From Leeuwenhoekiella nanhaiensis (GTDB lineage: Bacteria; Bacteroidota; Bacteroidia; Flavobacteriales; Flavobacteriaceae), in the NCBI RefSeq assembly GCF_002744755.1, contig NZ_KZ319287.1, positions 682,001 to 746,000 of the forward strand: a stretch of 64,000 bases of DNA, read 5' to 3'. The notes under the pieces were generated by a model that was not told the DNA's origin, ran no database searches, and was given only the letters and a program-made list of their open reading frames with translations. Numbering within the stretch: the first letter of the stretch is position 1; each line of letters begins with the position of its first letter. The translations under genes and the position numbers were made by a program. Below, piece by piece: positions 1 through 64,000 of this stretch.

Positions 1-1530
1 TAGATTTTCGGTAAACTGGTGCTTAAGCGACAGGTTTCCAAAAACACGATCCCGATTGAAAGAGTTGCGGTTTTCATACATAATGAAAAACGGATTGTCA
101 AAATAGGTGTAGTTAAATGAAAACTGTTGCACACCCTCAAGTCCCGGTTGCCAGTAGCGGCGCAGGCTGTTCATATCCAGAGAGCGCGGACCCCAGGCGA
201 CAAGCGAATAATTGACGTTTTCGCTTCCATACCCATTAGACGGGCGGTTGTCACTGCCCGAATTCACATAATTGATGGTCGCATTGAAGCGGGTCTTATC
301 GGTAGGCTTAAAGTTGAGTTTGGCGGCCACCGTCTGGCGGTCGAGATTCACTCCGGGAATGATGGCTTCGCTGCGCAAATCGGTAAAGGAAAGGCGGTAA
401 TTGCCTTTTTCAAAACCGCTGCCAATGGCTACGTTGTTGATGGTAGTGACTCCGGTTTGGTAAAAGTCTTTCAGATTGTCTGGGTGCGAATTAAATGGAG
501 TAGGGGTGATGGGAAGTCCGTCATAAAGCGCTGTGTCGCCCCCGCGTACCACGCTCCCGTCTGGCAAGGTAACCGGAGAATCAAATTGAGCAATGAGGGT
601 GCCCTGATCTAAACGCGGACCCCAGGAATAGGTGATGAGGTCGTTAACACCGCCACCTAAACCGTCAACGAACTCAAATTGTCCCGAGTTGCCCTGCCCG
701 TATTGATTTTGAAATTCAGGCAGTTTAAAAGGCGTATCTAAAAACACAGAAGTATTTACGCTGATTCCTAAACCCTTGCTTTGGCTTCCGTTTTTGGTTT
801 CGATTATGATCACACCATTTGACGCCCGGGTTCCGTAAAGGGCGGCGGCACTGGGACCTTTCAATACACTTACCGAAGCGATATCATCGGGATTGACTTC
901 CATCGCACCGTTACCAAAATCTACTTCCTGAAAACCGGCAGCGGCTTCATTGGTGTTGTTGAAAACCGTGTTGTTATTGATGGGCGTTCCGTCTACGATA
1001 AACAGCGGATTGTTGTTGGAAAAGGAAGCCTCCCCGCGAATGGTAATCTTAGAGGAAGATCCTACACCGGTGGCACCTTGCGATACGGTAACCCCGGCCA
1101 GTTTTCCCGCGAGATTATCCAGAAAGTTGGGCGCTTTTACAGCTGATACTTCTTCGGCTTCAATGGTTTGAACCACATAGCCCAGTTCTTTGGTTTCGCG
1201 CTCCAGTCCCAAGGCCGTGATTACGACTTCATCAAGATCTGTAGTAGATTCCTGCAAAACGATATTGATGGTTTGCTGCCCATTTATTGCGGCGGTTTGC
1301 GTGATAAAACCAATTGCCGAAAAGCGCAATTGGGTCGCTTTTGCAGAAAGGCTTAAGCTGTAATAACCATTTTCATCTGTGATGGTGTTGGCATCGGCAT
1401 CTACCGCGACAACATTTACAAAAGGGACCGTAGAACCGTCACTAGAAGTGGTTACGGTACCCGAAATTAGAGTCTGGCCGTTTGCAAATGCACAAAGCAA
1501 GAGCATAAGCCCAAAATAAAGGTGTTTCAT
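1..1530 (-). CDS. SusC/RagA-type TonB-dependent outer-membrane receptor (partial, N-terminal part)
   Basis: This frame is open from an ATG at 1530 down to the left edge, so about 510 N-terminal residues are present and the beta-barrel C-terminus is missing. It begins with a signal peptide (MKHLYFGLMLLLLCAFANGQ). A carboxypeptidase-regulatory-like beta-sandwich follows (residues ~22-105), then the SusC-type DEVVITALG segment and a plug domain with the phrases ITIRGEASFSNNNPLFIVDG and SVLKGPSAAALYGTRASNGV. These identify the RagA/SusC family, which imports large ligands across the outer membrane using TonB energy. The partner SusD gene, if present, would lie beyond the left edge. It starts 64 bp after the arsenosugar-type cluster ends, on the same strand, so co-transcription is possible. 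The substrate cannot be read from this fragment. Confidence 0.93.
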   Translation of the reverse strand, partial: MKHLYFGLMLLLCAFANGQTLISGTVTTSSDGSTVPFVNVVAVDADANTITDENGYYSLSLSAKATQLRFSAIGFITQTAAINGQQTINIVLQESTTDLDEVVITALGLERETKELGYVVQTIEAEEVSAVKAPNFLDNLAGKLAGVTVSQGATGVGSSSKITIRGEASFSNNNPLFIVDGTPINNNTVFNNTNEAAAGFQEVDFGNGAMEVNPDDIASVSVLKGPSAAALYGTRASNGVIIIETKNGSQSKGLGISVNTSVFLDTPFKLPEFQNQYGQGNSGQFEFVDGLGGGVNDLITYSWGPRLDQGTLIAQFDSPVTLPDGSVVRGGDTALYDGLPITPTPFNSHPDNLKDFYQTGVTTINNVAIGSGFEKGNYRLSFTDLRSEAIIPGVNLDRQTVAAKLNFKPTDKTRFNATINYVNSGSDNRPSNGYGSENVNYSLVAWGPRSLDMNSLRRYWQPGLEGVQQFSFNYTYFDNPFFIMYENRNSFNRDRVFGNLSLKHQFTENL

Positions 1531-1593
1531 TAAATAAAGGTAGGATTAGTACTTGTGAGGCTTCGGTGAGGAAGCCCTGCTTGAAATAGCGTT

Positions 1594-2274
1594 TTAGGCG
1601 ATACTAAGGGGCGAACCTTTATTGAAGTAAACCGGATGGGAAAAAAGCCAGGCGGTAAGGGATTTAAAGCTGAAAAGGTGAACTTTCTGAACAGCAGATT
1701 TTACTAAAAGTTTCCGTATCTGAAATGGAAGCTTTTTAGCAGTGCTCAATAGCAGAGCGACATCTGCCGAAGTATCCAGATCGTAAAGCGCCGGAAGCAA
1801 TTCGGCATGTATTTTTTTAGCCTGAACCAAACGCAGGATACTGCGCGTCAGTGAGGCGGTTTGCCAGGGTAAATTTAAAAAGGATTGGGCGTCAAAATGG
1901 GTTTTGCTCAAGCCCATCAGGTAGAACCCGCCGTCGTGTGAGGGACCCAGAACCAGCGGACAGGTTTTGAGTTTTTCAGCTGCGGTGAGCAGATGATTTT
2001 TGGTAAGCTGCGGGCTGTCATTCCCCACACTGATTACGTTATCAAAACCCAACTTGTAAATATCCTGAAGCGCATTGGTAAAGCGGGAGGCAAAATCTGC
2101 ACCGCGTTGCAAATCTTCGGTATAAATAAAATAGGGAAGACCGGTTTTCTTTACAGTGTTCTCAATCTGTAAATTGAGTTTTTCAAATACCGAAACCCCA
2201 TTGCGCAGTCTTTTGTGACCGGCATCTGCCTGCGCGGAGCGGGCAAAAATAAGTATGGCGGTTTTGGTATTCAT
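1594..2274 (-). CDS. TIGR04282/DUF2064-type arsenosugar-cluster transferase, divergent copy
   Basis: A 226-residue protein of the GT-A-like DUF2064 fold, the family named rSAM/selenodomain-associated transferase 1. The nucleotide-sugar transferase core is recognisable from ILIFAR at the N-terminus, GNDSPQL (~residues 90-96) and GPSHDGGFYLMGL (~113-125). The usual GKVKTRL loop after the first strand, intact in the paralogue at 4880-5560, is here degenerate (AGHKRLRNG), so its donor chemistry may have changed. It lies 9 bp behind the radical SAM gene on the same strand and is almost certainly translated from the same message. The inferred role is transfer of a sugar or aglycone in arsenosugar-type biosynthesis. 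This rests on family and neighbourhood, not on any visible substrate signature. Confidence 0.85.
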   Translation of the reverse strand: MNTKTAILIFARSAQADAGHKRLRNGVSVFEKLNLQIENTVKKTGLPYFIYTEDLQRGADFASRFTNALQDIYKLGFDNVISVGNDSPQLTKNHLLTAAEKLKTCPLVLGPSHDGGFYLMGLSKTHFDAQSFLNLPWQTASLTRSILRLVQAKKIHAELLPALYDLDTSADVALLLSTAKKLPFQIRKLLVKSAVQKVHLFSFKSLTAWLFSHPVYFNKGSPLSIA

Positions 2275-2283
2275 AGCCTTAAC

Positions 2284-3351
2284 CTAAGCAACAGTACCCT
2301 GGCAACTGCTTCCTGCACCGGCGGTACAGCCGTAGCAGTGTTGCGAGATGATGATGTTGCGGTCGTTTAATAAATCTTCGTTGTATTCTGAAATGTGTTT
2401 CACCTTGCTGTTGACTTTGAGATCGAGCATCTGGTTAAAGTCACAATCGTACAGCCAGCCGTCCCAGCTTATCGAAATGGTATTGGTACACATCACGTTT
2501 GCAACAGCGGCGGGGTTGTAAGCCTCCACAAGCTGATACATATAGTCTTCATAGTTTTCGGAAGCGATGAGGTAATCGAGAAAGCGCGCGATGGGCAGAT
2601 TGGTAATCGCAAACAGGTTGTGAAACTGAATACCGAAATCTTCCATCAGGGCTTTTTTGAAATCTTTTTCCATCCCCGCCTGGTCTGAAGGCAGGTAGGC
2701 TCCATTAGGATTGTAAACCAGGTCGAGGCGTAAATCGCTGTCTGGCATCCCATAACCAACTGCGTTGAGTTCCTGCAAAGCTTTGATCGACTTGTCAAAA
2801 ACCCCTTCACCACGTTGCTTATCGGTTTTACCGCGCGTCCAGTGGGGCATAGAGCTCACCACGTGCACGTTGTGTTTTTTGAAGAACTCCGGTAAATCGT
2901 GGTATTTTTTATTGGCTCTGATGATCGTAAGGTTACTGCGCACGATAAAATCTTTGATTCCCGCTTTGCTGGCTTCTTCTACAAAGCGTCTAAAATTGGG
3001 ATTCATCTCGGGTGCACCACCGGTAAGATCGAGCGTATGCGCCCCGGTGTTTTTAATAACTTCCAGGCATTGCTCCATAGTTTCCCAGGTCATAATTTCC
3101 TTTCGGTCAGGGCCGGCATCCACGTGGCAATGCTCACACACCTGATTGCACATATAGCCCACGTTGATCTGCAGGATTTCCAGCTTTTTAGGTCTGAGCG
3201 GAAATTGCCCGGTCTCCTTTATTTTTTTGGCAAAGGTGGGCAACTCGCCATCGGCAAAAATACCTCCCGAGAGAATCTCGAGTTGCTTATTGGCCTGGGC
3301 CAGATCATCATGACGTTTATGTAAAGATTTTTTTGTTGTGGTAACAGACAT
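2284..3351 (-). CDS. arsS: Arsenosugar biosynthesis radical SAM protein ArsS
   Basis: A 355-residue radical SAM enzyme. The [4Fe-4S]-binding motif CNQVCEHC (CX3CX2C, ~residue 69) follows an N-terminal extension. The Cys-rich C-terminal domain contains WDGWLYDCDFNQM and ends HCYGCTAGAGSSCQG, as in the rSAM/selenodomain family, where one position may be selenocysteine; here it is plain Cys/Tyr. In characterised systems ArsS joins the 5'-deoxyadenosyl group of SAM to a methylated arsenical, giving the adenosyl precursor of arsenosugars. The flanking transferases, nucleoside phosphorylase and CMD peroxidase-like gene are the usual companions of this family. No arsenite methyltransferase (ArsM), which would make the substrate, is seen in the window. 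Confidence 0.92.
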   Translation of the reverse strand: MSVTTTKKSLHKRHDDLAQANKQLEILSGGIFADGELPTFAKKIKETGQFPLRPKKLEILQINVGYMCNQVCEHCHVDAGPDRKEIMTWETMEQCLEVIKNTGAHTLDLTGGAPEMNPNFRRFVEEASKAGIKDFIVRSNLTIIRANKKYHDLPEFFKKHNVHVVSSMPHWTRGKTDKQRGEGVFDKSIKALQELNAVGYGMPDSDLRLDLVYNPNGAYLPSDQAGMEKDFKKALMEDFGIQFHNLFAITNLPIARFLDYLIASENYEDYMYQLVEAYNPAAVANVMCTNTISISWDGWLYDCDFNQMLDLKVNSKVKHISEYNEDLLNDRNIIISQHCYGCTAGAGSSCQGTVA

Positions 3352-3421
3352 AGAAGTTTTAATTTTTCTTTTTCAGCGGTAGCTAATATAGGATTAAGTT
3401 GATAGAAATACCGTTCAAAAC

Positions 3422-3760
3422 TTACATTTCCAATTTATTAACCTTATTCATCATCATGGTGCCGTGTACGAGGGTAGCTCCGCTTTTGATGGCCGCACCT
3501 ACGTGTATGGCTTCCATCATTTGTTCTTTGGTCACGCCGCGCTGCAGGGTGTCTTTGGTATAGGCATCAATGCAATAGGGGCATTGCTCGGTATGAGCTA
3601 CGGCAAGAGCGATCAGGGCTTTTTCACGTGCGGTAAGCGCTCCTTCCTCAAATACTTTTCCGTAATAATCAAAGAATTTAGTTCCCAGTTCTTCGCTCCA
3701 TTCGGTGATTTTACCAAATTTTCTAAGGTCTGCAGGATCGTAATAGTTGTTACTGGCCAT
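3422..3760 (-). CDS. Arsenosugar biosynthesis-associated peroxidase-like protein (CMD/AhpD family)
   Basis: A 112-residue carboxymuconolactone decarboxylase-like protein. The AhpD-type redox motif is CPYCIDAYT (~residues 59-67), preceded by the helix ALIALAVAHTEQ. The family forms small all-helical oligomers whose CXXC pair, with a nearby His, reduces peroxides or disulfides. The N-terminus YYDPADLRKFGKI and the position directly upstream of arsS match the subfamily named for arsenosugar clusters. Its exact role there is not established. Thiol redox of trivalent or pentavalent arsenic intermediates is an inference. A terminator-like hairpin separates it from the phosphorylase gene upstream. 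Confidence 0.88.
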   Translation of the reverse strand: MASNNYYDPADLRKFGKITEWSEELGTKFFDYYGKVFEEGALTAREKALIALAVAHTEQCPYCIDAYTKDTLQRGVTKEQMMEAIHVGAAIKSGATLVHGTMMMNKVNKLEM

Positions 3761-3858
3761 TTTATCAATGTGTTTTTTTGGATTTAATGAAATAAACCGA
3801 CATTACAATTACGGTATTTGTCGGTCTTTGGTTTTAAAACTCAAGAAAAATAGGCAAA

Positions 3859-3881
3859 AACCCCGGGATAAAACCGGGGTT
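3859..3881 (-). terminator. Intrinsic terminator (or attenuator) inside the arsenosugar cluster
   Basis: Inverted repeat AACCCCGG at 3859-3866 and CCGGGGTT at 3874-3881 with a 7-nt loop. On the minus strand the hairpin is followed by a run of T. It lies 45 bp past the phosphorylase stop and 99 bp before the CMD gene start, so it should reduce or end transcription coming from the phosphorylase. Confidence 0.65.
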
Positions 3882-3925
3882 CTGCATTTTGAGACTATTC
3901 TACAAGCATTTTTCAGCGTGAAAAC

Positions 3926-4738
3926 CTAGAGTTTCTCGATGAGTTTGGTAAACAGAAGCACCATATTGGGCTCGGCTTTGGCGGCGGCATCCATAATATC
4001 CTGAATATCTACCGGAGCCAGATTTTCGGGATCGCATTCATCGGTAATCACCGATACTGCGGCAACCGGCAGATCCAGATGGTTAGCCACAATCACCTCG
4101 GGAACCGTACTCATTCCCACCGTGTCTGTACCTATTATTTTCAGGTATCGGTATTCGGCACGGGTCTCAAGCTGAGGTCCCACTACTGAGGTATAGACGC
4201 CTTCGTGCAGGGTAATGTTGTTCTCTGCAGCAATTTCCTTTAAAATTTCACCCATTTCGGCATCATACGGCGCGCTCATATCGGTAAAACGAGTTCCTAA
4301 AAGGCCTACACCTTTAAAGGCAAGGGGCGAACCGCCCTGCAAATTGATGTGGTCGTCAATAAGCATAATCTCGCCTTTTTTAAAGTTGAGGTTTATGGCA
4401 CCTGCAGCGTTGCTGATGAGTAATTTTGAAATGCCCAGCTCGCGCATCACTCGTACCGGGTAGCTCACATCCTGTAGGGTATAGCCTTCATAGATGTGAA
4501 AACGCCCCTGCATGACAATCACCTTTTTTCCACCCAGGTTTCCGTAAATGAGTTTGCCGGTATGGAATTCTACCGTAGCCGTTGGAAAATTGGGGATATG
4601 GTTATAGCTCACCGAGCTGATGATTTCTACTTTATCTACAAATTGCCCCAGGCCGGTACCTAGAATAATACCAATTTCGGGAGCTTCAAAGCCACGCTCT
4701 TTAAGGAAATGCGCAGACTCTTCAATAAATCGTTTCAT
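3926..4738 (-). CDS. Purine nucleoside phosphorylase family, probably adenine-type
   Basis: A 270-residue trimeric PNP/MTAP-family phosphorylase. Visible family motifs are GTGLGQF (~27-33), GRFHIYEGY (~78-86), ISNAAGAIN (~108-116), GPQLETRAEYR (~187-197, with the conserved Glu191) and GTDTVGMSTVPE (~203-214). Purine nucleosides are split by phosphate into base and pentose 1-phosphate. The base-selecting position, Asn in 6-oxopurine-specific PNPs (phrase ITN), is Asp233 here (ITDECDPE). Asp at this place is typical of MTAP-like enzymes that prefer adenine nucleosides. This fits release of adenine from a 5'-arsenic-substituted deoxyadenosine made by ArsS, which is an inference from residue and neighbourhood. 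It may equally serve ordinary purine salvage. Confidence 0.9.
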   Translation of the reverse strand: MKRFIEESAHFLKERGFEAPEIGIILGTGLGQFVDKVEIISSVSYNHIPNFPTATVEFHTGKLIYGNLGGKKVIVMQGRFHIYEGYTLQDVSYPVRVMRELGISKLLISNAAGAINLNFKKGEIMLIDDHINLQGGSPLAFKGVGLLGTRFTDMSAPYDAEMGEILKEIAAENNITLHEGVYTSVVGPQLETRAEYRYLKIIGTDTVGMSTVPEVIVANHLDLPVAAVSVITDECDPENLAPVDIQDIMDAAAKAEPNMVLLFTKLIEKL

Positions 4739-4879
4739 CTGTTTAAGATTTTAAGTGTTTTTAATTGGTGAGATGTATGCACGACAAGTAGCACTTTGAA
4801 GTAGTCTAATTGTAAGGTGCAGTTCATCCATTTAGTTTAAAAGGTATTTTGCCAAAAAGATAGGATAAACTTCGGCATC

Positions 4880-5560
4880 TTATTTTAAATGATCGGGTAA
4901 AAAGGGCTTAAAGGCATCAATATCTTTAATGTCTTCGTAATAATCTACGTCATTACGCACCTCAAGCAATTTAACCGATTCGCTTTTTAGATCTTGCAGC
5001 GTGTCTTCGAGAACCGTCTCGGTTCCCCAGTTTTTATGCTGAAAAAGTTCAGGTTTGAGAAACTTCATTCCCAATAAATAATACCCGCCATCTTCTGCCG
5101 GGCCTACAACAAAGTCGTGATGGTCCAGAGCAGCGAAGGCTTCTTCAAGATCGCTTTGTGACAGGTCGTACATATCGCTGCCTATGATGATCGCCTTGCG
5201 ATAGCCATCGCTAAACGCACGCGAAAAGGCCTGCTGCATACGGGCGCCCAGATCCTCGCCGTGCTGCAGTTTTTTGATGTATTTTTCGGTATCCCAAAGA
5301 TCTTCAGGCCGTATTTTTTCGGAATAAAAAACCTGTTTGTCAACTCGCAGGTTTTGCGTGATGCTCACGGTGTGCTTCAGCAGAAATTTATAAATCTCAA
5401 GCGCCGCGTCATCACCTACGCCACCCGCCAGCCGGGTTTTTACCTTGCCCAGTTCGGGATTTCGCGTAAAAATCAGCAGGGTTTTATCTGATGTGGGAAA
5501 GTGAAATTCGGTTTCAAAATCGGCCTCGGCCCCGGTGTCTTTTTTGCTTAGCAAACCCAT
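4880..5560 (-). CDS. TIGR04282 arsenosugar-cluster glycosyltransferase (DUF2064)
   Basis: A 226-residue cytosolic transferase with the full family signature: LLIFTRNPELGKVKTRLAGG (~residues 28-47), GSDMYDLS (~127-134) and GPAEDGGYYLLGMKF (~153-167), then the NWGTE motif. The fold resembles nucleotide-sugar transferases, and the family is found beside radical SAM/selenodomain genes. It is the better conserved of the two DUF2064 paralogues in the cluster; the other, at 1594-2274, has lost the GKVKTRL loop. It starts 29 bp after the rhodanese gene and is followed by 141 bp before the phosphorylase. The expected role is attaching a group to the arsenosugar ribose; the acceptor is unknown. Confidence 0.88.
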   Translation of the reverse strand: MGLLSKKDTGAEADFETEFHFPTSDKTLLIFTRNPELGKVKTRLAGGVGDDAALEIYKFLLKHTVSITQNLRVDKQVFYSEKIRPEDLWDTEKYIKKLQHGEDLGARMQQAFSRAFSDGYRKAIIIGSDMYDLSQSDLEEAFAALDHHDFVVGPAEDGGYYLLGMKFLKPELFQHKNWGTETVLEDTLQDLKSESVKLLEVRNDVDYYEDIKDIDAFKPFLPDHLK

Positions 5561-5588
5561 AGTTTGGTTTTAAGAATGGCTATCAAAA

Positions 5589-6077
5589 TTAATAAACCGC
5601 AATGCCTGTGCTTAAATAATCTTGCCAATTTTTTGAAAAAGTATGTACGCGCTCGGTGGGTTGACCCTCATTGTCAAGAATGAGAAACCCGGCGTCTTTC
5701 CAGGCAAAAATGCCCCCATACAGGTTAAAAACAGGTTGACCTGTTTTCTTTATCATTTTTTCGCCAAAATCTTCACTGCGTACGCCCACGCTGCAATAGA
5801 CTACAATTTTCTTATTCGATTTGCGAATGCGTTCCAGCGTGGTCTCGTCAAGCCGATCGTCCACGCGTATGGCATTGGGCAGATGGCTCACCTCAAATTC
5901 TTCCGCTTTGCGCGAATCAAGAATGAGATACTCATCTTGTTTCATTTTCAATTCTTCCACAGAAATATAAGGTACGCTTTGCGTGTTGTAGTTTTTAAGA
6001 AGTCTGCCAATTGATTTTTTTTGGGCAAAGCCCGAAAAGGAAAGCATCAGCAATACCATCATCCATTTTACGTGCAT
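5589..6077 (-). CDS. Exported rhodanese-like sulfurtransferase
   Basis: A rhodanese single-domain protein with the active-site loop CSVGVRS, whose Cys carries the persulfide. It also has ILDSRKAEEFEVSHLPNAIR and the closing NLYGGIFAWKDAG typical of the fold. The frame is open to an ATG at 6137, but the ATG at 6075-6077 gives a standard signal peptide (MHVKWMMVLLMLSFSGFAQ), so I prefer that start and about 162 residues. It should act in the periplasm. It is the first gene of the minus-strand cluster leading to arsS. Rhodanese folds also bind or reduce arsenate in other families, so a link to arsenic is possible, but nothing in the sequence proves it. Confidence 0.85.
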   Translation of the reverse strand: MHVKWMMVLLMLSFSGFAQKKSIGRLLKNYNTQSVPYISVEELKMKQDEYLILDSRKAEEFEVSHLPNAIRVDDRLDETTLERIRKSNKKIVVYCSVGVRSEDFGEKMIKKTGQPVFNLYGGIFAWKDAGFLILDNEGQPTERVHTFSKNWQDYLSTGIAVY

Positions 6078-6262
6078 AGAAGCAGTTTGTTTCAGTATTT
6101 GGCCTTGCCAAGATAAGATGCTTTGTTTGACTTTCATGTTAATTAAATTAAAAGGGCTTTGTGACAGATACGCAAAAGCGCATTTTTTGGTTTTCTGGAG
6201 GCAAAAGCCTTTTGGTTTTAAAGTTGATGATTGAGATCAAAGCGTTTCGCAAATGTATTTTC

Positions 6263-6270
6263 TATATTTA
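6263..6270 (+). promoter_or_regulatory. Candidate -7 element for galM
   Basis: TATATTTA matches seven of eight positions of the Bacteroidota -7 consensus TAnnTTTG. It falls inside the longest reading of galM, which argues that translation starts later, at TTG 6289. No convincing -33 element was found. Confidence 0.35.
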
Positions 6271-6288
6271 GGCTTTAAAACTATTCTT

Positions 6289-7305
6289 TTGATAACTATC
6301 CAACCTTTTTCGGAAACGCGGGACGGCCAGGCCGTATACAGCGTAAAACTTAAAAATAAAGCGGGCATGGAAGCCCATTTTTTAACTTACGGAGCCATTT
6401 TACAGCGCCTTATAGTTCCTACAGGATCCACCAAAACCGATGTGGTTTTGGGCTATGAAGACCTTGGGTCGTATGAAGAGGATAACTATTTCATAGGCCA
6501 GTTAGTGGGCCGAAATGCCAATCGTATCGCTAATGCCGAAGCCGTCCTGGACGGTAAAAAAATACAACTTTCAGCTAATGAAGGTAAGAATCAACTTCAC
6601 GGCGGTTTTGAATCTTTTGGAAAAAAAGTCTGGTCGGTGACCGATTTGGGTGACGCCGTACTTTTTACCTACACCAGCCCTGATGGCGACGAAGGCTTTC
6701 CCGGAAACTTAGAAACCAAATTCTACGTAAAACTGGAAGAGGACAATACGCTGGCGATGCGCTATGAGGCTACAACCGATAAGGAAACCATCGTAAACCT
6801 CACCCGTCACGAATATTTTAATATGGATGCCGCTTCAGGGAATGGAATTACTAATCACCAATTGCAGATCAACGCGTCTGCTTATTTGCCCAAAACTTCA
6901 CAAAATGTGCCGTCTGGCGAACTAAAAGCGGTTGCAGACAGTCCGTTTGATTTGCAAAAGCCTGTTAATTTGAAAGAGCATATCGCAGCGCTTGACGGCG
7001 GCTTTGATCACAATTTTGTTTTAAACGAAGACCGGGACGATGCACCCGCCGCACAATTGATTTCGCCGGATGGAAAATTGAAGATGGAATTGTACTGCAC
7101 CCAGCCGGGAATTCAATTTTACAGTGCAGACGGTATTGCAGATTTTGAAGGCAAATACGGTAAAATCGCAGGGAATTGCCCCGGTCTGTGTCTGGAGCCG
7201 CAGCATTTTCCCGATGCGCCCAATCACGAGCATTTCCCAACCACGGTTTTAAAACCGTCGCAGCGGTACGAGCACGACATACGTTATACCTTTAGTTATG
7301 AGTAA
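6289..7305 (+). CDS. galM: Aldose 1-epimerase (galactose mutarotase)
   Basis: A GalM-family protein of about 339 residues. Recognisable pieces are YGAILQRLIVP, the substrate-binding NRIANAEAVLDG segment, NQLHGGFESFGKKVW, LTRHEYFNM and CLEPQHFPDAPNH, which together cover the beta-sandwich active site. It interconverts alpha and beta anomers of galactose or glucose and so feeds galactokinase. An ATG exists at 6253, but the reading from TTG at 6289 (LITIQPFSETRDGQ) begins where family members begin, and a -7-like box lies between the two. Its stop overlaps the next gene by 8 bp, so it is translationally coupled to the glycerol fusion gene. galE, galT, galK and a sugar symporter lie within 10 kb. 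Confidence 0.92.
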   Translation: MITIQPFSETRDGQAVYSVKLKNKAGMEAHFLTYGAILQRLIVPTGSTKTDVVLGYEDLGSYEEDNYFIGQLVGRNANRIANAEAVLDGKKIQLSANEGKNQLHGGFESFGKKVWSVTDLGDAVLFTYTSPDGDEGFPGNLETKFYVKLEEDNTLAMRYEATTDKETIVNLTRHEYFNMDAASGNGITNHQLQINASAYLPKTSQNVPSGELKAVADSPFDLQKPVNLKEHIAALDGGFDHNFVLNEDRDDAPAAQLISPDGKLKMELYCTQPGIQFYSADGIADFEGKYGKIAGNCPGLCLEPQHFPDAPNHEHFPTTVLKPSQRYEHDIRYTFSYE

Positions 7306-10300
7306 ATCCTATATAATCGCATTTGATCAGGGAACTACCAGTACCCGCGCCATACTTTTTGACGAGCAGGGCGTTATCGTTCAGGTTTCCCAAAAAGAAC
7401 TTACCCAGCACTATCCACAATCGGGTTGGGTGGAACACGATCCCACAGAAATTTACAACGATCAAAAGGCCGCTTTTGAGCAGGTGATTACCGAAGCGGG
7501 GGTTGAACCCAATGCGATTAAAGCTATAGGAATTACCAACCAGCGGGAAACTACTGTGGTTTGGGATAAACACACCGGCGAGCCGGTTTATAATGCCATT
7601 GTTTGGCTAGACAAGCGCACCGAACCCATCTGTGAAGGTCTGCGCGAGCGCGATTTGGAACGCTATATTTCAAAAAATACGGGACTGGTCATCGACAGTT
7701 ATTTTTCCGCCACCAAAATAAAATGGATTCTCGATAATGTGGATGGCGCCAGGGAAAAGGCCGAAGCCGGCGATTTGCTCTTTGGCACCATAGACACCTG
7801 GCTCATTTATAAATTTACCGGGCAGCATCTTACCGATCATACCAACGCGAGCCGCACGATGTTGTACAACATCAAAAAGCTGAAATGGGATGACGAATTG
7901 CTCGAGATTTTGGAAATCCCGAAATCGATGTTGCCCAAGGTTCAGGCCTCATCGTCTGATTTTGGAAGCATCACCCATAAGGGTCATACCTATCCCATTT
8001 ACGGGGTTGCGGGGGATCAGCAGGCCGCTTTATTTGGTCAGGGCGGTTACAAGTCTGGGATGGCCAAAAACACTTACGGTACGGGTTGCTTTATGCTGCT
8101 CAATACCGGGAAAAAGCCTTCATTTTCTAAAAACGGACTTATCACAACCTTGTGTTGCACCCTTGAAGATAAAAAACCGAAATATGCCCTCGAGGGTAGT
8201 GTTTTTGTAGGTGGTGCTTCGGTGCAATGGCTGCGCGATTCGCTCAAGCTGATTGATAATGCGGCTGAAACCAGTACGATTTGTAAGAGTATCCCACCCT
8301 TAAAGGATTTGTATCTGGTGCCTGCTTTTAACGGCTTGGGTGCACCTTATTGGGATGGAAACGCCAAAGGAAGCATTCAGGGATTGACCTTTAATACCGG
8401 CCGAAAAGAACTTGTAAAGGCTACGATTGAAGCTTTGGCGTATCAGGTAGACGATTTGATAACGGCAATGACTGAAGACAGCGGCAATCAAATTAAAAGC
8501 TTGAAAGTAGATGGCGGTGCCTGCGCTAACGATTACCTGATGCAGTTTCAGGCAGATATTCTGGATGCTGATGTTGACCGGCCTCAAATGCTTGAAGTGA
8601 CTGCACTGGGCGCGGCACTCCTGGCCGGTATTAAAGCCGGAGTCTGGTCGCAAAACGACATCGCTTCCCTCAGAAAAGTAGATCACATCTTTAAGCCCGA
8701 AATGGGCATCCGCGAGCGCAATCATAAAAAAGAAGGCTGGGAACTTGCTGTTTTACGCACCCGTTCGGGTTATGCCGAAAGTCTGGTGAAAGAAAAGCGC
8801 CCGTTGCGTTTCAGCATTGTTGACCGCAAACGCTACATCAAAAAAGCCAAAAAGAAAAAATTTGATCTTGTGGTCATTGGTGGCGGGGTTACCGGAGCAG
8901 GAATCGCCCTCGATGCCATTACCCGCGGGATGAGTGTGTGTCTGGTGGAGAAAAATGACTTCGCCAGCGGCACGAGTAATAAAAGCACCAAGCTGGTTCA
9001 CGGTGGGTTGCGCTATCTCAAACAGATGGAAATAGGTCTGGTTAAAGAGACCGGGACCGAGCGTGCGATTGTACACAAACTGGCGCCACACCTTGTAGTG
9101 CCCGAAAAAATGCTGTTGCCTTTAATTGAAGGCGGGCAGTACGGTAAGTTTTTAACCTCAGTTGGCTTGAAGGTTTACGACCTCCTGGCCAATGTAGAAG
9201 GCGATGATAAACGTCAAATGCTTTCTAAGGAAGAAACACTTAAACGCGAACCCATTCTGGACGAAACCAAAGTTTTAGGTGGCGGGTTTTATGCAGAATA
9301 CAGAACCGACGATGCACGGCTAACTATAGAGTTGTTGAAGAAAGCTGCCGGTTTTGGAGCCATTTGCCTCAACTATTGCGAGATGAGCGATTTTGTTTAC
9401 GATTATAAAGGCCGAATCACCGCCGTAAAATGCCGGGATCACAACTCCGGAAGCGTTTTTGAGATTGAGTCGCGCACCTTTGTTTCGGCTGCGGGTCCCT
9501 GGGTTGATAAGCTTCGGGCCAAAGACGAGTCGATGAATAACAAGCATCTGCACCTTACTAAAGGGGTACACCTGGTTTTTGAACGCAAAAAATTACCGGT
9601 GCATCAATCGCTATACTTTGATGTACCAGATGGTCGTATGATTTTTGCAATTCCGCGTGGCAGAGTTACGTATGTGGGCACGACCGACACCAATTATTCC
9701 GGTGATCTCGATCGGGTGGTGGCGACTAAAGATGACATTAACTACCTGCTTGATGCGGTAAACGCCACTTTCCCTGATATCCATCTTACCGAAGAAGACA
9801 TCGAATCGAGTTGGGCAGGTCTTCGGCCTTTAATTCACGAGGATGAAAAGGATCCTTCTGAGCTTTCGCGAAAAGATGAAATTTTTGTGAGTGATAGTGG
9901 TCTTATTTCTATCGCCGGCGGAAAACTCACCGGTTACCGAAAAATGGCGCAACGGGTTAACGAGACGGTGCTGAAGCGTCTTAAAGACGATTATGCCGAG
10001 CAATTTGAAGAATCGCGTACCGAGCATATCGCGCTTACCTCGCATGCTATGCGCAATACCAAAGAAGTAGAGACCTATCGCAAAGAGCTGGAGGCCGCTC
10101 TCGATTATCTGAAAATTGATAAGCCGGAGTATAAGGCCTGGTATCTCACTTCAACCTACGGTAAGCAGGCCGACATAATAAAAAATAAGATCAATTATTT
10201 CAGAAATCAGGATGTTAATGAGCGTCTGGTGCGTGCCGAACTTTGGTATTCGGTAAACTTTGAGATGACAAACAGCCTGGCCGATTTCTTTGTACGCCGC

Positions 10301-10474
10301 ACGGGTAGATTGTATTTTGATATTAAAACCGTAAATGCATACCGGGAACTGGCGATTGAAGATTTTGTGAATTATCTGGACTGGGATGAAAGACGCGTAC
10401 AGGAAGAAAATGAGAAACTAGACGAACTCATCTACGATGCTACCCATTTTTACGATCAGGAATTTCCGGCTTAA
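7298..10474 (+). CDS. Glycerol kinase - glycerol-3-phosphate dehydrogenase fusion (GlpK-GlpD)
   Basis: One uninterrupted frame of 1058 codons carries two complete enzymes. Residues 1 to ~498 are glycerol kinase: FDQGTTSTRAILFDEQG, NQRETTVVWDKHTGEP, GVAGDQQAALFGQGG and LKVDGGACANDYLMQFQAD. It phosphorylates glycerol with ATP. From ~503 the chain is an FAD-dependent glycerol-3-phosphate dehydrogenase of GlpD type: the dinucleotide site VVIGGGVTGAGIALDA (~524-539), then FASGTSNKSTKLVHGGLRYL and LTKGVHLVFERKKLP. It oxidises G3P to dihydroxyacetone phosphate and passes electrons to quinone. The junction contains GYAESLVKEKRPLRFSIVDR. A TTG at 8804 sits where a separate GlpD would begin, but no stop codon precedes it. 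No glycerol facilitator is adjacent. The pair is normally encoded by two genes. Confidence 0.93.
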   Translation: MSKSYIIAFDQGTTSTRAILFDEQGVIVQVSQKELTQHYPQSGWVEHDPTEIYNDQKAAFEQVITEAGVEPNAIKAIGITNQRETTVVWDKHTGEPVYNAIVWLDKRTEPICEGLRERDLERYISKNTGLVIDSYFSATKIKWILDNVDGAREKAEAGDLLFGTIDTWLIYKFTGQHLTDHTNASRTMLYNIKKLKWDDELLEILEIPKSMLPKVQASSSDFGSITHKGHTYPIYGVAGDQQAALFGQGGYKSGMAKNTYGTGCFMLLNTGKKPSFSKNGLITTLCCTLEDKKPKYALEGSVFVGGASVQWLRDSLKLIDNAAETSTICKSIPPLKDLYLVPAFNGLGAPYWDGNAKGSIQGLTFNTGRKELVKATIEALAYQVDDLITAMTEDSGNQIKSLKVDGGACANDYLMQFQADILDADVDRPQMLEVTALGAALLAGIKAGVWSQNDIASLRKVDHIFKPEMGIRERNHKKEGWELAVLRTRSGYAESLVKEKRPLRFSIVDRKRYIKKAKKKKFDLVVIGGGVTGAGIALDAITRGMSVCLVEKNDFASGTSNKSTKLVHGGLRYLKQMEIGLVKETGTERAIVHKLAPHLVVPEKMLLPLIEGGQYGKFLTSVGLKVYDLLANVEGDDKRQMLSKEETLKREPILDETKVLGGGFYAEYRTDDARLTIELLKKAAGFGAICLNYCEMSDFVYDYKGRITAVKCRDHNSGSVFEIESRTFVSAAGPWVDKLRAKDESMNNKHLHLTKGVHLVFERKKLPVHQSLYFDVPDGRMIFAIPRGRVTYVGTTDTNYSGDLDRVVATKDDINYLLDAVNATFPDIHLTEEDIESSWAGLRPLIHEDEKDPSELSRKDEIFVSDSGLISIAGGKLTGYRKMAQRVNETVLKRLKDDYAEQFEESRTEHIALTSHAMRNTKEVETYRKELEAALDYLKIDKPEYKAWYLTSTYGKQADIIKNKINYFRNQDVNERLVRAELWYSVNFEMTNSLADFFVRRTGRLYFDIKTVNAYRELAIEDFVNYLDWDERRVQEENEKLDELIYDATHFYDQEFPA

Positions 10475-10540
10475 AAATTACAGGTTACAAGGACGATTTT
10501 AGAATTTAAACGTTAATTTTACGCTTAAAACAGAATCATT

Positions 10541-11347
10541 ATGGACAAAGGCTTTTTGATTGATATGGACGGAGTTATCTATAGCGGTAACGATTTAATT
10601 CCGGGTGCAGATACATTTATAAAAACATTACAGGATCGCGGTATTCCGTTTTTGTTTATGACTAATAACAGTCAGCGCAGTCCTATTGATGTGGTAAATA
10701 AACTGAAGCCCATGGGCATTCATATCACCGAAGATAATGTCTATACCAGTGCTATGGCTACAGCCTGGTTTTTAGGTTTTACCAAGCCTAACGGTACCGC
10801 CTATGTTTTGGGAGAAGGAGGCTTATTGAGCAGTTTGCATCAGCACGGCTACAGTCTGGTAACTCAGGATCCTGATTATGTAGTGGTGGGTGAAGGTCGA
10901 AATTTTACGCTTGAGATGGCGAATAATGCGGTTGATATGATTTTAGGCGGAGCGAAACTAATCGCTACCAACCTGGATCCATCGCCTATGAAAAAAGGCT
11001 GGGCTAACCTGGGTATTAAAGCCATTGTGAAAATGATTGAAGAGGCCAGTGGCCGTAAAGCTTTTTCTGTTGGAAAACCGAGTCCGGTGATGATGCGTGC
11101 CGCACGCAAAAAATTAGGATTGACCACAGATCAGACCATCGTGATAGGAGATACCATGGATACCGATATTTTAGGTTCCATCCAAATGGGTTACAAAACC
11201 ATTTTGACCCTTTCAGGTGTGTCTAAACAAAAAGATTTGGGTAATTATGCTTACGGTCCTGATATGATTATAGACTCGCTAAAAGGTTTTGATATTGATA
11301 AAGCCTTGGCAAAGCTTTCGGTAGAAAATAATTATTCAGAATTTTAG
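10541..11347 (+). CDS. HAD-superfamily (IIA, NagD-like) phosphatase
   Basis: A 268-residue HAD hydrolase. Motif I is IDMDGVIYSG (nucleophile Asp8, acid Asp10), motif II is MTNNS (~45-49), a Lys stands near SVGKPSP (~187-193), and motif IV is IGDTMDTDI. The cap insertion between motifs II and III is the alpha/beta type of subclass IIA, as in NagD and mammalian phosphoglycolate/G3P phosphatase. It removes phosphate from a small cytosolic phosphometabolite. It sits 66 bp after the glycerol kinase-G3P dehydrogenase fusion, which makes glycerol 3-phosphate or a related triose phosphate a reasonable candidate substrate. This is guilt by association only. Confidence 0.88.
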   Translation: MDKGFLIDMDGVIYSGNDLIPGADTFIKTLQDRGIPFLFMTNNSQRSPIDVVNKLKPMGIHITEDNVYTSAMATAWFLGFTKPNGTAYVLGEGGLLSSLHQHGYSLVTQDPDYVVVGEGRNFTLEMANNAVDMILGGAKLIATNLDPSPMKKGWANLGIKAIVKMIEEASGRKAFSVGKPSPVMMRAARKKLGLTTDQTIVIGDTMDTDILGSIQMGYKTILTLSGVSKQKDLGNYAYGPDMIIDSLKGFDIDKALAKLSVENNYSEF

Positions 11348-11392
11348 GCCCGGTACGGGAATACGTTTTAAACAGATAAAGTTTCAGAATAC

Positions 11393-12412
11393 ATGAAGAT
11401 ATTGGTTACAGGAGGGCTCGGTTTTATTGGGTCTCACACCGTGGTAGAATTACAAAATGCAGGTTATGAAGTGGTCATCATCGACGATCTTTCTAATGCG
11501 TCTGAATCTGTTTTAGACGGCATTGAAGCCATTACTTCAACTCGGCCCGTGTTTGAAAAACTAGACCTTCGCGACCGCAATGCTGTTTCTGCCTTCTTTA
11601 AGAAACACGCAGATGTTGAAGGTGTAATTCATTTTGCAGCTTCAAAAGCCGTGGGCGAAAGTGTGCACAAACCTTTATTGTATTACGAAAACAACCTGAG
11701 TTCGCTGGTGTATTTACTTCAGGAGCTGACGGCAAAGCCCGAAGCCAGTTTTATATTCAGTTCGTCTTGTACCGTTTACGGGCAGGCAGATGAATTGCCT
11801 ATTACCGAAAACGCGCCTGTAAAGCCTGCGGAGTCTCCTTATGGAAACACCAAGCAGATCGGAGAAGAAATCATTCGGGATACCGCTCATAAATTTGAAG
11901 ATTTTAAAGCGATTGCCCTACGCTATTTTAACCCGATTGGAGCACATCAAAGTACTGAAATAGGGGAGTTACCGCTTGGCGTCCCGCAAAATCTGGTTCC
12001 ATTTATCACGCAAACGGCAGCAGGATTGCGTGAGGAGCTTTCGGTTTTTGGCAATGATTATCCTACCCGCGATGGCACCTGTGTGCGCGATTACATTCAC
12101 GTGGTAGATTTGGCTAAGGCTCACGTAATGGCCTTAACCCGCTTAATAGAAGGGAAAAATAAATCAAACTACGAGGTTTTCAATTTGGGCACGGGTACCG
12201 GTAGTACGGTTTTAGAAGTAATCGAAACGTTTGAAAAAGTTTCGGGAGTAAAACTTCCTTATAAAATTGTTGACCGCCGGGAAGGGGATGTGGTTGCTGC
12301 GTATGCGGATACCGAAAAAGCCAATAATGAGCTTGGCTGGAAATCAGAACTTAGCCTTGCAGATGCTTTAGATTCTGCCTGGAAATGGGAAAAAAAGGTG
12401 CGCGGTATTTAG
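11393..12412 (+). CDS. galE: UDP-glucose 4-epimerase
   Basis: A 339-residue SDR-extended epimerase. The NAD-binding motif GGLGFIGSHT is at residues 7-16, the Ser of FSSSCTVYG and the YGNTK catalytic Tyr/Lys pair are at ~144-154, and the substrate segments RYFNPIGAH and FGNDYPTRDGTCVRDYIHV are those of GalE. It interconverts UDP-glucose and UDP-galactose in the cytosol, closing the Leloir pathway and also supplying UDP-galactose for surface glycans. The gene ends the plus-strand run galM, glpK-glpD, HAD, galE and converges on the LacI-family gene with only 22 bp between stops. Spacing to the HAD gene is 45 bp. Confidence 0.96.
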   Translation: MKILVTGGLGFIGSHTVVELQNAGYEVVIIDDLSNASESVLDGIEAITSTRPVFEKLDLRDRNAVSAFFKKHADVEGVIHFAASKAVGESVHKPLLYYENNLSSLVYLLQELTAKPEASFIFSSSCTVYGQADELPITENAPVKPAESPYGNTKQIGEEIIRDTAHKFEDFKAIALRYFNPIGAHQSTEIGELPLGVPQNLVPFITQTAAGLREELSVFGNDYPTRDGTCVRDYIHVVDLAKAHVMALTRLIEGKNKSNYEVFNLGTGTGSTVLEVIETFEKVSGVKLPYKIVDRREGDVVAAYADTEKANNELGWKSELSLADALDSAWKWEKKVRGI

Positions 12413-12434
12413 TAAAGCGCACAGCTTTTCCTTT

Positions 12435-13442
12435 TTAGATTGTACGTGTGCTTTTACGTATAACCAGTTCGGTCTCAATAGTTTCCTGAATAGGGTCTTT
12501 TTTCGTTTTAGCTTCAAGACTTTCTATTGCGATTTGTATGGTGCGCTTGCCAATTATCTCAGCTTGTTGTTTTATCGTAGTAAGCGGGGGGAAATAATTG
12601 CGGGCCAAAGCACCGTCAGTAAAGCCGATTACGCCTACGTCATCCGGTACTCTTCGGTTATTTATGCGCAGGGCGTTCATGGCGTAAATAGCGCTCGATT
12701 CGTCTGTGGTGACAATTCCGTCCAGATCATTATCTTTTAAAAAAGCGCTGAGGTCCGCTTCCAGATTTTCGAGTTTGGTATTTATTATTTTCGGTTCGTA
12801 GCCCAGTTCACGTACAGCAGCTTCATAGCCTTCAGCACGTTTTTTACCTACAGAAGTATTGGTTAGGATTGACAGCAGTGCAATATGCCTGCATCCTGTT
12901 TTATGCAAATGCATGGTAGAATCGTAAGCACCTTTAAAGTCATTGATGACCACGCTGTGTGAAAGCAGCTTCTCATTTACACGATCAAACTGCACCAGCG
13001 GAATGTCAAAGTAAAGTATGTCATTAAGGTGTTCTAATTCTTCCGTTTGCTGTGTTTCTGAACTCAAGCTGATGATGATCGCATCTACCGAAACATCACT
13101 GAGCATGTTGATGCTTTGCTTTTCTTTCTGAAGCGATTCGTTTGAAATGCAGGTTACCAGCGAATAGCCGTTTTTAGTGGCTTCATCTTCCATTCCCATA
13201 ATTACTTTAGCAAAAAAGTTATGCATAATGTTGGGAATCACAACTCCTATCGTTTTGGTGCGGCTGCTTTTAAGGCCACGAGCCATTGCATTGGGCCTGT
13301 ACTTGAGTTGACGTGCAGCGGTTTTAACCACCAGTTTTGTAGCATCACTAATCTCCGGACTATCTGCTAAAGCCTTGGAGACAGTAGAGATAGAAAGGTT
13401 AAGATGTTCTGCAATTGCTTTAAGGGTGGTTTTATGTGCCAT
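12435..13442 (-). CDS. LacI-family transcriptional regulator of the gal operon
   Basis: A 335-residue LacI/GalR protein. The N-terminal helix-turn-helix and hinge are clear: TTLKAIAEHLNLSISTVSKA, then LKYRPNAMARGLKSSRTKTI. A periplasmic-binding-protein-like sensor domain follows from ~residue 60 (IGVVIPNIMHNFFAKVIMGM, GIVTTDESSAIYAMNALRI, DVGVIGFTDGALARNYFPPL). It begins 2 bp after galT ends on the same strand and is the last gene of galK-galT-lacI, so it probably controls this operon and the divergent symporter. The ligand is likely galactose or a Leloir intermediate, by context. Repeated AACGTA motifs upstream of galK are candidate operators. Confidence 0.93.
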   Translation of the reverse strand: MAHKTTLKAIAEHLNLSISTVSKALADSPEISDATKLVVKTAARQLKYRPNAMARGLKSSRTKTIGVVIPNIMHNFFAKVIMGMEDEATKNGYSLVTCISNESLQKEKQSINMLSDVSVDAIIISLSSETQQTEELEHLNDILYFDIPLVQFDRVNEKLLSHSVVINDFKGAYDSTMHLHKTGCRHIALLSILTNTSVGKKRAEGYEAAVRELGYEPKIINTKLENLEADLSAFLKDNDLDGIVTTDESSAIYAMNALRINNRRVPDDVGVIGFTDGALARNYFPPLTTIKQQAEIIGKRTIQIAIESLEAKTKKDPIQETIETELVIRKSTRTI

Positions 13443-13444
13443 AT

Positions 13445-14482
13445 TTAGGTTTTGCTATAATGAACGTCTGGTAAGTTACGTAAAGTTTCGGCAGCCATCT
13501 CGGCTGTTATGTCGCGCTGGGGAGTTGCAAACATTTCATAACCTACCATAAATTTCTTTACTGTGGCCGAACGCAATAAAGGAGGGTAAAATGACATATG
13601 AAAATGCCAGCTTTCCCAATCCCTTCCGTCAGTAGGTGCCTGATGAATTCCTGAGCTGTATGGGAATGAAATCTTAAACAGATTATCATATTTTATGGTA
13701 ACAGCTTTAATAATTTTTGCATAATCCATACGCTCCTCTTCAGTCAGACTTAAAATATTGCGATGTTGATTGCGTGGAATAATCATCACTTCATACGGCC
13801 AAACTGCCCAATAGGGAACTAAAGCTACAAAATATTCGGTTTCAACAACAATGCGTTCCTGAGCCTGTAATTCTTCTTTTAGATAGTCACTAAGCAGGCT
13901 GGTTTTGTTGTTGTGGTAATACTCGCTAAGGTTTTTGCATTTTTTGCTTACCTCAAGAGGAATGGTGCGCTGTGCCCAGATTTGTCCGTGCGGGTGTGGA
14001 TTGCTGCAGCCCATAATCGCTCCTTTATTTTCAAAAATCTGAACGTGATTGATGTCTTTTTTGGCTCCAAGTTCTCTGAATTCCCGTTGCCAAAGTGCGA
14101 TTACCTTGTCAATTTCAGCAACATCCATAACCGGAAGGGTCAAAGAATGATCTGGAGAGAAACAAACCACTTTACAGGTTCCGCTTTCCGCTTCTGCCTT
14201 AAGTAAACCGGATTTGAATTTTTCTTCCGGTACATCGCGTTTAAGCGCGGCAAAATCATTCGTGAAAGACCATGGCTCGTTGTAGTCCTCATTTTTATGA
14301 CCACCTGCGCGCTCATTTCCGGGACATAAATAACAAGTAGGATCGTAAGAAGGGCGTTCTTCAGTCACAACATCTTCTTCTTTTCCCTGCCAGGGACGCT
14401 TGGTACGGTGTGGGGAAACTAACACCCACTCCCCGGTGAGGATATTATATCTTCGGTGTGAATTATCATTAAAGTCAAGCAT
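13445..14482 (-). CDS. galT: Galactose-1-phosphate uridylyltransferase
   Basis: A 345-residue GalT. The nucleotidyl-histidine motif CSNPHPHGQIWAQ (~158-170) carries the uridylylated His, and the metal-site segment YDPTCYLCPGNERAGG (~46-61) and the C-terminal half with FPYSSGIHQAPTDGRDW are typical of class I enzymes. It exchanges UMP between UDP-glucose and galactose 1-phosphate, giving UDP-galactose and glucose 1-phosphate. It lies 42 bp after galK and 2 bp before the LacI-family gene, so the three are one transcription unit. The length is normal and no key residue is missing. Confidence 0.97.
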   Translation of the reverse strand: MLDFNDNSHRRYNILTGEWVLVSPHRTKRPWQGKEEDVVTEERPSYDPTCYLCPGNERAGGHKNEDYNEPWSFTNDFAALKRDVPEEKFKSGLLKAEAESGTCKVVCFSPDHSLTLPVMDVAEIDKVIALWQREFRELGAKKDINHVQIFENKGAIMGCSNPHPHGQIWAQRTIPLEVSKKCKNLSEYYHNNKTSLLSDYLKEELQAQERIVVETEYFVALVPYWAVWPYEVMIIPRNQHRNILSLTEEERMDYAKIIKAVTIKYDNLFKISFPYSSGIHQAPTDGRDWESWHFHMSFYPPLLRSATVKKFMVGYEMFATPQRDITAEMAAETLRNLPDVHYSKT

Positions 14483-14524
14483 GGTATTCAGTTTTGTTTC
14501 AACAATAGGTTTAACAGGTGCGAA

Positions 14525-15688
14525 CTAGATTACTTTTCCGCCGTCAGCCGGCATCGCGGTAAAGGCAGAAAGACTGATGTCAAATTTTTCTTTGTAGGCT
14601 TTTTTAGCTAAAGCGGTATACTCTTCCATAAAGTCCTGATGTATCAGGTTGATTGTGCAACCGCCAAAGCCACCGCCCATCATTCTACAGCCTAAAATGG
14701 CATCATAATTTCGTGAAAAATCGGTTAGAAAATCAAGTTCGTTGCAACTTACTTCGTATTTGTGTTGAAGTCCCTCGTGTGAACCATACATGAGTTCTCC
14801 AAAAGTTTTCAGGTCATTTTGTTCAAGAGCGGACGCGGCAGCATTTACACGTGCATTTTCTTCAATGACATAGGAACAGCGGTCGAAGATGACCGGTTCA
14901 AAGTCATTTTTGTGGGCTTCCAGCTGTTCTAATTTGACATCTCTAAGCGATTGAATATCGGGATACCATTTTTGCAGCAGTTTAACGCCCTGCTCACATT
15001 CCTTACGTCTTACATTATACTCACTGGTAGAAAGGCTGTGCGAGACATTGGTGTTGAGCAGGAGTAGGGCATAAGGTTCTATGTTGAACGGAACCAGTTT
15101 GTAGTCAAGGCTTTGGCAATCCAGTTGAATTACGTGATTTTCCTTGCTCATAACCGAGGCAAACTGGTCCATAATTCCGCACATCGTGCCTACATAATTA
15201 TGCTCTGCCTTTTGAGAAAGTTCAACGATTTCCAGAGGACTAAGATTTAACGAAAAAAGCTCATTTAAGCCTTCTGCAAGTCCACACTCGAGAGCGGCAG
15301 ACGAACTAATCCCTGCACCCATAGGCAGATTGCTAAACATCAGACAGTCAAAACCAGAGAGGCTGCGTCCTCTTTTTTTGATTTCTTCGGTTACCCCGGT
15401 GATGTATCGCGTCCATTCCTCGCCCTGTTCATCAGGTTTGCTCAGGTCAAATTGATAGGTGCTTTCAAAATTAAGGCTGGTAACGCGACACTGCGTTTCA
15501 GTCTTGTTTTTTTTCAGATAGAATACAATGGATTTGTCAATGGCTGTGGGCATAACAAAACCGTTATTGTAGTCGGTATGTTCCCCAATTAAGTTTACTC
15601 TTCCGGGAGAGTTGACTGTTACTTCGGCTTTAAAGTTTCCAATTTGAGCAACCTGCTCTGGCGATTGTGCGATGATGTTGTTTTGCAA
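14525..15688 (-). CDS. galK: Galactokinase
   Basis: A 387-residue GHMP kinase. The galactokinase signature PGRVNLIGEHTDYNNGFVMP is at ~29-48, the ATP loop LPMGAGISSSAALECG at ~122-137 and the third motif MMGGGFGGCTINLI near ~347-360. It phosphorylates alpha-galactose at C1 with ATP in the cytosol, after mutarotation by GalM. It is the promoter-proximal gene of galK-galT-lacI and is divergent from a Na+/sugar symporter across 309 bp. The product feeds the GalT/GalE pair encoded within 4 kb. Confidence 0.97.
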   Translation of the reverse strand: MQNNIIAQSPEQVAQIGNFKAEVTVNSPGRVNLIGEHTDYNNGFVMPTAIDKSIVFYLKKNKTETQCRVTSLNFESTYQFDLSKPDEQGEEWTRYITGVTEEIKKRGRSLSGFDCLMFSNLPMGAGISSSAALECGLAEGLNELFSLNLSPLEIVELSQKAEHNYVGTMCGIMDQFASVMSKENHVIQLDCQSLDYKLVPFNIEPYALLLLNTNVSHSLSTSEYNVRRKECEQGVKLLQKWYPDIQSLRDVKLEQLEAHKNDFEPVIFDRCSYVIEENARVNAAASALEQNDLKTFGELMYGSHEGLQHKYEVSCNELDFLTDFSRNYDAILGCRMMGGGFGGCTINLIHQDFMEEYTALAKKAYKEKFDISLSAFTAMPADGGKVI

Positions 15689-15997
15689 AACCTAAACGTA
15701 CTAATTAATACTCCTTTTCTTTGGTAAACAAATATACTAAAACTTTCATTAAACGTATTTTTTACATTTAAAAGAAATGAAACTGAAATGACATAAAGTG
15801 TTTAAGACTATAACGTAATAGCGGTAAAAAAGAGGGTTTGTTTTCAATGATTTATCAAAAATTGACGCTTATTTGTGGGTTTATGACAGATTTTAAACCG
15901 GAATGCTTCGTCTCAAAATGTTTATTGTATTACTTTAGTGGCGTTATAAAAAAATGTTAACACATCTTTTTGTTGAATAAAACCAATTCCTAATCCT
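15689..15997. promoter_or_regulatory. Divergent control region galK / symporter with three AACGTA motifs
   Basis: A 309-bp AT-rich gap with no gene. The hexamer AACGTA occurs three times: TAAACGTA at 15693-15700, TAAACGTA at 15750-15757 and TAACGTAA at 15811-15818. The last lies in a near-palindrome TATAACGTAATA centred on CG, as LacI-family operators often are. TACTTTAG at 15931-15938 resembles a -7 box for the symporter. Assigning these sites to the regulator at 12435-13442 is an inference from neighbourhood. Confidence 0.4.
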
Positions 15998-17647
15998 ATG
16001 GCAATAATTTCCTTTTTAGCATTTACAATTCTTGTGGCTGTCATCTCGTGGTGGTCTGTGCGCAACGCTGATGAATCAACCTCAGACGGCTATTTTTTAG
16101 GAGGCCGAAGTCTTACCGCAGGAGTAATTGCGGGTTCGCTTTTACTCACCAACCTTTCAACCGAGCAGATTGTAGGTCTCAATGGAAGTGCTTACAAAGA
16201 CGGGCTTTCGGTTATGGCCTGGGAAACTCTGGCAGCTCTCGCAATCGTGGTAACTGCGGTGTTCTTATTGCCACGTTATTTAAAAGGAGGGCTTACCACG
16301 GTGCCTCAGTTTCTGGCTGAGCGTTTTGATACTTCCACTAAAACGATTACCTCAGCATTATTTCTTACCGGTTATGTAGTCGTTTTGCTTCCGGTGATTT
16401 TGTACTCCGGTTCTGTTGCGGTAAGTGGGATGTTTAATATTCCGGAAAGACTTGGAGTGTCTGATATGACTGCTCTTGTGATTTGTATCTGGGGTATAGG
16501 TATTATCGGTTCTATTTACGCGGTATTTGGTGGTCTGAAGGCGGTTGCTGTTTCAGACAGTATCAATGCGGTGGGGCTGATCATTGGAGGTTTGTTGATC
16601 CCTGTTTTTGGTCTTATGGCTATAGGTGACGGCGGTATTATAGACGGACTGAACACCCTTATAGACTCTGATCCTTCACGTTTTGATTCAACCGGTGAAC
16701 CCGGTCAGGAAGTGCCGTTTGCAACGATTTTTACGGGTATGATGCTCGTTCAGTTATTTTATTGGGGTACCAACCAGCAAATTATTCAGCGCGCTTTAGG
16801 TGCCAAAAGTCTTGCCGAAGGACAAAAGGGGCTTTTGCTGGCTGCCTTTTTAAAGATTTTAGGGCCAATAATTTTAGTACTTCCGGGAATGATCGCTTTC
16901 TATTACTTTGAAGGAGGTCTGGATAGTAGCGACCTTGCTTACCCTGAACTGGTGCGCGCCGTGTTGCCAAAACCTTTAGTAGGATTTTTTGCGGCCGTTT
17001 TATTTGGGGCGATTTTAAGTTCGTTTAATAGTGTACTTAACAGCTCAGTAACCCTATTCGGTATTGATATTTACAAACAACACATCAACAAGGACGCGTC
17101 TGAGTCGACCGTGGTGAAATACGGTAAAATATTTGGGGTTTGTCTCGCTTTGGCAGCGATGTTTATCGCTCCATTGATTTCTAATGCGGGGAGCTTATTC
17201 AGCTATCTTCAGGAGATTAATGGAATATACAGTATTCCGATTTTTACCATAATCGTTATTGGTTATGCTACCAAGCGCGTACCTGCGATTGCGGCTAAAA
17301 TAGGAATCATTAGTGGTTCACTGATGTATATCATTAGTCAGTTTTGGTTGGGCCCAATGATGCGTGATAATGCTGTTGCAGCCGCAGAAGCCAGTGGAAT
17401 CACAGATCCGGAAGCTTTGCGAATGGCGAGCATTGATGCCTATCCTCACTATTTACACGTAATGGCGATCTTGTTTGTTGCAAACATCATTATTATGCTT
17501 ATCATCGGGAAACTGTACCCGAGAGATACGCCTTTTGAACTTGAATACACCAAGAAGGTATCTATTGAGCCTTATAAATATGTTAAGCCAGTAGGGGGGC
17601 TTATTTGCGTGATTGTAATTGCGATTTACGTGTATTTCGCCAAGTAA
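15998..17647 (+). CDS. Sodium:solute symporter (SSS/SLC5 family), probable galactose/glucose uptake
   Basis: A 549-residue inner-membrane protein with about 14 hydrophobic helices. Family features are SDGYFLGGRSLTAGVIAGSL near the N-terminus, LLTNLSTEQIVGLNG (an SGLT-like sodium-site segment), the helix IIGSIYAVFGGLKAVAVSDS and FYWGTNQQIIQRALGAKS. This GTNQQIIQRAL type is seen in vSGLT-like sugar symporters. It would carry a hexose inward with Na+. The divergent galactokinase operon makes galactose the best guess. It is closed by a strong terminator at 17671-17698. Substrate specificity cannot be proven from sequence alone. Confidence 0.93.
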   Translation: MAIISFLAFTILVAVISWWSVRNADESTSDGYFLGGRSLTAGVIAGSLLLTNLSTEQIVGLNGSAYKDGLSVMAWETLAALAIVVTAVFLLPRYLKGGLTTVPQFLAERFDTSTKTITSALFLTGYVVVLLPVILYSGSVAVSGMFNIPERLGVSDMTALVICIWGIGIIGSIYAVFGGLKAVAVSDSINAVGLIIGGLLIPVFGLMAIGDGGIIDGLNTLIDSDPSRFDSTGEPGQEVPFATIFTGMMLVQLFYWGTNQQIIQRALGAKSLAEGQKGLLLAAFLKILGPIILVLPGMIAFYYFEGGLDSSDLAYPELVRAVLPKPLVGFFAAVLFGAILSSFNSVLNSSVTLFGIDIYKQHINKDASESTVVKYGKIFGVCLALAAMFIAPLISNAGSLFSYLQEINGIYSIPIFTIIVIGYATKRVPAIAAKIGIISGSLMYIISQFWLGPMMRDNAVAAAEASGITDPEALRMASIDAYPHYLHVMAILFVANIIIMLIIGKLYPRDTPFELEYTKKVSIEPYKYVKPVGGLICVIVIAIYVYFAK

Positions 17648-17670
17648 AACCAAACAATAAAATGAAAAAA

Positions 17671-17698
17671 CCCGGTCTGTTTTAGACCGGGTTTTTTT
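17671..17698 (+). terminator. Intrinsic terminator of the symporter gene
   Basis: Stem CCCGGTCT (17671-17678) and AGACCGGG (17684-17691) with a 5-nt loop and seven T residues, 23 bp past the stop codon. Confidence 0.88.
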
Positions 17699-17765
17699 AT
17701 GCGAAAACGGGTCTTGCTGCAACTAAAGTAGTAGTATTGCAGCTCAATCAATCAAAAACAAAAAT

Positions 17766-18323
17766 ATGCTTAGAATAATCCCGCTACTTATACTATTCAT
17801 TTTTAGCGCTATAAATGGCAGCGCACAAAATTCGGAAACTGCATCTGTTGAGAAATCAATCTGGGGTTTGCAGACCGGGCTTTTAGGCTTTTGGGCACAT
17901 AACGAATCAAAACTAACCCGAACCATTGCCTTACGAACCGAATTGGGTTTTGATGGAGGTTTTTATGGAAGCACTAACGACTTAAATTATGTTTTTGTAC
18001 CCATTCTGCGTGTAGAACCCAGATGGTACCGTAGTCTGGACAGGAGGTTTGAAAAAGGAAAAAATACCGCAAATAATACTGCAGACTTCTTAAGCCTGAA
18101 GGCTATTTTTCTCCCTGATCTATTTACGGTATCTAACGATGACGTGCGGGTTAGTAGTACGCTGGGCCTAACTGCAAATGCAGGAATGCGTCGTGTATAT
18201 TGGGATCATTTTAGTTTTGAACTGGGCCTCGGTGCAGGTTTCGCAGCAGATCTGGAAGACAATTATAGAGATGCTATTTATTTTCTCCCTGAAGTTTTTT
18301 TAAGATTGGGCTATAATTTTTAG
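17766..18323 (+). CDS. Small exported protein, probable outer-membrane beta-barrel, function unknown
   Basis: A 185-residue protein that I do not recognise by family. A signal peptide (MLRIIPLLILFIFSAINGSAQ) is followed by alternating hydrophobic/polar strands (IALRTELGFDGGFYG, NYVFVPILRVEPRWY, FSFELGLGAGFAADL). The chain ends in LRLGYNF, with a C-terminal aromatic residue as in outer-membrane barrels. A small 8-stranded barrel in the outer membrane is the most natural reading. It lies between two terminators and so forms its own transcription unit, converging on the acyl-CoA dehydrogenase gene. Nothing nearby suggests a role. Confidence 0.8.
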   Translation: MLRIIPLLILFIFSAINGSAQNSETASVEKSIWGLQTGLLGFWAHNESKLTRTIALRTELGFDGGFYGSTNDLNYVFVPILRVEPRWYRSLDRRFEKGKNTANNTADFLSLKAIFLPDLFTVSNDDVRVSSTLGLTANAGMRRVYWDHFSFELGLGAGFAADLEDNYRDAIYFLPEVFLRLGYNF

Positions 18324-18350
18324 CAAAATCCAAATTAATCAAGCATAAAA

Positions 18351-18376
18351 AAAAGCTGTCCGCAAAGACAGCTTTT
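18351..18376. terminator. Bidirectional intrinsic terminator
   Basis: Stem AAAAGCTGTC (18351-18360) and GACAGCTTTT (18367-18376) with a 6-nt loop, T-rich on both strands. It serves the barrel-like gene at 17766 and the convergent acyl-CoA dehydrogenase gene. Confidence 0.85.
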
Positions 18377-18397
18377 TTATTGGACTAGAACGCTATT

Positions 18398-19540
18398 CTA
18401 GTTATCTATAATCGATCTGGAGATCACAATTTTCTGAATCTCAGAAGTACCTTCATAAATCTGGGTGATTTTAGCATCACGCATCAGGCGTTCAACGTGG
18501 TATTCTTTTACGAAACCATTGCCGCCGTGTACCTGTACTGCTTCGACCGTAACATCCATAGCCACTTTTGAGGCATATAATTTGGCCATTGAGCTGGCCA
18601 GATCGTAATTCTGCTTCTGGTCTTTTTGCCAGGCGGCTTTCATAACCAGATGACGGGCCGCTTCAATTTCGGTATACATATCAGCCAGTTTAAAAGCAAT
18701 GGCCTGGTGGTTACAGATTTCGGTGCCAAAAGCCTTGCGTTGTTTTGAATAATCAAGAGCCAGTTCATAAGCTCCTGAGGCAATCCCCAGTGCCTGAGCT
18801 GCAATACCTATACGGCCACCGCTCAGGGTTTTCATCGCAAACTTAAACCCAAAGCCATCTTCACCAATTCGATTTTCTTTAGGCACTTTTACATCATTAA
18901 ATATCAAAGAGTGGGTGTCACTACCACGAATACCCAGTTTTTGCTCTTTTGGACCAATCTCGAACCCTTCCCAGTCTTTCTCAACAATAAAGGCGTTGAT
19001 ACCCCGGTGCTTTTTCTCTTTGTCGGTTTGCGCGATTACCAAATAATAATCGGCAGATCCGCCGTTTGTAATCCAGTTTTTGGTTCCGTTGAGGATGTAA
19101 TAATCGCCTTTATCAATCGCTGTGGTACGTTGGGAGGTCGCGTCGCTTCCGGCTTCAGGCTCACTAAGGCAAAATGCGCCCAGTTTCTCACCGGTTGTTA
19201 ATTTAGAAAGGTATTTTTCTTTTTGCTCCTGGCTTCCGTATTCCGCCAGGCCATAATTTACCAGACTGTTATTTACCGATACGATCACAGAGGCCGAAGC
19301 ATCAATCTTCGATAACTCTTCCATTACCAATACATACGAAATGGTGTCCATTCCGCCTCCGCCAAATTCGGTTGGAGCCATCATACCTAAAAATCCCATT
19401 TCGCCCATTTTTTTGATAAGCTCTTTGGGGAAATGCTGTTTTTCGTCCCGCTCAATAACTCCGGGTAGCAATTCGTTCTGGGCAAACTCGCGTGCCGCAT
19501 CGCGTATCATTTCATGCTCTTCGCTCAAACTGAAATCCAT
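18398..19540 (-). CDS. Acyl-CoA dehydrogenase
   Basis: A protein of 380 residues (start chosen at the second Met, MDFSLSEEHEMIRDAAREFA; an ATG two codons earlier is also possible). Signatures are GAFCLSEPEAGSDATSQRTT (~123-142, FAD/substrate binding), WITNGGSADYYLV and, near the C-terminus, QVHGGNGFVKEYHVERLMRD and QIYEGTSEIQK, whose Glu is the expected catalytic base of short/medium-chain enzymes. It introduces a trans-2,3 double bond into acyl-CoA and passes electrons to ETF. It stands alone between a terminator and a divergent intergenic region, so the chain-length or branched-chain class cannot be set. Confidence 0.94.
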   Translation of the reverse strand: MDFSLSEEHEMIRDAAREFAQNELLPGVIERDEKQHFPKELIKKMGEMGFLGMMAPTEFGGGGMDTISYVLVMEELSKIDASASVIVSVNNSLVNYGLAEYGSQEQKEKYLSKLTTGEKLGAFCLSEPEAGSDATSQRTTAIDKGDYYILNGTKNWITNGGSADYYLVIAQTDKEKKHRGINAFIVEKDWEGFEIGPKEQKLGIRGSDTHSLIFNDVKVPKENRIGEDGFGFKFAMKTLSGGRIGIAAQALGIASGAYELALDYSKQRKAFGTEICNHQAIAFKLADMYTEIEAARHLVMKAAWQKDQKQNYDLASSMAKLYASKVAMDVTVEAVQVHGGNGFVKEYHVERLMRDAKITQIYEGTSEIQKIVISRSIIDN

Positions 19541-19838
19541 AATCAATTTTTTATTTTAATAAGAAAATCTGTCTTTTTGTTGATACCTTCCCTTAAGGAA
19601 AGGCCGGTCGTTTACGCTAGCGCTGTTTTGAAAACAGAATTGTAAGCGTTAACATCGCTAATTTTCGTCTACGAAATCGTTGGAAACGAAATTACAAAAT
19701 TTACTATGCTTGCATAATAAATATTTTAATTCGATCATTTTTTTAACGGAAGTTTAAAAATATAAAATATTTTGACTCAAAATTAAAATATTCGTATTAT
19801 AACGGAAAAATAATACGAATTCACACAATTCAGTCTTT
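19541..19838. other. Intergenic region with several short hairpins
   Basis: This gap between divergent genes has no credible coding frame. Short inverted repeats are crowded at 19630-19690, for example CTGTTT-TGA-AAACAG and TTTCG-TCTA-CGAAA. The remainder to 19838 is very AT-rich and probably holds the promoters of both flanking genes. I see no mobile element. Confidence 0.4.
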
Positions 19839-20915
19839 ATGCATCAAACATCCTATACGCTTCTCGGTGTAATGAGCGGAACCTCTTTAGACGGCGTTGA
19901 TTTAGCTTATGTAGAATTCGTCAAAGAAGACTCCTGGAGCTACACGATTTTAAAAAGCACCACGACAGCCTACTCTAAAGAATGGGTACAGCGCCTGGAA
20001 CACGCCGTTGCCTTGCCTGCTGAAGAATTAAAATCGCTGGATGTGGAGTACACCCGGTATTTGGGATCTATTATCAAGAACTTTATTGATCAAAATCCCA
20101 TAGCACATCTGGATGCTGTGGCTTCTCATGGGCATACAATATTGCACCGTCCTGAGGCGGGGATTACCTATCAAATAGGAAACCTCCCGCAATTGGCCGG
20201 TCTGGTAGGAGAATTAGTGATTTGTGATTTTCGGGTAGAAGATGTTGCGTTGGGAGGGCAGGGAGCACCTTTGGTACCCATAGGCGATGCAATGTTGTTT
20301 AAACGCTATGCAGCCTGTTTGAATATTGGTGGTTTTGCCAATATCTCTTACGATGATGGCGCAAGGCGTGTGGCTTATGATATTTGCCCTACCAATATTG
20401 TTCTAAATACCTACGCCCGAAAGCTGGGTTTTGATTTTGATAAAGATGGAGAGATCGCGCGGGCTGGCCGAATTGATGATGAGGTGCTTGATCAATTAAA
20501 TGCGTTGGACTATTATACCCGGCCGGCGCCCAAATCCCTGGGGCTTGAATGGGTACAGGAACAGGTTTTTCCAATTCTGGAAGCTTCAGGTCTTGATGCG
20601 GAGGACTGTATCGCAACCTTCACCGAGCATATGGCCGCACAGATCGCCCGGCATTTGCGTCTGAGCGTAGCGGGAAAAAACAGCAAAAGCATATTGATTA
20701 CCGGAGGCGGAGCCTTTAATACGTACCTCATTGAACGCATCTCAGCGCTCTCAGATTTGGCGCTTAATATACCCGATGCACAAACGGTGGAATTTAAAGA
20801 AGCCTTGATTTTTGCATTTATGGGGGCTTTGCGACTGCGCAATACCCCTAATATATTGAGTTGTGTAACAGGAGCTCCACAAGATCACTGCGCCGGTCTG
20901 GTCTATTCACCTTAA
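19839..20915 (+). CDS. anmK: Anhydro-N-acetylmuramic acid kinase
   Basis: A 358-residue AnmK. The N-terminal ATP/substrate motif LLGVMSGTSLDGVDLAYVEF (~7-26) is diagnostic. ASHGHTILHRP, GGQGAPLVPIGDAMLF, NIGGFANISY and ILITGGGAFNTYLI complete the sugar-kinase fold. It cleaves and phosphorylates 1,6-anhydro-MurNAc to MurNAc 6-phosphate during cell-wall recycling in the cytosol. No other recycling gene (murQ, nagZ, ampG) is adjacent. The gene is followed after 66 bp by a dehydrogenase gene with its own promoter-like box. Confidence 0.96.
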   Translation: MHQTSYTLLGVMSGTSLDGVDLAYVEFVKEDSWSYTILKSTTTAYSKEWVQRLEHAVALPAEELKSLDVEYTRYLGSIIKNFIDQNPIAHLDAVASHGHTILHRPEAGITYQIGNLPQLAGLVGELVICDFRVEDVALGGQGAPLVPIGDAMLFKRYAACLNIGGFANISYDDGARRVAYDICPTNIVLNTYARKLGFDFDKDGEIARAGRIDDEVLDQLNALDYYTRPAPKSLGLEWVQEQVFPILEASGLDAEDCIATFTEHMAAQIARHLRLSVAGKNSKSILITGGGAFNTYLIERISALSDLALNIPDAQTVEFKEALIFAFMGALRLRNTPNILSCVTGAPQDHCAGLVYSP

Positions 20916-20953
20916 ATTAATATCAAAATCATAGGGAAAACAGGCGAAGTCGT

Positions 20954-20961
20954 TATATTTG
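20954..20961 (+). promoter_or_regulatory. -7 promoter element of the amino-acid dehydrogenase gene
   Basis: TATATTTG matches the TAnnTTTG consensus perfectly and lies 20 bp before the start codon. A -33 TTG at the usual distance was not found. Confidence 0.5.
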
Positions 20962-20981
20962 TCAACCTTCTAAATTATTTA

Positions 20982-22208
20982 ATGAAAGATTTACTACAAC
21001 GTTACGAGAATAAAGAACCCGAAATTGTATTTCACTGGAATGATCCCGAGACCGAAGCCGAAGGCTGGACGGTGATCAATTCCCTGCGTGGCGGAGCGGC
21101 CGGTGGCGGTACCCGAATGCGAAAAGGCCTCGACCGCAATGAGGTGTTATCCCTTGCGAAAACCATGGAAGTTAAATTTACCGTTTCCGGTCCTGCTATA
21201 GGTGGTGCTAAGAGTGGTATTAATTTTGACCCTTCAGATCCTCGTAAAAAAGGGGTGCTCGAGCGCTGGTATGCAGCCGTTTCACCCTTGCTGAAAAGCT
21301 ACTACGGTACCGGAGGGGACCTTAATGTTGATGAAATTCACGAAGTAATTCCCATTACTGAAGAAAGCGGCGTTTGGCATCCTCAGGAAGGCGTGTTTAA
21401 TGGTCATTTTAAGCCTACCGAGGCAGACAAGATCAACCGAATTGGTCAGTTGCGACAGGGAGTTATTAAAGTACTTGAAAACCCTGCCTATTCACCTGAT
21501 GTATCCCGAAAATATACGGTGGCTGATATGATTACCGGCTACGGAGTAGCAGAAGCGGCTCGTCATTTTTATGAAATTTACGGCGGAGAATTAAAAGGAA
21601 AACGTGCAGTTATTCAGGGCTTTGGTAATGTAGGTGCTGCAGCGGCTTATTATCTGTCTCACGAGGGCGCTAAAGTGGTAGGTATTATCGATGCAGCCGG
21701 CGGACTAATTAATGAAGACGGATTTAGCTTTGAAGAAATTAAAAACTTATTTTTAGCAAAGCAGGGGAATAAGCTTGCCGCGTCAGATTTGATTCCATTT
21801 GAGGAAGCTAATGAACGCATCTGGAATTTGAAAACCGAACTGTTTCTGCCGTGTGCGGCATCTCGCCTGGTTACTCAGGAACAAATAGATGCCATGATCG
21901 CTAATAGTCTTGAAGTTATATCATGCGGGGCTAATGTGCCCTTTGCAGATAAAGAGATATTCTTCGGTCCCATAATGGAGCATACTGATGAACGGGTTTC
22001 TGTAATACCAGATTTTATATCCAATTGCGGGATGGCACGCGTTTTTGCTTATTTTATGGAGCGTCGTGTGCAAATGACTGACGAAGCCATTTTTAATGAT
22101 ACTTCGCTTACCATTAAAAACGCTATTGAAAAAACGTACAAACACAACAGCAGTAAGCAGAATGTTAGCCGTACTGCTTTTGAGTTGGCTTTACAGCAAC
22201 TCGTATAA
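20982..22208 (+). CDS. Glu/Leu/Phe/Val-family amino acid dehydrogenase
   Basis: A 408-residue two-domain dehydrogenase. The substrate domain carries GGGTRMRKGLDRNEVLSLAK and the catalytic-Lys segment GPAIGGAKSGINFDP (~73-87). GTGGDLNVDE follows, and the Rossmann domain has VIQGFGNVGAAAAYYLSHEG (~208-227). It catalyses reversible oxidative deamination of an amino acid with NAD(P)+ in the cytosol. The GGAKSG form differs from the GGGKGG of classical glutamate dehydrogenases and resembles the group often annotated generally as Glu/Leu dehydrogenase, so I do not name the substrate. It is followed at 28 bp by nhaB. Confidence 0.9.
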   Translation: MKDLLQRYENKEPEIVFHWNDPETEAEGWTVINSLRGGAAGGGTRMRKGLDRNEVLSLAKTMEVKFTVSGPAIGGAKSGINFDPSDPRKKGVLERWYAAVSPLLKSYYGTGGDLNVDEIHEVIPITEESGVWHPQEGVFNGHFKPTEADKINRIGQLRQGVIKVLENPAYSPDVSRKYTVADMITGYGVAEAARHFYEIYGGELKGKRAVIQGFGNVGAAAAYYLSHEGAKVVGIIDAAGGLINEDGFSFEEIKNLFLAKQGNKLAASDLIPFEEANERIWNLKTELFLPCAASRLVTQEQIDAMIANSLEVISCGANVPFADKEIFFGPIMEHTDERVSVIPDFISNCGMARVFAYFMERRVQMTDEAIFNDTSLTIKNAIEKTYKHNSSKQNVSRTAFELALQQLV

Positions 22209-22236
22209 TTAAAATAATAACCAACAACTAAGACAC

Positions 22237-23709
22237 ATGTTAAAATACTTTTTAGGCAGCAGCCCGAGATGGTTTAAGTTAGCGATGATCGCTTTTCTCG
22301 TATTCAATATCTTTTCCTATTATATTTTGGGACCTATGGTAACCGCCTGGTTATTTATAGGGGAATTTATTTTTACGCTGGCGATGGCACTTAAGTGTTA
22401 TCCGCTTCAGTCTGGTGGTATACTGGCTCTGGAAGCTTTGATTTTAGGATTAACCAGTCCTGAAGCAGCTTATGAAGAGGTAGATCAAAACCTGGAAGTA
22501 GTATTGCTTCTGGTATTTATGGTTGCCGGTATTTACTTTATGAAGCCTATGCTGATGTATATCTTCTCAAAGGTGTTTACCAAAATCAAGTCTAAGGTCG
22601 TCCTCTCTATGCTTTTTGTGTTTTTGGCGGCTGTACTTTCAGCTTTCCTGGACGCGCTTACCGTAACTGCAGTACTAATAAGCGTTGCAGTAGGGTTTTA
22701 TGGAGTGTATCACAAAATCCATTCGATGGAAAATGCTGACTACGATAAGGATACCATTCCAGATCGGGAGGCATTGAGTGGAGAAACTCTAGAGCAGTTT
22801 AGAAGCTTTTTACGTAGTTTGATCATGCACGGAGTGGTAGGTACCGCTTTGGGTGGCGTGTGTACTTTAGTAGGAGAGCCTCAAAACTTGCTTATTGGTG
22901 AGAAGATGGGTTGGGAATTTGTTGAGTTCTTTCAGCGTATGGCGCCTATCACCATTCCGGTTTTAATCTCAGGTCTTCTAACCACGTTTATTCTTGAAAA
23001 AACCAAAATCTTCGGCTTTGGAGCTAAGCTTCCTGATGTGGCCAGAGGTATTATCGAGAACTACACCAAAGAAGTTGATGAAAAACGGACTAAAAAAGAA
23101 ACTTACGGACTTTGGGTTCAGGGAATTTCTGCCATCCTGCTTATTTTAAGTTTAGCGCTTCACCTGGCTCCGGTAGGCTTTATAGGCCTGTTCCTGATTG
23201 TAGTGCAGACAGCTTTTATGGGTATTACCGATGAGCACAGCTTAGGTAAAGCCTTTGAAGAAGCACTTCCGTTTACCGGTCTTTTAGTTGTGTTCTTTGT
23301 GATTGTAGCGATGATTCACGATCAGCATTTATTTACGCCTATTATTGATTATGTATTGACCCTTCCGGTAGAGACGCAACCGTCTATGTTCTATCTGGCA
23401 AATGGTATTCTGTCTATGATTAGTGATAACGTATTTGTGGCAACGGTATATATTAACGAAGTACAGGTGGCTTACGATGCCGGTAATATTACCCGCGAGC
23501 AGTTTAATCATCTTGCGGTTGCGATTAACACCGGTACAAACCTGCCAAGTGTTGCGACGCCAAATGGGCAGGCAGCATTCCTGTTTTTATTAACCTCTTC
23601 ATTGGCTCCGCTTATCAATTTATCTTATGGTAAAATGGTGAAAATGGCACTGCCTTATACCATCATTTTGGGTGGTGTAGGATTGCTCGGGGTTTATATG
23701 GTCCTATAA
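22237..23709 (+). CDS. nhaB: Na+/H+ antiporter NhaB
   Basis: A 490-residue inner-membrane protein with about 12 transmembrane helices. The N-terminal region reads like Escherichia coli NhaB (EFIFTLAMALKCYPLQSGG, MVAGIYFMKPML, SAFLDALTVTAVLISVAVGF), and LGGVCTLVGEPQNLLIGEKM and NTGTNLPSVATPNGQAAFLF are typical of the ion-transporter superfamily core. It expels Na+ in exchange for H+ and supports salt tolerance and pH balance, in keeping with the Na+ symporter at 15998 and a marine-type lifestyle. It begins 28 bp after the dehydrogenase gene and is followed by a weak hairpin. Confidence 0.95.
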   Translation: MLKYFLGSSPRWFKLAMIAFLVFNIFSYYILGPMVTAWLFIGEFIFTLAMALKCYPLQSGGILALEALILGLTSPEAAYEEVDQNLEVVLLLVFMVAGIYFMKPMLMYIFSKVFTKIKSKVVLSMLFVFLAAVLSAFLDALTVTAVLISVAVGFYGVYHKIHSMENADYDKDTIPDREALSGETLEQFRSFLRSLIMHGVVGTALGGVCTLVGEPQNLLIGEKMGWEFVEFFQRMAPITIPVLISGLLTTFILEKTKIFGFGAKLPDVARGIIENYTKEVDEKRTKKETYGLWVQGISAILLILSLALHLAPVGFIGLFLIVVQTAFMGITDEHSLGKAFEEALPFTGLLVVFFVIVAMIHDQHLFTPIIDYVLTLPVETQPSMFYLANGILSMISDNVFVATVYINEVQVAYDAGNITREQFNHLAVAINTGTNLPSVATPNGQAAFLFLLTSSLAPLINLSYGKMVKMALPYTIILGGVGLLGVYMVL

Positions 23710-23731
23710 TTTAATAACCAAAATCAAACAG

Positions 23732-23753
23732 GCAGCATATACTTTTATGCTGC
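23732..23753 (+). terminator. Weak terminator-like hairpin after nhaB
   Basis: Stem GCAGCATA (23732-23739) and TATGCTGC (23746-23753) with a 6-nt loop but only a short T run. It may terminate weakly or protect the 3' end before exbB. Confidence 0.45.
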
Positions 23754-23789
23754 TTTATGCGTTAACCTCATATCTAATCTAAGAACACT

Positions 23790-24494
23790 ATGTTGACAAC
23801 CTTGTTGCAGGAAGGTGCAGAAAATTTGCCTTCACTTGCCGCCGAAGAGGAGCCGGTAGAAAAAACCCTTTCCCTATTTGATTTATTGATGAGCGGTGGT
23901 ATATCCGGTCAGATTATAATCATCGTTCTTTTTGTATTGCTTTTTGTTGCTATCTACATCTATTTTGAACGCTTGTTTGCGATTAAGGCAGCCAGTGGAG
24001 TAGACAGTAATTTCATGAATCAGATTAAAGATCACGTGGCAAATGGTAACATAGAGGCTGCGAAAATTTTATGCGCGCAGCAAAACAGTCCGGTATCGCG
24101 GTTAACCGCAAAAGGCATCAGCCGTATTGGGAGTCCGCTTGAAGATATCAATACCGCTATAGAAAACTCGGGCCGTTTAGAAGTGTACCGTCTGGAGAAA
24201 AATGTAAGCGTACTGGCAACTATCGCCGGTGCAGGGCCTATGATTGGTTTCCTGGGTACGGTAATCGGGATGGTTTTAGCCTTTCATCAATTGGCTACAA
24301 GCAGCGGTCAGGCAGAGATGGGTAATCTTGCAGAAGGTATCTATACCGCGATGACGACTACCGTTGCCGGTTTGATCGTGGGTATTGTGGCCTATATCGG
24401 TTACAACCACCTCGTAGTGCGTACTGATAAAGTGGTGCACCAGATGGAGGCAACCGCAGTTGACTTTTTAGACCTTTTAAACGAACCCGCCTAA
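23790..24494 (+). CDS. exbB: MotA/TolQ/ExbB proton-channel protein
   Basis: A 234-residue inner-membrane protein with three transmembrane segments: ~40-62 (IIIIVLFVLLFVAIYIYFER), ~145-170 (SVLATIAGAGPMIGFLGTVIGM) and ~190-215. The motif GPMIGFLGTVIGMV...AIYTAMTTTVAGLIVGI is the family hallmark. With ExbD it forms the proton-driven motor that energises TonB-dependent receptors such as the two SusC proteins in this window, or the Tol complex. The gene is followed after 1 bp by exbD and then by a TonB-like gene, so this is a complete energising module. Confidence 0.95.
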   Translation: MLTTLLQEGAENLPSLAAEEEPVEKTLSLFDLLMSGGISGQIIIIVLFVLLFVAIYIYFERLFAIKAASGVDSNFMNQIKDHVANGNIEAAKILCAQQNSPVSRLTAKGISRIGSPLEDINTAIENSGRLEVYRLEKNVSVLATIAGAGPMIGFLGTVIGMVLAFHQLATSSGQAEMGNLAEGIYTAMTTTVAGLIVGIVAYIGYNHLVVRTDKVVHQMEATAVDFLDLLNEPA

Positions 24495-24495
24495 G

Positions 24496-24888
24496 ATGAA
24501 CCTACGCGGAAGAAATAAAGTAAGCCCCGAGTTTAGTATGAGCTCCATGACAGACATCGTGTTTCTGTTGCTGGTGTTTTTCCTGCTGACTTCTCCGGCC
24601 ATAACGCCCGATGCGCTTGATCTTATTTTGCCAAAAGCAAAAGGAAAGACCAGCAATCAGCAAAATCTTTCGGTAAGTATTACCAAAGATTTGGACTTTT
24701 ACGTGAATAAAGAGCGTGTGACCGAAAACAACCTGGAAGCCTTTATTCAAAGTGAACTCCAGGGCGTAGAGGAGCCGGTAATCATTCTTCGGGCAGAAGA
24801 AGGAGTGCCTATTGAAGAAGCCGTCGCCGTGATGGATATCGCAAACCGCAACCGGTATAAGATCGTTTTAGCGGTGAGGCCTAATTAG
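24496..24888 (+). CDS. exbD: ExbD/TolR biopolymer transport protein
   Basis: A 130-residue protein: a short cytoplasmic N-terminus, one transmembrane helix with the conserved proton-carrying Asp (MTDIVFLLLVFFLLTSP; Asp20), and a periplasmic domain with LNVSI-like and VIILRAEEGVPIEEAVAVMD segments. It pairs with ExbB, whose stop is 1 bp upstream. Some 140 bp with a palindromic repeat separate it from the TonB-like gene downstream. Confidence 0.95.
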   Translation: MNLRGRNKVSPEFSMSSMTDIVFLLLVFFLLTSPAITPDALDLILPKAKGKTSNQQNLSVSITKDLDFYVNKERVTENNLEAFIQSELQGVEEPVIILRAEEGVPIEEAVAVMDIANRNRYKIVLAVRPN

Positions 24889-24893
24889 GTATT

Positions 24894-24974
24894 GGGCGTT
24901 CCGGCTATCGCCGTCAGGCTTTCAGCTCTATCTCCTGATTACCATCAGGAGGATGTCGCTTCAATCCTTAACGC
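24894..24974. repeat. REP-like palindromic element
   Basis: An 81-bp non-coding block that folds on itself. The outer arms are GCGTT (24896-24900) and AACGC (24970-24974). An inner hairpin of eight base pairs, CTCCTGAT (24932-24939) and ATCAGGAG (24944-24951), has a TACC loop. The layout GGGCGTTCC...GGCTTTC...hairpin...GCTTCAATCCTTAACGC resembles scattered palindromic repeats I recall from flavobacterial intergenic regions. Only one copy is present in this window, so the repeat status needs a genome search. Confidence 0.5.
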
Positions 24975-25028
24975 ATTTCAAGAATAGACCGGATTTTGTA
25001 ACAGTCAGATAAATAAATACTACAGGCC

Positions 25029-25859
25029 TTGAGTTTTTTAGATACCAAACATAAGCGAAAGTCTTTCACCCTAACTACGGTGATTTATGCGCTTTTACTC
25101 GTTATACTGTTTTTTGCAGGCCTGAAATACCTTGATCCCCCTCCGGAAAGTGGTATCGCCATAAACTTTGGAACCTCAGATGTAGGCTCCGGTAACATTC
25201 AGCCTAAAGCAGCCATACAATCTGCTCCCCGCAATACAACTCCGGAACCTCAGGTTCAGAAATCTGCTGAAATCAAAGAAGAAGTAGTAACTCAGGATGC
25301 TGAAGAAGCACCGGTTATTAAAAACGAACCCAAAAAAGACATTAAAAAGCAGGTTACAGAGCAGCCTAAACAAACCACAACCAAACCGGTTGAGGCTAAA
25401 AAACCGGATCCCAAACCCGATAAATCAACTACCGATGCCCTGTCAAGTATCCTTAACGGACCCAAAAGTTCGGGTACAGCTTCGGGTGGTGAGGGAGATA
25501 CTAATCAGGCGGGAGATAAGGGCGATCCAAATGGCGATCCCAACGCTTCAAGCTATTACGGCACCGGTAAAGGTTTAGACGGAGATGGCAATTACCAGCT
25601 GGGCGGACGTAAAGCCCTAAGCAAGCCTAAGCGTGTGCAGGACTGTAATGAGGCCGGTATTGTGGTGGTAAGCATAGAGGTTGACCGTAACGGAAATGTG
25701 ATTAAAGCCGTTCCAGGCGTTCGCGGTACCACAAACAACAGCCGCTGCCTGCTTGACCCTGCAAAAGCTGCCGCTTTGGCAACAAAATTCAACAGCGATA
25801 CCGATGCGCCTTCGCGACAAATCGGTAAAATCATCTATAAGTTTAGCCTTTCAGAGTAA
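25029..25859 (+). CDS. TonB-like energy transducer
   Basis: A 276-residue protein started by TTG (MSFLDTKHKRKSFTLT). One transmembrane helix (~17-38) is followed by a long Pro/Lys/Glu-rich stretch (~55-130) able to span the periplasm, then a Gly/Asp/Asn-rich linker. The C-terminal domain (~195-276) contains GIVVVSIEVDRNGNVIKAVPG and IIYKFSLSE, as in TonB C-terminal domains. It should couple the ExbB/ExbD motor encoded just upstream to outer-membrane receptors. Its stop codon overlaps the start of folC by 1 bp. Confidence 0.88.
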   Translation: MSFLDTKHKRKSFTLTTVIYALLLVILFFAGLKYLDPPPESGIAINFGTSDVGSGNIQPKAAIQSAPRNTTPEPQVQKSAEIKEEVVTQDAEEAPVIKNEPKKDIKKQVTEQPKQTTTKPVEAKKPDPKPDKSTTDALSSILNGPKSSGTASGGEGDTNQAGDKGDPNGDPNASSYYGTGKGLDGDGNYQLGGRKALSKPKRVQDCNEAGIVVVSIEVDRNGNVIKAVPGVRGTTNNSRCLLDPAKAAALATKFNSDTDAPSRQIGKIIYKFSLSE

Positions 25860-27082
25860 TGACCTACGAGCAAACGGTACAGTGGATGTTTAATCGTCTT
25901 CCTATGTATCAACGTCAGGGAGCTTCGGCTTTTAGAAAAGATCTTGTAAACACCAAGCTGCTCGATGAGCATCTGGGTCATCCTCATACGGCATACCAGA
26001 CCATTCACGTTGCGGGTACTAACGGAAAAGGCTCTACCAGCCATATGCTGGCTTCGGTATTACAGGAAGCCGGTTACAAGGTAGGCTTATATACTTCTCC
26101 GCATTTAAAAGACTTTAGAGAGCGCATTCGCATCAATGGTGAACTGTGCACCAAAGAATACGTGGTAAGCTTTATAGAGGCGCATAAGGCCTTTTTAGAA
26201 CAGCGTCAGCTGTCGTTCTTTGAACTTACCGTAGGGATGGCCTTTCAGTATTTTAAAGAGCAACGGGTTGATGTTGCGGTTATAGAGGTGGGAATGGGCG
26301 GTAGGCTCGATTCTACTAACATCATTACACCTATACTTTCGGTCATTACCAATATTGGGATGGACCATACCGCATTCTTAGGAAATACCCTGGCTGAGAT
26401 CGCCGGGGAAAAAGCCGGAGTCATCAAGCCTCAAATACCGGTGGTTATAGGGGAGCGTCAGGAAGAAACTACAGTCGTTTTTGAGCAGAAAGCGACACAG
26501 GAACAAGCGCCGCTGTTTTTTGCCAGTGACGAGACCTTTCCCGTTTTGGAAAGCGAACTTAAAGGCAGCTATCAGGTGCATAACATCAAGACCGTGCAAA
26601 AGTCGGTTGAGGTACTGCGCTTGTTTACCGATCTGGAAATAGGGGAGCAGCATTTGATTGATGGAGTTGCTCGGGTTGTTACCAATACCGGTTTGATGGG
26701 AAGATGGCAGGTTTTGCAGGCCTCAGGTCCAAGAATTATTTGCGATACCGGTCATAATACCGAAGGATTAAAACAGGTTTTTGCACAGCTGGGTCAGGAA
26801 GAGTTTGAACAGCTGCACATTGTTTTGGGTGTGGTTTCCGATAAAGATTTGGGAAGTGTTTTACCGCTGTTTCCGGATGAGGCTGAGTATTATTTCAGCA
26901 AACCGGATGTTCCGCGAGGATTAGATGCGGCAGTTTTACAAAATCAGGCGGCGCAATTTGGCCTGAGCGGAAAAAAATATGAAACTATTTCAGAGGCTCT
27001 AGAGGCGGCTAAACGTGCGTCAACAGCTGAGGATCTGATCTTTATAGGTGGAAGCACTTTTGTGGTGGCAGAAATAGTTTAA
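25859..27082 (+). CDS. folC: Bifunctional folylpolyglutamate / dihydrofolate synthase
   Basis: A 407-residue Mur-ligase-like enzyme. The P-loop is VAGTNGKGSTSHMLA (~48-62), then YTSPHLKDFRERIRING (~78-94), GMGGRLDSTNII (~142-153) and the Ala-less GMDHTAFLGNTLAEIAGEKA segment. It adds glutamate to dihydropteroate or reduced folates using ATP in the cytosol. The start overlaps the TonB-like gene stop by one base. It is an ordinary complete copy and probably the last gene of the exbB-exbD-tonB-folC unit. Confidence 0.96.
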   Translation: MTYEQTVQWMFNRLPMYQRQGASAFRKDLVNTKLLDEHLGHPHTAYQTIHVAGTNGKGSTSHMLASVLQEAGYKVGLYTSPHLKDFRERIRINGELCTKEYVVSFIEAHKAFLEQRQLSFFELTVGMAFQYFKEQRVDVAVIEVGMGGRLDSTNIITPILSVITNIGMDHTAFLGNTLAEIAGEKAGVIKPQIPVVIGERQEETTVVFEQKATQEQAPLFFASDETFPVLESELKGSYQVHNIKTVQKSVEVLRLFTDLEIGEQHLIDGVARVVTNTGLMGRWQVLQASGPRIICDTGHNTEGLKQVFAQLGQEEFEQLHIVLGVVSDKDLGSVLPLFPDEAEYYFSKPDVPRGLDAAVLQNQAAQFGLSGKKYETISEALEAAKRASTAEDLIFIGGSTFVVAEIV

Positions 27083-27100
27083 TTATTTTTTAAAAAGTGT

Positions 27101-27130
27101 TTTGCAGTCTTAAATATTGGTTTATATTTG
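27101..27130 (+). promoter_or_regulatory. Promoter of tRNA-Val
   Basis: A -33 TTTG at 27101-27104 and a perfect -7 TATATTTG at 27123-27130 are separated by 18 bp, the usual Bacteroidota spacing. They end 16 bp before the mature tRNA. Confidence 0.75.
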
Positions 27131-27146
27131 CATCCGCTAACGAGAA

Positions 27147-27221
27147 GGGCAATTAGCTCAGTTGGTTCAGAGCACCTCGTTTACACCGAGGGGGTCGGGG
27201 GTTCGAATCCCTCATTGCCCA
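27147..27221 (+). tRNA. tRNA-Val (anticodon UAC)
   Basis: A complete cloverleaf. The acceptor strand GGGCAAT (27147-27153) pairs with ATTGCCC (27214-27220) and the discriminator is A at 27221. The anticodon stem CCTCG (27175-27179) and CGAGG (27187-27191) encloses a 7-nt loop with TAC at 27182-27184, and the T loop is TTCGAAT. CCA is not encoded. A T-rich terminator follows directly. Confidence 0.96.
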
Positions 27222-27594
27222 CAAAGGCTTCCAGAAATGGAAGCCTTTTTTTATGCTTTTTATTTTCCGCTTCCCTATTGGGAATTAAGTGTCGGTGGGT
27301 TCCCCCGAAGCTTCGGGGCCTCATTGCCCACAAAGGCTTTCAGAAATGGGAGCTTTTTTTATGCGTTATGTTTGCCTTGCCCTATTGGGAATTAGGGGTC
27401 GGTGGGTTCCCCCGAAACTTCGGGGCCTCATTGCCCACAAAGGCTTCCAGAAATGGAAGCCTTTTTTTATGCTTTTTATTTTCCGCTTCCCTATTGGGAA
27501 TTAAGTGTCGGTGGGTTCCCCCGAAGCTTCGGGGCCTCATTGCCCACGAAGGCTTCCAGAAATGGAAGCCTTTTTTTATGCGTTTTATTTTGCG
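27214..27594 (+). repeat. Tandem repeat of the tRNA-Val 3' end plus terminator (four tails)
   Basis: ATTGCCCAC, the 3' acceptor strand of the tRNA, recurs at 27214, 27323, 27430 and 27539, with periods of 109, 107 and 109 bp. Each copy is followed by the same terminator hairpin. Copies 1 and 3 are nearly identical over the unit, copy 2 differs by substitutions that keep the hairpin paired through G-T wobbles, and copy 4 decays after ~55 bp. Before each extra tail stands GTCGGTGGGTTC, a degraded T arm, with a 16-bp palindrome (CCCCGAAGCTTCGGGG or a one-base variant) where the T loop should be. No tRNA body is present in the extra copies. Frames reading through the array are unlikely to be genes. 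Confidence 0.9.
27223..27252 (+). terminator. Intrinsic terminator of tRNA-Val
   Basis: Stem AAAGGCTTCC (27223-27232) and GGAAGCCTTT (27239-27248) with a 6-nt loop and a T run. The same hairpin recurs at 27332, 27439 and 27548 within the repeat array. Confidence 0.85.
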
Positions 27595-28023
27595 GTACGG
27601 CTCTGAAAGTAACATTTAGCTGTCACGTGAGGTCTCCGGCTTCTCTTTTTTCTGTATTAATCAGATTTAAAGAGGCTTGATTATGTTCAGGTTTTCGAAA
27701 TTTGTTAAAGTTTAAAATAGGCTTACTTCGTACATACTAAAGCGGCTTTTTTCTTGTTGAACAATTAAAGAAACCTATATTTTTAGGATTTATTTAAGGA
27801 TAAAATGTAAGTTTAATTCCTACAAAAATAATCAAAGATATTTTCGCTTTATTCTTATCTCTACAGCTAAAGAATGGCTTATTTTCTATTGTATTTCAAG
27901 CTGTATTCTGATAATCAGAACTATATATTTATGTTAAATTTTAAATTTATTAAGCACTTAAACGGTTTTATATGTTTTTTGTCGTATATTCGAAGCGTTT
28001 AACAAAATAACCCCAACTTCAAA
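27595..28023. other. AT-rich intergenic region
   Basis: About 430 bp with no credible coding frame on either strand. TATATTCG at 27985-27992 is a near match to the -7 box and may serve the serine hydrolase gene. I see no other structure. Confidence 0.5.
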
Positions 28024-29319
28024 ATGATTGTTAAAAAACCCCTCGTATTTGGTACGATACTCGTATTGATGTCTTCTTTTGCGATTTTTAGTTCCAATCA
28101 GTACAAATCCCCGAAACCCAAACTCCCTTCAGCAGAATTTGTAAATCCGCTTAAAGCCAAGGAGGCAAAGCGCGAATCTCAGGCTTTTGAAACCCGTAAA
28201 AAACTTTTGCAGGAAGCAGTATCCGCTTATTTTGAGGATGCTATTAAAAAACGACTCATAATCGGAGCCGGCGTAAACATTGTAGCCGGAGATTCTGTGA
28301 TGTTTCAGGGAGGTTTTGGAAAGCGTAATGCTTTTGTAGATACAGACACCGTAAATGCAATGACCGTATTTAGACTGGGCTCGCTTTCTAAAGGTTTTGC
28401 AGGTGTTTTAGCCGGTATTGAGGTAAAGGAAGGAGCCATTTCCTGGGATGATAAACTGATTGACGCGGTTCCTCAATTTGATTTAAAAAATAAGAATCAC
28501 GCGGGAGCAATAACCCTGAGAGAGGTGCTTTCGCATTCAACCGGTGTACCTTATCATTGCTATACCAATCTTGTTGAAGACGGACTGTCATTGACTGAAA
28601 TTGCTTCCCGTTTTAAGATTATCAACACCTATACAAAACCGGGGCAGGTGCACAGCTATCAGAATGCCATGTTTGCGCTTAGCGGAACTATGATGGAAGC
28701 TGCAACCGGCAATACCATTCAGCAATTATTCCAAAACAAGCTATTTACTCCGCTTCATATGAACACGGTTTCTACCGACTATGAAGGGATGGTCAGTACC
28801 GGCAACTACGCCTTTCCGCATAAAAGCACCTGGAAAGGATGGCAACGATTACCGGTAAACAAAAAATACTTCAATGCAGTACCGGCTGGCGGAATTAACG
28901 CCAGTGCAGATGATATGGGTAAATGGATGCGCTTTCTTTTAGGGCATAAGGAAGAAGTGCTTGATAAAGAAGGGCTGGCTGAAGTCTTTAAACCTCAGAT
29001 CGAACTACCCGACGCGCGCAAATACTATCAGCGCTGGAAAGGGCACCTGCGTTCTTCCTACGCCTACGGCTGGCGTGTGCACGAGTTTGTAAATGCTGAA
29101 ACCGGTACGCAAACTAAAATGATTCACCACGGTGGAAGTGTAAGCGATTTTAGAAATGAAATTGCGCTGTTCCCCGAAGAGGATTTGGGGATCTGTGTGT
29201 TGTTCAATAGCCTTACTCCTTTGGCTAGTCAGGTAATCCCTGATCTGCACAAAATTATACAGGAAATTATGGAGATGCCGGTTAATGAGATCGAGCTCGA
29301 CCGCATAGCAAGTCTTTAA
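28024..29319 (+). CDS. Exported serine hydrolase of the class C beta-lactamase / PBP-like family
   Basis: A 431-residue protein with an N-terminal hydrophobic export segment (residues ~7-25). The catalytic pattern of the family is complete: SLSK with Ser120 and Lys123, YQN with Tyr212 in HSYQNAMF, and HHGG at 368-371. Related motifs are REVLSHSTGVPYH and the closing LFPEEDLGICVLFNS. Such enzymes act in the periplasm or on the surface as DD-peptidases, esterases or lactamases, and the sequence does not tell which. It precedes the convergent GH2 gene and has its own terminator, so membership in the sugar locus is uncertain. Confidence 0.9.
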   Translation: MIVKKPLVFGTILVLMSSFAIFSSNQYKSPKPKLPSAEFVNPLKAKEAKRESQAFETRKKLLQEAVSAYFEDAIKKRLIIGAGVNIVAGDSVMFQGGFGKRNAFVDTDTVNAMTVFRLGSLSKGFAGVLAGIEVKEGAISWDDKLIDAVPQFDLKNKNHAGAITLREVLSHSTGVPYHCYTNLVEDGLSLTEIASRFKIINTYTKPGQVHSYQNAMFALSGTMMEAATGNTIQQLFQNKLFTPLHMNTVSTDYEGMVSTGNYAFPHKSTWKGWQRLPVNKKYFNAVPAGGINASADDMGKWMRFLLGHKEEVLDKEGLAEVFKPQIELPDARKYYQRWKGHLRSSYAYGWRVHEFVNAETGTQTKMIHHGGSVSDFRNEIALFPEEDLGICVLFNSLTPLASQVIPDLHKIIQEIMEMPVNEIELDRIASL

Positions 29320-29325
29320 AAACAG

Positions 29326-29354
29326 AAAGCCGTTTGATCTCAAACGGCTTTTTT
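29326..29354 (+). terminator. Intrinsic terminator between convergent genes
   Basis: Stem AAAGCCGTTTGA (29326-29337) and TCAAACGGCTTT (29340-29351) followed by T residues; A-rich on the other side, so it may serve the GH2 gene as well. Confidence 0.82.
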
Positions 29355-29371
29355 GCTTTTAGAACCAATTC

Positions 29372-31789
29372 TTATTTTATAGTGTAGCTCAGGTTTTTAA
29401 GGCTGTCATTCTTCGGGTTAATTCTCAGGGTCCCGGCATTGCCGGTTTTTTTGAAATAAGCTCTGAGTTTTCCATTATGCGTAAAGTGTGTAGTATCAGT
29501 AAACGAGCGGTGGCTGCTTTGGTCTGCATTCTCAACCCCTAATAGAATCAGGGAATCATCAAGAGTGAAATGCACTTCCTGATCCTGGTCAGTAATAAGA
29601 GTTCCGTTTTTGTCAAGCAGTTCAAAGTCCAAAATCAAAATATCAGATTTCGTAATAACTTCGGGCAGTTGTGCTTCCCTCATTTTAAGTTCTTTCAGTT
29701 TTTGCGGAGTTTGAAGAACAGTCTTTGCGACAACAGCACCATTACGATAAGCCCGAGCTTCCAGCTTTCCATCCTGATACGGGACTTTGAAGTAGGGCAT
29801 CGCATCATCGGCATAGATCACCTCCTGTTTACCCAAAGGTTTTCCGTTTAAAATCAGTTCTACTTCTTCGGCATTGCTGTAAAATGCCACGAAAGTGGGT
29901 ATTCCCTCATCGCCAGACCATACCGCTTTCAAATTACGTCGTCTACGAGCATTTTCTTCGGTATTGGCAGTAGCCAGATATACCATTGGCTTTTCGCTCC
30001 ACAAACTTTGTCTGAAATAGAAATCGGGCTTTGGCTTTCCTGCCAGATCCAAAATTCCGGCCTCGCTGCCTCGCTTTGGCCACGGGCGCGCTTCGCCAAT
30101 AAAATCAAAAGCCGTCCAGATAAATTGAGAAGTGATATGCGGGTTTTCGGTCACTGCTTTCCAGGCAGCATAGGCATCTCCGTTCTCGCTTCCGTAGATG
30201 ATTCGATCGGGATATTTTTGGTGATCTTCGGCATAGCGGTATTCCTGATAATTGTACCCCACAAGATCTAAGGATTCGGGATAGGTGGTTTCATTAGACA
30301 TAGGCACGCCGGCCAGTGCCGCAGTGATAGGTCTGGTGGTGTCAATTTCTTTTGCAGCTGCGACAAGCTCTTTGGCCAATATGCCTAAAGCTTCAGCTGA
30401 TGGATTGCCGGGTTTAAAGCCGCGTCCAAAAATCTGCGGATTTCTTCCGGTGTCCAGAACGGGATGCGTATACGGATCATTAGGATAGTCAATCTCGTTA
30501 CCAATGCTCCACATAATGATGGAAGGTCTGTTGCGATTGCGCTTAATCATATCCTGTACATCGCGTTTTCCCCATTCGGCAAATGCATCATAAGAGCCAT
30601 CATTGCCGGGTGTGCCTACATTCCAGCCTTCGATCCATTTGTTTTTACCGCGCGCCCATTCGTCAAAGGCTTCATCCTGTACCAAAAAGCCCATCTCGTC
30701 ACAAAGCTCATACAGGTAATCCTGATGCGGATAATGACTCATACGTATGGCATTACAACCCAAATCTTTCAGAGTTTGCAGGCGTTCTGCCCACACTTCC
30801 TTAGGCACTGCAGCTCCCAAAGCACCGGCATCGTGATGTATGCAAACCCCTTTCAGCAACATATTTTCCCCATTAAGGGTAAAACCGGTATTGGCATCAA
30901 AGTGAAAGCTTCTGAACCCTACCTGCTGCGCCTGGGAATCTATGATTTCTCCATTATCAAGTAAGTTTAGGGTTAAGGTATATAGGTTTGGATGTTTTGG
31001 AGACCAAAGTTTTGGGCTTTTGACAATTCCTTTAAATGTAATAGCAGCGGAAGTCTTAGCATCAGCCTCTGCCGGAAGACTTTCTGTATGAATTGTATTT
31101 CCGGTGGCATCTGCAAGCACAGCCTGAACTTCCAGGTTAGCCGAAGCATTTGCCGTGTTTTGAAATTCGGCACTAACTAGAAAGCTGGCCTGTTCCGAGT
31201 TTACTTCGGGCGTTTCAAAACCGATCCCCCAGGTCTTGAAATGTACCGGAGTTTTGGTTTTGAGATAGACGTTTCGGTAAATGCCGGAGCCGGTGTAAAA
31301 ACGCGAATCGGCATACTGGGAATGATCTACACGTACCAAAATCTCATTTCCGCTTTGCTTGAGATAAGGGGTAAGATCGTACTCAAATGCAATAAAACCA
31401 TTGGGTCTTCTGCCTATCCAGGTCCCGTTGATCCATACATCTGAGTTTTTATAAACCCCGTCAAAATAGATGGCATAGCGTTTATTCGCGTTATACGAAT
31501 CGATATCAAATTTTTTGCGGTACCAGGCGATACCTCCGGGTAAAAAACCCGTGCCGCTCGCCCATTGGGCATCAAAAGGACCTTCAATGCTCCAATCATG
31601 AGGTAAAGTCACAGCACGCCAGTTTGCGTTGTCAATTTGTTTTTCTTTTAGATCAAGATCCCCTTTGTGAAATTGCCAATCCTGATTGAAGAGGTGCTTA
31701 CCGCTTTCCTGAGCTACGGCTTTGAAAACAGAATGGGACACCATCAGGCACAACAGCAGGGTAAGGGTTTTGAATTGTATTTTTTTCAT
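29372..31789 (-). CDS. Exported glycoside hydrolase family 2 (beta-galactosidase-like)
   Basis: An 805-residue enzyme with a signal peptide (MKKIQFKTLTLLLCLMVSHS...VFKAVAQ). Domain order is sugar-binding jelly roll with WRAVTLPHDWSIEGPFD and RPNGFIAFEYDLTPYL, an Ig-like domain, the TIM barrel (~295-590: GENMLLKGVCIHHDAGALG, AIRMSHYPH), and C-terminal Ig-like domains. The acid/base Glu is in MWSIGNEIDYPND (~430) and the probable nucleophile Glu in IIYGSENGDAYAAW (~534). It should release beta-linked sugar, most often galactose, in the periplasm. It follows susC-susD on the same strand, with an intervening 13-bp hairpin that may adjust its expression. Galactose would enter the gal pathway at 6.3-16 kb. 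Confidence 0.93.
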   Translation of the reverse strand: MKKIQFKTLTLLLCLMVSHSVFKAVAQESGKHLFNQDWQFHKGDLDLKEKQIDNANWRAVTLPHDWSIEGPFDAQWASGTGFLPGGIAWYRKKFDIDSYNANKRYAIYFDGVYKNSDVWINGTWIGRRPNGFIAFEYDLTPYLKQSGNEILVRVDHSQYADSRFYTGSGIYRNVYLKTKTPVHFKTWGIGFETPEVNSEQASFLVSAEFQNTANASANLEVQAVLADATGNTIHTESLPAEADAKTSAAITFKGIVKSPKLWSPKHPNLYTLTLNLLDNGEIIDSQAQQVGFRSFHFDANTGFTLNGENMLLKGVCIHHDAGALGAAVPKEVWAERLQTLKDLGCNAIRMSHYPHQDYLYELCDEMGFLVQDEAFDEWARGKNKWIEGWNVGTPGNDGSYDAFAEWGKRDVQDMIKRNRNRPSIIMWSIGNEIDYPNDPYTHPVLDTGRNPQIFGRGFKPGNPSAEALGILAKELVAAAKEIDTTRPITAALAGVPMSNETTYPESLDLVGYNYQEYRYAEDHQKYPDRIIYGSENGDAYAAWKAVTENPHITSQFIWTAFDFIGEARPWPKRGSEAGILDLAGKPKPDFYFRQSLWSEKPMVYLATANTEENARRRRNLKAVWSGDEGIPTFVAFYSNAEEVELILNGKPLGKQEVIYADDAMPYFKVPYQDGKLEARAYRNGAVVAKTVLQTPQKLKELKMREAQLPEVITKSDILILDFELLDKNGTLITDQDQEVHFTLDDSLILLGVENADQSSHRSFTDTTHFTHNGKLRAYFKKTGNAGTLRINPKNDSLKNLSYTIK

Positions 31790-31806
31790 CCTTTTGATAT
31801 TTAACG

Positions 31807-31841
31807 AAAAAGGGGAAGGAATACGATCCCTTCCCCTTTTT
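31807..31841. terminator. Strong hairpin between susD and the GH2 gene
   Basis: A perfect 13-bp inverted repeat, AAAAAGGGGAAGG (31807-31819) and CCTTCCCCTTTTT (31829-31841), with a 9-nt loop, 20 bp past the susD stop. It is either a partial terminator or an mRNA stabiliser that would raise susCD transcript over the enzyme gene. Confidence 0.7.
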
Positions 31842-31860
31842 GGAAATTAGACTGCGGGTT

Positions 31861-33570
31861 TTAATACCCGGGATTTTGCTCCAGTTTACCACCTGAAGCG
31901 GTAATATCACTAAGCGGAATTGGGAACCAATAGTGTTTCTCTTCAAACTTCTTACCTTCAAGGGCGATCCCTTCTTCATAGGTAAGGCTTCCGTTTGAAG
32001 CTCTGGTAATCTCTATAGATTTTGCGGGTTCGTTTTCAACATCCATTGCGATCATCCAGCGACGTACATCAAAATAACGATGCTCTTCATAAGCTAATTC
32101 TACTCTGCGCTCGTTTTGCAAGGCTTCACGCATCTGGTCTTTAGAGAGTCCGCTTAATGCTGGCATTCCTGCGCGCTGGCGTACTGCGTTTACGGCATCG
32201 TAAACAGACTGATCAGGACCAGCGGCTTCGTTTTGTGCTTCGGCATAGTTGAGCAGAATTTCAGCATATCTGAAATACCTCCAAGGAGACGCTCCCATAT
32301 TATTCCAGTCGTTCAGGGTGATATCTTCCTGAATGAATTTGCGCATTAAGTAACCGGTAGGAGAGGTGTTCCATGGTTCGTTACCGTCAGGGCTATCCTT
32401 TCCGTTAGGTACAAACGATTCGTAAGCACGGTCTCTAAGTATAGAACCATTATAAACCACTGTTGCATAAAAGCGAGGATCGCGGTTTACGTACGGGTTT
32501 TGTGGATCGTATCCGGAGCCCGCATCTTCAATATCTGAACCGTCTATCATCTCAAAGTCATCTACTAAGTTTTGCATAGGGCAGTTACCTCCCCAGCCAC
32601 CTGAACCGTTGGGTCCGTTCATACGCTCTATAGGAATAGCACGGCCACCACTGTTGCTGGCAGGCATATAAAAACGCATAAAGATGTCTTCGCTGGTCAT
32701 CGTGCGGGTAACAAACAGCTTTCTGAAGTTTTCAGAAGGATCTGAATCCAGATTGGTAACGAGGCTAAAGCGGTTAAGATCCATCACATCTTTTGCTGCC
32801 TGAGCGGCTTTACTCCATTTTGCAGTTTCATCAGCACCGTCTGTAAATAACGGACTTGCAGCATACAATAGCAGACGCGACTTAAGGGCCATTGCTGCTG
32901 CATCTGTTGCACGTGCTCCGTTAGAAGCAGGCAGTAAATCTATAGCCAGTTCCAGTTCACTTTCGATATAGGCTACGACCTCGTCTTTGCTCTTTCTATC
33001 GTAAAGTGCGTCAAAATTACTGGTCAGGTTATAGACCTCGTCTCCCATAAGCGGGACTTCGCCAAAACCTCTTAACAGTTCAAAATACCTGAACGCACGA
33101 ATAAAATGCAATTCACCTATCAATAGATCTTTGGTCTCCTGGTCAAAAGGAGAGGAGTCTGTATCAATATTGGAAAGCGCCAGATTTACCTCGCGAATGT
33201 TTCGGAAGCTGCGTCCCCAGGTTGTACTCATAAACCCGTAGTTACTGGGGCTCATCTGACCGCGTTGTACCAGGTAGGTCGCGTCATCATTGCTGTAGAT
33301 GGCCTCGTCAGAAACCGAAGCCCACATCGCCCAGTGAAAACCACGCCCAAAACCGGCCGGTGTATCCCCGCCGTTGTGCCCGGGCTCCTTGTCTGCAAGG
33401 CGCACGCCCGTATAAAGACCTCTTACAAATGCCTCGGCTAATACGGGGTCTGCCCATACGGCCTGGTCTGTTAAACTGGTACTTTCTACATCCAGCAAGT
33501 CCTGATCACAGCTCAGATGAACCAATGAAAGACTTCCCAGAGCTAACATCATTATAAATTTCTTCATCAC
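31861..33570 (-). CDS. SusD/RagB-family surface glycan-binding lipoprotein
   Basis: A 569-residue lipoprotein. The lipobox is LVHLSC near residue 21 (MMKKFIMMLALGSLSLVHLS then Cys-Asp-Gln-Asp), which places it on the outer-membrane surface. SusD features are the N-terminal TPR-like segment (LTDQAVWADPVLAEAFVRGL, ELHFIRAFRYFELLRGFGEV) and the C-terminal YAEILLNYAEAQNEA with NAVRQRAGMP, VELAYEEHRYFDVRRW and the closing LEQNPGY. It works as a lid on the SusC barrel encoded directly upstream; susC ends one base after this start region, so the two are tightly coupled. Glycan identity is not readable, but a galactoside is likely given the GH2 neighbour. Confidence 0.95.
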   Translation of the reverse strand: MMKKFIMMLALGSLSLVHLSCDQDLLDVESTSLTDQAVWADPVLAEAFVRGLYTGVRLADKEPGHNGGDTPAGFGRGFHWAMWASVSDEAIYSNDDATYLVQRGQMSPSNYGFMSTTWGRSFRNIREVNLALSNIDTDSSPFDQETKDLLIGELHFIRAFRYFELLRGFGEVPLMGDEVYNLTSNFDALYDRKSKDEVVAYIESELELAIDLLPASNGARATDAAAMALKSRLLLYAASPLFTDGADETAKWSKAAQAAKDVMDLNRFSLVTNLDSDPSENFRKLFVTRTMTSEDIFMRFYMPASNSGGRAIPIERMNGPNGSGGWGGNCPMQNLVDDFEMIDGSDIEDAGSGYDPQNPYVNRDPRFYATVVYNGSILRDRAYESFVPNGKDSPDGNEPWNTSPTGYLMRKFIQEDITLNDWNNMGASPWRYFRYAEILLNYAEAQNEAAGPDQSVYDAVNAVRQRAGMPALSGLSKDQMREALQNERRVELAYEEHRYFDVRRWMIAMDVENEPAKSIEITRASNGSLTYEEGIALEGKKFEEKHYWFPIPLSDITASGGKLEQNPGY

Positions 33571-36500
33571 TTAAAAGTTAACGTTAATTCCTATGTTATA
33601 TGTTTTTAATTGCGGGTAAAATTGTCCGCTATTGCTGGCTCCTTCCGGGTCAACATCTTTGGACTCGGTAAACGTGACCAGGTTGTAACCGCTGGCGTAA
33701 ACCCGTGCTGAAGCTATACCTAAGAAGGATAAGCTGCTTTCGGGCAGGCTATAGCCCAGTTCCAGGTTTTTAAGCCTTAAGAAAGACGTATTTACCAGCC
33801 AGAAGTCATTTCTAAACAAGCCTTCATTTATGCTTGAAGAAGTACGTACATCAACCCTGGGATAGCTGCCGTTAGGGTTGGTAGGGCTCCAGCGGTTATC
33901 TGCCCAGGTGCTGAAGAAGTTTCCTACCTCTCCAGACTCTGGAGCTACATACTGCACCGAACGTGCCTGACCTTGCCATAATACCGTCAGATCAAAGTTT
34001 TTATAATTAGCTCCTAAAGTTAAACCGTAAACAATTTGCGGAACATTAGTCAATTCCTGACGCACACGATCAAGTTCTGTGATTTCACCATCACCATCCA
34101 CATCGCGGTAGATAAGGTCTCCCAACTGCTGCCCGGGAAGAGTTACGTTATTGTCTAAATCTTCCTGTGTTCTAAAGATACCAATTGCCTCATAAAGTAG
34201 CTGTGAGCCAAGAGGTTTTCCTTTTGATAATTGATAATCGGGAATACCCTGTGGGTCATCTAAGAATACCACCTCATTTTTATTAAAGGTAAAATTCGCA
34301 TCGGCAAAAAAGTTGAACTCGCCCCAGGTTTTATCATAACCTAAAACAGCTTCAAAACCACGATTTTTTACTTCACCTATATTTTCCTGCGGAATGATTG
34401 CAGCCAGACCAAACTCATTTACAATACCTGAAACTAAAGGTAAGGAGCCACTACGCGCGGTTAACAGATCGCTACGTACTTCGTGGAAGTAATCAAGCTC
34501 AATGCTGAAATTATCAAACAGGTCTGCACTTACACCAATATCCAGTTTTCGGGCAGTTTCCCAGGTGATTCCGGGGTTTGCAAGCTGGTTGATGATAAAA
34601 ATAGGCAATGGTGTGCCATTTGGATCTACAAAATCTGTAGGACGTAAAGCGAACGTATTTAAATATTGAAACGGATCGATTCGGTCATTACCCAGCAAAC
34701 CATACGAAGCTTTGACCTTCAGGTTGCTGATATTCTCAGACTTAAACCATTCTTCCGCGGAGATTCTCCAACCTGCAGAAATACTTGGGAAAAAACCATA
34801 TCGGTTTCCCTCTGCAAAGCGGGAAGATCCATCGTATCTGGCCTGTACTTCTGCCAAATATTTTTGGTCGTAATCATAAGAAATACGGCTAAAGTAGTTG
34901 CGACGGGTGAAACGCTGGCTAAAACCGCTGTTAGTACTTTGCTCCGGTTCACCGCCACCCAGATTAAATTCAGGGATTTCGGCAGAGATAAACCCACTTC
35001 GGAAGGCATCAAAATAGCTGCGGTCGCTTTCCTGCTGCTCATAAGCGATAAACGAATTGATGTGGTGCAGACCAAAACTGCGCTCAAAGTTGAGACGTAT
35101 GTTTGCAGTCTGAAGTTGTCTGTTATCCTGAGCCTGTAATAATTCCGGCGTACGGGAATCAGGGCCGGCAATCACCTCATTAAATGAAGGCGGGTTTGTG
35201 CTGTTGTCGATCTGATAGACTGTAAAAGGAATCGCAAAGCGTTTACGTGCTGCAAAGCTTCGGTCTTCTGAATAAAAACCTTTAATAGACAAACCTTCAA
35301 TAGGCAGTTTGTAATCTAAAGTAATTGTTGAGTTTAATACCGTTGTGGGCTGCACATCGGTTCCCGGAATCCCTGTAGGAATAATAATGGGGTTTTGTCC
35401 CTGCTCAACACCTGCAGAAGGTAATCCGTTAGTGTAACGGGCCGGGATCGTAGGGTAGGTTCTGTAGATCGCTCTAAAAATATCTCCCGCACTACGTGTT
35501 GGGAATATACGATCTTCCTTACGGTAATTGAGGTCTACGCCCAGAGTAAGGTTTGAAGTCACATCAACATCCAGATTTGCACGCAGGTTTACCTGCTTGT
35601 AATTGTTGATTCCATTTTTATAGATCCCATCCTGATTGGTTCGGCCTAACGAAGTGAAATATCTGAAATTTTCACCACCACCACGTATTGAAATATTTTC
35701 ATTATCCTGTAAAGACCAGTCGCTGATGGCTTCATCGGTCCAGCTGGTGTTTGGGTAAACATCAGGATTACTTCCGTTAGCAAAAAGGTTTATTTCCTCT
35801 TCGGTATAGATCTGATTCATACCGCCGCTTGGATTTCGGTAGAAGTTGATTTCATTAAGAATACGGGCATAGGTTGGGGAATCTGCTAATCCGGGTAAGT
35901 TCGCCGGTGTAGAGAAGCCCTGGTTTGCAGTTACGCTAAATGATGGTTTACCCAGTTTACCGCGTTTGGTAGTAATTAAAATTACACCGTTTGCTGCCTG
36001 CGCCCCATAAATGGCTGCGGAAGCATCTTTAAGTACGGTAATGTTTTCCACATCATTAGGGTTAAGACGCTCCAGACCGCCCAGACGGTTTGGAATCCCA
36101 TCGATTACCACCAAAGGATCGTTGTCACCTGTAGTACTGATACCGCGTATACGTATTGTGGCGCCATCAGCTCCGGGTTCTCCTGAGCGGTTGTTAGCTA
36201 CAACCCCAGATAACCTTCCGGCAAATGAGTTGGAGAGGTTGGGTTGCGGACTCTTTACCAGTTCTTCACCTTTTACGGTAGAAACCGATCCGGTAAGGGT
36301 GGTTTTAGACTTCTGTCCATAACCTACTAAAACGACTTCGTTGAGTTCTGCAACGTTTTCCTGCAGAGAAACATTAATTGTTGTTTTGGTCCCCACAGTA
36401 ATTTCCTGCTCATTAAAACCTACGTAGGAAAAGACCAGAATGTCCTGAGGAGTCGCAGTGATGCTGTAATCTCCGTCAAAACCGGTAACTGTACCCGTGG

Positions 36501-36663
36501 TGGTGCCTTTGACTAATACGCTCACTCCGGGTAAGGGAGTGCTATTCATATCAGTTACTACACCGGTTATTTGTTTTTCCTGTGCAGAGACACTTAAAGA
36601 AAACAGAAAAAGCAGCATGCTGTAGAGAACAGCGGCCTTTTTAGTCAAATAATAATTAGTCAT
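33571..36663 (-). CDS. SusC/RagA-type TonB-linked outer-membrane transporter
   Basis: A complete 1030-residue SusC protein: signal peptide (to VSAQ, ~28), carboxypeptidase-regulatory-like domain (ITGVVTDMNSTPLPGVSVLV), the ELNEVVLVGYGQK TonB-box-like segment, a plug with PQPNLSNSFAGRLSGVVANN and TVLKDASAAIYGAQAANGVI, and a long barrel ending QLKTYNIGINVNF. It takes up an oligosaccharide delivered by the SusD partner using TonB energy. It heads the susC-susD-GH2 unit and is divergent from the hybrid two-component regulator, which is the usual arrangement for a locus induced by its own oligosaccharide. Confidence 0.97.
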   Translation of the reverse strand: MTNYYLTKKAAVLYSMLLFLFSLSVSAQEKQITGVVTDMNSTPLPGVSVLVKGTTTGTVTGFDGDYSITATPQDILVFSYVGFNEQEITVGTKTTINVSLQENVAELNEVVLVGYGQKSKTTLTGSVSTVKGEELVKSPQPNLSNSFAGRLSGVVANNRSGEPGADGATIRIRGISTTGDNDPLVVIDGIPNRLGGLERLNPNDVENITVLKDASAAIYGAQAANGVILITTKRGKLGKPSFSVTANQGFSTPANLPGLADSPTYARILNEINFYRNPSGGMNQIYTEEEINLFANGSNPDVYPNTSWTDEAISDWSLQDNENISIRGGGENFRYFTSLGRTNQDGIYKNGINNYKQVNLRANLDVDVTSNLTLGVDLNYRKEDRIFPTRSAGDIFRAIYRTYPTIPARYTNGLPSAGVEQGQNPIIIPTGIPGTDVQPTTVLNSTITLDYKLPIEGLSIKGFYSEDRSFAARKRFAIPFTVYQIDNSTNPPSFNEVIAGPDSRTPELLQAQDNRQLQTANIRLNFERSFGLHHINSFIAYEQQESDRSYFDAFRSGFISAEIPEFNLGGGEPEQSTNSGFSQRFTRRNYFSRISYDYDQKYLAEVQARYDGSSRFAEGNRYGFFPSISAGWRISAEEWFKSENISNLKVKASYGLLGNDRIDPFQYLNTFALRPTDFVDPNGTPLPIFIINQLANPGITWETARKLDIGVSADLFDNFSIELDYFHEVRSDLLTARSGSLPLVSGIVNEFGLAAIIPQENIGEVKNRGFEAVLGYDKTWGEFNFFADANFTFNKNEVVFLDDPQGIPDYQLSKGKPLGSQLLYEAIGIFRTQEDLDNNVTLPGQQLGDLIYRDVDGDGEITELDRVRQELTNVPQIVYGLTLGANYKNFDLTVLWQGQARSVQYVAPESGEVGNFFSTWADNRWSPTNPNGSYPRVDVRTSSSINEGLFRNDFWLVNTSFLRLKNLELGYSLPESSLSFLGIASARVYASGYNLVTFTESKDVDPEGASNSGQFYPQLKTYNIGINVNF

Positions 36664-36888
36664 ACATTCGTGTTTTAGTTGTTTTAGAGATGTCTGTGAC
36701 GATCACGTAATCGTTTTCGTAGACTATACAATTTTCTGACAATTTTATGTTAATTAAAGGGTGGTCACTGTCATTTTAAGGGGTACAAAATGGTAATTGT
36801 GTAGAATAAACCCTTATTTTTAGTAATGTGATAAGATTTAAAACCTGAAATTGTAAATTTGATAATTGTTAAGAATATCATAAAGACT
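36664..36888. promoter_or_regulatory. Divergent susC / regulator control region with a 16-bp near-palindrome
   Basis: The gap contains ACGATCACGTAATCGT at 36699-36714, in which seven of eight mirrored positions pair, 36 bp from the susC start. It is a candidate binding site for the AraC-type output domain encoded at 40700-40990. TAAATTTG at 36854-36861 fits the -7 consensus for the regulator gene. Both are read directly; their use is inferred. Confidence 0.4.
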
Positions 36889-39800
36889 ATGAGGCTAATT
36901 AACCTGCTGCTTGTATTTATTTGGGGCTATACGCTCTTTGGCCAGGTGCGTTGTAAACCAGTTGAAAATATAGATGAGCAACTCACCTTTTACAATTTTG
37001 ATTTGTCAAGTGGGATTTCAAATAGTTATATCAATAGTATTGCTCAGGATGCCTCAGGCTTTATCTGGATAGGAACCATAGATGGTCTAAACCGTTATGA
37101 CGGGGGTGAGTTTAAAGTGTACCGGCATCGCAGTTCAGATACTACGAGTCTGTATAATAACTACGTCGAAAGCATTGCGCATAACAGCAACGGAGATCTA
37201 CTTGTTTTAACTGATGATGGATTTGATATATATGCTGATGCTACAGATTCTTTTCAGAAGATAAGTGCATTTGATAGATCTTCTGATAATCTCCGGGCGG
37301 TTGTAAAGGGCTCAAATGGTCAATATTACGTAGGTTACAGTAACTCCGGGGTGCGCGTTTTTGATGCGGATTATCAGGAACAGGCGGCCTTCAGGCACAA
37401 TCCTGATAATCAAGAATCACTTAGTTACAACGAGGTATCAAGTATGTTACTTCAAGGGGATTCTATACTTTGGGTTGGAACTTACCGTAAGGGCTTAAAC
37501 CGCATTGATTTAAAGGAAAAGACTGTAAAGCGTGTATATTTTGAAGAGTTGGCTGATGACCGGGAGCAGCCCGGGGTGCAGGCTTTGCATTTAGATGCCG
37601 GGCAAAATCTCTGGATTGGTTCGCAAAACGGACTTTTCGTTTTGCGTAAGGACGGAGTAATACGGGTATTGGGAACCGGTCCTAAGGCTGCGCTAAGCGA
37701 TGAAGAGATTTTATGCTTTGAGGAAGACAATCAGGGTCGAATGTGGATAGGTACCCGCAACGGAGGGCTCAACATCCTGAATATGAAATCCTTTGTTCAC
37801 GAAACCGGGCAACCTCAGGTATTGCAATATTTACCGCGCAGAGACGGAAGCAGTGTTTTTAACCGTTCGGTATCAGCGCTTAAACTAGACCGCGGCGGTA
37901 ATATGTGGATAGGCACCAGTAATGGGCTCAACTTTGTTAATCCTAGAGGAGAACCTATTAAGCTGATCAACGAAGAATCTTCTGTACGGGGACTGTTATC
38001 TCACGATCGAATTGCTTCTTTGGCTAATAGTCGTACCGGAAACGTTTATATAGGTACAGATGGGGGAGGGATTGATTTCTATGATGCTTCAACCGGTAAA
38101 ATAAATGCGTTTGCCTCGAGTGATCAATCCGGGTTGAGTAATGATTATGTCTTGGCACTTCTTGAAGATTCAAAGGGACGCTTGTGGGGAGGTACTTATA
38201 AGGGCGGACTTAATAAATTCCAAAATGGAAACTGGTCACATTACCTTCAGGAAAGTCAGGCGGCCGGTAATGATGTGCGCGTGATTTTTGAAGATAGCCG
38301 TAAAAACATTTGGATAGGTACCAACCGTGGCGGCCTATACAAATACGATGAGATAAAAGACGCATTTGAATACGTTGAACTATTAGGTAAACTTGATATC
38401 AGAGCGATTGCTCAGGATAAACAGGGTAATTTTTGGATGGCTACCTATGGTGATGGCATTTTAAAATACAATCCTATTACCCGGCAGCATATTTTTTACA
38501 ATTCACAGCGGCTAAAAGGGCTGCCGTCTGACATCTTTTTCTCGCTTATTTTATTGAATGATCATGATCTGCTGGCAGGAAGTCGTTTTGGTGGACTCAT
38601 CCATTTTGATACCGGCAAACTCAACTTTGATGTGATAAATGAAGAAGACGGGTTGCCTAATACTACAGTAAACAGTATCGTAAAATACACAGATGAGGAA
38701 GTATGGCTGAGTACAAATAACGGTTTGTCTTCCTATAACCTAAAGAGCCGTAAATTGATAAATTTACTGGATCCCAGAGCGGTTCAAAGAAGTGAATTTA
38801 ATATAGGAGCATCGCTTAAAGATCAACGTGGAAATTTATGGTTTGGCGGTAATAAAGGTCTAAATATCTTCAACCCCGAAAATCTGTATGGGGAAGACAA
38901 GCAATATGGTATCGTATTTCAAGACTTGAGTGTTTACAATGAGCCTGTAGCCATACAGCCTAATTTGAAAGACGCTTTACTTACTAAAAGTCTAAACGAT
39001 CTGGAAGCGCTTAAACTCAGCTACCGGGAGAAATTATTTTCACTCAATTTCACTTTAGTGAAATATCCGTTTTCACAGGATGTGAGATATGCCTATCTAT
39101 TAAAGGGATTCAGCAATAATTGGGTTGAATTGGGAACTACCGGTCGCATCAACTTTACAAACCTTCCTTCAGGAAAATACAATCTGATTATCAGGGCAAC
39201 CGAGCAATCAGGCACTGTTACCACGCGTGAATTACCCTTGACGATCGTTCCGCCTTTTTGGCTTACTATGCCTGCATATTTGCTCTATTTTATCATTGCC
39301 GTGGTGCTGATTTATCTCGGCTTTAAGTATTATTCTGAACGCCTGAAACTCAAAAACTCCCTGCTTTTTGAAAAGCGGCAACGTCAGCTGGAGCACGATT
39401 TTAATGAGGAGCGTATGCGCTTCTACTCCGGCTTTTCACATGAGCTCAAAACACCGTTGACCCTTATTTTGGCCCCGCTAGAAATTTTGGCTCAGGAGCT
39501 TAAAACCACCCGCCACAATGCTCGGGTTGATTTGATTAAAAAAAATGCAGCTGAACTGCTGGCATCAATTAACAGGCTTCTTGATTTTAGAAAGACCGAA
39601 GAAGGCCTGAGTATACTGCACGTGCAAACCTATGATTTGGTTGAGGTGCTTGAGGAGTGGATGCAATTGCACGCCAATGCGGCAGAGGTGAAAAATATCG
39701 ACCTGCGTTTTAAAGCAGAAGTGGCTCATCTTGATGTTACAAACGATATGGATAAGCTTCAGATTATGTTCAACAACCTGATGAGTAACGCGCTAAAATA

Positions 39801-40992
39801 TACGTTAGATGATGGAAGTGTTAGAGTAAATCTTTCGGTTCAGGAAAATACTTATAGAATAGCGGTTCAGGATTCAGGGGTTGGGATTTTGCCGGAAGAA
39901 TTTGAGCATATTTTTAACTGGTTTTATCATTCAAACAGTACGCTCAAGCGGAATGGGTCAGGAATTGGCCTTTCGCTTTCCAGACGTTTTGCTGAATTGC
40001 ATCAGGGTAATCTTACTGTGGATAGTAAGCCCGGAGAAGGAAGTGTATTTATTATTGAACTGCCTTTCGATCTTTCGCAGATCGCTCCTGACAAACTAAA
40101 ATATGTTTCTGCAGAAGGTTCTTTAGAAAATAAGCGGGTTGAATCAACACCTGCCTACGAGCGTGAGTTCAGAGTAAAAGCTTATGATAAAAAGGCAATT
40201 CTTAATGGGGATAAGGAGCGTGAGCTGGTTTTGCTGGTTGAAGACAATCCAGATATACTGAAGCTTTTAGACGATATCTTAAGTGAGAATTATGATCTTT
40301 TACACGCAGAGAATGGCGAGGTGGGAGTAGAAATGGCCGGAAAATTTGTACCCGATTTAATTATTACCGATGTGATGATGCCGGTTAAAGACGGGATAGA
40401 TCTGTGTCATGAACTCAAATCAAATGCCGAGACTTCCCACATTCCCATAATTATGCTTTCTGCTAAAACAGACACAGCAGTAAAAGTGAGTGGATTTAAA
40501 GAGGGAGCAGATGATTACCTTACCAAGCCTTTTGAGCCCGAGCTGATCAAAGCACGTGTGCGCAATTTGCTTGATAGCAGATTGTTGTTGCAAACCTATT
40601 TTAAAGGCACAGGAAGTAAGGAAGAACTCAGTTCTACCGAGACGCGTGTGCTCGATAAGGAAAAAGCCTTTCTTGCAGATTTTGAACAGGCAGTGCTGAA
40701 GTTTAAGGATTCTGAAGGGTCAATTATTCAGAAGTTAACCCGCGAGCTTGGTATGAGTAGAACTTCACTTTACAAGAAAATTACAGTTCTTACCGGTGAG
40801 AATATAAACAGCTACGTGCGTATCATCAAGGTCAATAAGGCAAGTCAGCTTATGAGCGAGGAAGGTTACAGTGTTTCTGAGGCAGCTTCGGCCGTTGGCT
40901 TTAACAGTCCAAAATACTTCCGTAAGATATTTAAAGAACAGTTTGGTAAGCTCCCGTCAGAGTTTACCACCTCTTTTCATAAATTACTTTAA
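36889..40992 (+). CDS. Hybrid two-component system regulator (sensor kinase, receiver and AraC output in one protein)
   Basis: About 1367 residues from ATG 36889 (MRLINLLLVFIWGYTLFGQ, a signal/anchor). A TTG at 36859 extends the frame but lies within the -7 box. The periplasmic part is two beta-propellers built of Reg_prop repeats (FIWIGTIDGLNRYDG, MWIGTRNGGLNIL, IWIGTNRGGLYKYD) and a Y_Y_Y domain. A transmembrane helix lies near ~810-830. HisKA with FSHELKTPLTLILAPLE has His at ~850, followed by an HATPase with GSGIGLSLSRRFAELHQG. A receiver carries Asp ~1159 in LIITDVMMPVKDG, and the AraC-type HTH ends the protein. It should sense an oligosaccharide in the periplasm and activate the divergent susCD-GH2 genes. 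Confidence 0.96.
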   Translation: MRLINLLLVFIWGYTLFGQVRCKPVENIDEQLTFYNFDLSSGISNSYINSIAQDASGFIWIGTIDGLNRYDGGEFKVYRHRSSDTTSLYNNYVESIAHNSNGDLLVLTDDGFDIYADATDSFQKISAFDRSSDNLRAVVKGSNGQYYVGYSNSGVRVFDADYQEQAAFRHNPDNQESLSYNEVSSMLLQGDSILWVGTYRKGLNRIDLKEKTVKRVYFEELADDREQPGVQALHLDAGQNLWIGSQNGLFVLRKDGVIRVLGTGPKAALSDEEILCFEEDNQGRMWIGTRNGGLNILNMKSFVHETGQPQVLQYLPRRDGSSVFNRSVSALKLDRGGNMWIGTSNGLNFVNPRGEPIKLINEESSVRGLLSHDRIASLANSRTGNVYIGTDGGGIDFYDASTGKINAFASSDQSGLSNDYVLALLEDSKGRLWGGTYKGGLNKFQNGNWSHYLQESQAAGNDVRVIFEDSRKNIWIGTNRGGLYKYDEIKDAFEYVELLGKLDIRAIAQDKQGNFWMATYGDGILKYNPITRQHIFYNSQRLKGLPSDIFFSLILLNDHDLLAGSRFGGLIHFDTGKLNFDVINEEDGLPNTTVNSIVKYTDEEVWLSTNNGLSSYNLKSRKLINLLDPRAVQRSEFNIGASLKDQRGNLWFGGNKGLNIFNPENLYGEDKQYGIVFQDLSVYNEPVAIQPNLKDALLTKSLNDLEALKLSYREKLFSLNFTLVKYPFSQDVRYAYLLKGFSNNWVELGTTGRINFTNLPSGKYNLIIRATEQSGTVTTRELPLTIVPPFWLTMPAYLLYFIIAVVLIYLGFKYYSERLKLKNSLLFEKRQRQLEHDFNEERMRFYSGFSHELKTPLTLILAPLEILAQELKTTRHNARVDLIKKNAAELLASINRLLDFRKTEEGLSILHVQTYDLVEVLEEWMQLHANAAEVKNIDLRFKAEVAHLDVTNDMDKLQIMFNNLMSNALKYTLDDGSVRVNLSVQENTYRIAVQDSGVGILPEEFEHIFNWFYHSNSTLKRNGSGIGLSLSRRFAELHQGNLTVDSKPGEGSVFIIELPFDLSQIAPDKLKYVSAEGSLENKRVESTPAYEREFRVKAYDKKAILNGDKERELVLLVEDNPDILKLLDDILSENYDLLHAENGEVGVEMAGKFVPDLIITDVMMPVKDGIDLCHELKSNAETSHIPIIMLSAKTDTAVKVSGFKEGADDYLTKPFEPELIKARVRNLLDSRLLLQTYFKGTGSKEELSSTETRVLDKEKAFLADFEQAVLKFKDSEGSIIQKLTRELGMSRTSLYKKITVLTGENINSYVRIIKVNKASQLMSEEGYSVSEAASAVGFNSPKYFRKIFKEQFGKLPSEFTTSFHKLL

Positions 40993-41187
40993 CAAATGAA
41001 GCCGCACTCCTTGCGTTTTTACCAGTTAAGAAGTAATTTTTCGAGAAATTCATAAGATATCGTGTGAGAACTGTCAGGTTGAGAATTACTCGCACAGCAC
41101 AATTATAAAATACGTTAATCCTTTGTTTACCCACAAGGTATTGGTTTAAATTAGGGGATTCTTAAGTAGTTTATTAAACTAAAACAT

Positions 41188-42006
41188 ATGCAAAAACCCA
41201 ATGAGCGATTAAAAGGTCAAACTGCTATTGTTACCGGTTCAAGCACCGGTATCGGGGCTGCAGTGGCTCTGGCACTGGGCCGCGACGGAGCAAACGTGGT
41301 AGTCAATTATCATTCTTCTGAAAAAGAGGCTCAGGAGGTTGCAAATCAAATCAACAAAGAAACCATATGCGGAGAGGCTATTGTTATACAGTGTGATGTA
41401 AGCAAGGAAGATCAGGTACAGGCCATGTTCAAACAAACCATTGAAAAGTTTGGTACTGTTGATATTCTGGTAGCTAACTCCGGTCTTCAAAAGGACGCCC
41501 CGCTTCATGAAATGACGCTTAAGGACTGGCAGCTAGTCATAGATGTAAATCTTACCGGTCAGTTTTTATGTGCCCGCGAAGCTTTGCGCGAGTTTATGCG
41601 CAGAGGTATTCGTGAAGGCGTTTCAAAATCACTTGGCAAAATCATTCACATGAGTTCGGTTCACCAGATCATTCCCTGGGCGGGCCACACCAATTATGCA
41701 GCTTCAAAGGGCGCGCTGGTCATGTTGATGGAAAGTATTTGTCAGGAATACGCACCGCTTAAAGTACGTTGCAACAGCATTGCTCCGGGCGCGATAAAGA
41801 CTGACATCAACCGCGACGCCTGGGAAACTCAGGAAGCGCTTAACAAATTAAATGAACTTATACCCTACAAACGGATTGGCATCCCCGAAGATATAGGCAG
41901 TGTGGCTGCCTGGCTTGCATCAGACGAGTCAGAATATATTAACGGAACCACCATCTTTGTTGATGGCGGGATGACATGCTATCCAGGATTTACAGAAAAT
42001 GGCTAA
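41188..42006 (+). CDS. Short-chain dehydrogenase, glucose 1-dehydrogenase-like
   Basis: A 272-residue classical SDR. The cofactor motif is TGSSTGIGAAVALAL (~17-31), NSGLQKDAPLHEMTLKDWQ gives the NAG-like strand, and the catalytic Ser (IIHMSSVHQIIPW) and YAASK pair are present, with the C-terminal DGGMTCYPGF typical of glucose 1-dehydrogenases. It likely oxidises a free sugar or polyol with NAD(P)+. Its stop overlaps the start of the GH63-like gene by 8 bp, so the two are translationally coupled and may act in sequence: glucosidase releases glucose, SDR oxidises it. This last point is an inference. Confidence 0.88.
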   Translation: MQKPNERLKGQTAIVTGSSTGIGAAVALALGRDGANVVVNYHSSEKEAQEVANQINKETICGEAIVIQCDVSKEDQVQAMFKQTIEKFGTVDILVANSGLQKDAPLHEMTLKDWQLVIDVNLTGQFLCAREALREFMRRGIREGVSKSLGKIIHMSSVHQIIPWAGHTNYAASKGALVMLMESICQEYAPLKVRCNSIAPGAIKTDINRDAWETQEALNKLNELIPYKRIGIPEDIGSVAAWLASDESEYINGTTIFVDGGMTCYPGFTENG

Positions 42007-44635
42007 AAAAAATACTGAAGAACAAAAAAGACTCGACTCACATTATAAAGAGGAAGAAGATTGGTTGCACTGGGGCCCCTACTTAAGCGAGCGCCAGTGG
42101 GGTACTGTACGTGAAGATTACAGTTCAAATGGAGATGCCTGGGGGTATTTTCCGCACGACCACGCCCGCAGCAGGATGTACCGCTGGGGTGAAGACGGGC
42201 TTGCCGGTTTTACAGATCGTTATTGTAACGTATGTTTTGGCCTTGCTCTTTGGAATGGTAAAGACAACATTTTAAAGGAACGCCTGTTTGGGCTTACCGG
42301 CCCTGAGGGGAATCATGGTGAGGATGTAAAAGAGTTGTATTATTATCTTGAAAATACACCTACGCATTCGTACATGAAGCATCTGTACAAATACCCTCAG
42401 AATGCGTTTCCGTATGACGAAATGGTTGCCAAAAACCGAAGTCGGGATCGTAAGCAGCAGGAGTACGAATTACTGGATACCGGGCTTTTTGATAAGAACG
42501 AGTATTTTGATGTCGTAACCGAATATGCAAAAGCTTCGCCGGAAGATATTTGCATCAGGATTTCGGTGACTAACCGAAACTCCAAAGCTGCCGAATTGCA
42601 CGTTTTACCCACCTTGTGGATTCGCAATTTCTGGAGTATACGCGATATGCCGTTTAAGCCGCAAATCACCCAAAATACGAAGAGTCAGACGCCTTCGGTG
42701 CATATTAATCATCCGTATACCGGGGAGTATAATTTTTATTTTGAAAGCCCCGATCATCAGCTTTTCACTGAGAATGAAACCAACGATCAGCGGCTTTACG
42801 GTCAGCCTAACGACCATCCGTATAAGAAAGATTTCTTTCACGATACTGTAATTCAGGGGAAATACAAGCTTGCCAGGAAGAAAAAGGAGGGAACCAAGTT
42901 TGCTCCACATTACCAGCGTAATGTGGCAGCCGGAGAAACAGTAGTTTTCAAATTGAGACTCTCCAAAGAAGCGCTTGACGCTGCCTTTAATGAAGATTTT
43001 GACACTACGTTCGCTGCCAGATATCAGGAGTGTCTAAATTTTTACGAGGGTATTAATGAGATTAAAGACCCAGAGGCTAAGGCAATACAACGCCAGGCTT
43101 TTGCCGGTCTACTTTGGACCAAACAGTATTACAACTACGAAGTTGAGCAATGGCTAAAGGGCGACCCTAAGGTTTCAACACCCCCGCAAAGCAGGAGGCA
43201 AGGGCGCAATCACAACTGGAAAACCTTAAGAAATCACGATATTCATTTAATGCCAGATAAGTGGGAATATCCTTGGTATGCTGCCTGGGATAGTGCTTTT
43301 CACTGCATCACTATGGCGTATATAGATCATGAATTTGCCAAAAAGCAACTCTTATTGTTTACAAAAGAGTGGTATATGGCACCTAACGGACAGATTCCGG
43401 CTTACGAATGGAATTTCAGTGATGTGAATCCGCCTACACAGGCGTTTGCAGCGCTGCAGATCTATAAAATAGAGCGTGACAGTACGGGTTATGAGGACAT
43501 TGACTTTTTAAAACGAATTTTTAATAAGCTCTCGCTCAATTTTACATGGTGGGTAAACCAGGAAGACAAGCGGCAAAACAACGTTTTTCAGGGCGGCTTC
43601 TTAGGCCTTGATAACATCGGGGTATTTGACCGAAGCAGCGGTATACCGGGTAATGCGACATTAGAACAGGTAGATGGTACCTCCTGGATGGCGCTTTATT
43701 GCCTCAATATGCTGGAGATTGCGATTAAAATAGCTCTTGTTGACCCGTCTTACGAGGAAATGGCAACCAAGTTTTTTGGGCACTTTATTTTTATTGCTGA
43801 AGCACTCAATAAACTGAATGAAAAATACGAAGGGACCTGGGATGAGCAGGAAGGCTTCTTCTACGATAAACTGGTGTTTGAGAACGGCACCTTTCAGCCT
43901 ATAAAAGTACGGTCTATTGTAGGTCTGATGTCTTTGGTAGCCGTGTTGCACATCAGTAAAAGCACTTTAGATCGCCTGCCTAATTTTAAATACAGTGTCA
44001 ACTGGTTTAGAAAATACCGGAAAGAAAATCTCAAATATCCGGTGATTCAGGAATATTCTGAAGATTCAGATCTGCTTTTAGCTTTGGTGCCCAAAGAGCG
44101 GGTAAAAATTATGCTCAACGCAGTTTTTGATGAAAAGGAGTTTTTGAGCAAACACGGGCTGAGATCTTTATCTAAGGTTCACGAAAAGACCTATACCATT
44201 GATATCAACGGAACGAATTATGAAATCAAGTACGAGCCTGCGGAGTCAGAATCTTCTATGTTTGGAGGAAATTCAAACTGGCGCGGGCCGGTTTGGATAC
44301 CATTTAATTACCTTTTTATTACGGCAATTAAGGAATTTAGAGATTACTACGGTAAGAATCTGGAAGTTGAGTATCCTAAAGGAAGTGGTACTATTTTAGG
44401 GCTGAATGCTATTCGAAACGATTTGATGAAGCGTTTGTTGAGTCTTTTTCAGGAAGATGAGAACGGAAACCGCCCGGTAAATGAAAATCACGAAAAAATC
44501 TATAAAGATCCTAACTTTAAAGATTTGGTCCTTTTTTACGAATATTTTCACGGAGACACGGGTAGAGGGCTTGGAGCCTCACATCAAACCGGTTGGACGG
44601 CCTTAATCGCCAATATGATTCACGAAATTTATTAA
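41999..44635 (+). CDS. GH63/MGH1-like glucosidase
   Basis: An 878-residue protein without a signal peptide. The N-terminal beta-rich part has WGPYLSERQWGTVREDYS and the (alpha/alpha)6 catalytic barrel contains YPWYAAWDSAFHCITMAYID, NGQIPAYEWNFSDVNPP and MFGGNSNWRGPVWIPFNYLF, all typical of the mannosyl-oligosaccharide glucosidase / MGH1 group. Bacterial members act on alpha-glucosyl linkages such as glucosylglycerate or mannosylglycerate; which one cannot be told here. It is expected in the cytosol. It overlaps the upstream SDR gene by 8 bp and is followed after 1 bp by the VOC gene. Confidence 0.9.
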   Translation: MAKKNTEEQKRLDSHYKEEEDWLHWGPYLSERQWGTVREDYSSNGDAWGYFPHDHARSRMYRWGEDGLAGFTDRYCNVCFGLALWNGKDNILKERLFGLTGPEGNHGEDVKELYYYLENTPTHSYMKHLYKYPQNAFPYDEMVAKNRSRDRKQQEYELLDTGLFDKNEYFDVVTEYAKASPEDICIRISVTNRNSKAAELHVLPTLWIRNFWSIRDMPFKPQITQNTKSQTPSVHINHPYTGEYNFYFESPDHQLFTENETNDQRLYGQPNDHPYKKDFFHDTVIQGKYKLARKKKEGTKFAPHYQRNVAAGETVVFKLRLSKEALDAAFNEDFDTTFAARYQECLNFYEGINEIKDPEAKAIQRQAFAGLLWTKQYYNYEVEQWLKGDPKVSTPPQSRRQGRNHNWKTLRNHDIHLMPDKWEYPWYAAWDSAFHCITMAYIDHEFAKKQLLLFTKEWYMAPNGQIPAYEWNFSDVNPPTQAFAALQIYKIERDSTGYEDIDFLKRIFNKLSLNFTWWVNQEDKRQNNVFQGGFLGLDNIGVFDRSSGIPGNATLEQVDGTSWMALYCLNMLEIAIKIALVDPSYEEMATKFFGHFIFIAEALNKLNEKYEGTWDEQEGFFYDKLVFENGTFQPIKVRSIVGLMSLVAVLHISKSTLDRLPNFKYSVNWFRKYRKENLKYPVIQEYSEDSDLLLALVPKERVKIMLNAVFDEKEFLSKHGLRSLSKVHEKTYTIDINGTNYEIKYEPAESESSMFGGNSNWRGPVWIPFNYLFITAIKEFRDYYGKNLEVEYPKGSGTILGLNAIRNDLMKRLLSLFQEDENGNRPVNENHEKIYKDPNFKDLVLFYEYFHGDTGRGLGASHQTGWTALIANMIHEIY

Positions 44636-44636
44636 T

Positions 44637-45089
44637 ATGAAGGCCTTAAGAACCGTATTCTACACGACATTATTTTTTTTAGTTATGCAAACAGCAAATG
44701 CTCAGCAATTTACGTTTACAAAAGATCATGACGCGCTACTAGTTAAAGACCTGAATAGTGCAGCTGCATTTTACAGCGAAATATTAGGTCTGAAAGAAAT
44801 AGACAACGCCGGTCTGGGACCCAAGTTTAGATGGTTTGAACTTGATAATAAAGTTCAAATTCATTTGATTAAGAGCGATGAGGCATTTACGCCACATAAA
44901 GGCGTTCACCTGGCGCTTAACGTAGATGATTTGGATGCTTTTATGAAGTTTTTAAAGGAAAAAGAGGTGCCTTTTGAAAACTGGCCGGGCGAGGCCGGTA
45001 CTACAAACACCCGTCCTGACGGAGTGCGTCAGATTTATCTGAGAGATCCTGATGGCTATTGGATCGAAGTAAATACGAATACGCTTTAA
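44637..45089 (+). CDS. Exported VOC-family (glyoxalase-like) protein
   Basis: A 150-residue protein: a signal peptide (MKALRTVFYTTLFFLVMQTA, cleaved near ANAQ) followed by one vicinal-oxygen-chelate domain with DALLVKDLNSAAAFYSEILG, VQIHLIKS, HKGVHLALNVDDLDAFMKFL and YLRDPDGYWIEV. The metal-type His and Glu positions (IHL, HLAL, WIEV) look intact. Most VOC enzymes are cytosolic, so export is unusual. The domain binds a metal and a small vicinal-oxygen substrate; the reaction is not identifiable. It follows the GH63-like gene after 1 bp, and 12 bp separate it from the antiporter. Confidence 0.87.
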   Translation: MKALRTVFYTTLFFLVMQTANAQQFTFTKDHDALLVKDLNSAAAFYSEILGLKEIDNAGLGPKFRWFELDNKVQIHLIKSDEAFTPHKGVHLALNVDDLDAFMKFLKEKEVPFENWPGEAGTTNTRPDGVRQIYLRDPDGYWIEVNTNTL

Positions 45090-45101
45090 AAGCAACTGTC
45101 T

Positions 45102-46364
45102 ATGGATTTTTATCTGATTTGTACCATTTTAATCGTTCTTGCGGCAATCTTTGGTTACGTTAACGTTCGTTTCCTGAAATTACCCAATACCATCGGCCTT
45201 ATGATCATAACCCTCCTGTTTACGCTTGCGGCAGTAGGTTTGAGCCATTTTAATGATGCGCTTCTAGAGGCTGAAAAAGAATTGATTAACAGTATAAATT
45301 TTGAGAAAGTCCTTTTAGACGGGATGCTCAGCTTTTTACTTTTTGCGGGAGCTTTGCATACTAATTTTGAACAGCTCAAAGTACAACGAGGACCTGTATT
45401 GGCATTTGCAACAATTGGCGTGCTTACTTCGACCTTTCTGGTGGGGGGTGCGCTATATCTTATCTTAATGCTTTTAGGCATTCCGGTTGATTTTATCTAC
45501 TGTCTGCTTTTTGGCGCCTTAATTTCACCCACAGATCCTATTGCTGTTTTGGGGATTTTGAAAAAAGCAGGAGCACCCAAGCAACTGGAAACCAAAATTG
45601 TTGGCGAGTCTCTTTTTAATGATGGGGTAGGAGTTGTTATTTTCCTGACCCTTTTTCAAATCGCAGGTTCCACTGAACCGGTAACTGCGCTTGATGTGCT
45701 TAAGCTATTTGGGATTGAAGTTATTGGCGGTGTAGTTTTGGGGCTGGTTATAGGATATATCACCTATAAACTGCTTAAAAGCATTGATGACTATGATATT
45801 GAAGTGATAATCACGCTGGCGGCAGTTATGGGGGGTACAGTAATTGCTCAACAGTTGCATACATCCGCACCTTTGGCGATGGTTACCGCAGGTTTGCTGG
45901 TGGGTAATGACACTTCGCGAAAAAACACCATGTCGCATTTAACGGAAACCTATGTAGACAAGTTTTGGGAGCTGCTGGATATTTTGCTAAACACCATTCT
46001 TTTTGTTCTTATTGGGATGGAACTGTTGATACTCACCTTTGAAGTTACTGCAATCGTAGCCGGCCTTATTGCTATTCCTGTAGTCTTGGCTTGCCGCTAT
46101 ATCGCGCTGCTTCTTCCCATAGCCTATTTTTCAAAAAAACTGAATTTCGTACCCCGTACCAATGCGATTATGACCTGGGGCGGTCTGCGCGGAGGGATTT
46201 CAATTGCTCTGGCACTTAGCCTGACTGCCGAAATGCACCGGGATTTATTTTTGATCATCACCTATATCATAGTGGTCTTTTCTATAATCGTTCAGGGCCT
46301 CACCGTAGGTACGGTTATCAAGAAGTTTGGCTTAAATACTGCTTCAGATAAAGAGATTCAATAA
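45102..46364 (+). CDS. CPA1-family cation:proton antiporter (NhaP-like)
   Basis: A 420-residue inner-membrane protein with about 12 helices. Family motifs are [15 protein letters not shown], the core [16 protein letters not shown] (ion-site TDP), [17 protein letters not shown] (the ND pair) and [17 protein letters not shown]. It exchanges Na+ or K+ for H+. It ends a compact run (SDR, GH63-like, VOC, antiporter) whose gaps are at most 12 bp. It is a second Na+/H+ system besides NhaB at 22237. Confidence 0.94.
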
Positions 46365-46650
46365 AAAGAAAAGAATAAACCTCACGAAATTAGAGCTATT
46401 AGCAGTAGAAGCTGCTTTTACCTAGGTTAAACTCCGAATATTTCGGTTTCCTGTAGCTGGTTTATATGTTCCTTAGTTGCTTTCCAAATCAATTGTTTAG
46501 GTGCAGATTTTAGTTGCACATAGATCAGTCACCTAAGGCTTAGGCCAGGGGTTTAGGTATTCATTTAGAGGTGGTCAATAATCTTTGATGAAACCTTATT
46601 GAATAGCTTAGGTGTTTAGTACAAGTAATTTTTGAAAAAAATATATTATT
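46365..46650. other. AT-rich intergenic sequence
   Basis: No gene, clear terminator or repeat is seen in these ~285 bp after the antiporter. The segment from 46651 on carries the promoter and body of a candidate small RNA. Confidence 0.5.
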
Positions 46651-46686
46651 TTTGAAAATATAATTAAAAATAGTTTAGTATATTTG
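46651..46686 (+). promoter_or_regulatory. Promoter-like sequence of the candidate small RNA
   Basis: TTTG at 46651-46654 and a perfect -7 TATATTTG at 46679-46686. The 24-bp spacer is slightly longer than usual. Confidence 0.5.
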
Positions 46687-46692
46687 GCAATC

Positions 46693-46845
46693 GAAAGAAT
46701 ATTTGACTGCTACGTTATCCAAATTTGGTTTTTAAAGTGTTAGTTCAAAGTAGTCATAACGTAACGTCAGATTGGGTTTAGGGACTAGTTCAGCAATGAA
46801 CGCTTAATTCTGACAAACAAGCCTCCGCAAGGAGGCTTTCTTTAT
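46693..46845 (+). ncRNA. Candidate structured small RNA
   Basis: A ~150-nt stretch with no coding frame, bounded by a -7 box and an intrinsic terminator. The 5' half folds strongly: TTTGAC (46702-46707) pairs with GTCAGA (46766-46771), a 3x2 internal loop follows, and TACGTTAT (46711-46718) pairs perfectly with ATAACGTA (46756-46763). The 3' end is the hairpin AAGCCTCC-GCAA-GGAGGCTT with a T-rich tail. I do not recognise the family. It is not tmRNA, SRP or RNase P by any motif I can see. It may also be a trans-acting regulator or 6S-like RNA; expression is unproven. Confidence 0.5.
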
Positions 46846-46848
46846 TTT
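46819..46848 (+). terminator. Intrinsic terminator with GCAA tetraloop
   Basis: Stem AAGCCTCC (46819-46826) and GGAGGCTT (46831-46838) closed by a GCAA GNRA tetraloop and followed by TCTTTATTTT. The T tract is on the plus strand, so it ends rightward transcription, far beyond the antiporter stop. Confidence 0.8.
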
Positions 46849-46917
46849 GAAACTTAATCTAAATGCTAATAATGAGTGTTTTAGGGCAATCAGCACTTTT
46901 AGGGCTTGCTATCTATT

Positions 46918-47973
46918 TTATTCTGCACGCTCAATACCTTCCTGAATACGCTCTTCAACTTCTTCATTGGTTTCCTCGTCAATTTCAGGCTTTTCTGTTT
47001 TTTGAAATTCTTCAAGCCAAAATGTAAAATACATAGGGAAGTGATCTGACCCAATAAAGCCTAACCGCTCCATATTATTTACAGTAATATTTTTAGAATG
47101 AAACAGATGATCTATAGGAAATCTCAAATACCAGTAATCAGCATGAAATGTAGGGAAGAGTCCTCTGCCTATACGGGGATCAATTAAGCCGGTTATTCGG
47201 GCAAATAATTTGCTAACCCGTGACCAGACTACATCATTAAGGTCTCCGCATACAATTACCTGAGCATCGTCTTCAAGTTCCCGCACGGCTTTGCCCACAA
47301 TCAATAATTCGGCATCACGCTCTTCACTGGTTTCATTTTCGGTTGGGCTGGGTGGAGCAGGGTGCACGCAAATGAGGTTTAGAGGTTTATAACCCCCATA
47401 GTGAACTTTTGTAAATATGGACGGCACGTCTTTTTCAACCAGATAATTTACCTGAGTTTCGGAAAGTTCCAGTTTGCTATACAGGTGCATTCCATATAAA
47501 TTATCAAGAGGCACCCTAACGACGTGTGGATAGTCTTCTTCAAAAAGCTGTAAAGCCTCTTCCCACTTAGAATCGGTTTCCATCACTAAAAAAAGATCAG
47601 GATCCTTGCGTTTAATTTCATTAATAAGCTTCTCGTAATCCCGGTTGGTTTGAAGCACATTGCTACTCAACAAACTTATTTGCTTTAAATGATCGGCATT
47701 TTTTGGCTTTGCCTGACTTAAAGGATAATATCTTGAGTAGGGAAATACTACAAAAACCTGAAAAACAAATGCAGCAACAAGACTTATCAGGGTTACATAT
47801 TGCCAGGATTCCTGTGGAAATTCAAGCGTAAGCAACAGGATAATAACCAAAATCTGCAAAAACGAGGTTTGAACGCGAATAAAATCCCAACCCCTAATAA
47901 TCCAGTGGGTGCCACGGGTAAGGGGAAGCAGCGCGATTACAATTAGAAAAACGGCAAAGCTATAGAGAATCAT
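46918..47973 (-). CDS. Membrane-anchored endonuclease/exonuclease/phosphatase-family protein
   Basis: A 351-residue protein. Three hydrophobic helices fill residues ~1-75, then an EEP catalytic domain carries the metal Glu in FLVMETDSKWEEAL, the His-containing LICVHPAPPSP, VCGDLNDVVWS (GDLND) and the closing GSDHFPMYFTF (SDH). Such membrane-bound EEP proteins face the periplasm; the substrate (nucleic acid, lipid headgroup or phosphoester) is not known. The C-terminal tail is Glu-rich. It starts 7 bp after gldA on the same strand and shares its transcript. Confidence 0.9.
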   Translation of the reverse strand: MILYSFAVFLIVIALLPLTRGTHWIIRGWDFIRVQTSFLQILVIILLLTLEFPQESWQYVTLISLVAAFVFQVFVVFPYSRYYPLSQAKPKNADHLKQISLLSSNVLQTNRDYEKLINEIKRKDPDLFLVMETDSKWEEALQLFEEDYPHVVRVPLDNLYGMHLYSKLELSETQVNYLVEKDVPSIFTKVHYGGYKPLNLICVHPAPPSPTENETSEERDAELLIVGKAVRELEDDAQVIVCGDLNDVVWSRVSKLFARITGLIDPRIGRGLFPTFHADYWYLRFPIDHLFHSKNITVNNMERLGFIGSDHFPMYFTFWLEEFQKTEKPEIDEETNEEVEERIQEGIERAE

Positions 47974-47980
47974 AGGTCAG

Positions 47981-48877
47981 TTAGTTGCTGGTAAGCTCGT
48001 GAAATAATTGCTCAAGCGTTAGGTTTTTTCGCTTAAGCTGCAGGGTTTTTAGTCCGTTGTCGTGGGCGAAATCAAATAGGGCAGGCCGCATATCTTTACT
48101 GGTTTTGAACGTGATCTCATACACAAAACCTTTGGTGTTTTTAATGGACTCCACGTAGGGCAATTTTTGAAGTGCCACCTCTTCCACGCGGTAATCAAAT
48201 TCGACCTCAATAAGCTGGTCTGTGGCTTCAGTGAGTTCCTTAAGATTTCGGTCTGCAACGATTTTGCCTTTGTTGATAATAATTACCCGGTCACACATAG
48301 CCTCAACCTCCTGCATAATATGCGTTGAGAGTAATACGGTTTTGTCTTTGCCAATAGAACGTATAAGCGATCTGATTTCGCGCAGCTGGTTGGGATCAAG
48401 CCCCGTTGTGGGTTCATCAAGAATGAGAACTTCAGGATCGTGCAGTAAAGCAGCGGCAAGGCCAACGCGTTGTTTGTAACCTTTACTCAATTGCTTGATT
48501 TTCTTGGAGATTTCCTGGGTTAGGCCCGTCATTTCGATAACATCGTCAATACGGTGAGTCGGCGCCTTGCTCAGGTTGGCCATAAGCTTCAGGTACTCTC
48601 TTACATACATATCAGGGTATAACGGATTGTTTTCAGCCAGATAGCCCACGTTTTGCTGAACATCCCGAGGGGAGTCTTCCACTGAAAAACGGGTCACAAT
48701 CGCTTTGCCGGAAGTAGGTTTAAGTAAGGTCGTGAGTATTTTCATCAAGGTGCTTTTGCCTGCACCATTGGGTCCCAAAAAACCGGTGATTTCACCTTTT
48801 TTAATTTCAAAGTTGACGCTGTCCAGAGCTTTTTGTGCTCCGTAGTTTTTTGAAATATCCTGAACCTGTATTGACAT
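47981..48877 (-). CDS. gldA: ABC transporter ATP-binding protein GldA (gliding motility)
   Basis: An ABC ATPase of about 298 residues. Walker A is GPNGAGKST, the signature is QLSKGYKQRVGLAAAL, Walker B is VLILDEPTTGLD and the switch region is STHIMQEVEAMCD. The C-terminal domain has FDYRVEEVALQKLPYV-like sequence as in GldA. The frame is open to an ATG at 48910, but the ATG at 48877 (MSIQVQDISKNYGAQKALDS) matches family N-termini. GldA works with GldF and GldG, which are not in the window, in flavobacterial gliding and adhesin export. Assignment to GldA rather than another single ABC ATPase rests on overall similarity. Confidence 0.82.
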   Translation of the reverse strand: MSIQVQDISKNYGAQKALDSVNFEIKKGEITGFLGPNGAGKSTLMKILTTLLKPTSGKAIVTRFSVEDSPRDVQQNVGYLAENNPLYPDMYVREYLKLMANLSKAPTHRIDDVIEMTGLTQEISKKIKQLSKGYKQRVGLAAALLHDPEVLILDEPTTGLDPNQLREIRSLIRSIGKDKTVLLSTHIMQEVEAMCDRVIIINKGKIVADRNLKELTEATDQLIEVEFDYRVEEVALQKLPYVESIKNTKGFVYEITFKTSKDMRPALFDFAHDNGLKTLQLKRKNLTLEQLFHELTSN

Positions 48878-49141
48878 AATATTTTGATACGTAGTGCTAA
48901 AATTACTCAATTAGACAGGAGTCTCTTCTATATTAAAACTTAAAATTAAACCGAACCACTAATGGGAAGCTCTTAAGATGGCTTAAGAGTAATGATATTT
49001 CTAACAAACGGTCATAAATGAAGGGGAGCTTTGTAATTCATTTAATAAAAGCAGGTGTTTTATTGAATATGTGCAAAAGTTGTACATTCTTCTAGCTGTT
49101 CTTAATAATTTAAGTACTTTAGCAGCGTAAAAATCAAGACA

Positions 49142-49213
49142 ATGATCAATTTTGGTTACTTCTTTAATCGCTATTACTTCTTTTTCTTTTGGAAAGAGAC
49201 GGGACCGCTATAG
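49142..49213 (+). CDS. Aromatic amino acid leader peptide (attenuation)
   Basis: A 23-codon open frame, too short for usual gene callers, between gldA and pheA. It begins MINFGYFFNRYYFFFFW and ends KETGPL, then TAG. Eleven of 23 residues are aromatic: seven Phe (including FFFF at codons 13-16), three Tyr and one Trp. It is followed by a terminator and an overlapping antiterminator, and then by the Phe/Tyr biosynthesis operon. This is the arrangement of pheL/trpL-type leaders in proteobacteria. TACTTTAG at 49116-49123 is a possible -7 box. Translation is inferred from composition and context; the start ATG is unambiguous. Confidence 0.85.
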   Translation: MINFGYFFNRYYFFFFWKETGPL

Positions 49214-49273
49214 AGTAACTTATAGTATATAACACACTAAGGTCCCGATTTAATAAATCGGGATTTTTTTTTT
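49200..49273 (+). terminator. Attenuator: competing antiterminator and terminator hairpins
   Basis: Terminator: TCCCGATTTA (49243-49252), one-base centre, TAAATCGGGA (49254-49263), then ten T residues (49264-49273). Antiterminator: CGGGACC (49200-49206), inside leader codons 20-22, is perfectly complementary to GGTCCCG (49241-49247) and would seize the left terminator arm. A ribosome stalled in the FFFF tract leaves 49200-49206 free. One that reaches the TAG covers it and lets the terminator form. Both pairings are read directly from sequence. Confidence 0.87.
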
Positions 49274-49317
49274 GCCGGATTGAAATTGATACGTAACAAA
49301 TAAACAACAACAAAACA

Positions 49318-50142
49318 TTGAAACATACAGTCGCCATACAGGGAATACGAGGTTCTTTTCACCACAAAGTGGCCCAGGACTTTTTTGGCGAAGATGTGGA
49401 AGTTGTGGCTTGCAGCAGTTTTCAGGATGTGGTAAACAATTTGCTGAAAGAAACAGCGACCGATGCAGTTATGGCTATTGAAAATTCAATCGCCGGAAGC
49501 ATCATTCCCAATTACGCATTGATTGACAAGAACAACCTCAATATAGAAGGAGAGCGTTATCTGGAAATCAGTCAGAATCTTATGGCGATGCCCGGGCAAA
49601 AATTGTCAGACCTTAAAGAGGTTTGGTCGCATCCTATGGCTTTGTTGCAGTGTAATGATTTTTTTCAGGGTCATGAGCATATTCGACTGGTGGAACAGGA
49701 TGACACAGCTGCTGCAGCTATGCGTATTGCCGAGTCTAAAACCACAGGCGTAGGAGCTATCGCTAGTAAAACGGCAGCTCAAATTTATGGACTTGAGTTG
49801 CTTGCAGAAGACATTCAAACCATTAAGGCAAACTCTACCCGTTTTTTTGTATTGAATACAAACGGACGCACAGAGGCAGATGTTCCTGATAAAGCTTCGG
49901 TTAAGTTTCTGACCGACCACAAGCGGGGAAGCCTTGCAGCCGTGCTCAATGTAATGAGTGATTGCCGCTTAAACCTGACTAAAATTCAGTCGTTACCGGT
50001 GATTGAAACCCCCTGGAAATATGCCTTTTTTGTAGATGTGACTTTTGAGCATTATGAAGATTTTGAAAAGGCTAAAAAATTATTAGAGATTATGGCGCAG
50101 CAATTTAAGGTGCTGGGTGAATACAAAAACCGAAAATCATGA
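49318..50142 (+). CDS. pheA: Prephenate dehydratase
   Basis: A 274-residue enzyme started by TTG. The dehydratase domain (~1-185) has VAIQGIRGSFHHKVAQDFFG, AIENSIAGSIIPNYALI and NSTRFFVL. The C-terminal ACT domain (~195-270) begins FLTDHKRGSLAAVLNVM. It converts prephenate to phenylpyruvate. Chorismate mutase is not fused here, as it resides in the DAHP synthase of the same operon. The Phe-binding ESRP motif of classical ACT domains reads QSLP, which may weaken allosteric control and leave attenuation to do more. Start and aminotransferase start overlap by four bases (ATGA). Confidence 0.95.
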   Translation: MKHTVAIQGIRGSFHHKVAQDFFGEDVEVVACSSFQDVVNNLLKETATDAVMAIENSIAGSIIPNYALIDKNNLNIEGERYLEISQNLMAMPGQKLSDLKEVWSHPMALLQCNDFFQGHEHIRLVEQDDTAAAAMRIAESKTTGVGAIASKTAAQIYGLELLAEDIQTIKANSTRFFVLNTNGRTEADVPDKASVKFLTDHKRGSLAAVLNVMSDCRLNLTKIQSLPVIETPWKYAFFVDVTFEHYEDFEKAKKLLEIMAQQFKVLGEYKNRKS

Positions 50143-51287
50143 TTATAGAATCGGCAAACCGGTTAAATCAAACTGCAGAATACTACTTTTCGCGTAAGCT
50201 GAAAGAGGTAAGAGCTCTTGCTGCTCAGGGAAAACCCATCATCAATATGGGTATTGGCAGTCCTGATCTGCCGCCACCGCCACACGTGATTGAAGCCTTA
50301 ACAACTTCGCTGGTTGACGGCCCAGCGCATCAGTATCAAAGCTATAAAGGTCTGCCTCAGCTTACCGCTGCCATGGCAGATTTTTACAAGGACCAATACG
50401 GTGTAAATCTGGATGCAGAGACCGAAATTTTACCACTTATGGGTTCCAAAGAAGGGATTATGCACATCAGCATGGCCTTTTTAAATCCCGGCGATGAAGT
50501 GTTGATTCCTAATCCCGGTTATCCCACCTATACTTCGGTAACCCGTCTGGTTGAGGCAGAGCCGGTATATTACAATCTGGATGCCGCGCATAACTGGATG
50601 CCTGACTATGAGTCATTGCAGAAAAAAGACCTAAGCAAAGTAAAACTGATGTGGGTCAACTACCCACATATGCCTACGGGAGCTAAGGCAACACAGGCTG
50701 ATTTTGAAAAATTAGTCGCTTTTGCGAAAGCAAACCAGATTCTTCTGGTGAATGACAATCCGTATAGCTTTATCCTGAATGAGAATCCGCAAAGTATTCT
50801 CGCGGTTGCGGGAGCAAAAGACGTGGCGATAGAGCTTAACTCCTTGAGTAAATCATTCAATATGTCTGGGTGGCGCGTGGGTATGTTGCTGGGCGCTTCA
50901 GCATATATAGACACGGTGCTTACCGTAAAAAGCAATATGGATAGCGGTATGTTTTACGGCATTCAGAAAGGAGCAGCAGCTGTTTTAAAGGAAGGCAAAG
51001 AATGGTTTGACGGTCTTAATGCCGTTTATAAAAACCGAAGAGATTTGATGTGGCAGTTGGCAGACGTTCTGGGTTGCACTTATGATCAGGAAGCAGCCGG
51101 CATGTTTATCTGGGCCAAACTTCCGGAAGGAGCAGGCGATGCCGAAGCCTTTATCGATGATATTTTGATCAACAAAAGTGTTTTCATCACCCCGGGAACC
51201 ATTTTTGGTTCGCAAGGTGCCGGTTACATACGCTTTTCGCTTTGCGTAACCGAAGAAAAAATTAAAGAAGCAATAAGCAGATTTTAA
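50139..51287 (+). CDS. Class I/II aminotransferase (probable aromatic/aspartate aminotransferase)
   Basis: A 382-residue PLP enzyme. Visible motifs are INMGIGSPDLPPPPHVIEAL (~35-54), MGSKEGIMHI, PNPGYPTYTS, VNDNPYSF (Asp/Tyr of the PLP site) and LNSLSKSFNMSGWRVGMLLG, whose SLSKS Lys binds PLP. Placed between pheA and tyrA, it probably makes Phe and Tyr from phenylpyruvate and 4-hydroxyphenylpyruvate, or transaminates prephenate. It may also use other amino acids such as LL-diaminopimelate-type substrates. ATG overlaps the pheA stop; tyrA starts 1 bp after its own stop. Confidence 0.9.
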   Translation: MIIESANRLNQTAEYYFSRKLKEVRALAAQGKPIINMGIGSPDLPPPPHVIEALTTSLVDGPAHQYQSYKGLPQLTAAMADFYKDQYGVNLDAETEILPLMGSKEGIMHISMAFLNPGDEVLIPNPGYPTYTSVTRLVEAEPVYYNLDAAHNWMPDYESLQKKDLSKVKLMWVNYPHMPTGAKATQADFEKLVAFAKANQILLVNDNPYSFILNENPQSILAVAGAKDVAIELNSLSKSFNMSGWRVGMLLGASAYIDTVLTVKSNMDSGMFYGIQKGAAAVLKEGKEWFDGLNAVYKNRRDLMWQLADVLGCTYDQEAAGMFIWAKLPEGAGDAEAFIDDILINKSVFITPGTIFGSQGAGYIRFSLCVTEEKIKEAISRF

Positions 51288-51288
51288 C

Positions 51289-52149
51289 GTGAATAATTTT
51301 AAAAACATACACGTTCTGGGTTTGGGACTTATAGGAGGTTCCTTATCGCGAGACCTCAAACGCATTTTGCCGGAAGCGGTCATTTATGGGGTGGATAATA
51401 ATGAAGATCATCTGGATGAAGCTGTAGGCCTGGGCGTTGTAGATCATTCCTCCCGTTTTGAAGCCATCAATCAGGCAGATCTGGTTATTCTGGCTATTCC
51501 GGTCGATCAGGCTAATTTGTTTTTGCCACCCATTCTTGATGCCTTAAAAGAAGATGCGCTGGTTATTGATGTGGGTTCCACAAAAGGCAGTGTTTGTGAT
51601 GCGGTAAAAGAGCATCCACGGCGGGAGCAGTTTTTGGCAGCACACCCCATCGCAGGAACTGAGTTTTCCGGTCCTTCGGCAGCGATTGAAAATCTGTTCA
51701 AAAACAAGACGATGATTCTTTGCGAAGTAGAAAAGACCCGTCAGGACCTTTTAGAACAGGCGATGCAGATTTTTGAAGCTTTGGAGATGAATATTCGGTA
51801 TATGAATCCGCATTCGCATGATAAGCACATTGCTTACGTTTCGCACCTGTCACACATCAGCAGTTTTATGCTGGGGAAGACCGTAATTGAGAAGGAGAAG
51901 AACGAGAAGGATATTTTTGATATGGCGGGCAGTGGTTTTGCTTCAACCGTACGTCTGGCAAAAAGTAATCCTGCTACCTGGACTCCTATTTTTAAAGAAA
52001 ATAAAGCTAACGTACTCGAGAGCTTAACAGAATACATAACTAATTTAACGCATTTCAAAAACGTGCTTGAGGCTGATGACTACGAGGAGGTTTTTAACGA
52101 AATGCACAATACAAACCACATAAAATCAATACTTAAAGGATTATCGTAA
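51289..52149 (+). CDS. tyrA: Prephenate dehydrogenase
   Basis: A 286-residue enzyme with a GTG start. The Rossmann motif is VLGLGLIGGSLSRDL (~7-21), then AHPIAGTEFSGPSAA (~118-132, catalytic-His region), and a helical C-terminal domain with HIAYVSHLSHISSFML and DMAGSGFASTVRLAKSNP. It oxidatively decarboxylates prephenate to 4-hydroxyphenylpyruvate using NAD+. No ACT or chorismate mutase domain is attached. The gene starts 1 bp after the aminotransferase stop and is followed at 28 bp by the bifunctional DAHP synthase-chorismate mutase. Confidence 0.95.
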   Translation: MNNFKNIHVLGLGLIGGSLSRDLKRILPEAVIYGVDNNEDHLDEAVGLGVVDHSSRFEAINQADLVILAIPVDQANLFLPPILDALKEDALVIDVGSTKGSVCDAVKEHPRREQFLAAHPIAGTEFSGPSAAIENLFKNKTMILCEVEKTRQDLLEQAMQIFEALEMNIRYMNPHSHDKHIAYVSHLSHISSFMLGKTVIEKEKNEKDIFDMAGSGFASTVRLAKSNPATWTPIFKENKANVLESLTEYITNLTHFKNVLEADDYEEVFNEMHNTNHIKSILKGLS

Positions 52150-52177
52150 TCGGCTTAAAGCTGTAAATTTGTTGAAT

Positions 52178-53269
52178 ATGGAAAATAAGAAAGAACTTAG
52201 AAACTGGTTAGACGCCTTCAATCTGGACCACCCGCTTGTAATAGCCGGTCCATGCAGTGCAGAAACCGAAGAGCAGGTGCTTAAAATTGCACACGAACTT
52301 AAAGATACCGATGCAACTGTTTTTAGAGCAGGTATCTGGAAACCCCGTACCCGTCCTGGAATGTTTGAAGGAGTAGGTGCTTTAGGTCTGAAGTGGATGC
52401 AGAAAGCTAAAGAAGAAACCGGAATGCTTACCACAACTGAGGTGGCAAACCCAAATCACGTGGAGCTGGCGCTTAAACACGACATAGATATTTTATGGAT
52501 TGGGGCACGTACTACGGTTTCTCCGTTCAATATTCAGGAAATTGCAGAAGCTTTGAAAGGAACAGATAAGGTTGTACTTATCAAAAACCCGGTAAACCCT
52601 GATTTAGCCTTATGGTTAGGTGCTGTGGAGCGTTTCTACACGCAAGACGTTAAGAATCTTGGTGTGATTCATAGAGGTTTTTCTACTTATGAAAAAACCA
52701 AATACCGTAACAACCCCGAGTGGCAACTGGCGGTAGATCTTCAGAATAAATTCCCTGATCTGCCTTTGATCTTAGATCCTTCGCATATTGCGGGGCGTCG
52801 TGACATCATTTTTGATTTGTGCCAAACCGGTCTTGATTTGAATTATGACGGTATTATGGTAGAAACCCACTACGATCCCGATAACGCGTGGAGTGATGCC
52901 AAGCAGCAAATTACCCCTTCTACTTTGGTACAGATTATGAAAGATCTGAAAATCCGTAAAGAGGAAGGTACTGCGGCAGAGTTTAATAACAAGCTAAACA
53001 CCTTGCGTACGCAAATTGATGTGGTTGACCATCAGTTAATCGAAAGCCTTGGTAAACGTATGAAAATCGCCGATGCGATTGGAGAGCTAAAAACTCAGAA
53101 TAACGTGGCTATTCTTCAGTCTAAACGCTGGAATGAAATTCTTGGAGCTATGATTCTAGAAGGAGAGCAGCACAATTTGAGTGAGGAATTTATCTTACGC
53201 GTGTTTAAAGCGATTCACCAGGAATCTATTAACCACCAGAAAAAAATCTCCAGAATGGAGGAAGCTTAA
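52178..53269 (+). CDS. Bifunctional DAHP synthase / chorismate mutase
   Basis: A protein of about 363 residues (ATG 52178; a TTG at 52169 is possible but weaker). Residues ~1-255 are a KDO8P-synthase-like type I DAHP synthase: PLVIAGPCSAETEEQVLKIA, FRAGIWKPRTRPGMFEGVG, VVLIKNPVNPDLALWLGA and DPSHIAGRRD. The C-terminal ~95 residues are an AroQ-type chorismate mutase (LNTLRTQIDVVDHQLIESLG, RMKIADAIGELK). It performs the first step of the shikimate pathway and the branch step to prephenate. It closes the attenuated operon and is followed by a strong terminator. Fusion of these two activities is common in Bacteroidota. Confidence 0.95.
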   Translation: MENKKELRNWLDAFNLDHPLVIAGPCSAETEEQVLKIAHELKDTDATVFRAGIWKPRTRPGMFEGVGALGLKWMQKAKEETGMLTTTEVANPNHVELALKHDIDILWIGARTTVSPFNIQEIAEALKGTDKVVLIKNPVNPDLALWLGAVERFYTQDVKNLGVIHRGFSTYEKTKYRNNPEWQLAVDLQNKFPDLPLILDPSHIAGRRDIIFDLCQTGLDLNYDGIMVETHYDPDNAWSDAKQQITPSTLVQIMKDLKIRKEEGTAAEFNNKLNTLRTQIDVVDHQLIESLGKRMKIADAIGELKTQNNVAILQSKRWNEILGAMILEGEQHNLSEEFILRVFKAIHQESINHQKKISRMEEA

Positions 53270-53290
53270 GTTATTGAGCTAAAAACAAAA

Positions 53291-53330
53291 AAATAGGCTA
53301 CCGGGAAACGGCAGCCTATTTTTTTTTACT
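53291..53330. terminator. Bidirectional terminator of the aromatic operon
   Basis: AATAGGCT...AGCCTATT arms with an inner CCG/CGG pair and GGAAA loop, flanked by A and T runs on either side. It also serves the convergent gene at 53326-53790, whose last codons lie at its edge. Confidence 0.85.
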
Positions 53331-53790
53331 CTTGCACCTGTTTAACCCGTTTGAAAATATAGCGGGTGACATAGATGCCGTTTTCGTCTCCGTCACCTCC
53401 ATAGCTTTCAACGCCACTATTTACAAAAGCGAGTTCCCAGCCTTCTTCGGCCATCGCGTTAATTTTAGAGGTAACTACAGCATCATTTGCTGCAATGTTT
53501 TGGAAGCGAATTCCGCCTATATTAAAGAAATTCAAAAGTTTAGTCTCTTCAAAATTCTTAAGACGAATCTCGCTTCGGTCTGATTTGTTTCTGCTATCGT
53601 CTTCTTCAGAGCGTTCTGAGGTAAATTCTTTGTAATCCCGGCTTTCGAGGGTTGAGATCATTCGAGATCTTCCCAAACCATTGGGAATAATAGATTCAAT
53701 AACGGTTACAGTTTGATATTCAAAAACCTGTGCGAAAAGGCTCAGATTAAAGCTCATAAACAGTAGGAATAAAAACGTAGATTTTTTCAT
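53326..53790 (-). CDS. Small exported protein, DUF4177-like
   Basis: A 154-residue protein with a signal peptide (MKKSTFLFLLFMSFNLSLFA, cleaved near AQ). The body is charged, and the segment MAEEGWELAFVNSGVESYGG followed by a strand YVTRYIFKRV resembles the EGWEL pattern of DUF4177-type domains. I do not recognise a specific function. It is a single gene that converges on the aromatic operon and is separated from rsgA by 79 bp. Confidence 0.75.
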   Translation of the reverse strand: MKKSTFLFLLFMSFNLSLFAQVFEYQTVTVIESIIPNGLGRSRMISTLESRDYKEFTSERSEEDDSRNKSDRSEIRLKNFEETKLLNFFNIGGIRFQNIAANDAVVTSKINAMAEEGWELAFVNSGVESYGGDGDENGIYVTRYIFKRVKQVQE

Positions 53791-53869
53791 AGTAGGAATT
53801 TGAGGTTTAAGGAATTTGATTCGTCTAAAATAAAGTAGTTTTACAAATCTAAAATAGTAAAAATACCAT

Positions 53870-54826
53870 TTGAAAGGAACCGTTTACAAATCAACCGGAA
53901 GCTGGTATAGCGTCAAGGCCGAAGATGGCACGTTCTACGATTGTCGTATCAAGGGGCGCTTCAGAATACAGGGTATTAAAAGCACCAATCCTGTTGCGGT
54001 GGGCGACAAGGTGATTTTTGAGCTTGAGCAGACCGGTGATGCGGTGACGGGTGTTATTAAAGACATTGAAGATCGCGAGAACTACATCATTCGCAAATCA
54101 GTCAACCTTTCAAAGCAAACGCACATCATTGCGGCTAATGTTGATTTGTGCTTTTTGGTCATCACGCTAAACAATCCGCCTACATTTACGGCTTTTATAG
54201 ACCGGTTTTTGGTCACCTGCGAGGCTTACCATATTGAGGCAGTCCTGCTTTTTAATAAGGTTGATACCCTTAGTACTGAAGAATTTGGTGAAGTGAAATA
54301 CCTGGCAGAACTGTACCGCGATATAGGCTACACCTGTATAGGTATTTCTGCGAAAACAGGAAAGAATGTAGAAGAGGTCAAGGCGCTGATGCAGGGCAAA
54401 ACCAGCATATTCTCAGGGCATAGTGGGGTAGGCAAATCTACTTTGGTAAATGCTATTGAGCCTGCGCTTGATTTAAAGACCAAAGCAATCAGCGATCAGC
54501 ATATGCAGGGACAGCATACAACCACCTTTGCAGAGATGTTTGACCTGGATTTTGGCGCCCGTATTATCGATACACCCGGAATCAAAGGTTTTGGAGTGGT
54601 TGATATGGAAAAAGAGGAGGTGGGAGACTATTTTCCCGAATTTTTTGAGCTGAAAGATCAGTGTAAATTCAACAATTGCCTGCATCTCGAAGAGCCGCAT
54701 TGCGCTGTAAAAGCTGCGTTGGAAGAAGATAAGCTTCATTGGTCCAGATATCAAAGTTACCGTCAAATTTTGGAAGGAGACGATGAAAACTACCGCAGAA
54801 CCAATTACGATCAAAATCTACAATAA
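53870..54826 (+). CDS. rsgA: Ribosome small-subunit-dependent GTPase A
   Basis: A 318-residue circularly permuted GTPase with a TTG start (MKGTVYKSTGSWYSVKAEDG). The N-terminal OB fold is followed by G4 (VLLFNKVDTL), G1 (FSGHSGVGKSTLVNAI) and G3 (IIDTPGIKGFG), in the permuted order typical of RsgA, and a zinc site CKFNNCLHLEEPHCAV. It assists late maturation of the 30S subunit. The gene is followed after 10 bp by dtd; both are part of a housekeeping run. Confidence 0.97.
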   Translation: MKGTVYKSTGSWYSVKAEDGTFYDCRIKGRFRIQGIKSTNPVAVGDKVIFELEQTGDAVTGVIKDIEDRENYIIRKSVNLSKQTHIIAANVDLCFLVITLNNPPTFTAFIDRFLVTCEAYHIEAVLLFNKVDTLSTEEFGEVKYLAELYRDIGYTCIGISAKTGKNVEEVKALMQGKTSIFSGHSGVGKSTLVNAIEPALDLKTKAISDQHMQGQHTTTFAEMFDLDFGARIIDTPGIKGFGVVDMEKEEVGDYFPEFFELKDQCKFNNCLHLEEPHCAVKAALEEDKLHWSRYQSYRQILEGDDENYRRTNYDQNLQ

Positions 54827-54836
54827 TTAAAATTTT

Positions 54837-55289
54837 ATGCGAGCAATCATACAACGTGTCAGTGAAGCTTCGGTAACTATAGATAATGTAATTACGGGGA
54901 AAATAGGCAGAGGTTTTATGATATTGCTGGGTGTTGAGCCTGAAGATACCGATGCCGATATAGACTGGCTCTCTTCAAAAATTTGCGGTCTGCGCGTTTT
55001 TGGCGATGCCGAAGGATTGATGAATGAAAGTATTCTTGATCAGGATGGGGACATTTTACTTATAAGCCAGTTTACGCTTTTCGCCTCTACCAAAAAAGGA
55101 AACAGGCCTTCTTTTTTAAGGGCTGCAAAGCCTGATGTGGCCATTCCGCTGTATGAGAAATTTCACGGTGAACTTTCCAAAAAATTGCAAAAACAAGTGC
55201 AAACGGGTGAGTTTGGGGCGGACATGAAAGTAGCTCTTGTTAATGATGGGCCAGTCACAATTTTTATCGATTCAAAAAATAAAGAATAG
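54837..55289 (+). CDS. dtd: D-aminoacyl-tRNA deacylase
   Basis: A 150-residue DTD. The family motifs are MRAIIQRVSEASVTIDNVI at the start, SQFTLFASTKKGNRPSF (active-site SQFTL) and NDGPVTIFIDS (the GPVT motif) at the end. It removes D-amino acids, and glycine, from mischarged tRNAs. It lies 10 bp after rsgA and 36 bp before the first DUF3857 gene. Confidence 0.97.
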   Translation: MRAIIQRVSEASVTIDNVITGKIGRGFMILLGVEPEDTDADIDWLSSKICGLRVFGDAEGLMNESILDQDGDILLISQFTLFASTKKGNRPSFLRAAKPDVAIPLYEKFHGELSKKLQKQVQTGEFGADMKVALVNDGPVTIFIDSKNKE

Positions 55290-55325
55290 TTTTTAACAAT
55301 ATTTTAGTATATTGGCAACTTTCTT

Positions 55326-57233
55326 ATGATGATTAGAACGTTAGCCTTATTTCTACTTGTTACCCCCCTACTAGCATTTAGTCAAAACCAAGAAGATTTC
55401 TCCGCCCTGAGTGTAGATCCTGCACTTTCAGAGGGGGCAGATAGTGTATTGCGTTTTGAAGATATTATCCTTGATTTCTCAGATGAGGGTAAATTAAAAA
55501 CTACGATAGATCGCATCGTCACGGTTTACAACAAAACCGGATTACGGGATGTGCGCGCGATTGCTTTTTATGACAACAACTCGAAAGTGACAGATATTGA
55601 AGCTGTTATTTATGATTTGATGGGTGATGAAAAGGAAAAGATTAAAAAGCGCGATTTCAAGGATTACAGTGCGGTGGACGGCGGTACTTTATATGCTGAC
55701 AACCGGGTCTTGGTTTTAGACTACACCCCAACGCGTTACCCGTTTACCATTCGTTTTACCGCAGAAACAACTTCAGAGACCACGGCCTTTGTAAGACCCT
55801 GGATGCCTGTCTCAACCTATGATACGGGAACTCAGTATTCCAGATTTTCAATTATACATAAACCTGAAGATAGCCTGCATGTAAAGGCTACTAATTTTGA
55901 AGGGTATGATATTGAAGTCGAAGAAACGCCCGAAAAAACGGTTTGGACAGCTCGTAATTTAGCTCCGGTAACCAGTGAATACAAGTCGCCTTCTTTTGAT
56001 AAACGCTTTCCGCGGGTAAAGGCCTATTTTGACAAATTTTATCTGGCTGGAGTTCCGGGAATTGGAGGCACCTGGGAAGCATTCGGAAAATGGATGTACA
56101 ATGACCTTATAAAAGAGACACAGCAGCTTGATGCAGAAGTTGTTGCAGAAGTACAAAATCTGGTTAAGAATCTGCCGGATGAAGAGGCTAAGGTAAGAGC
56201 AGTTTATCAATACCTGCAGGACAAAGTGCGCTACATTAGTGTTCAGGTTGAGATAGGTGGCTGGAAACCCATGCCTGCTGCAGATGTACATCGTCTCAGC
56301 TACGGGGATTGTAAAGCCTTAAGCAATTATATGCAAAGTCTTCTCAATGCCATTGGTGTAAAATCGTACTACACGGTTTTGTTTGGTGACCCGGATAAAG
56401 AATCTTTAGATACTGATGTAGTTGCGATGCAGGGTAATCACGTGATTCTAGGTGTACAGCTGGGAAATGAGGTTAAATTTTTAGAGTGTACCAGTCAGCA
56501 AACACCTTTTGGTTATATGGGTACCTTTACAGATGATCGTGATGTATTGCTGCTCACGCCCGAAGGTGGTAAACTCGCGCGTACTACTAAGTACAATCAG
56601 GAAGATAATTTAGAGCGTATAGTAGCCCGTCTTAAACTGGACGTTGAGGGGAATTTGGAAGGTGATTATTCAGAAACTTCGAAAGGCATTTTTTACTCGC
56701 CAAAAATATATTTGGATACTAAAGATCAAAAAGACCTAAGTGATTATTACTACGAAAACTTTTCAGGTATTAAAAGCCTGGCTGTTTCAGATATCAAATT
56801 GCAGAATGACCGGGATAAGGTTATTTATGAAGAACAGCTCAAGCTGAATGCCCGCAACTATGCTTCCAAAATTGGCGAAGATTATCTGGCGAAAATAAAC
56901 CCTTTTTCATGGTCTAACGAGATGATTCCTCCGCGGTATAAAGACCGAAAATCAGATTTTGTAATCCTTCGAGGTCTTATACGTCAGCATGAGATTACGT
57001 TTGAAATTCCGGAAGGATATAAACTGGGGGCTATTGCAGAGCCGGTAGCCTTAGAAGAAGATTTTGGTAGTTACCAAACACAACTGGAAGTCGAGGGGAA
57101 TCAGGTCAACTATACGCGAACCTTTAAATTGAATGAAGGAACTTACCCCGTTGATGCTTACGAAAACTACCGTGAGTTCTATAAAAATGTGGTGCGCGAA
57201 GACAATCAAAAGTTATTTATCGAAAAATTATAA
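55326..57233 (+). CDS. Exported DUF3857 / transglutaminase-like protein, copy 1 (catalytic Cys present)
   Basis: A 635-residue protein: signal peptide (MMIRTLALFLLVTPLLAFSQ), an N-terminal DUF3857 beta-sandwich (~30-260), a transglutaminase-like papain-fold core (~270-400) and a C-terminal beta domain. The core has LSYGDCKALSNYM with Cys329, GNHVILG with His372 and FLECTSQ with Glu387 where Asp is usual, so it is probably active as a periplasmic or surface cysteine hydrolase/transferase. It is the first of three tandem paralogues with gaps of 3 and 5 bp. The natural substrate of this family is not established. Confidence 0.88.
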   Translation: MMIRTLALFLLVTPLLAFSQNQEDFSALSVDPALSEGADSVLRFEDIILDFSDEGKLKTTIDRIVTVYNKTGLRDVRAIAFYDNNSKVTDIEAVIYDLMGDEKEKIKKRDFKDYSAVDGGTLYADNRVLVLDYTPTRYPFTIRFTAETTSETTAFVRPWMPVSTYDTGTQYSRFSIIHKPEDSLHVKATNFEGYDIEVEETPEKTVWTARNLAPVTSEYKSPSFDKRFPRVKAYFDKFYLAGVPGIGGTWEAFGKWMYNDLIKETQQLDAEVVAEVQNLVKNLPDEEAKVRAVYQYLQDKVRYISVQVEIGGWKPMPAADVHRLSYGDCKALSNYMQSLLNAIGVKSYYTVLFGDPDKESLDTDVVAMQGNHVILGVQLGNEVKFLECTSQQTPFGYMGTFTDDRDVLLLTPEGGKLARTTKYNQEDNLERIVARLKLDVEGNLEGDYSETSKGIFYSPKIYLDTKDQKDLSDYYYENFSGIKSLAVSDIKLQNDRDKVIYEEQLKLNARNYASKIGEDYLAKINPFSWSNEMIPPRYKDRKSDFVILRGLIRQHEITFEIPEGYKLGAIAEPVALEEDFGSYQTQLEVEGNQVNYTRTFKLNEGTYPVDAYENYREFYKNVVREDNQKLFIEKL

Positions 57234-57236
57234 GTT

Positions 57237-59252
57237 ATGCACAAAATTACGTTTATCGTTCTGCTGCTATGCAGCTTAACAAATTATGCTCAGGATTTCA
57301 GATTTGGGAAAGTTTCTAAAGAAGAATTACAGGAAGAGACGCATCCTGAAGATCCTGATGCTAATGCGGCTGTCCTATACCGGGAACAATACTCTCATAT
57401 TGATTACTCGCCTAATGACGGTTTTGTGCTCACTACAGAGGTTTTTGAGCGCATAAAAATCTATAATAACGATGGTTTTGAATGGGGTACACATGTCATT
57501 CCGGTTTACACCGGCGGTAGCAAAGATGAGAATGTCTCTAACCTCAAAGCCGTGACCTATACGCTTGAAGATGGTAAGATCGAAGAATATAAATTAGACA
57601 ATGACGGTATCTTTAAAGAGGAGCGCAGCAAAAATTTCAATGTTGAAAAATTTACGATGCCTAATCTTCAGCCGGGATGTATTGTTGAATTTAGATACAA
57701 GTTTTTTTCGCCTTATTTGTCAACTATTGACGAGATCAGATTGCAGGAAGATATTCCACTTAATAAAGCTGAAATAACCTTTATAAGTCCGGAATGGCTG
57801 GTTTTTCAAATGCACCGCAAAGGTCTTCTGCCGTTTAATGTGGAAGAGACGAGTAAAGCGGCGAAGATTAATTTCACTTCCAGGGTAGGTGCCTATAATG
57901 CAGGTATGCGTGGGTCTAGCAGAGGTACCCTGCAGGCTCAAAGTATAGATTTGATAAATAAGAAGTATGGAGTAAGTATTGAGAATGTTCCGGCTATGCG
58001 CGAAGAGGCTTTTTCGTCAAATATCGACAATTATAGAGCGGGTATCAGTTTTGAATTATCCTATACCAAATTCCCAAATGAACCTATAGAAACAGTAACA
58101 AGCAGTTGGGAAGCAGTTTGTAAGACGATCTATGATTCTGAGAACTTTGGCGGTCAGCTTAACAGCGGTCGATATTTTGATGATGACTTAGATGCAGTTT
58201 TAGAGGGGGTAAGCGATCCCAAGGAAAAAGTCTTCCGCATTTTTGAATATGCTAAAAATAAAATGACGTGGAATGGTTATTTGGGTATTTACGCAGATGA
58301 AGGTACCAGAAGTGCTTATAAAAATGGTTCTGGAAATAGCGGAGATATCAATCTCAATCTGGTTAATATGCTGCGTTACGCCGGTCTTGATGCAAATCCG
58401 GTGATATTGAGTACCCGTGATAATGGTATTCCTATATTTCCTACCCGTAATGGCTTTAACCATGTTATTGCCGGGGTGGTTTTAGATGGAAATGTGTTGT
58501 TGATGGATGCTACTAATAAAATAGGAGCGATTAATCTGCTCGAGGAGGGCTTATTAAACTGGAATGGCAGGCTAATACGTGAAGACGGTACATCAATCTG
58601 GGTGAGTCTAAACCCAAGCAGCCATGCTCAGGAAAACACAATGGTAAATGCTGAGATCGACGAAAATTTTGCTTTAAATACAAAAGTAAGAAGTCAGTAT
58701 AGCGGACATTACGGTCTGCGTCACCGCAAAAATTTTGGAGGCAAAGATGAGCAGGAACAACTTGAAACATTTGAGCAGCGTTACTCTGGAATAGAACTTA
58801 ACGAAATAGAAATAAAAAATCTGGAGAATCCTTACGAGCCCGTTCAGGTAAGCTATGATTTTGAGATGGAGCACGGTGTAGAACGTGTGGGAGACAAGGT
58901 GTTTATAAGTCCTTTAATGCATTTGGCCAGTCAGGAATCACCATTTAAGTCTGAGCAGCGACAGCATCCCGTAGATTTCGGATATCCCTGGAAGGATCGC
59001 TATATCATCACCATAAAATTACCCGAAGGTTATACTGTAGAGACCTTGCCTGAGAATGGGATTTTTACTTTTGGGGAAGATATGGGGTCTTTTAAATACC
59101 TTATATCAAACACTAATAATACCGTTCAGGTTTCTACAGAGATGGTGATTAACAGCTCCATTATCACTCCCGATCTGTATCAGGGATTGAAAGAATTTTA
59201 TGCGATGGTGATTTCCAAGGAGAATGAAAAAATTGTTTTAGCTAAAATATAG
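57237..59252 (+). CDS. Exported DUF3857 / transglutaminase-like protein, copy 2 (Cys lost)
   Basis: A 671-residue paralogue with signal peptide MHKITFIVLLLCSLTNYAQ, a DUF3857 domain and a transglutaminase-like core. At the core the Cys position is Ile371 (SGDINLNLVNM), while His409 (GFNHVIAG) and Asp424 (LLMDATNK) remain, so cysteine catalysis is not possible. It may bind rather than cut its ligand. It starts 3 bp after copy 1 and ends 5 bp before copy 3. Length and motif spacing match copy 3 exactly, so those two arose by a later duplication. Confidence 0.87.
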   Translation: MHKITFIVLLLCSLTNYAQDFRFGKVSKEELQEETHPEDPDANAAVLYREQYSHIDYSPNDGFVLTTEVFERIKIYNNDGFEWGTHVIPVYTGGSKDENVSNLKAVTYTLEDGKIEEYKLDNDGIFKEERSKNFNVEKFTMPNLQPGCIVEFRYKFFSPYLSTIDEIRLQEDIPLNKAEITFISPEWLVFQMHRKGLLPFNVEETSKAAKINFTSRVGAYNAGMRGSSRGTLQAQSIDLINKKYGVSIENVPAMREEAFSSNIDNYRAGISFELSYTKFPNEPIETVTSSWEAVCKTIYDSENFGGQLNSGRYFDDDLDAVLEGVSDPKEKVFRIFEYAKNKMTWNGYLGIYADEGTRSAYKNGSGNSGDINLNLVNMLRYAGLDANPVILSTRDNGIPIFPTRNGFNHVIAGVVLDGNVLLMDATNKIGAINLLEEGLLNWNGRLIREDGTSIWVSLNPSSHAQENTMVNAEIDENFALNTKVRSQYSGHYGLRHRKNFGGKDEQEQLETFEQRYSGIELNEIEIKNLENPYEPVQVSYDFEMEHGVERVGDKVFISPLMHLASQESPFKSEQRQHPVDFGYPWKDRYIITIKLPEGYTVETLPENGIFTFGEDMGSFKYLISNTNNTVQVSTEMVINSSIITPDLYQGLKEFYAMVISKENEKIVLAKI

Positions 59253-59257
59253 AAGAT

Positions 59258-61273
59258 TTGAATTGGAATAGGTTTTACACTACGGTGTTATGCTTTGGGA
59301 TCTTGTATTCGATCAAGGCATATGGTCAAAAAAATCCATTAGATAAGGTGACCGAAGAGCAGTTAAATATGACTGTGTACTCCCGGGATTCTGTGGCTCC
59401 GGCTGTTTATTTAGATAAGCATAGAGAAACTTATTTTGATTACACCGATAGAGATGGTTTCATCATTATCAATGAATTTACCGAGCGTATCAAAATTCTG
59501 AATAAAGCTGGATTGGATTATGCTACTAAAAAGATATCATCCTACAAACGTGAGGAAAGCAAGGAATTTGTAACCAAGGTTTGGGGAAACACCTATAATC
59601 TGGAGAATGGTAAAATTGAAGTTGAAAAGCTTGACGATTCAGCCATTTTTGAGCGAGAGGTTTCCGAATATTTTGACGAAACAGCTTTTACTATGCCAAA
59701 TGCGAAAGTAGGCTCGGTGGTCGAATGGGGTTATAAGACCGTTTCTCCTTTTTATAAAGTAGATGATCTAATTTTTCAGGAAGATATACCGGTGGTCGCC
59801 TATCACGCTACAATAAGAACTCCCGGAGCATTTACTTTTAGAAGAATTCGCAGAGGGTATTTTAATGTACAGCCGGAAGAGAAAATCGAGAAGCGCACAC
59901 TGGGCATTACTTACAATATGAAGGACAGTTATGGTAGTAATTTACAAAACTCCCGTAGCGCGAATTTGTCATTTTCTGAGCTTGTTGCCGTTTACGAAAA
60001 AGAAGATGTGCCTGCTCTTAAGGAAGAGATTTATGTAACCAACCCGCGCAGTTACCGAATGAGCGTAATCTACGAGCTCGTTTCTACTGAATTTAACAGA
60101 GGAAATAAAAAAGAATACGCTACTACCTGGGATGAGGTAGCCCGTACGATTTTTAAAGATTCCCGTTTTGGAGACCGGCTTGAGCGCACACGGTTTTTAA
60201 AAGATGTAAAAGAGACCGTGTTTCAAAAACAAATGAAGGATGCTGAGAAGATCGATTTTATACTTGATCATATCAAAACCCGAATGACCTGGAATGGCGA
60301 GTATACTAAATATGCCGAGGATGAACTTGATGAAGCTTATGAAAGAGGCTCAGGTAGTGTGGCTGAAATCAACTTAACCCTCATTGCGTTGTTGAAAGAA
60401 TGTGGCCTTGAAGTATACCCGGTGCTCTTAAGTTCTAAGCAATATGGGATTCCGTTATATCCTACTTTAGAAGGGTATAATTACGTCATTGCAGGAGTGA
60501 GAAACAAAGGTAAAGTCATTCTTCTTGACGCAACCGATAAGTTGAGTAGTCCCAATATTCTTCCCAATCGGGTTTATAACTGGACGGGGAGAATGGTGAG
60601 TTTTCAGGGGGTTTCGCAGGAAATTGACTTATTTGAAAACATTGCGCCGGCTTCAACCATATTTTTGAAAGCTTCTCTAACTGATGAGGGGAGTATTGAA
60701 GGGGAATATAAAGAGCGTCTAAGCAGTCTGGAAGCACTCAATCTGAGGCATAATTATTTTGCGCACGATAAGTCAGAATGGGAAGAGGAGGAGCAGGAGA
60801 AATATGGTTTAAGTGAAATATTAAACTACGATCTTGAAGGAGTAGATGCATTTGAAGCACCTATCGTTAGATCATTCAATTTTAAAGTTGAGCGTGGTGT
60901 AGATCAGGTAGGAAATAAGATTTTTGTGAGTCCGCTTGGGTTTTTGCGACTTTCCGAAAATCCGTTTAAGTCAGACTCCCGCCAGTTTCCTATCTCTTTT
61001 GACTATCCTTTTTCAAAGGATATTACGATTAATATGCAATTGCCTGAAGGTTATAAAGTTTCTTCCCTGCCTGAAAGTGCGAATTTGGGTCTGCCAGATG
61101 ATTCCGGAACATTCTTCTATTCCATCGCAGAGAATAATGGGGTGCTTCAGGTGATGATGCGGTTTAAGCTGAAAAAGCATGTTATTCCTGTGGAGTATTA
61201 TGAGTCACTTAAAGAATTTTTCAAACTTCGGGTCGATAAGGAAAACGAGAAAGTAGTCTTAGAAAAGGTCTAA
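59258..61273 (+). CDS. Exported DUF3857 / transglutaminase-like protein, copy 3 (Cys and His lost)
   Basis: A 671-residue paralogue started by TTG (MNWNRFYTTVLCFGILYSIK, then AYGQ). The domain order is as in copy 2, but the core now has Ile371 (VAEINLTLIAL) and Tyr409 (GYNYVIAG), with only Asp424 (LLDATDK) of the triad left. It is therefore a pseudo-enzyme by sequence. Good conservation of the remaining fold suggests it is kept for a structural or binding role with its neighbours. The gene is followed by 91 bp before the MazG-like gene. Confidence 0.86.
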   Translation: MNWNRFYTTVLCFGILYSIKAYGQKNPLDKVTEEQLNMTVYSRDSVAPAVYLDKHRETYFDYTDRDGFIIINEFTERIKILNKAGLDYATKKISSYKREESKEFVTKVWGNTYNLENGKIEVEKLDDSAIFEREVSEYFDETAFTMPNAKVGSVVEWGYKTVSPFYKVDDLIFQEDIPVVAYHATIRTPGAFTFRRIRRGYFNVQPEEKIEKRTLGITYNMKDSYGSNLQNSRSANLSFSELVAVYEKEDVPALKEEIYVTNPRSYRMSVIYELVSTEFNRGNKKEYATTWDEVARTIFKDSRFGDRLERTRFLKDVKETVFQKQMKDAEKIDFILDHIKTRMTWNGEYTKYAEDELDEAYERGSGSVAEINLTLIALLKECGLEVYPVLLSSKQYGIPLYPTLEGYNYVIAGVRNKGKVILLDATDKLSSPNILPNRVYNWTGRMVSFQGVSQEIDLFENIAPASTIFLKASLTDEGSIEGEYKERLSSLEALNLRHNYFAHDKSEWEEEEQEKYGLSEILNYDLEGVDAFEAPIVRSFNFKVERGVDQVGNKIFVSPLGFLRLSENPFKSDSRQFPISFDYPFSKDITINMQLPEGYKVSSLPESANLGLPDDSGTFFYSIAENNGVLQVMMRFKLKKHVIPVEYYESLKEFFKLRVDKENEKVVLEKV

Positions 61274-61364
61274 AGCTCATAAATTTCAGTATTTGATAAC
61301 CTTAAAATGGGATAGTTAGGCACATTGCTTTAATTTAGCACACCTAAATTAAGATTCCTGTTTT

Positions 61365-61691
61365 ATGAAGATTGACCACGCTCAGAAAGCCGTAGATGAC
61401 TGGATCAAAGCACACGGAGTACGCTATTTCAACGAACTTACCAATATGGCCCAGCTTACCGAAGAGGTAGGGGAAGTGGCCCGTATTATCGCACGTCGTT
61501 ATGGGGAGCAAAGCGAAAAGGAAAGCGATAAAAGCAAAGATTTGGGCGAAGAACTCGCCGACGTGCTTTTTGTAGTACTTTGCCTGGCCAACCAGACCGG
61601 AATTGACCTTCAGGAAGCCTTCGATAAAAAACTGGACCTTAAAACCAAAAGGGATCACGACAGGCATCACTCCAATACAAAACTGAAATAA
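61365..61691 (+). CDS. MazG-family nucleotide pyrophosphohydrolase
   Basis: A 108-residue single-domain MazG-like protein. The metal-binding helices carry LTEEVGEVARIIARRYGEQ (EExxE type) and LGEELADVLFVVLCLANQTG (ExxD type). It hydrolyses nucleoside triphosphates or related nucleotides to monophosphate and pyrophosphate, probably as a house-cleaning enzyme. It lies 9 bp before aroA on the same strand, with a likely shared transcript. Confidence 0.92.
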   Translation: MKIDHAQKAVDDWIKAHGVRYFNELTNMAQLTEEVGEVARIIARRYGEQSEKESDKSKDLGEELADVLFVVLCLANQTGIDLQEAFDKKLDLKTKRDHDRHHSNTKLK

Positions 61692-61700
61692 CACTGCATT

Positions 61701-62924
61701 TTGATTCTAAAACTTCAGCAAAAACAGCCCAACCTTAACGGAACCGTTCGCATTACCGGCTCTAAAAGCGAAAGCAACCGACTTTTACTTTTGCAAGCGC
61801 TTTTTGGCAATTTTGAAATAAAAAACCTGTCTAACAGCGAAGACAGTGATATGATGCAGCAGGCTCTTGCATCGACTGAAAAAACGGTCGATATCCACCA
61901 CGCCGGTACGGCAATGCGCTTTTTAACTGCTTATTTTGCAGCTTATGAAGGTCGCGAAACCATACTCACCGGGAGCAGCCGTATGCAGGAGCGACCCATA
62001 GGTCTTTTGGTTGATGCCCTCAATAGTCTTGGGGCTGATATCACCTATCTTAAAAACGAGGGCTTCGCCCCGCTTCTCATTAAAGGTAAAAAGCTGGATC
62101 AAAATAAAGTGGCTCTTGAGGCCAATGTGAGCAGCCAGTACATTTCGGCTTTGATGATGGTGGGCGCCTCTCTGCCTAATGGAATTGAAATCGAACTTAT
62201 CGGGAAAATCACATCGGTGCCTTACATCGAGATGACCCGGTCTTTACTTACTCAATTGGGAATAGAAAGCACCTTTGAAGGGCAAATCATTAACATCAAG
62301 CCGGCAGCTTCGGTAGATATAAGCGAAATGGTGGTGGAGTCTGACTGGAGCAGTGCTTCCTATTATTACAGCCTTGCGGCTCTTTGCGATTCAGCAGCGC
62401 TGAAATTGTCGAGCTACAAGAAAAACAGTTTGCAGGGCGATTCGGCACTTGCTGAAATTTACACCGAACTGGGCGTGGAAACCACCTATCTGGATACTGA
62501 AATCCTTCTGAAGAAAACACAGGGGCCTAAATCTCAAAGTGTTGCTTTCGACCTGGCTAACAGTCCTGATATTGCACAGACCATTGCTGTAACCTGTTAT
62601 GGTCTCGGAATTGGCTGCGATTTAACCGGTCTTCACACCCTCAAAATAAAAGAAACCGACCGGCTTGAGGCTTTAAAAGCCGAACTTACCAAGTTGGGCG
62701 CTGAAATTAGTGTGACCAATGATTCCTTACACTTAAAACCGGGTACAAACTACCGGGAAGATGTTACCATAAAAACCTATCAGGATCATCGCATGGCGAT
62801 GGCTTTTGCACCTATGGCATTGCGTGTTCCTATCGTTTTTGAAGATGCCGAAGTTGTAAATAAGTCGTATCCTGATTATTGGGATGACCTGAAATCCCTT
62901 GGTTTTGAGATAAAGGAGCTCTGA
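61701..62924 (+). CDS. aroA: 3-phosphoshikimate 1-carboxyvinyltransferase (EPSP synthase)
   Basis: A 407-residue EPSP synthase with a TTG start. The signature pieces are ITGSKSESNRLLLLQALF (~19-36), HHAGTAMRFLTAYFA (~62-76), VSSQYISALMMVGASLPNG, ESDWSSASYYYSLAALCDS and TYQDHRMAMAFAPMALR. It joins PEP to shikimate 3-phosphate, the sixth step of the pathway begun by the DAHP synthase encoded 9 kb upstream. The enzyme is slightly shorter than the E. coli homologue but has no missing motif. Confidence 0.96.
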   Translation: MILKLQQKQPNLNGTVRITGSKSESNRLLLLQALFGNFEIKNLSNSEDSDMMQQALASTEKTVDIHHAGTAMRFLTAYFAAYEGRETILTGSSRMQERPIGLLVDALNSLGADITYLKNEGFAPLLIKGKKLDQNKVALEANVSSQYISALMMVGASLPNGIEIELIGKITSVPYIEMTRSLLTQLGIESTFEGQIINIKPAASVDISEMVVESDWSSASYYYSLAALCDSAALKLSSYKKNSLQGDSALAEIYTELGVETTYLDTEILLKKTQGPKSQSVAFDLANSPDIAQTIAVTCYGLGIGCDLTGLHTLKIKETDRLEALKAELTKLGAEISVTNDSLHLKPGTNYREDVTIKTYQDHRMAMAFAPMALRVPIVFEDAEVVNKSYPDYWDDLKSLGFEIKEL

Positions 62925-63000
62925 ATTCCTTACCTAAAGCCTTAAAATACCTGCTGCTTCGGGCCTAAGTCACTGCGTCACAAATTAAACGCTGTTTTAC

Positions 63001-63032
63001 TTGACAACCCCTACCCTGAGGTTGTATATTTG
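63001..63032 (+). promoter_or_regulatory. Promoter of queA
   Basis: TTG at 63001-63003 and a perfect -7 TATATTTG at 63025-63032 with a 21-bp spacer, ending 33 bp before the ATG. Confidence 0.75.
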
Positions 63033-63065
63033 CACGCTATTTTAAATACCTTAAAAAGACCGCTC

Positions 63066-64000
63066 ATGGGAATGAAACTTTCGAATTTCAACTTTGATTT
63101 GCCAAAAGAATTGCTGGCTGAATATCCTGCAGAAAACAGGGATGAAGCCCGTTTAATGGTTCTTAACCGCAAAACCAAAACAATAGAACATAAGTTATTT
63201 AAAGACCTTATCGATTATTTTGAGCCCGAAGATGTAATGGTGCTCAACAATACCAAGGTTTTTCCCGCTCGTCTTTACGGTAATAAAGAAAAAACCGGTG
63301 CCCGCATCGAGGTTTTCTTATTGCGCGAGTTGAATTCTGAAACCCGCCTTTGGGACGTGCTTGTAGATCCTGCCCGTAAAATACGTATTGGGAACAAGCT
63401 GTATTTTGGGGATGATGAGAGTTTGGTTGCTGAAGTAATTGACAACACCACCAGCCGCGGTAGAACCCTTCGTTTCCTGTATGACGGTTCGTATCAGGAA
63501 TTCAGAAATAAATTGACCGAGTTGGGTGAGACCCCGCTTCCTAAATACATCAAGCGTGAGGTAGAACCGGAAGATGCAGAGCGTTACCAGACTATCTTCG
63601 CAAAAGAAGAAGGGGCTGTAGCCGCACCAACTGCCGGTTTGCACTTTAGCAAGCATCTGCTAAAACGCCTTGAAATTAAAGGAATCAACTTTGCGGAAGT
63701 AACCCTTCACGTAGGTTTAGGAACCTTTAGTCCGGTTGAGGTTGAAGACCTTTCCAAACATAAAATGGACAGTGAAGAAGCCTTTATACAGAAACCGGCG
63801 ACTGAGGTTATCAATAAGGCTATCAACGAAAATCGAAAAGTATGTGCTGTAGGGACTACAGTAATGCGTGCTTTGGAGAGTGCTGTTAGCTCAAACCATA
63901 CCCTTAACGAGTTTAGCGGGTGGACTAACAAGTTTATATTTCCTCCCTACGACTTCAGCATTGCAAATTGTATGATTACCAATTTCCATACCCCTAAGTC
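63066..64000 (+). CDS. queA: tRNA preQ1(34) S-adenosylmethionine ribosyltransferase-isomerase (partial)
   Basis: About 311 residues are present and the C-terminus lies beyond the right edge. The start [20 protein letters not shown], then [31 protein letters not shown] and [11 protein letters not shown] are QueA signatures. It transfers the ribosyl part of SAM to 7-aminomethyl-7-deazaguanine at tRNA position 34 on the way to queuosine. It has its own promoter and is separate from aroA. The ATG at 63072 (MKLSNF) is an alternative start. Confidence 0.96.

Follow-up and report, generated by a model that had tools for sequence, protein, structure and literature searches.

The pheA operon of this Leeuwenhoekiella genome is preceded by an aromatic-rich leader frame, an intrinsic terminator and an alternative pairing that competes with it, and on sequence grounds we consider it very probable that together they form a ribosome-mediated transcription attenuator of the classic type, with charged tRNA-Phe as its main signal and charged tRNA-Tyr as a second one. 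Conservation, covariation and a constant geometry strongly support the pheL/trpL-type attenuator logic proposed in a first-pass annotation, and a corresponding response would be expected in vivo. In the window, by which we mean the whole stretch of DNA analyzed (64,000 nucleotides, 64 kb), the elements lie on the plus strand in the order aromatic leader, terminator, pheA, aminotransferase, tyrA and DAHP synthase-chorismate mutase, and the gene names first given to this operon agree with the domain matches. The features are as follows:

47981-48877, minus strand: gldA (TIGR03522), the divergent upstream neighbor of the leader region
49114-49121, plus strand: promoter -7-like box TACTTTAG, of the Bacteroidetes type TAnnTTTG
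49142-49213, plus strand: leader peptide ORF MINFGYFFNRYYFFFFWKETGPL, with the stop codon TAG at 49211-49213; homologous leaders lie upstream of pheA in relatives
49178-49189, plus strand: putative control codons 13-16 (four Phe codons), from the position rule in 118 loci
49200-49206, plus strand: antiterminator 5' strand CGGGACC (region 2), in codons 20-22, from complementarity and covariation
49207-49226, plus strand: predicted inner helix stacked on the antiterminator (49207-49213 with 49220-49226)
49239-49267, plus strand: intrinsic terminator stem-loop, left arm 49239-49251 and right arm 49255-49267, from predicted fold and covariation
49264-49273, plus strand: ten-T tract of the terminator, from the sequence
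49318-50142, plus strand: pheA, prephenate dehydratase, with a TTG start (PF00800, E 1.5e-55)
50139-51287, plus strand: class I/II aminotransferase (PF00155)
51289-52149, plus strand: tyrA, prephenate dehydrogenase (NF006307, above the cut-off)
52169-53269, plus strand: DAHP synthase-chorismate mutase fusion (PF00793 and PF01817)

The leader had been described as a frame of 23 codons with 11 aromatic residues, FFFF at codons 13-16 and a Trp codon next to this tract, all of which is correct in MINFGYFFNRYYFFFFWKETGPL, where the Trp is codon 17. This short ORF, rich in codons for the products of the operon, is kept in relatives and is presumably translated. On both strands of the window, seven ATG frames of 8-45 codons hold at least five aromatic residues at a proportion of at least 25%. 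A terminator-like hairpin follows two of the seven, and a chance frame is ruled out, as the leader at 49142 is the richer of these two (11 aromatic residues vs. 6 in the other). The intrinsic terminator lies between the leader and the first gene. Its stem, earlier called a perfect 10-bp terminator followed by ten T residues, has 13 pairs, two of them G-U, two A-U and nine contiguous Watson-Crick pairs, around a 3-nt loop; the description of the T tract stands, and the stem is slightly longer than described. The proposed 7-nt pairing of 49200-49206 (CGGGACC) with 49241-49247 (GGTCCCG) is exact, and its first strand does lie inside leader codons 20-22. This strand is the best antiterminator found for the source locus, and 49241-49247 is common to the left arm of the terminator and to the antiterminator. 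A strong terminator-like hairpin of 17 pairs was also called on the minus strand at 53287-53325, in the gap that separates the DAHP synthase gene from the convergent gene at 53326-53790.

We infer that transcription begins just upstream of the leader and that a ribosome translates it, with the coupling of transcription and translation as the deciding factor in the amino-acid response. When Phe or Tyr is short, the ribosome would stall on the aromatic run at codons 11-16, with its front edge just short of 49200, and CGGGACC would be free to pair with GGTCCCG as this emerges. The antiterminator pairing would keep the terminator from forming in time, and the pheA-aminotransferase-tyrA-DAHP synthase operon would be transcribed. 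When aromatic amino acids are sufficient, the ribosome would run to the stop codon at 49211 and cover 49200-49206, and the terminator would form. When folds are predicted for RNA that stops in the terminator loop, with the ribosome at codon 16, the antiterminator has a probability of about 1, supported by the inner helix, and with the ribosome at the stop codon the terminator alone can form. In the complete RNA at equilibrium, the terminator is predicted to prevail over the antiterminator even with a stalled ribosome, so that the switch would have to be kinetic. The predicted probability of the antiterminator in the stalled state is above 0.5 in 101 of the 102 distinct leaders.

The antiterminator strand varies with the left arm of the terminator. 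A total of 151 loci, in which the source locus recurs as L123 with an identical stretch that was dropped, gave 118 distinct ones on removal of 14 identical leader-terminator stretches, one locus without an arm core (L145) and 18 that failed the criteria for leader and terminator (L051, L075 and L088 because of a long loop; the other 15 belong to other families). Between the antiterminator 7-mer and the core of the 5' arm for which it competes, 750 of 826 cells were paired in the 118 loci (90.8%), compared with 79.2% when strands were exchanged between loci with different cores; the position of the antiterminator was picked by best complementarity, which favors pairing, and the controls used the same choice. 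The median antiterminator score was 14, against 10 with the arm of another locus and 8 in shuffled leaders. The two strands have changed jointly, the core and its partner being GGTCCCG/CGGGACC, AGTCTCG/CGAGAC, AATCCTG/AGGATT, AGTTCTG/CAGAACT or AGCCTCG/CGAGGTT.

An alignment, A2, was confined to a single leader type and took in 33 of its 34 loci (all except L087); the 84 loci of other types lie outside it. Here, 96.1% of the 231 antiterminator cells were paired, as opposed to 16-59% when the strand was slid by 1 to 3 columns, and the 13 cells with double changes (shuffle mean 5.1) were reached by none of 500 shuffles. Two of the five covariation measures on A2 were unexceptional against the shuffles: 65 of 500 shuffles had at least as many antiterminator pairs with double changes (two), and 82 of 500 had at least as many pair types. 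The 7-pair core of the terminator was paired in all 231 cells; its 11 double-change cells were reached by none of 500 shuffles, and its double-change pairs and pair types, reached by 102 and 299 of 500, respectively, were not exceptional. On the supported branches of a PheA tree, for which 33 of 151 rows lack the later part of PheA, about 8 of 15 pairs change with the terminator and about 0.2 against it, the rest showing no difference. No single position covaried significantly on this tree, which holds few independent changes and is under-powered; the changes are consistent with covariation.

A second regularity is the distance between the control codons and the antiterminator. The last clustered aromatic codon starts a median of 13 nt before the antiterminator does (sd 1.9, n = 118), and the distance from antiterminator to stop codon wanders in the same loci (sd 7.8). 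The sd of the distance from the last aromatic codon was 16.0 in shuffled leaders and 8.5 with arms borrowed from other loci. Among the divergent loci described below, two of 35 had no core (L186 and L196), and the 33 measured gave a median spacing of 14 nt (sd 2.2), with 29 of them within 9-16 nt. An aromatic codon is found 12-14 nt before the antiterminator in 95 of 101 leaders, at 9-11 nt in 16 of 100 and at the next codon in 1 of 97; at the source locus, codon 16 begins 13 nt ahead of the antiterminator strand. The stop codon may fall before, within or well after the antiterminator, and the spacing is undisturbed, which argues that it is stalling, and not the position of the stop, that the sequence preserves. 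The front edge of a ribosome lies about 12-13 nt beyond its A site, so that one stalled on the last Phe codon would just spare the antiterminator; with that reach, the control codons are placed to leave the antiterminator free under a stalled ribosome. The near-constant spacing and the wandering stop codon together fit a stalled ribosome that frees the antiterminator and a ribosome at the stop codon that hides it. Such a codon-to-antiterminator ruler would permit automatic annotation of leaders of this kind.

A comparison of pheA upstream regions across the Flavobacteriaceae, suggested beforehand as a check, did reveal conserved aromatic-rich short frames and covarying hairpins. An aromatic leader and a terminator precede pheA in all 13 Leeuwenhoekiella genomes searched and, under strict criteria, in 123 of 126 mostly close Flavobacteriaceae-type loci (L001-L126); these comprise the 30 best family matches, 11 more genomes of the genus, 80 named best-match loci and 5 same-family loci from the class search, and some genomes occur twice among them. 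The remaining three (L051, L075 and L088) have the leader and a stem with a T tract, with a loop beyond the limit set. Since this set favors near relatives, the 40 weakest listed family matches were added, the sampling thus covering the best 30 and the weakest 40 listed of the 178 family genomes with a match. Both leader and terminator were present in 35 of these 40 most divergent loci listed, the leader only in three, and neither in two, one of which (L169) has fewer than 400 bases upstream before the contig ends. The aminotransferase is directly downstream of pheA in 79 of the 80 named loci.

In other families of the Bacteroidia, leader and terminator were found at 9 of 24 loci (from the best 30 of 53 class genomes matched), and six of the nine precede the gene order pheA-DAHP synthase. 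Three of the other 15 have a frame and no qualifying terminator, and 12 have no aromatic-rich frame; in 10 of these 12, the aminotransferase adjoins pheA. Operons with no leader, named at the outset as what would speak against the proposal, thus occur mainly outside the family (these 10 loci), and within it 2 of the 40 divergent loci show no leader, one of them being the truncated L169. Nearly every locus sampled in the family thus carries the leader, which outside the family has a patchy distribution. Two of the 12 loci, L131 and L133, carry a terminator-like hairpin. In L131 the terminator is strong and lies 33 nt before the pheA anchor, with no aromatic-rich ATG frame; it may belong to another regulator or to a leader that was missed.

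Which amino acids the leader would sense can be read from its codons. Phe and Tyr occur in all 102 distinct leaders (means of 5.65 and 3.26), and of 101 leaders, 86 have Phe, 6 have Tyr and 3 have Trp as the codon 12-14 nt upstream of the antiterminator. It had been proposed that the Trp codon beside the Phe tract points to sensing of more than these two, and a leader that also senses Trp through this codon, as a three-amino-acid sensor, is the least unlikely of the alternatives, though we regard it as improbable. Trp17 does directly follow FFFF at the source locus, 57 of the 102 distinct leaders hold a Trp codon somewhere, and the DAHP synthase of the operon also supplies Trp synthesis. However, residue 17 is W, L, I, G or T across the 13 Leeuwenhoekiella genomes, and Trp17 lies only 10 nt before the antiterminator strand, past the aromatic zone and where aromatic codons fall to 16 of 100. 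Moreover, 45 of the 102 leaders have no Trp whereas none is without Phe or Tyr, Trp is rarely the critical codon (3 of 101, as above), and the same genome has a separate leader with WWW before a trpE-like gene. The suggestion of Trp sensing is therefore unsupported. In the predicted folds of L039 and L041, the partner strand of the antiterminator region includes the upstream Trp codon of a YFWN motif, and retention of this codon may reflect an RNA constraint.

A structured leader followed by a terminator, here with an RNA fold z of -2.5 relative to shuffles, would look alike if it were a tRNA- or metabolite-binding 5' element, a T-box or riboswitch, in which the frame is incidental. We find this very hard to credit: at the gathering score, Rfam finds only tRNA in the whole window and no family in the leader region, and of the 18 matches to 49050-49350 obtained when E was allowed up to 10, none attains its gathering score and none is a T-box or riboswitch, on which basis that identity was rejected. 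Conservation falls instead on the aromatic frame and on the spacing between it and the antiterminator, and synonymous Phe codons are used side by side (434 TTT and 235 TTC in the 118 leaders). Equally implausible is a terminator that merely ends upstream transcription, with the leader peptide a small protein with its own function, in the way that the leader peptide peTrpL of Sinorhizobium acts in trans (PMC7298713, in the part available), as gldA is divergent, and there is therefore no transcript of an upstream gene to end, and the RNA pairing persists across clades in which the tail of the peptide varies (GPL, ALYV, AMVI or an early stop). The ribosome-mediated attenuator is the reading that we retain.

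The pheL-pheA attenuator of Escherichia coli has a Phe-rich leader and overlapping antiterminator and terminator, and controls the gene for prephenate dehydratase. The element described here is alike in all these respects. It differs in that Phe and Tyr codons are mixed, in that the operon also makes Tyr and DAHP, in that the last leader codons contain the antiterminator strand and in that just 1 of the 118 loci has a Shine-Dalgarno-like motif ahead of the leader. The Trp_leader family (RF00513) follows the same logic; however, the present leader aligns to it with 18.1 bits, against a gathering score of 41 bits, and has no tandem Trp codons, and by score it is no member.

The first-pass annotation knew of no such attenuator described for this operon in flavobacteria; novelty in this group does not hold: a structured 5' element upstream of pheA was named in 2021 in the fish bacterium Flavobacterium psychrophilum, the pheA and hisG 5' elements are conserved in other genera of the Flavobacteriaceae with no Rfam hits, and F. 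psychrophilum was reported to show strong clues that amino-acid operons are preceded by leader-peptide attenuators (PMC9723704, in the part available). The present element is like that one in gene and family, in its conservation across genera and in having no Rfam hit; unlike here, the account of the F. psychrophilum pheA element gives no leader peptide, antiterminator or spacing in the part available (PMC9723704). Leader-like short ORFs are mentioned in Bacteroides in the part available of PMC7366714, and in the available part of PMC2864571, which does not show the present element, a pheA motif is given for Actinobacteria and Flavo-1 for Bacteroidetes. A detailed account of the pheA leader was not found in the literature searched, in the parts available, and Lopatovskaya et al., 2010 (cited in PMC4833913) may list the operon. 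The mechanism is classic and the element is already in print; what is added here is its anatomy and range. This gives a detailed, testable anatomy for an element that is merely named in the flavobacterial literature in the parts seen.

The box at 49114-49121 resembles TAnnTTTG, the Bacteroidetes -7 consensus, and transcription would be expected to start a few bases downstream of it, around 49127-49130. In 86 of the 118 loci, a TAnnTT[AT]G motif occurs between 8 and 70 nt ahead of the leader ATG, compared with 9.2% of shuffles. The strict pattern TTG-N17-23-TAnnTTTG fits 84 of the 118; at the source locus this pattern does not fit and the looser -7 motif does, with no -33 TTG recognizable there. 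A scan for sigma-70 -35/-10 boxes is uninformative for Bacteroidetes promoters. Around the start of the leader, A is found at -3 in 75% and at -6 in 68% of the 118 loci. Bacteroidetes are known for weak use of Shine-Dalgarno sequences, and the promoter, the Shine-Dalgarno count and the A-rich pattern at the leader agree with the general picture of initiation in these bacteria.

In untranslated RNA at equilibrium, the predicted probability of the antiterminator is above 0.5 in 73 of the 102 leaders, including the source locus, and at or below 0.5 in 29, and the outcome in the absence of translation may differ between clades. A protector (1:2) helix, in which early codons pair with the antiterminator region, beats 95% of codon shuffles in 80 of the 102 leaders. 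At the source locus it is not above the controls (z of -0.44 relative to codon shuffles), and in the near relatives L032, L033, L002 and L036 it is likewise not above codon-shuffled controls. RNAalifold found no consensus protector on the 33 loci of A2, where the terminator alone appears, and a simple measure of protector pairing was barely above that in shuffled flanks (0.69 vs. 0.61), the codon-shuffle tests being clearer. Tentatively, these patterns could point to a Bacteroidota-wide dual Phe/Tyr attenuator with no Shine-Dalgarno sequence and a fixed ruler of 12-14 nt, in which the protector has decayed in part of Leeuwenhoekiella; on that same tentative reading, an untranslated leader there would read through instead of terminating.

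Three other leaders were seen in the same genome. A His-rich leader, MKAISLHHHHFYLRAQAR, with a terminator lies upstream of hisG (L152:1193-1249, plus strand, contig C2). A Trp leader, MKNRIANTWWWISQL (WWW), with a terminator precedes the trpE-like gene, one of three PF00425 genes in the genome (L154:727-774, plus strand, contig C12). A Val/Ile-rich leader, MKKQVVIIRSIRVIRQA, with a terminator precedes ilvD (L157:2801-2854, minus strand, contig C2). The remaining two PF00425 genes and the three PF00682 genes of this genome showed no comparable leader upstream. The Phe/Tyr, His, Trp and Val/Ile leaders suggest, from their sequences, that ribosome-dependent attenuation is routine for amino-acid operons in this genome. 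Attenuation by translating ribosomes needs close coupling of transcription and translation; if it is indeed routine, such coupling would hold in bacteria with weak Shine-Dalgarno use. The hisG leader MKAISLHHHHFYLRAQAR has a 9-pair alternative strand in its last codons and, by eye, TGTCGTGA, after the stop codon of the trpE-like leader, can pair with the terminator loop and right arm, TCACGACA.
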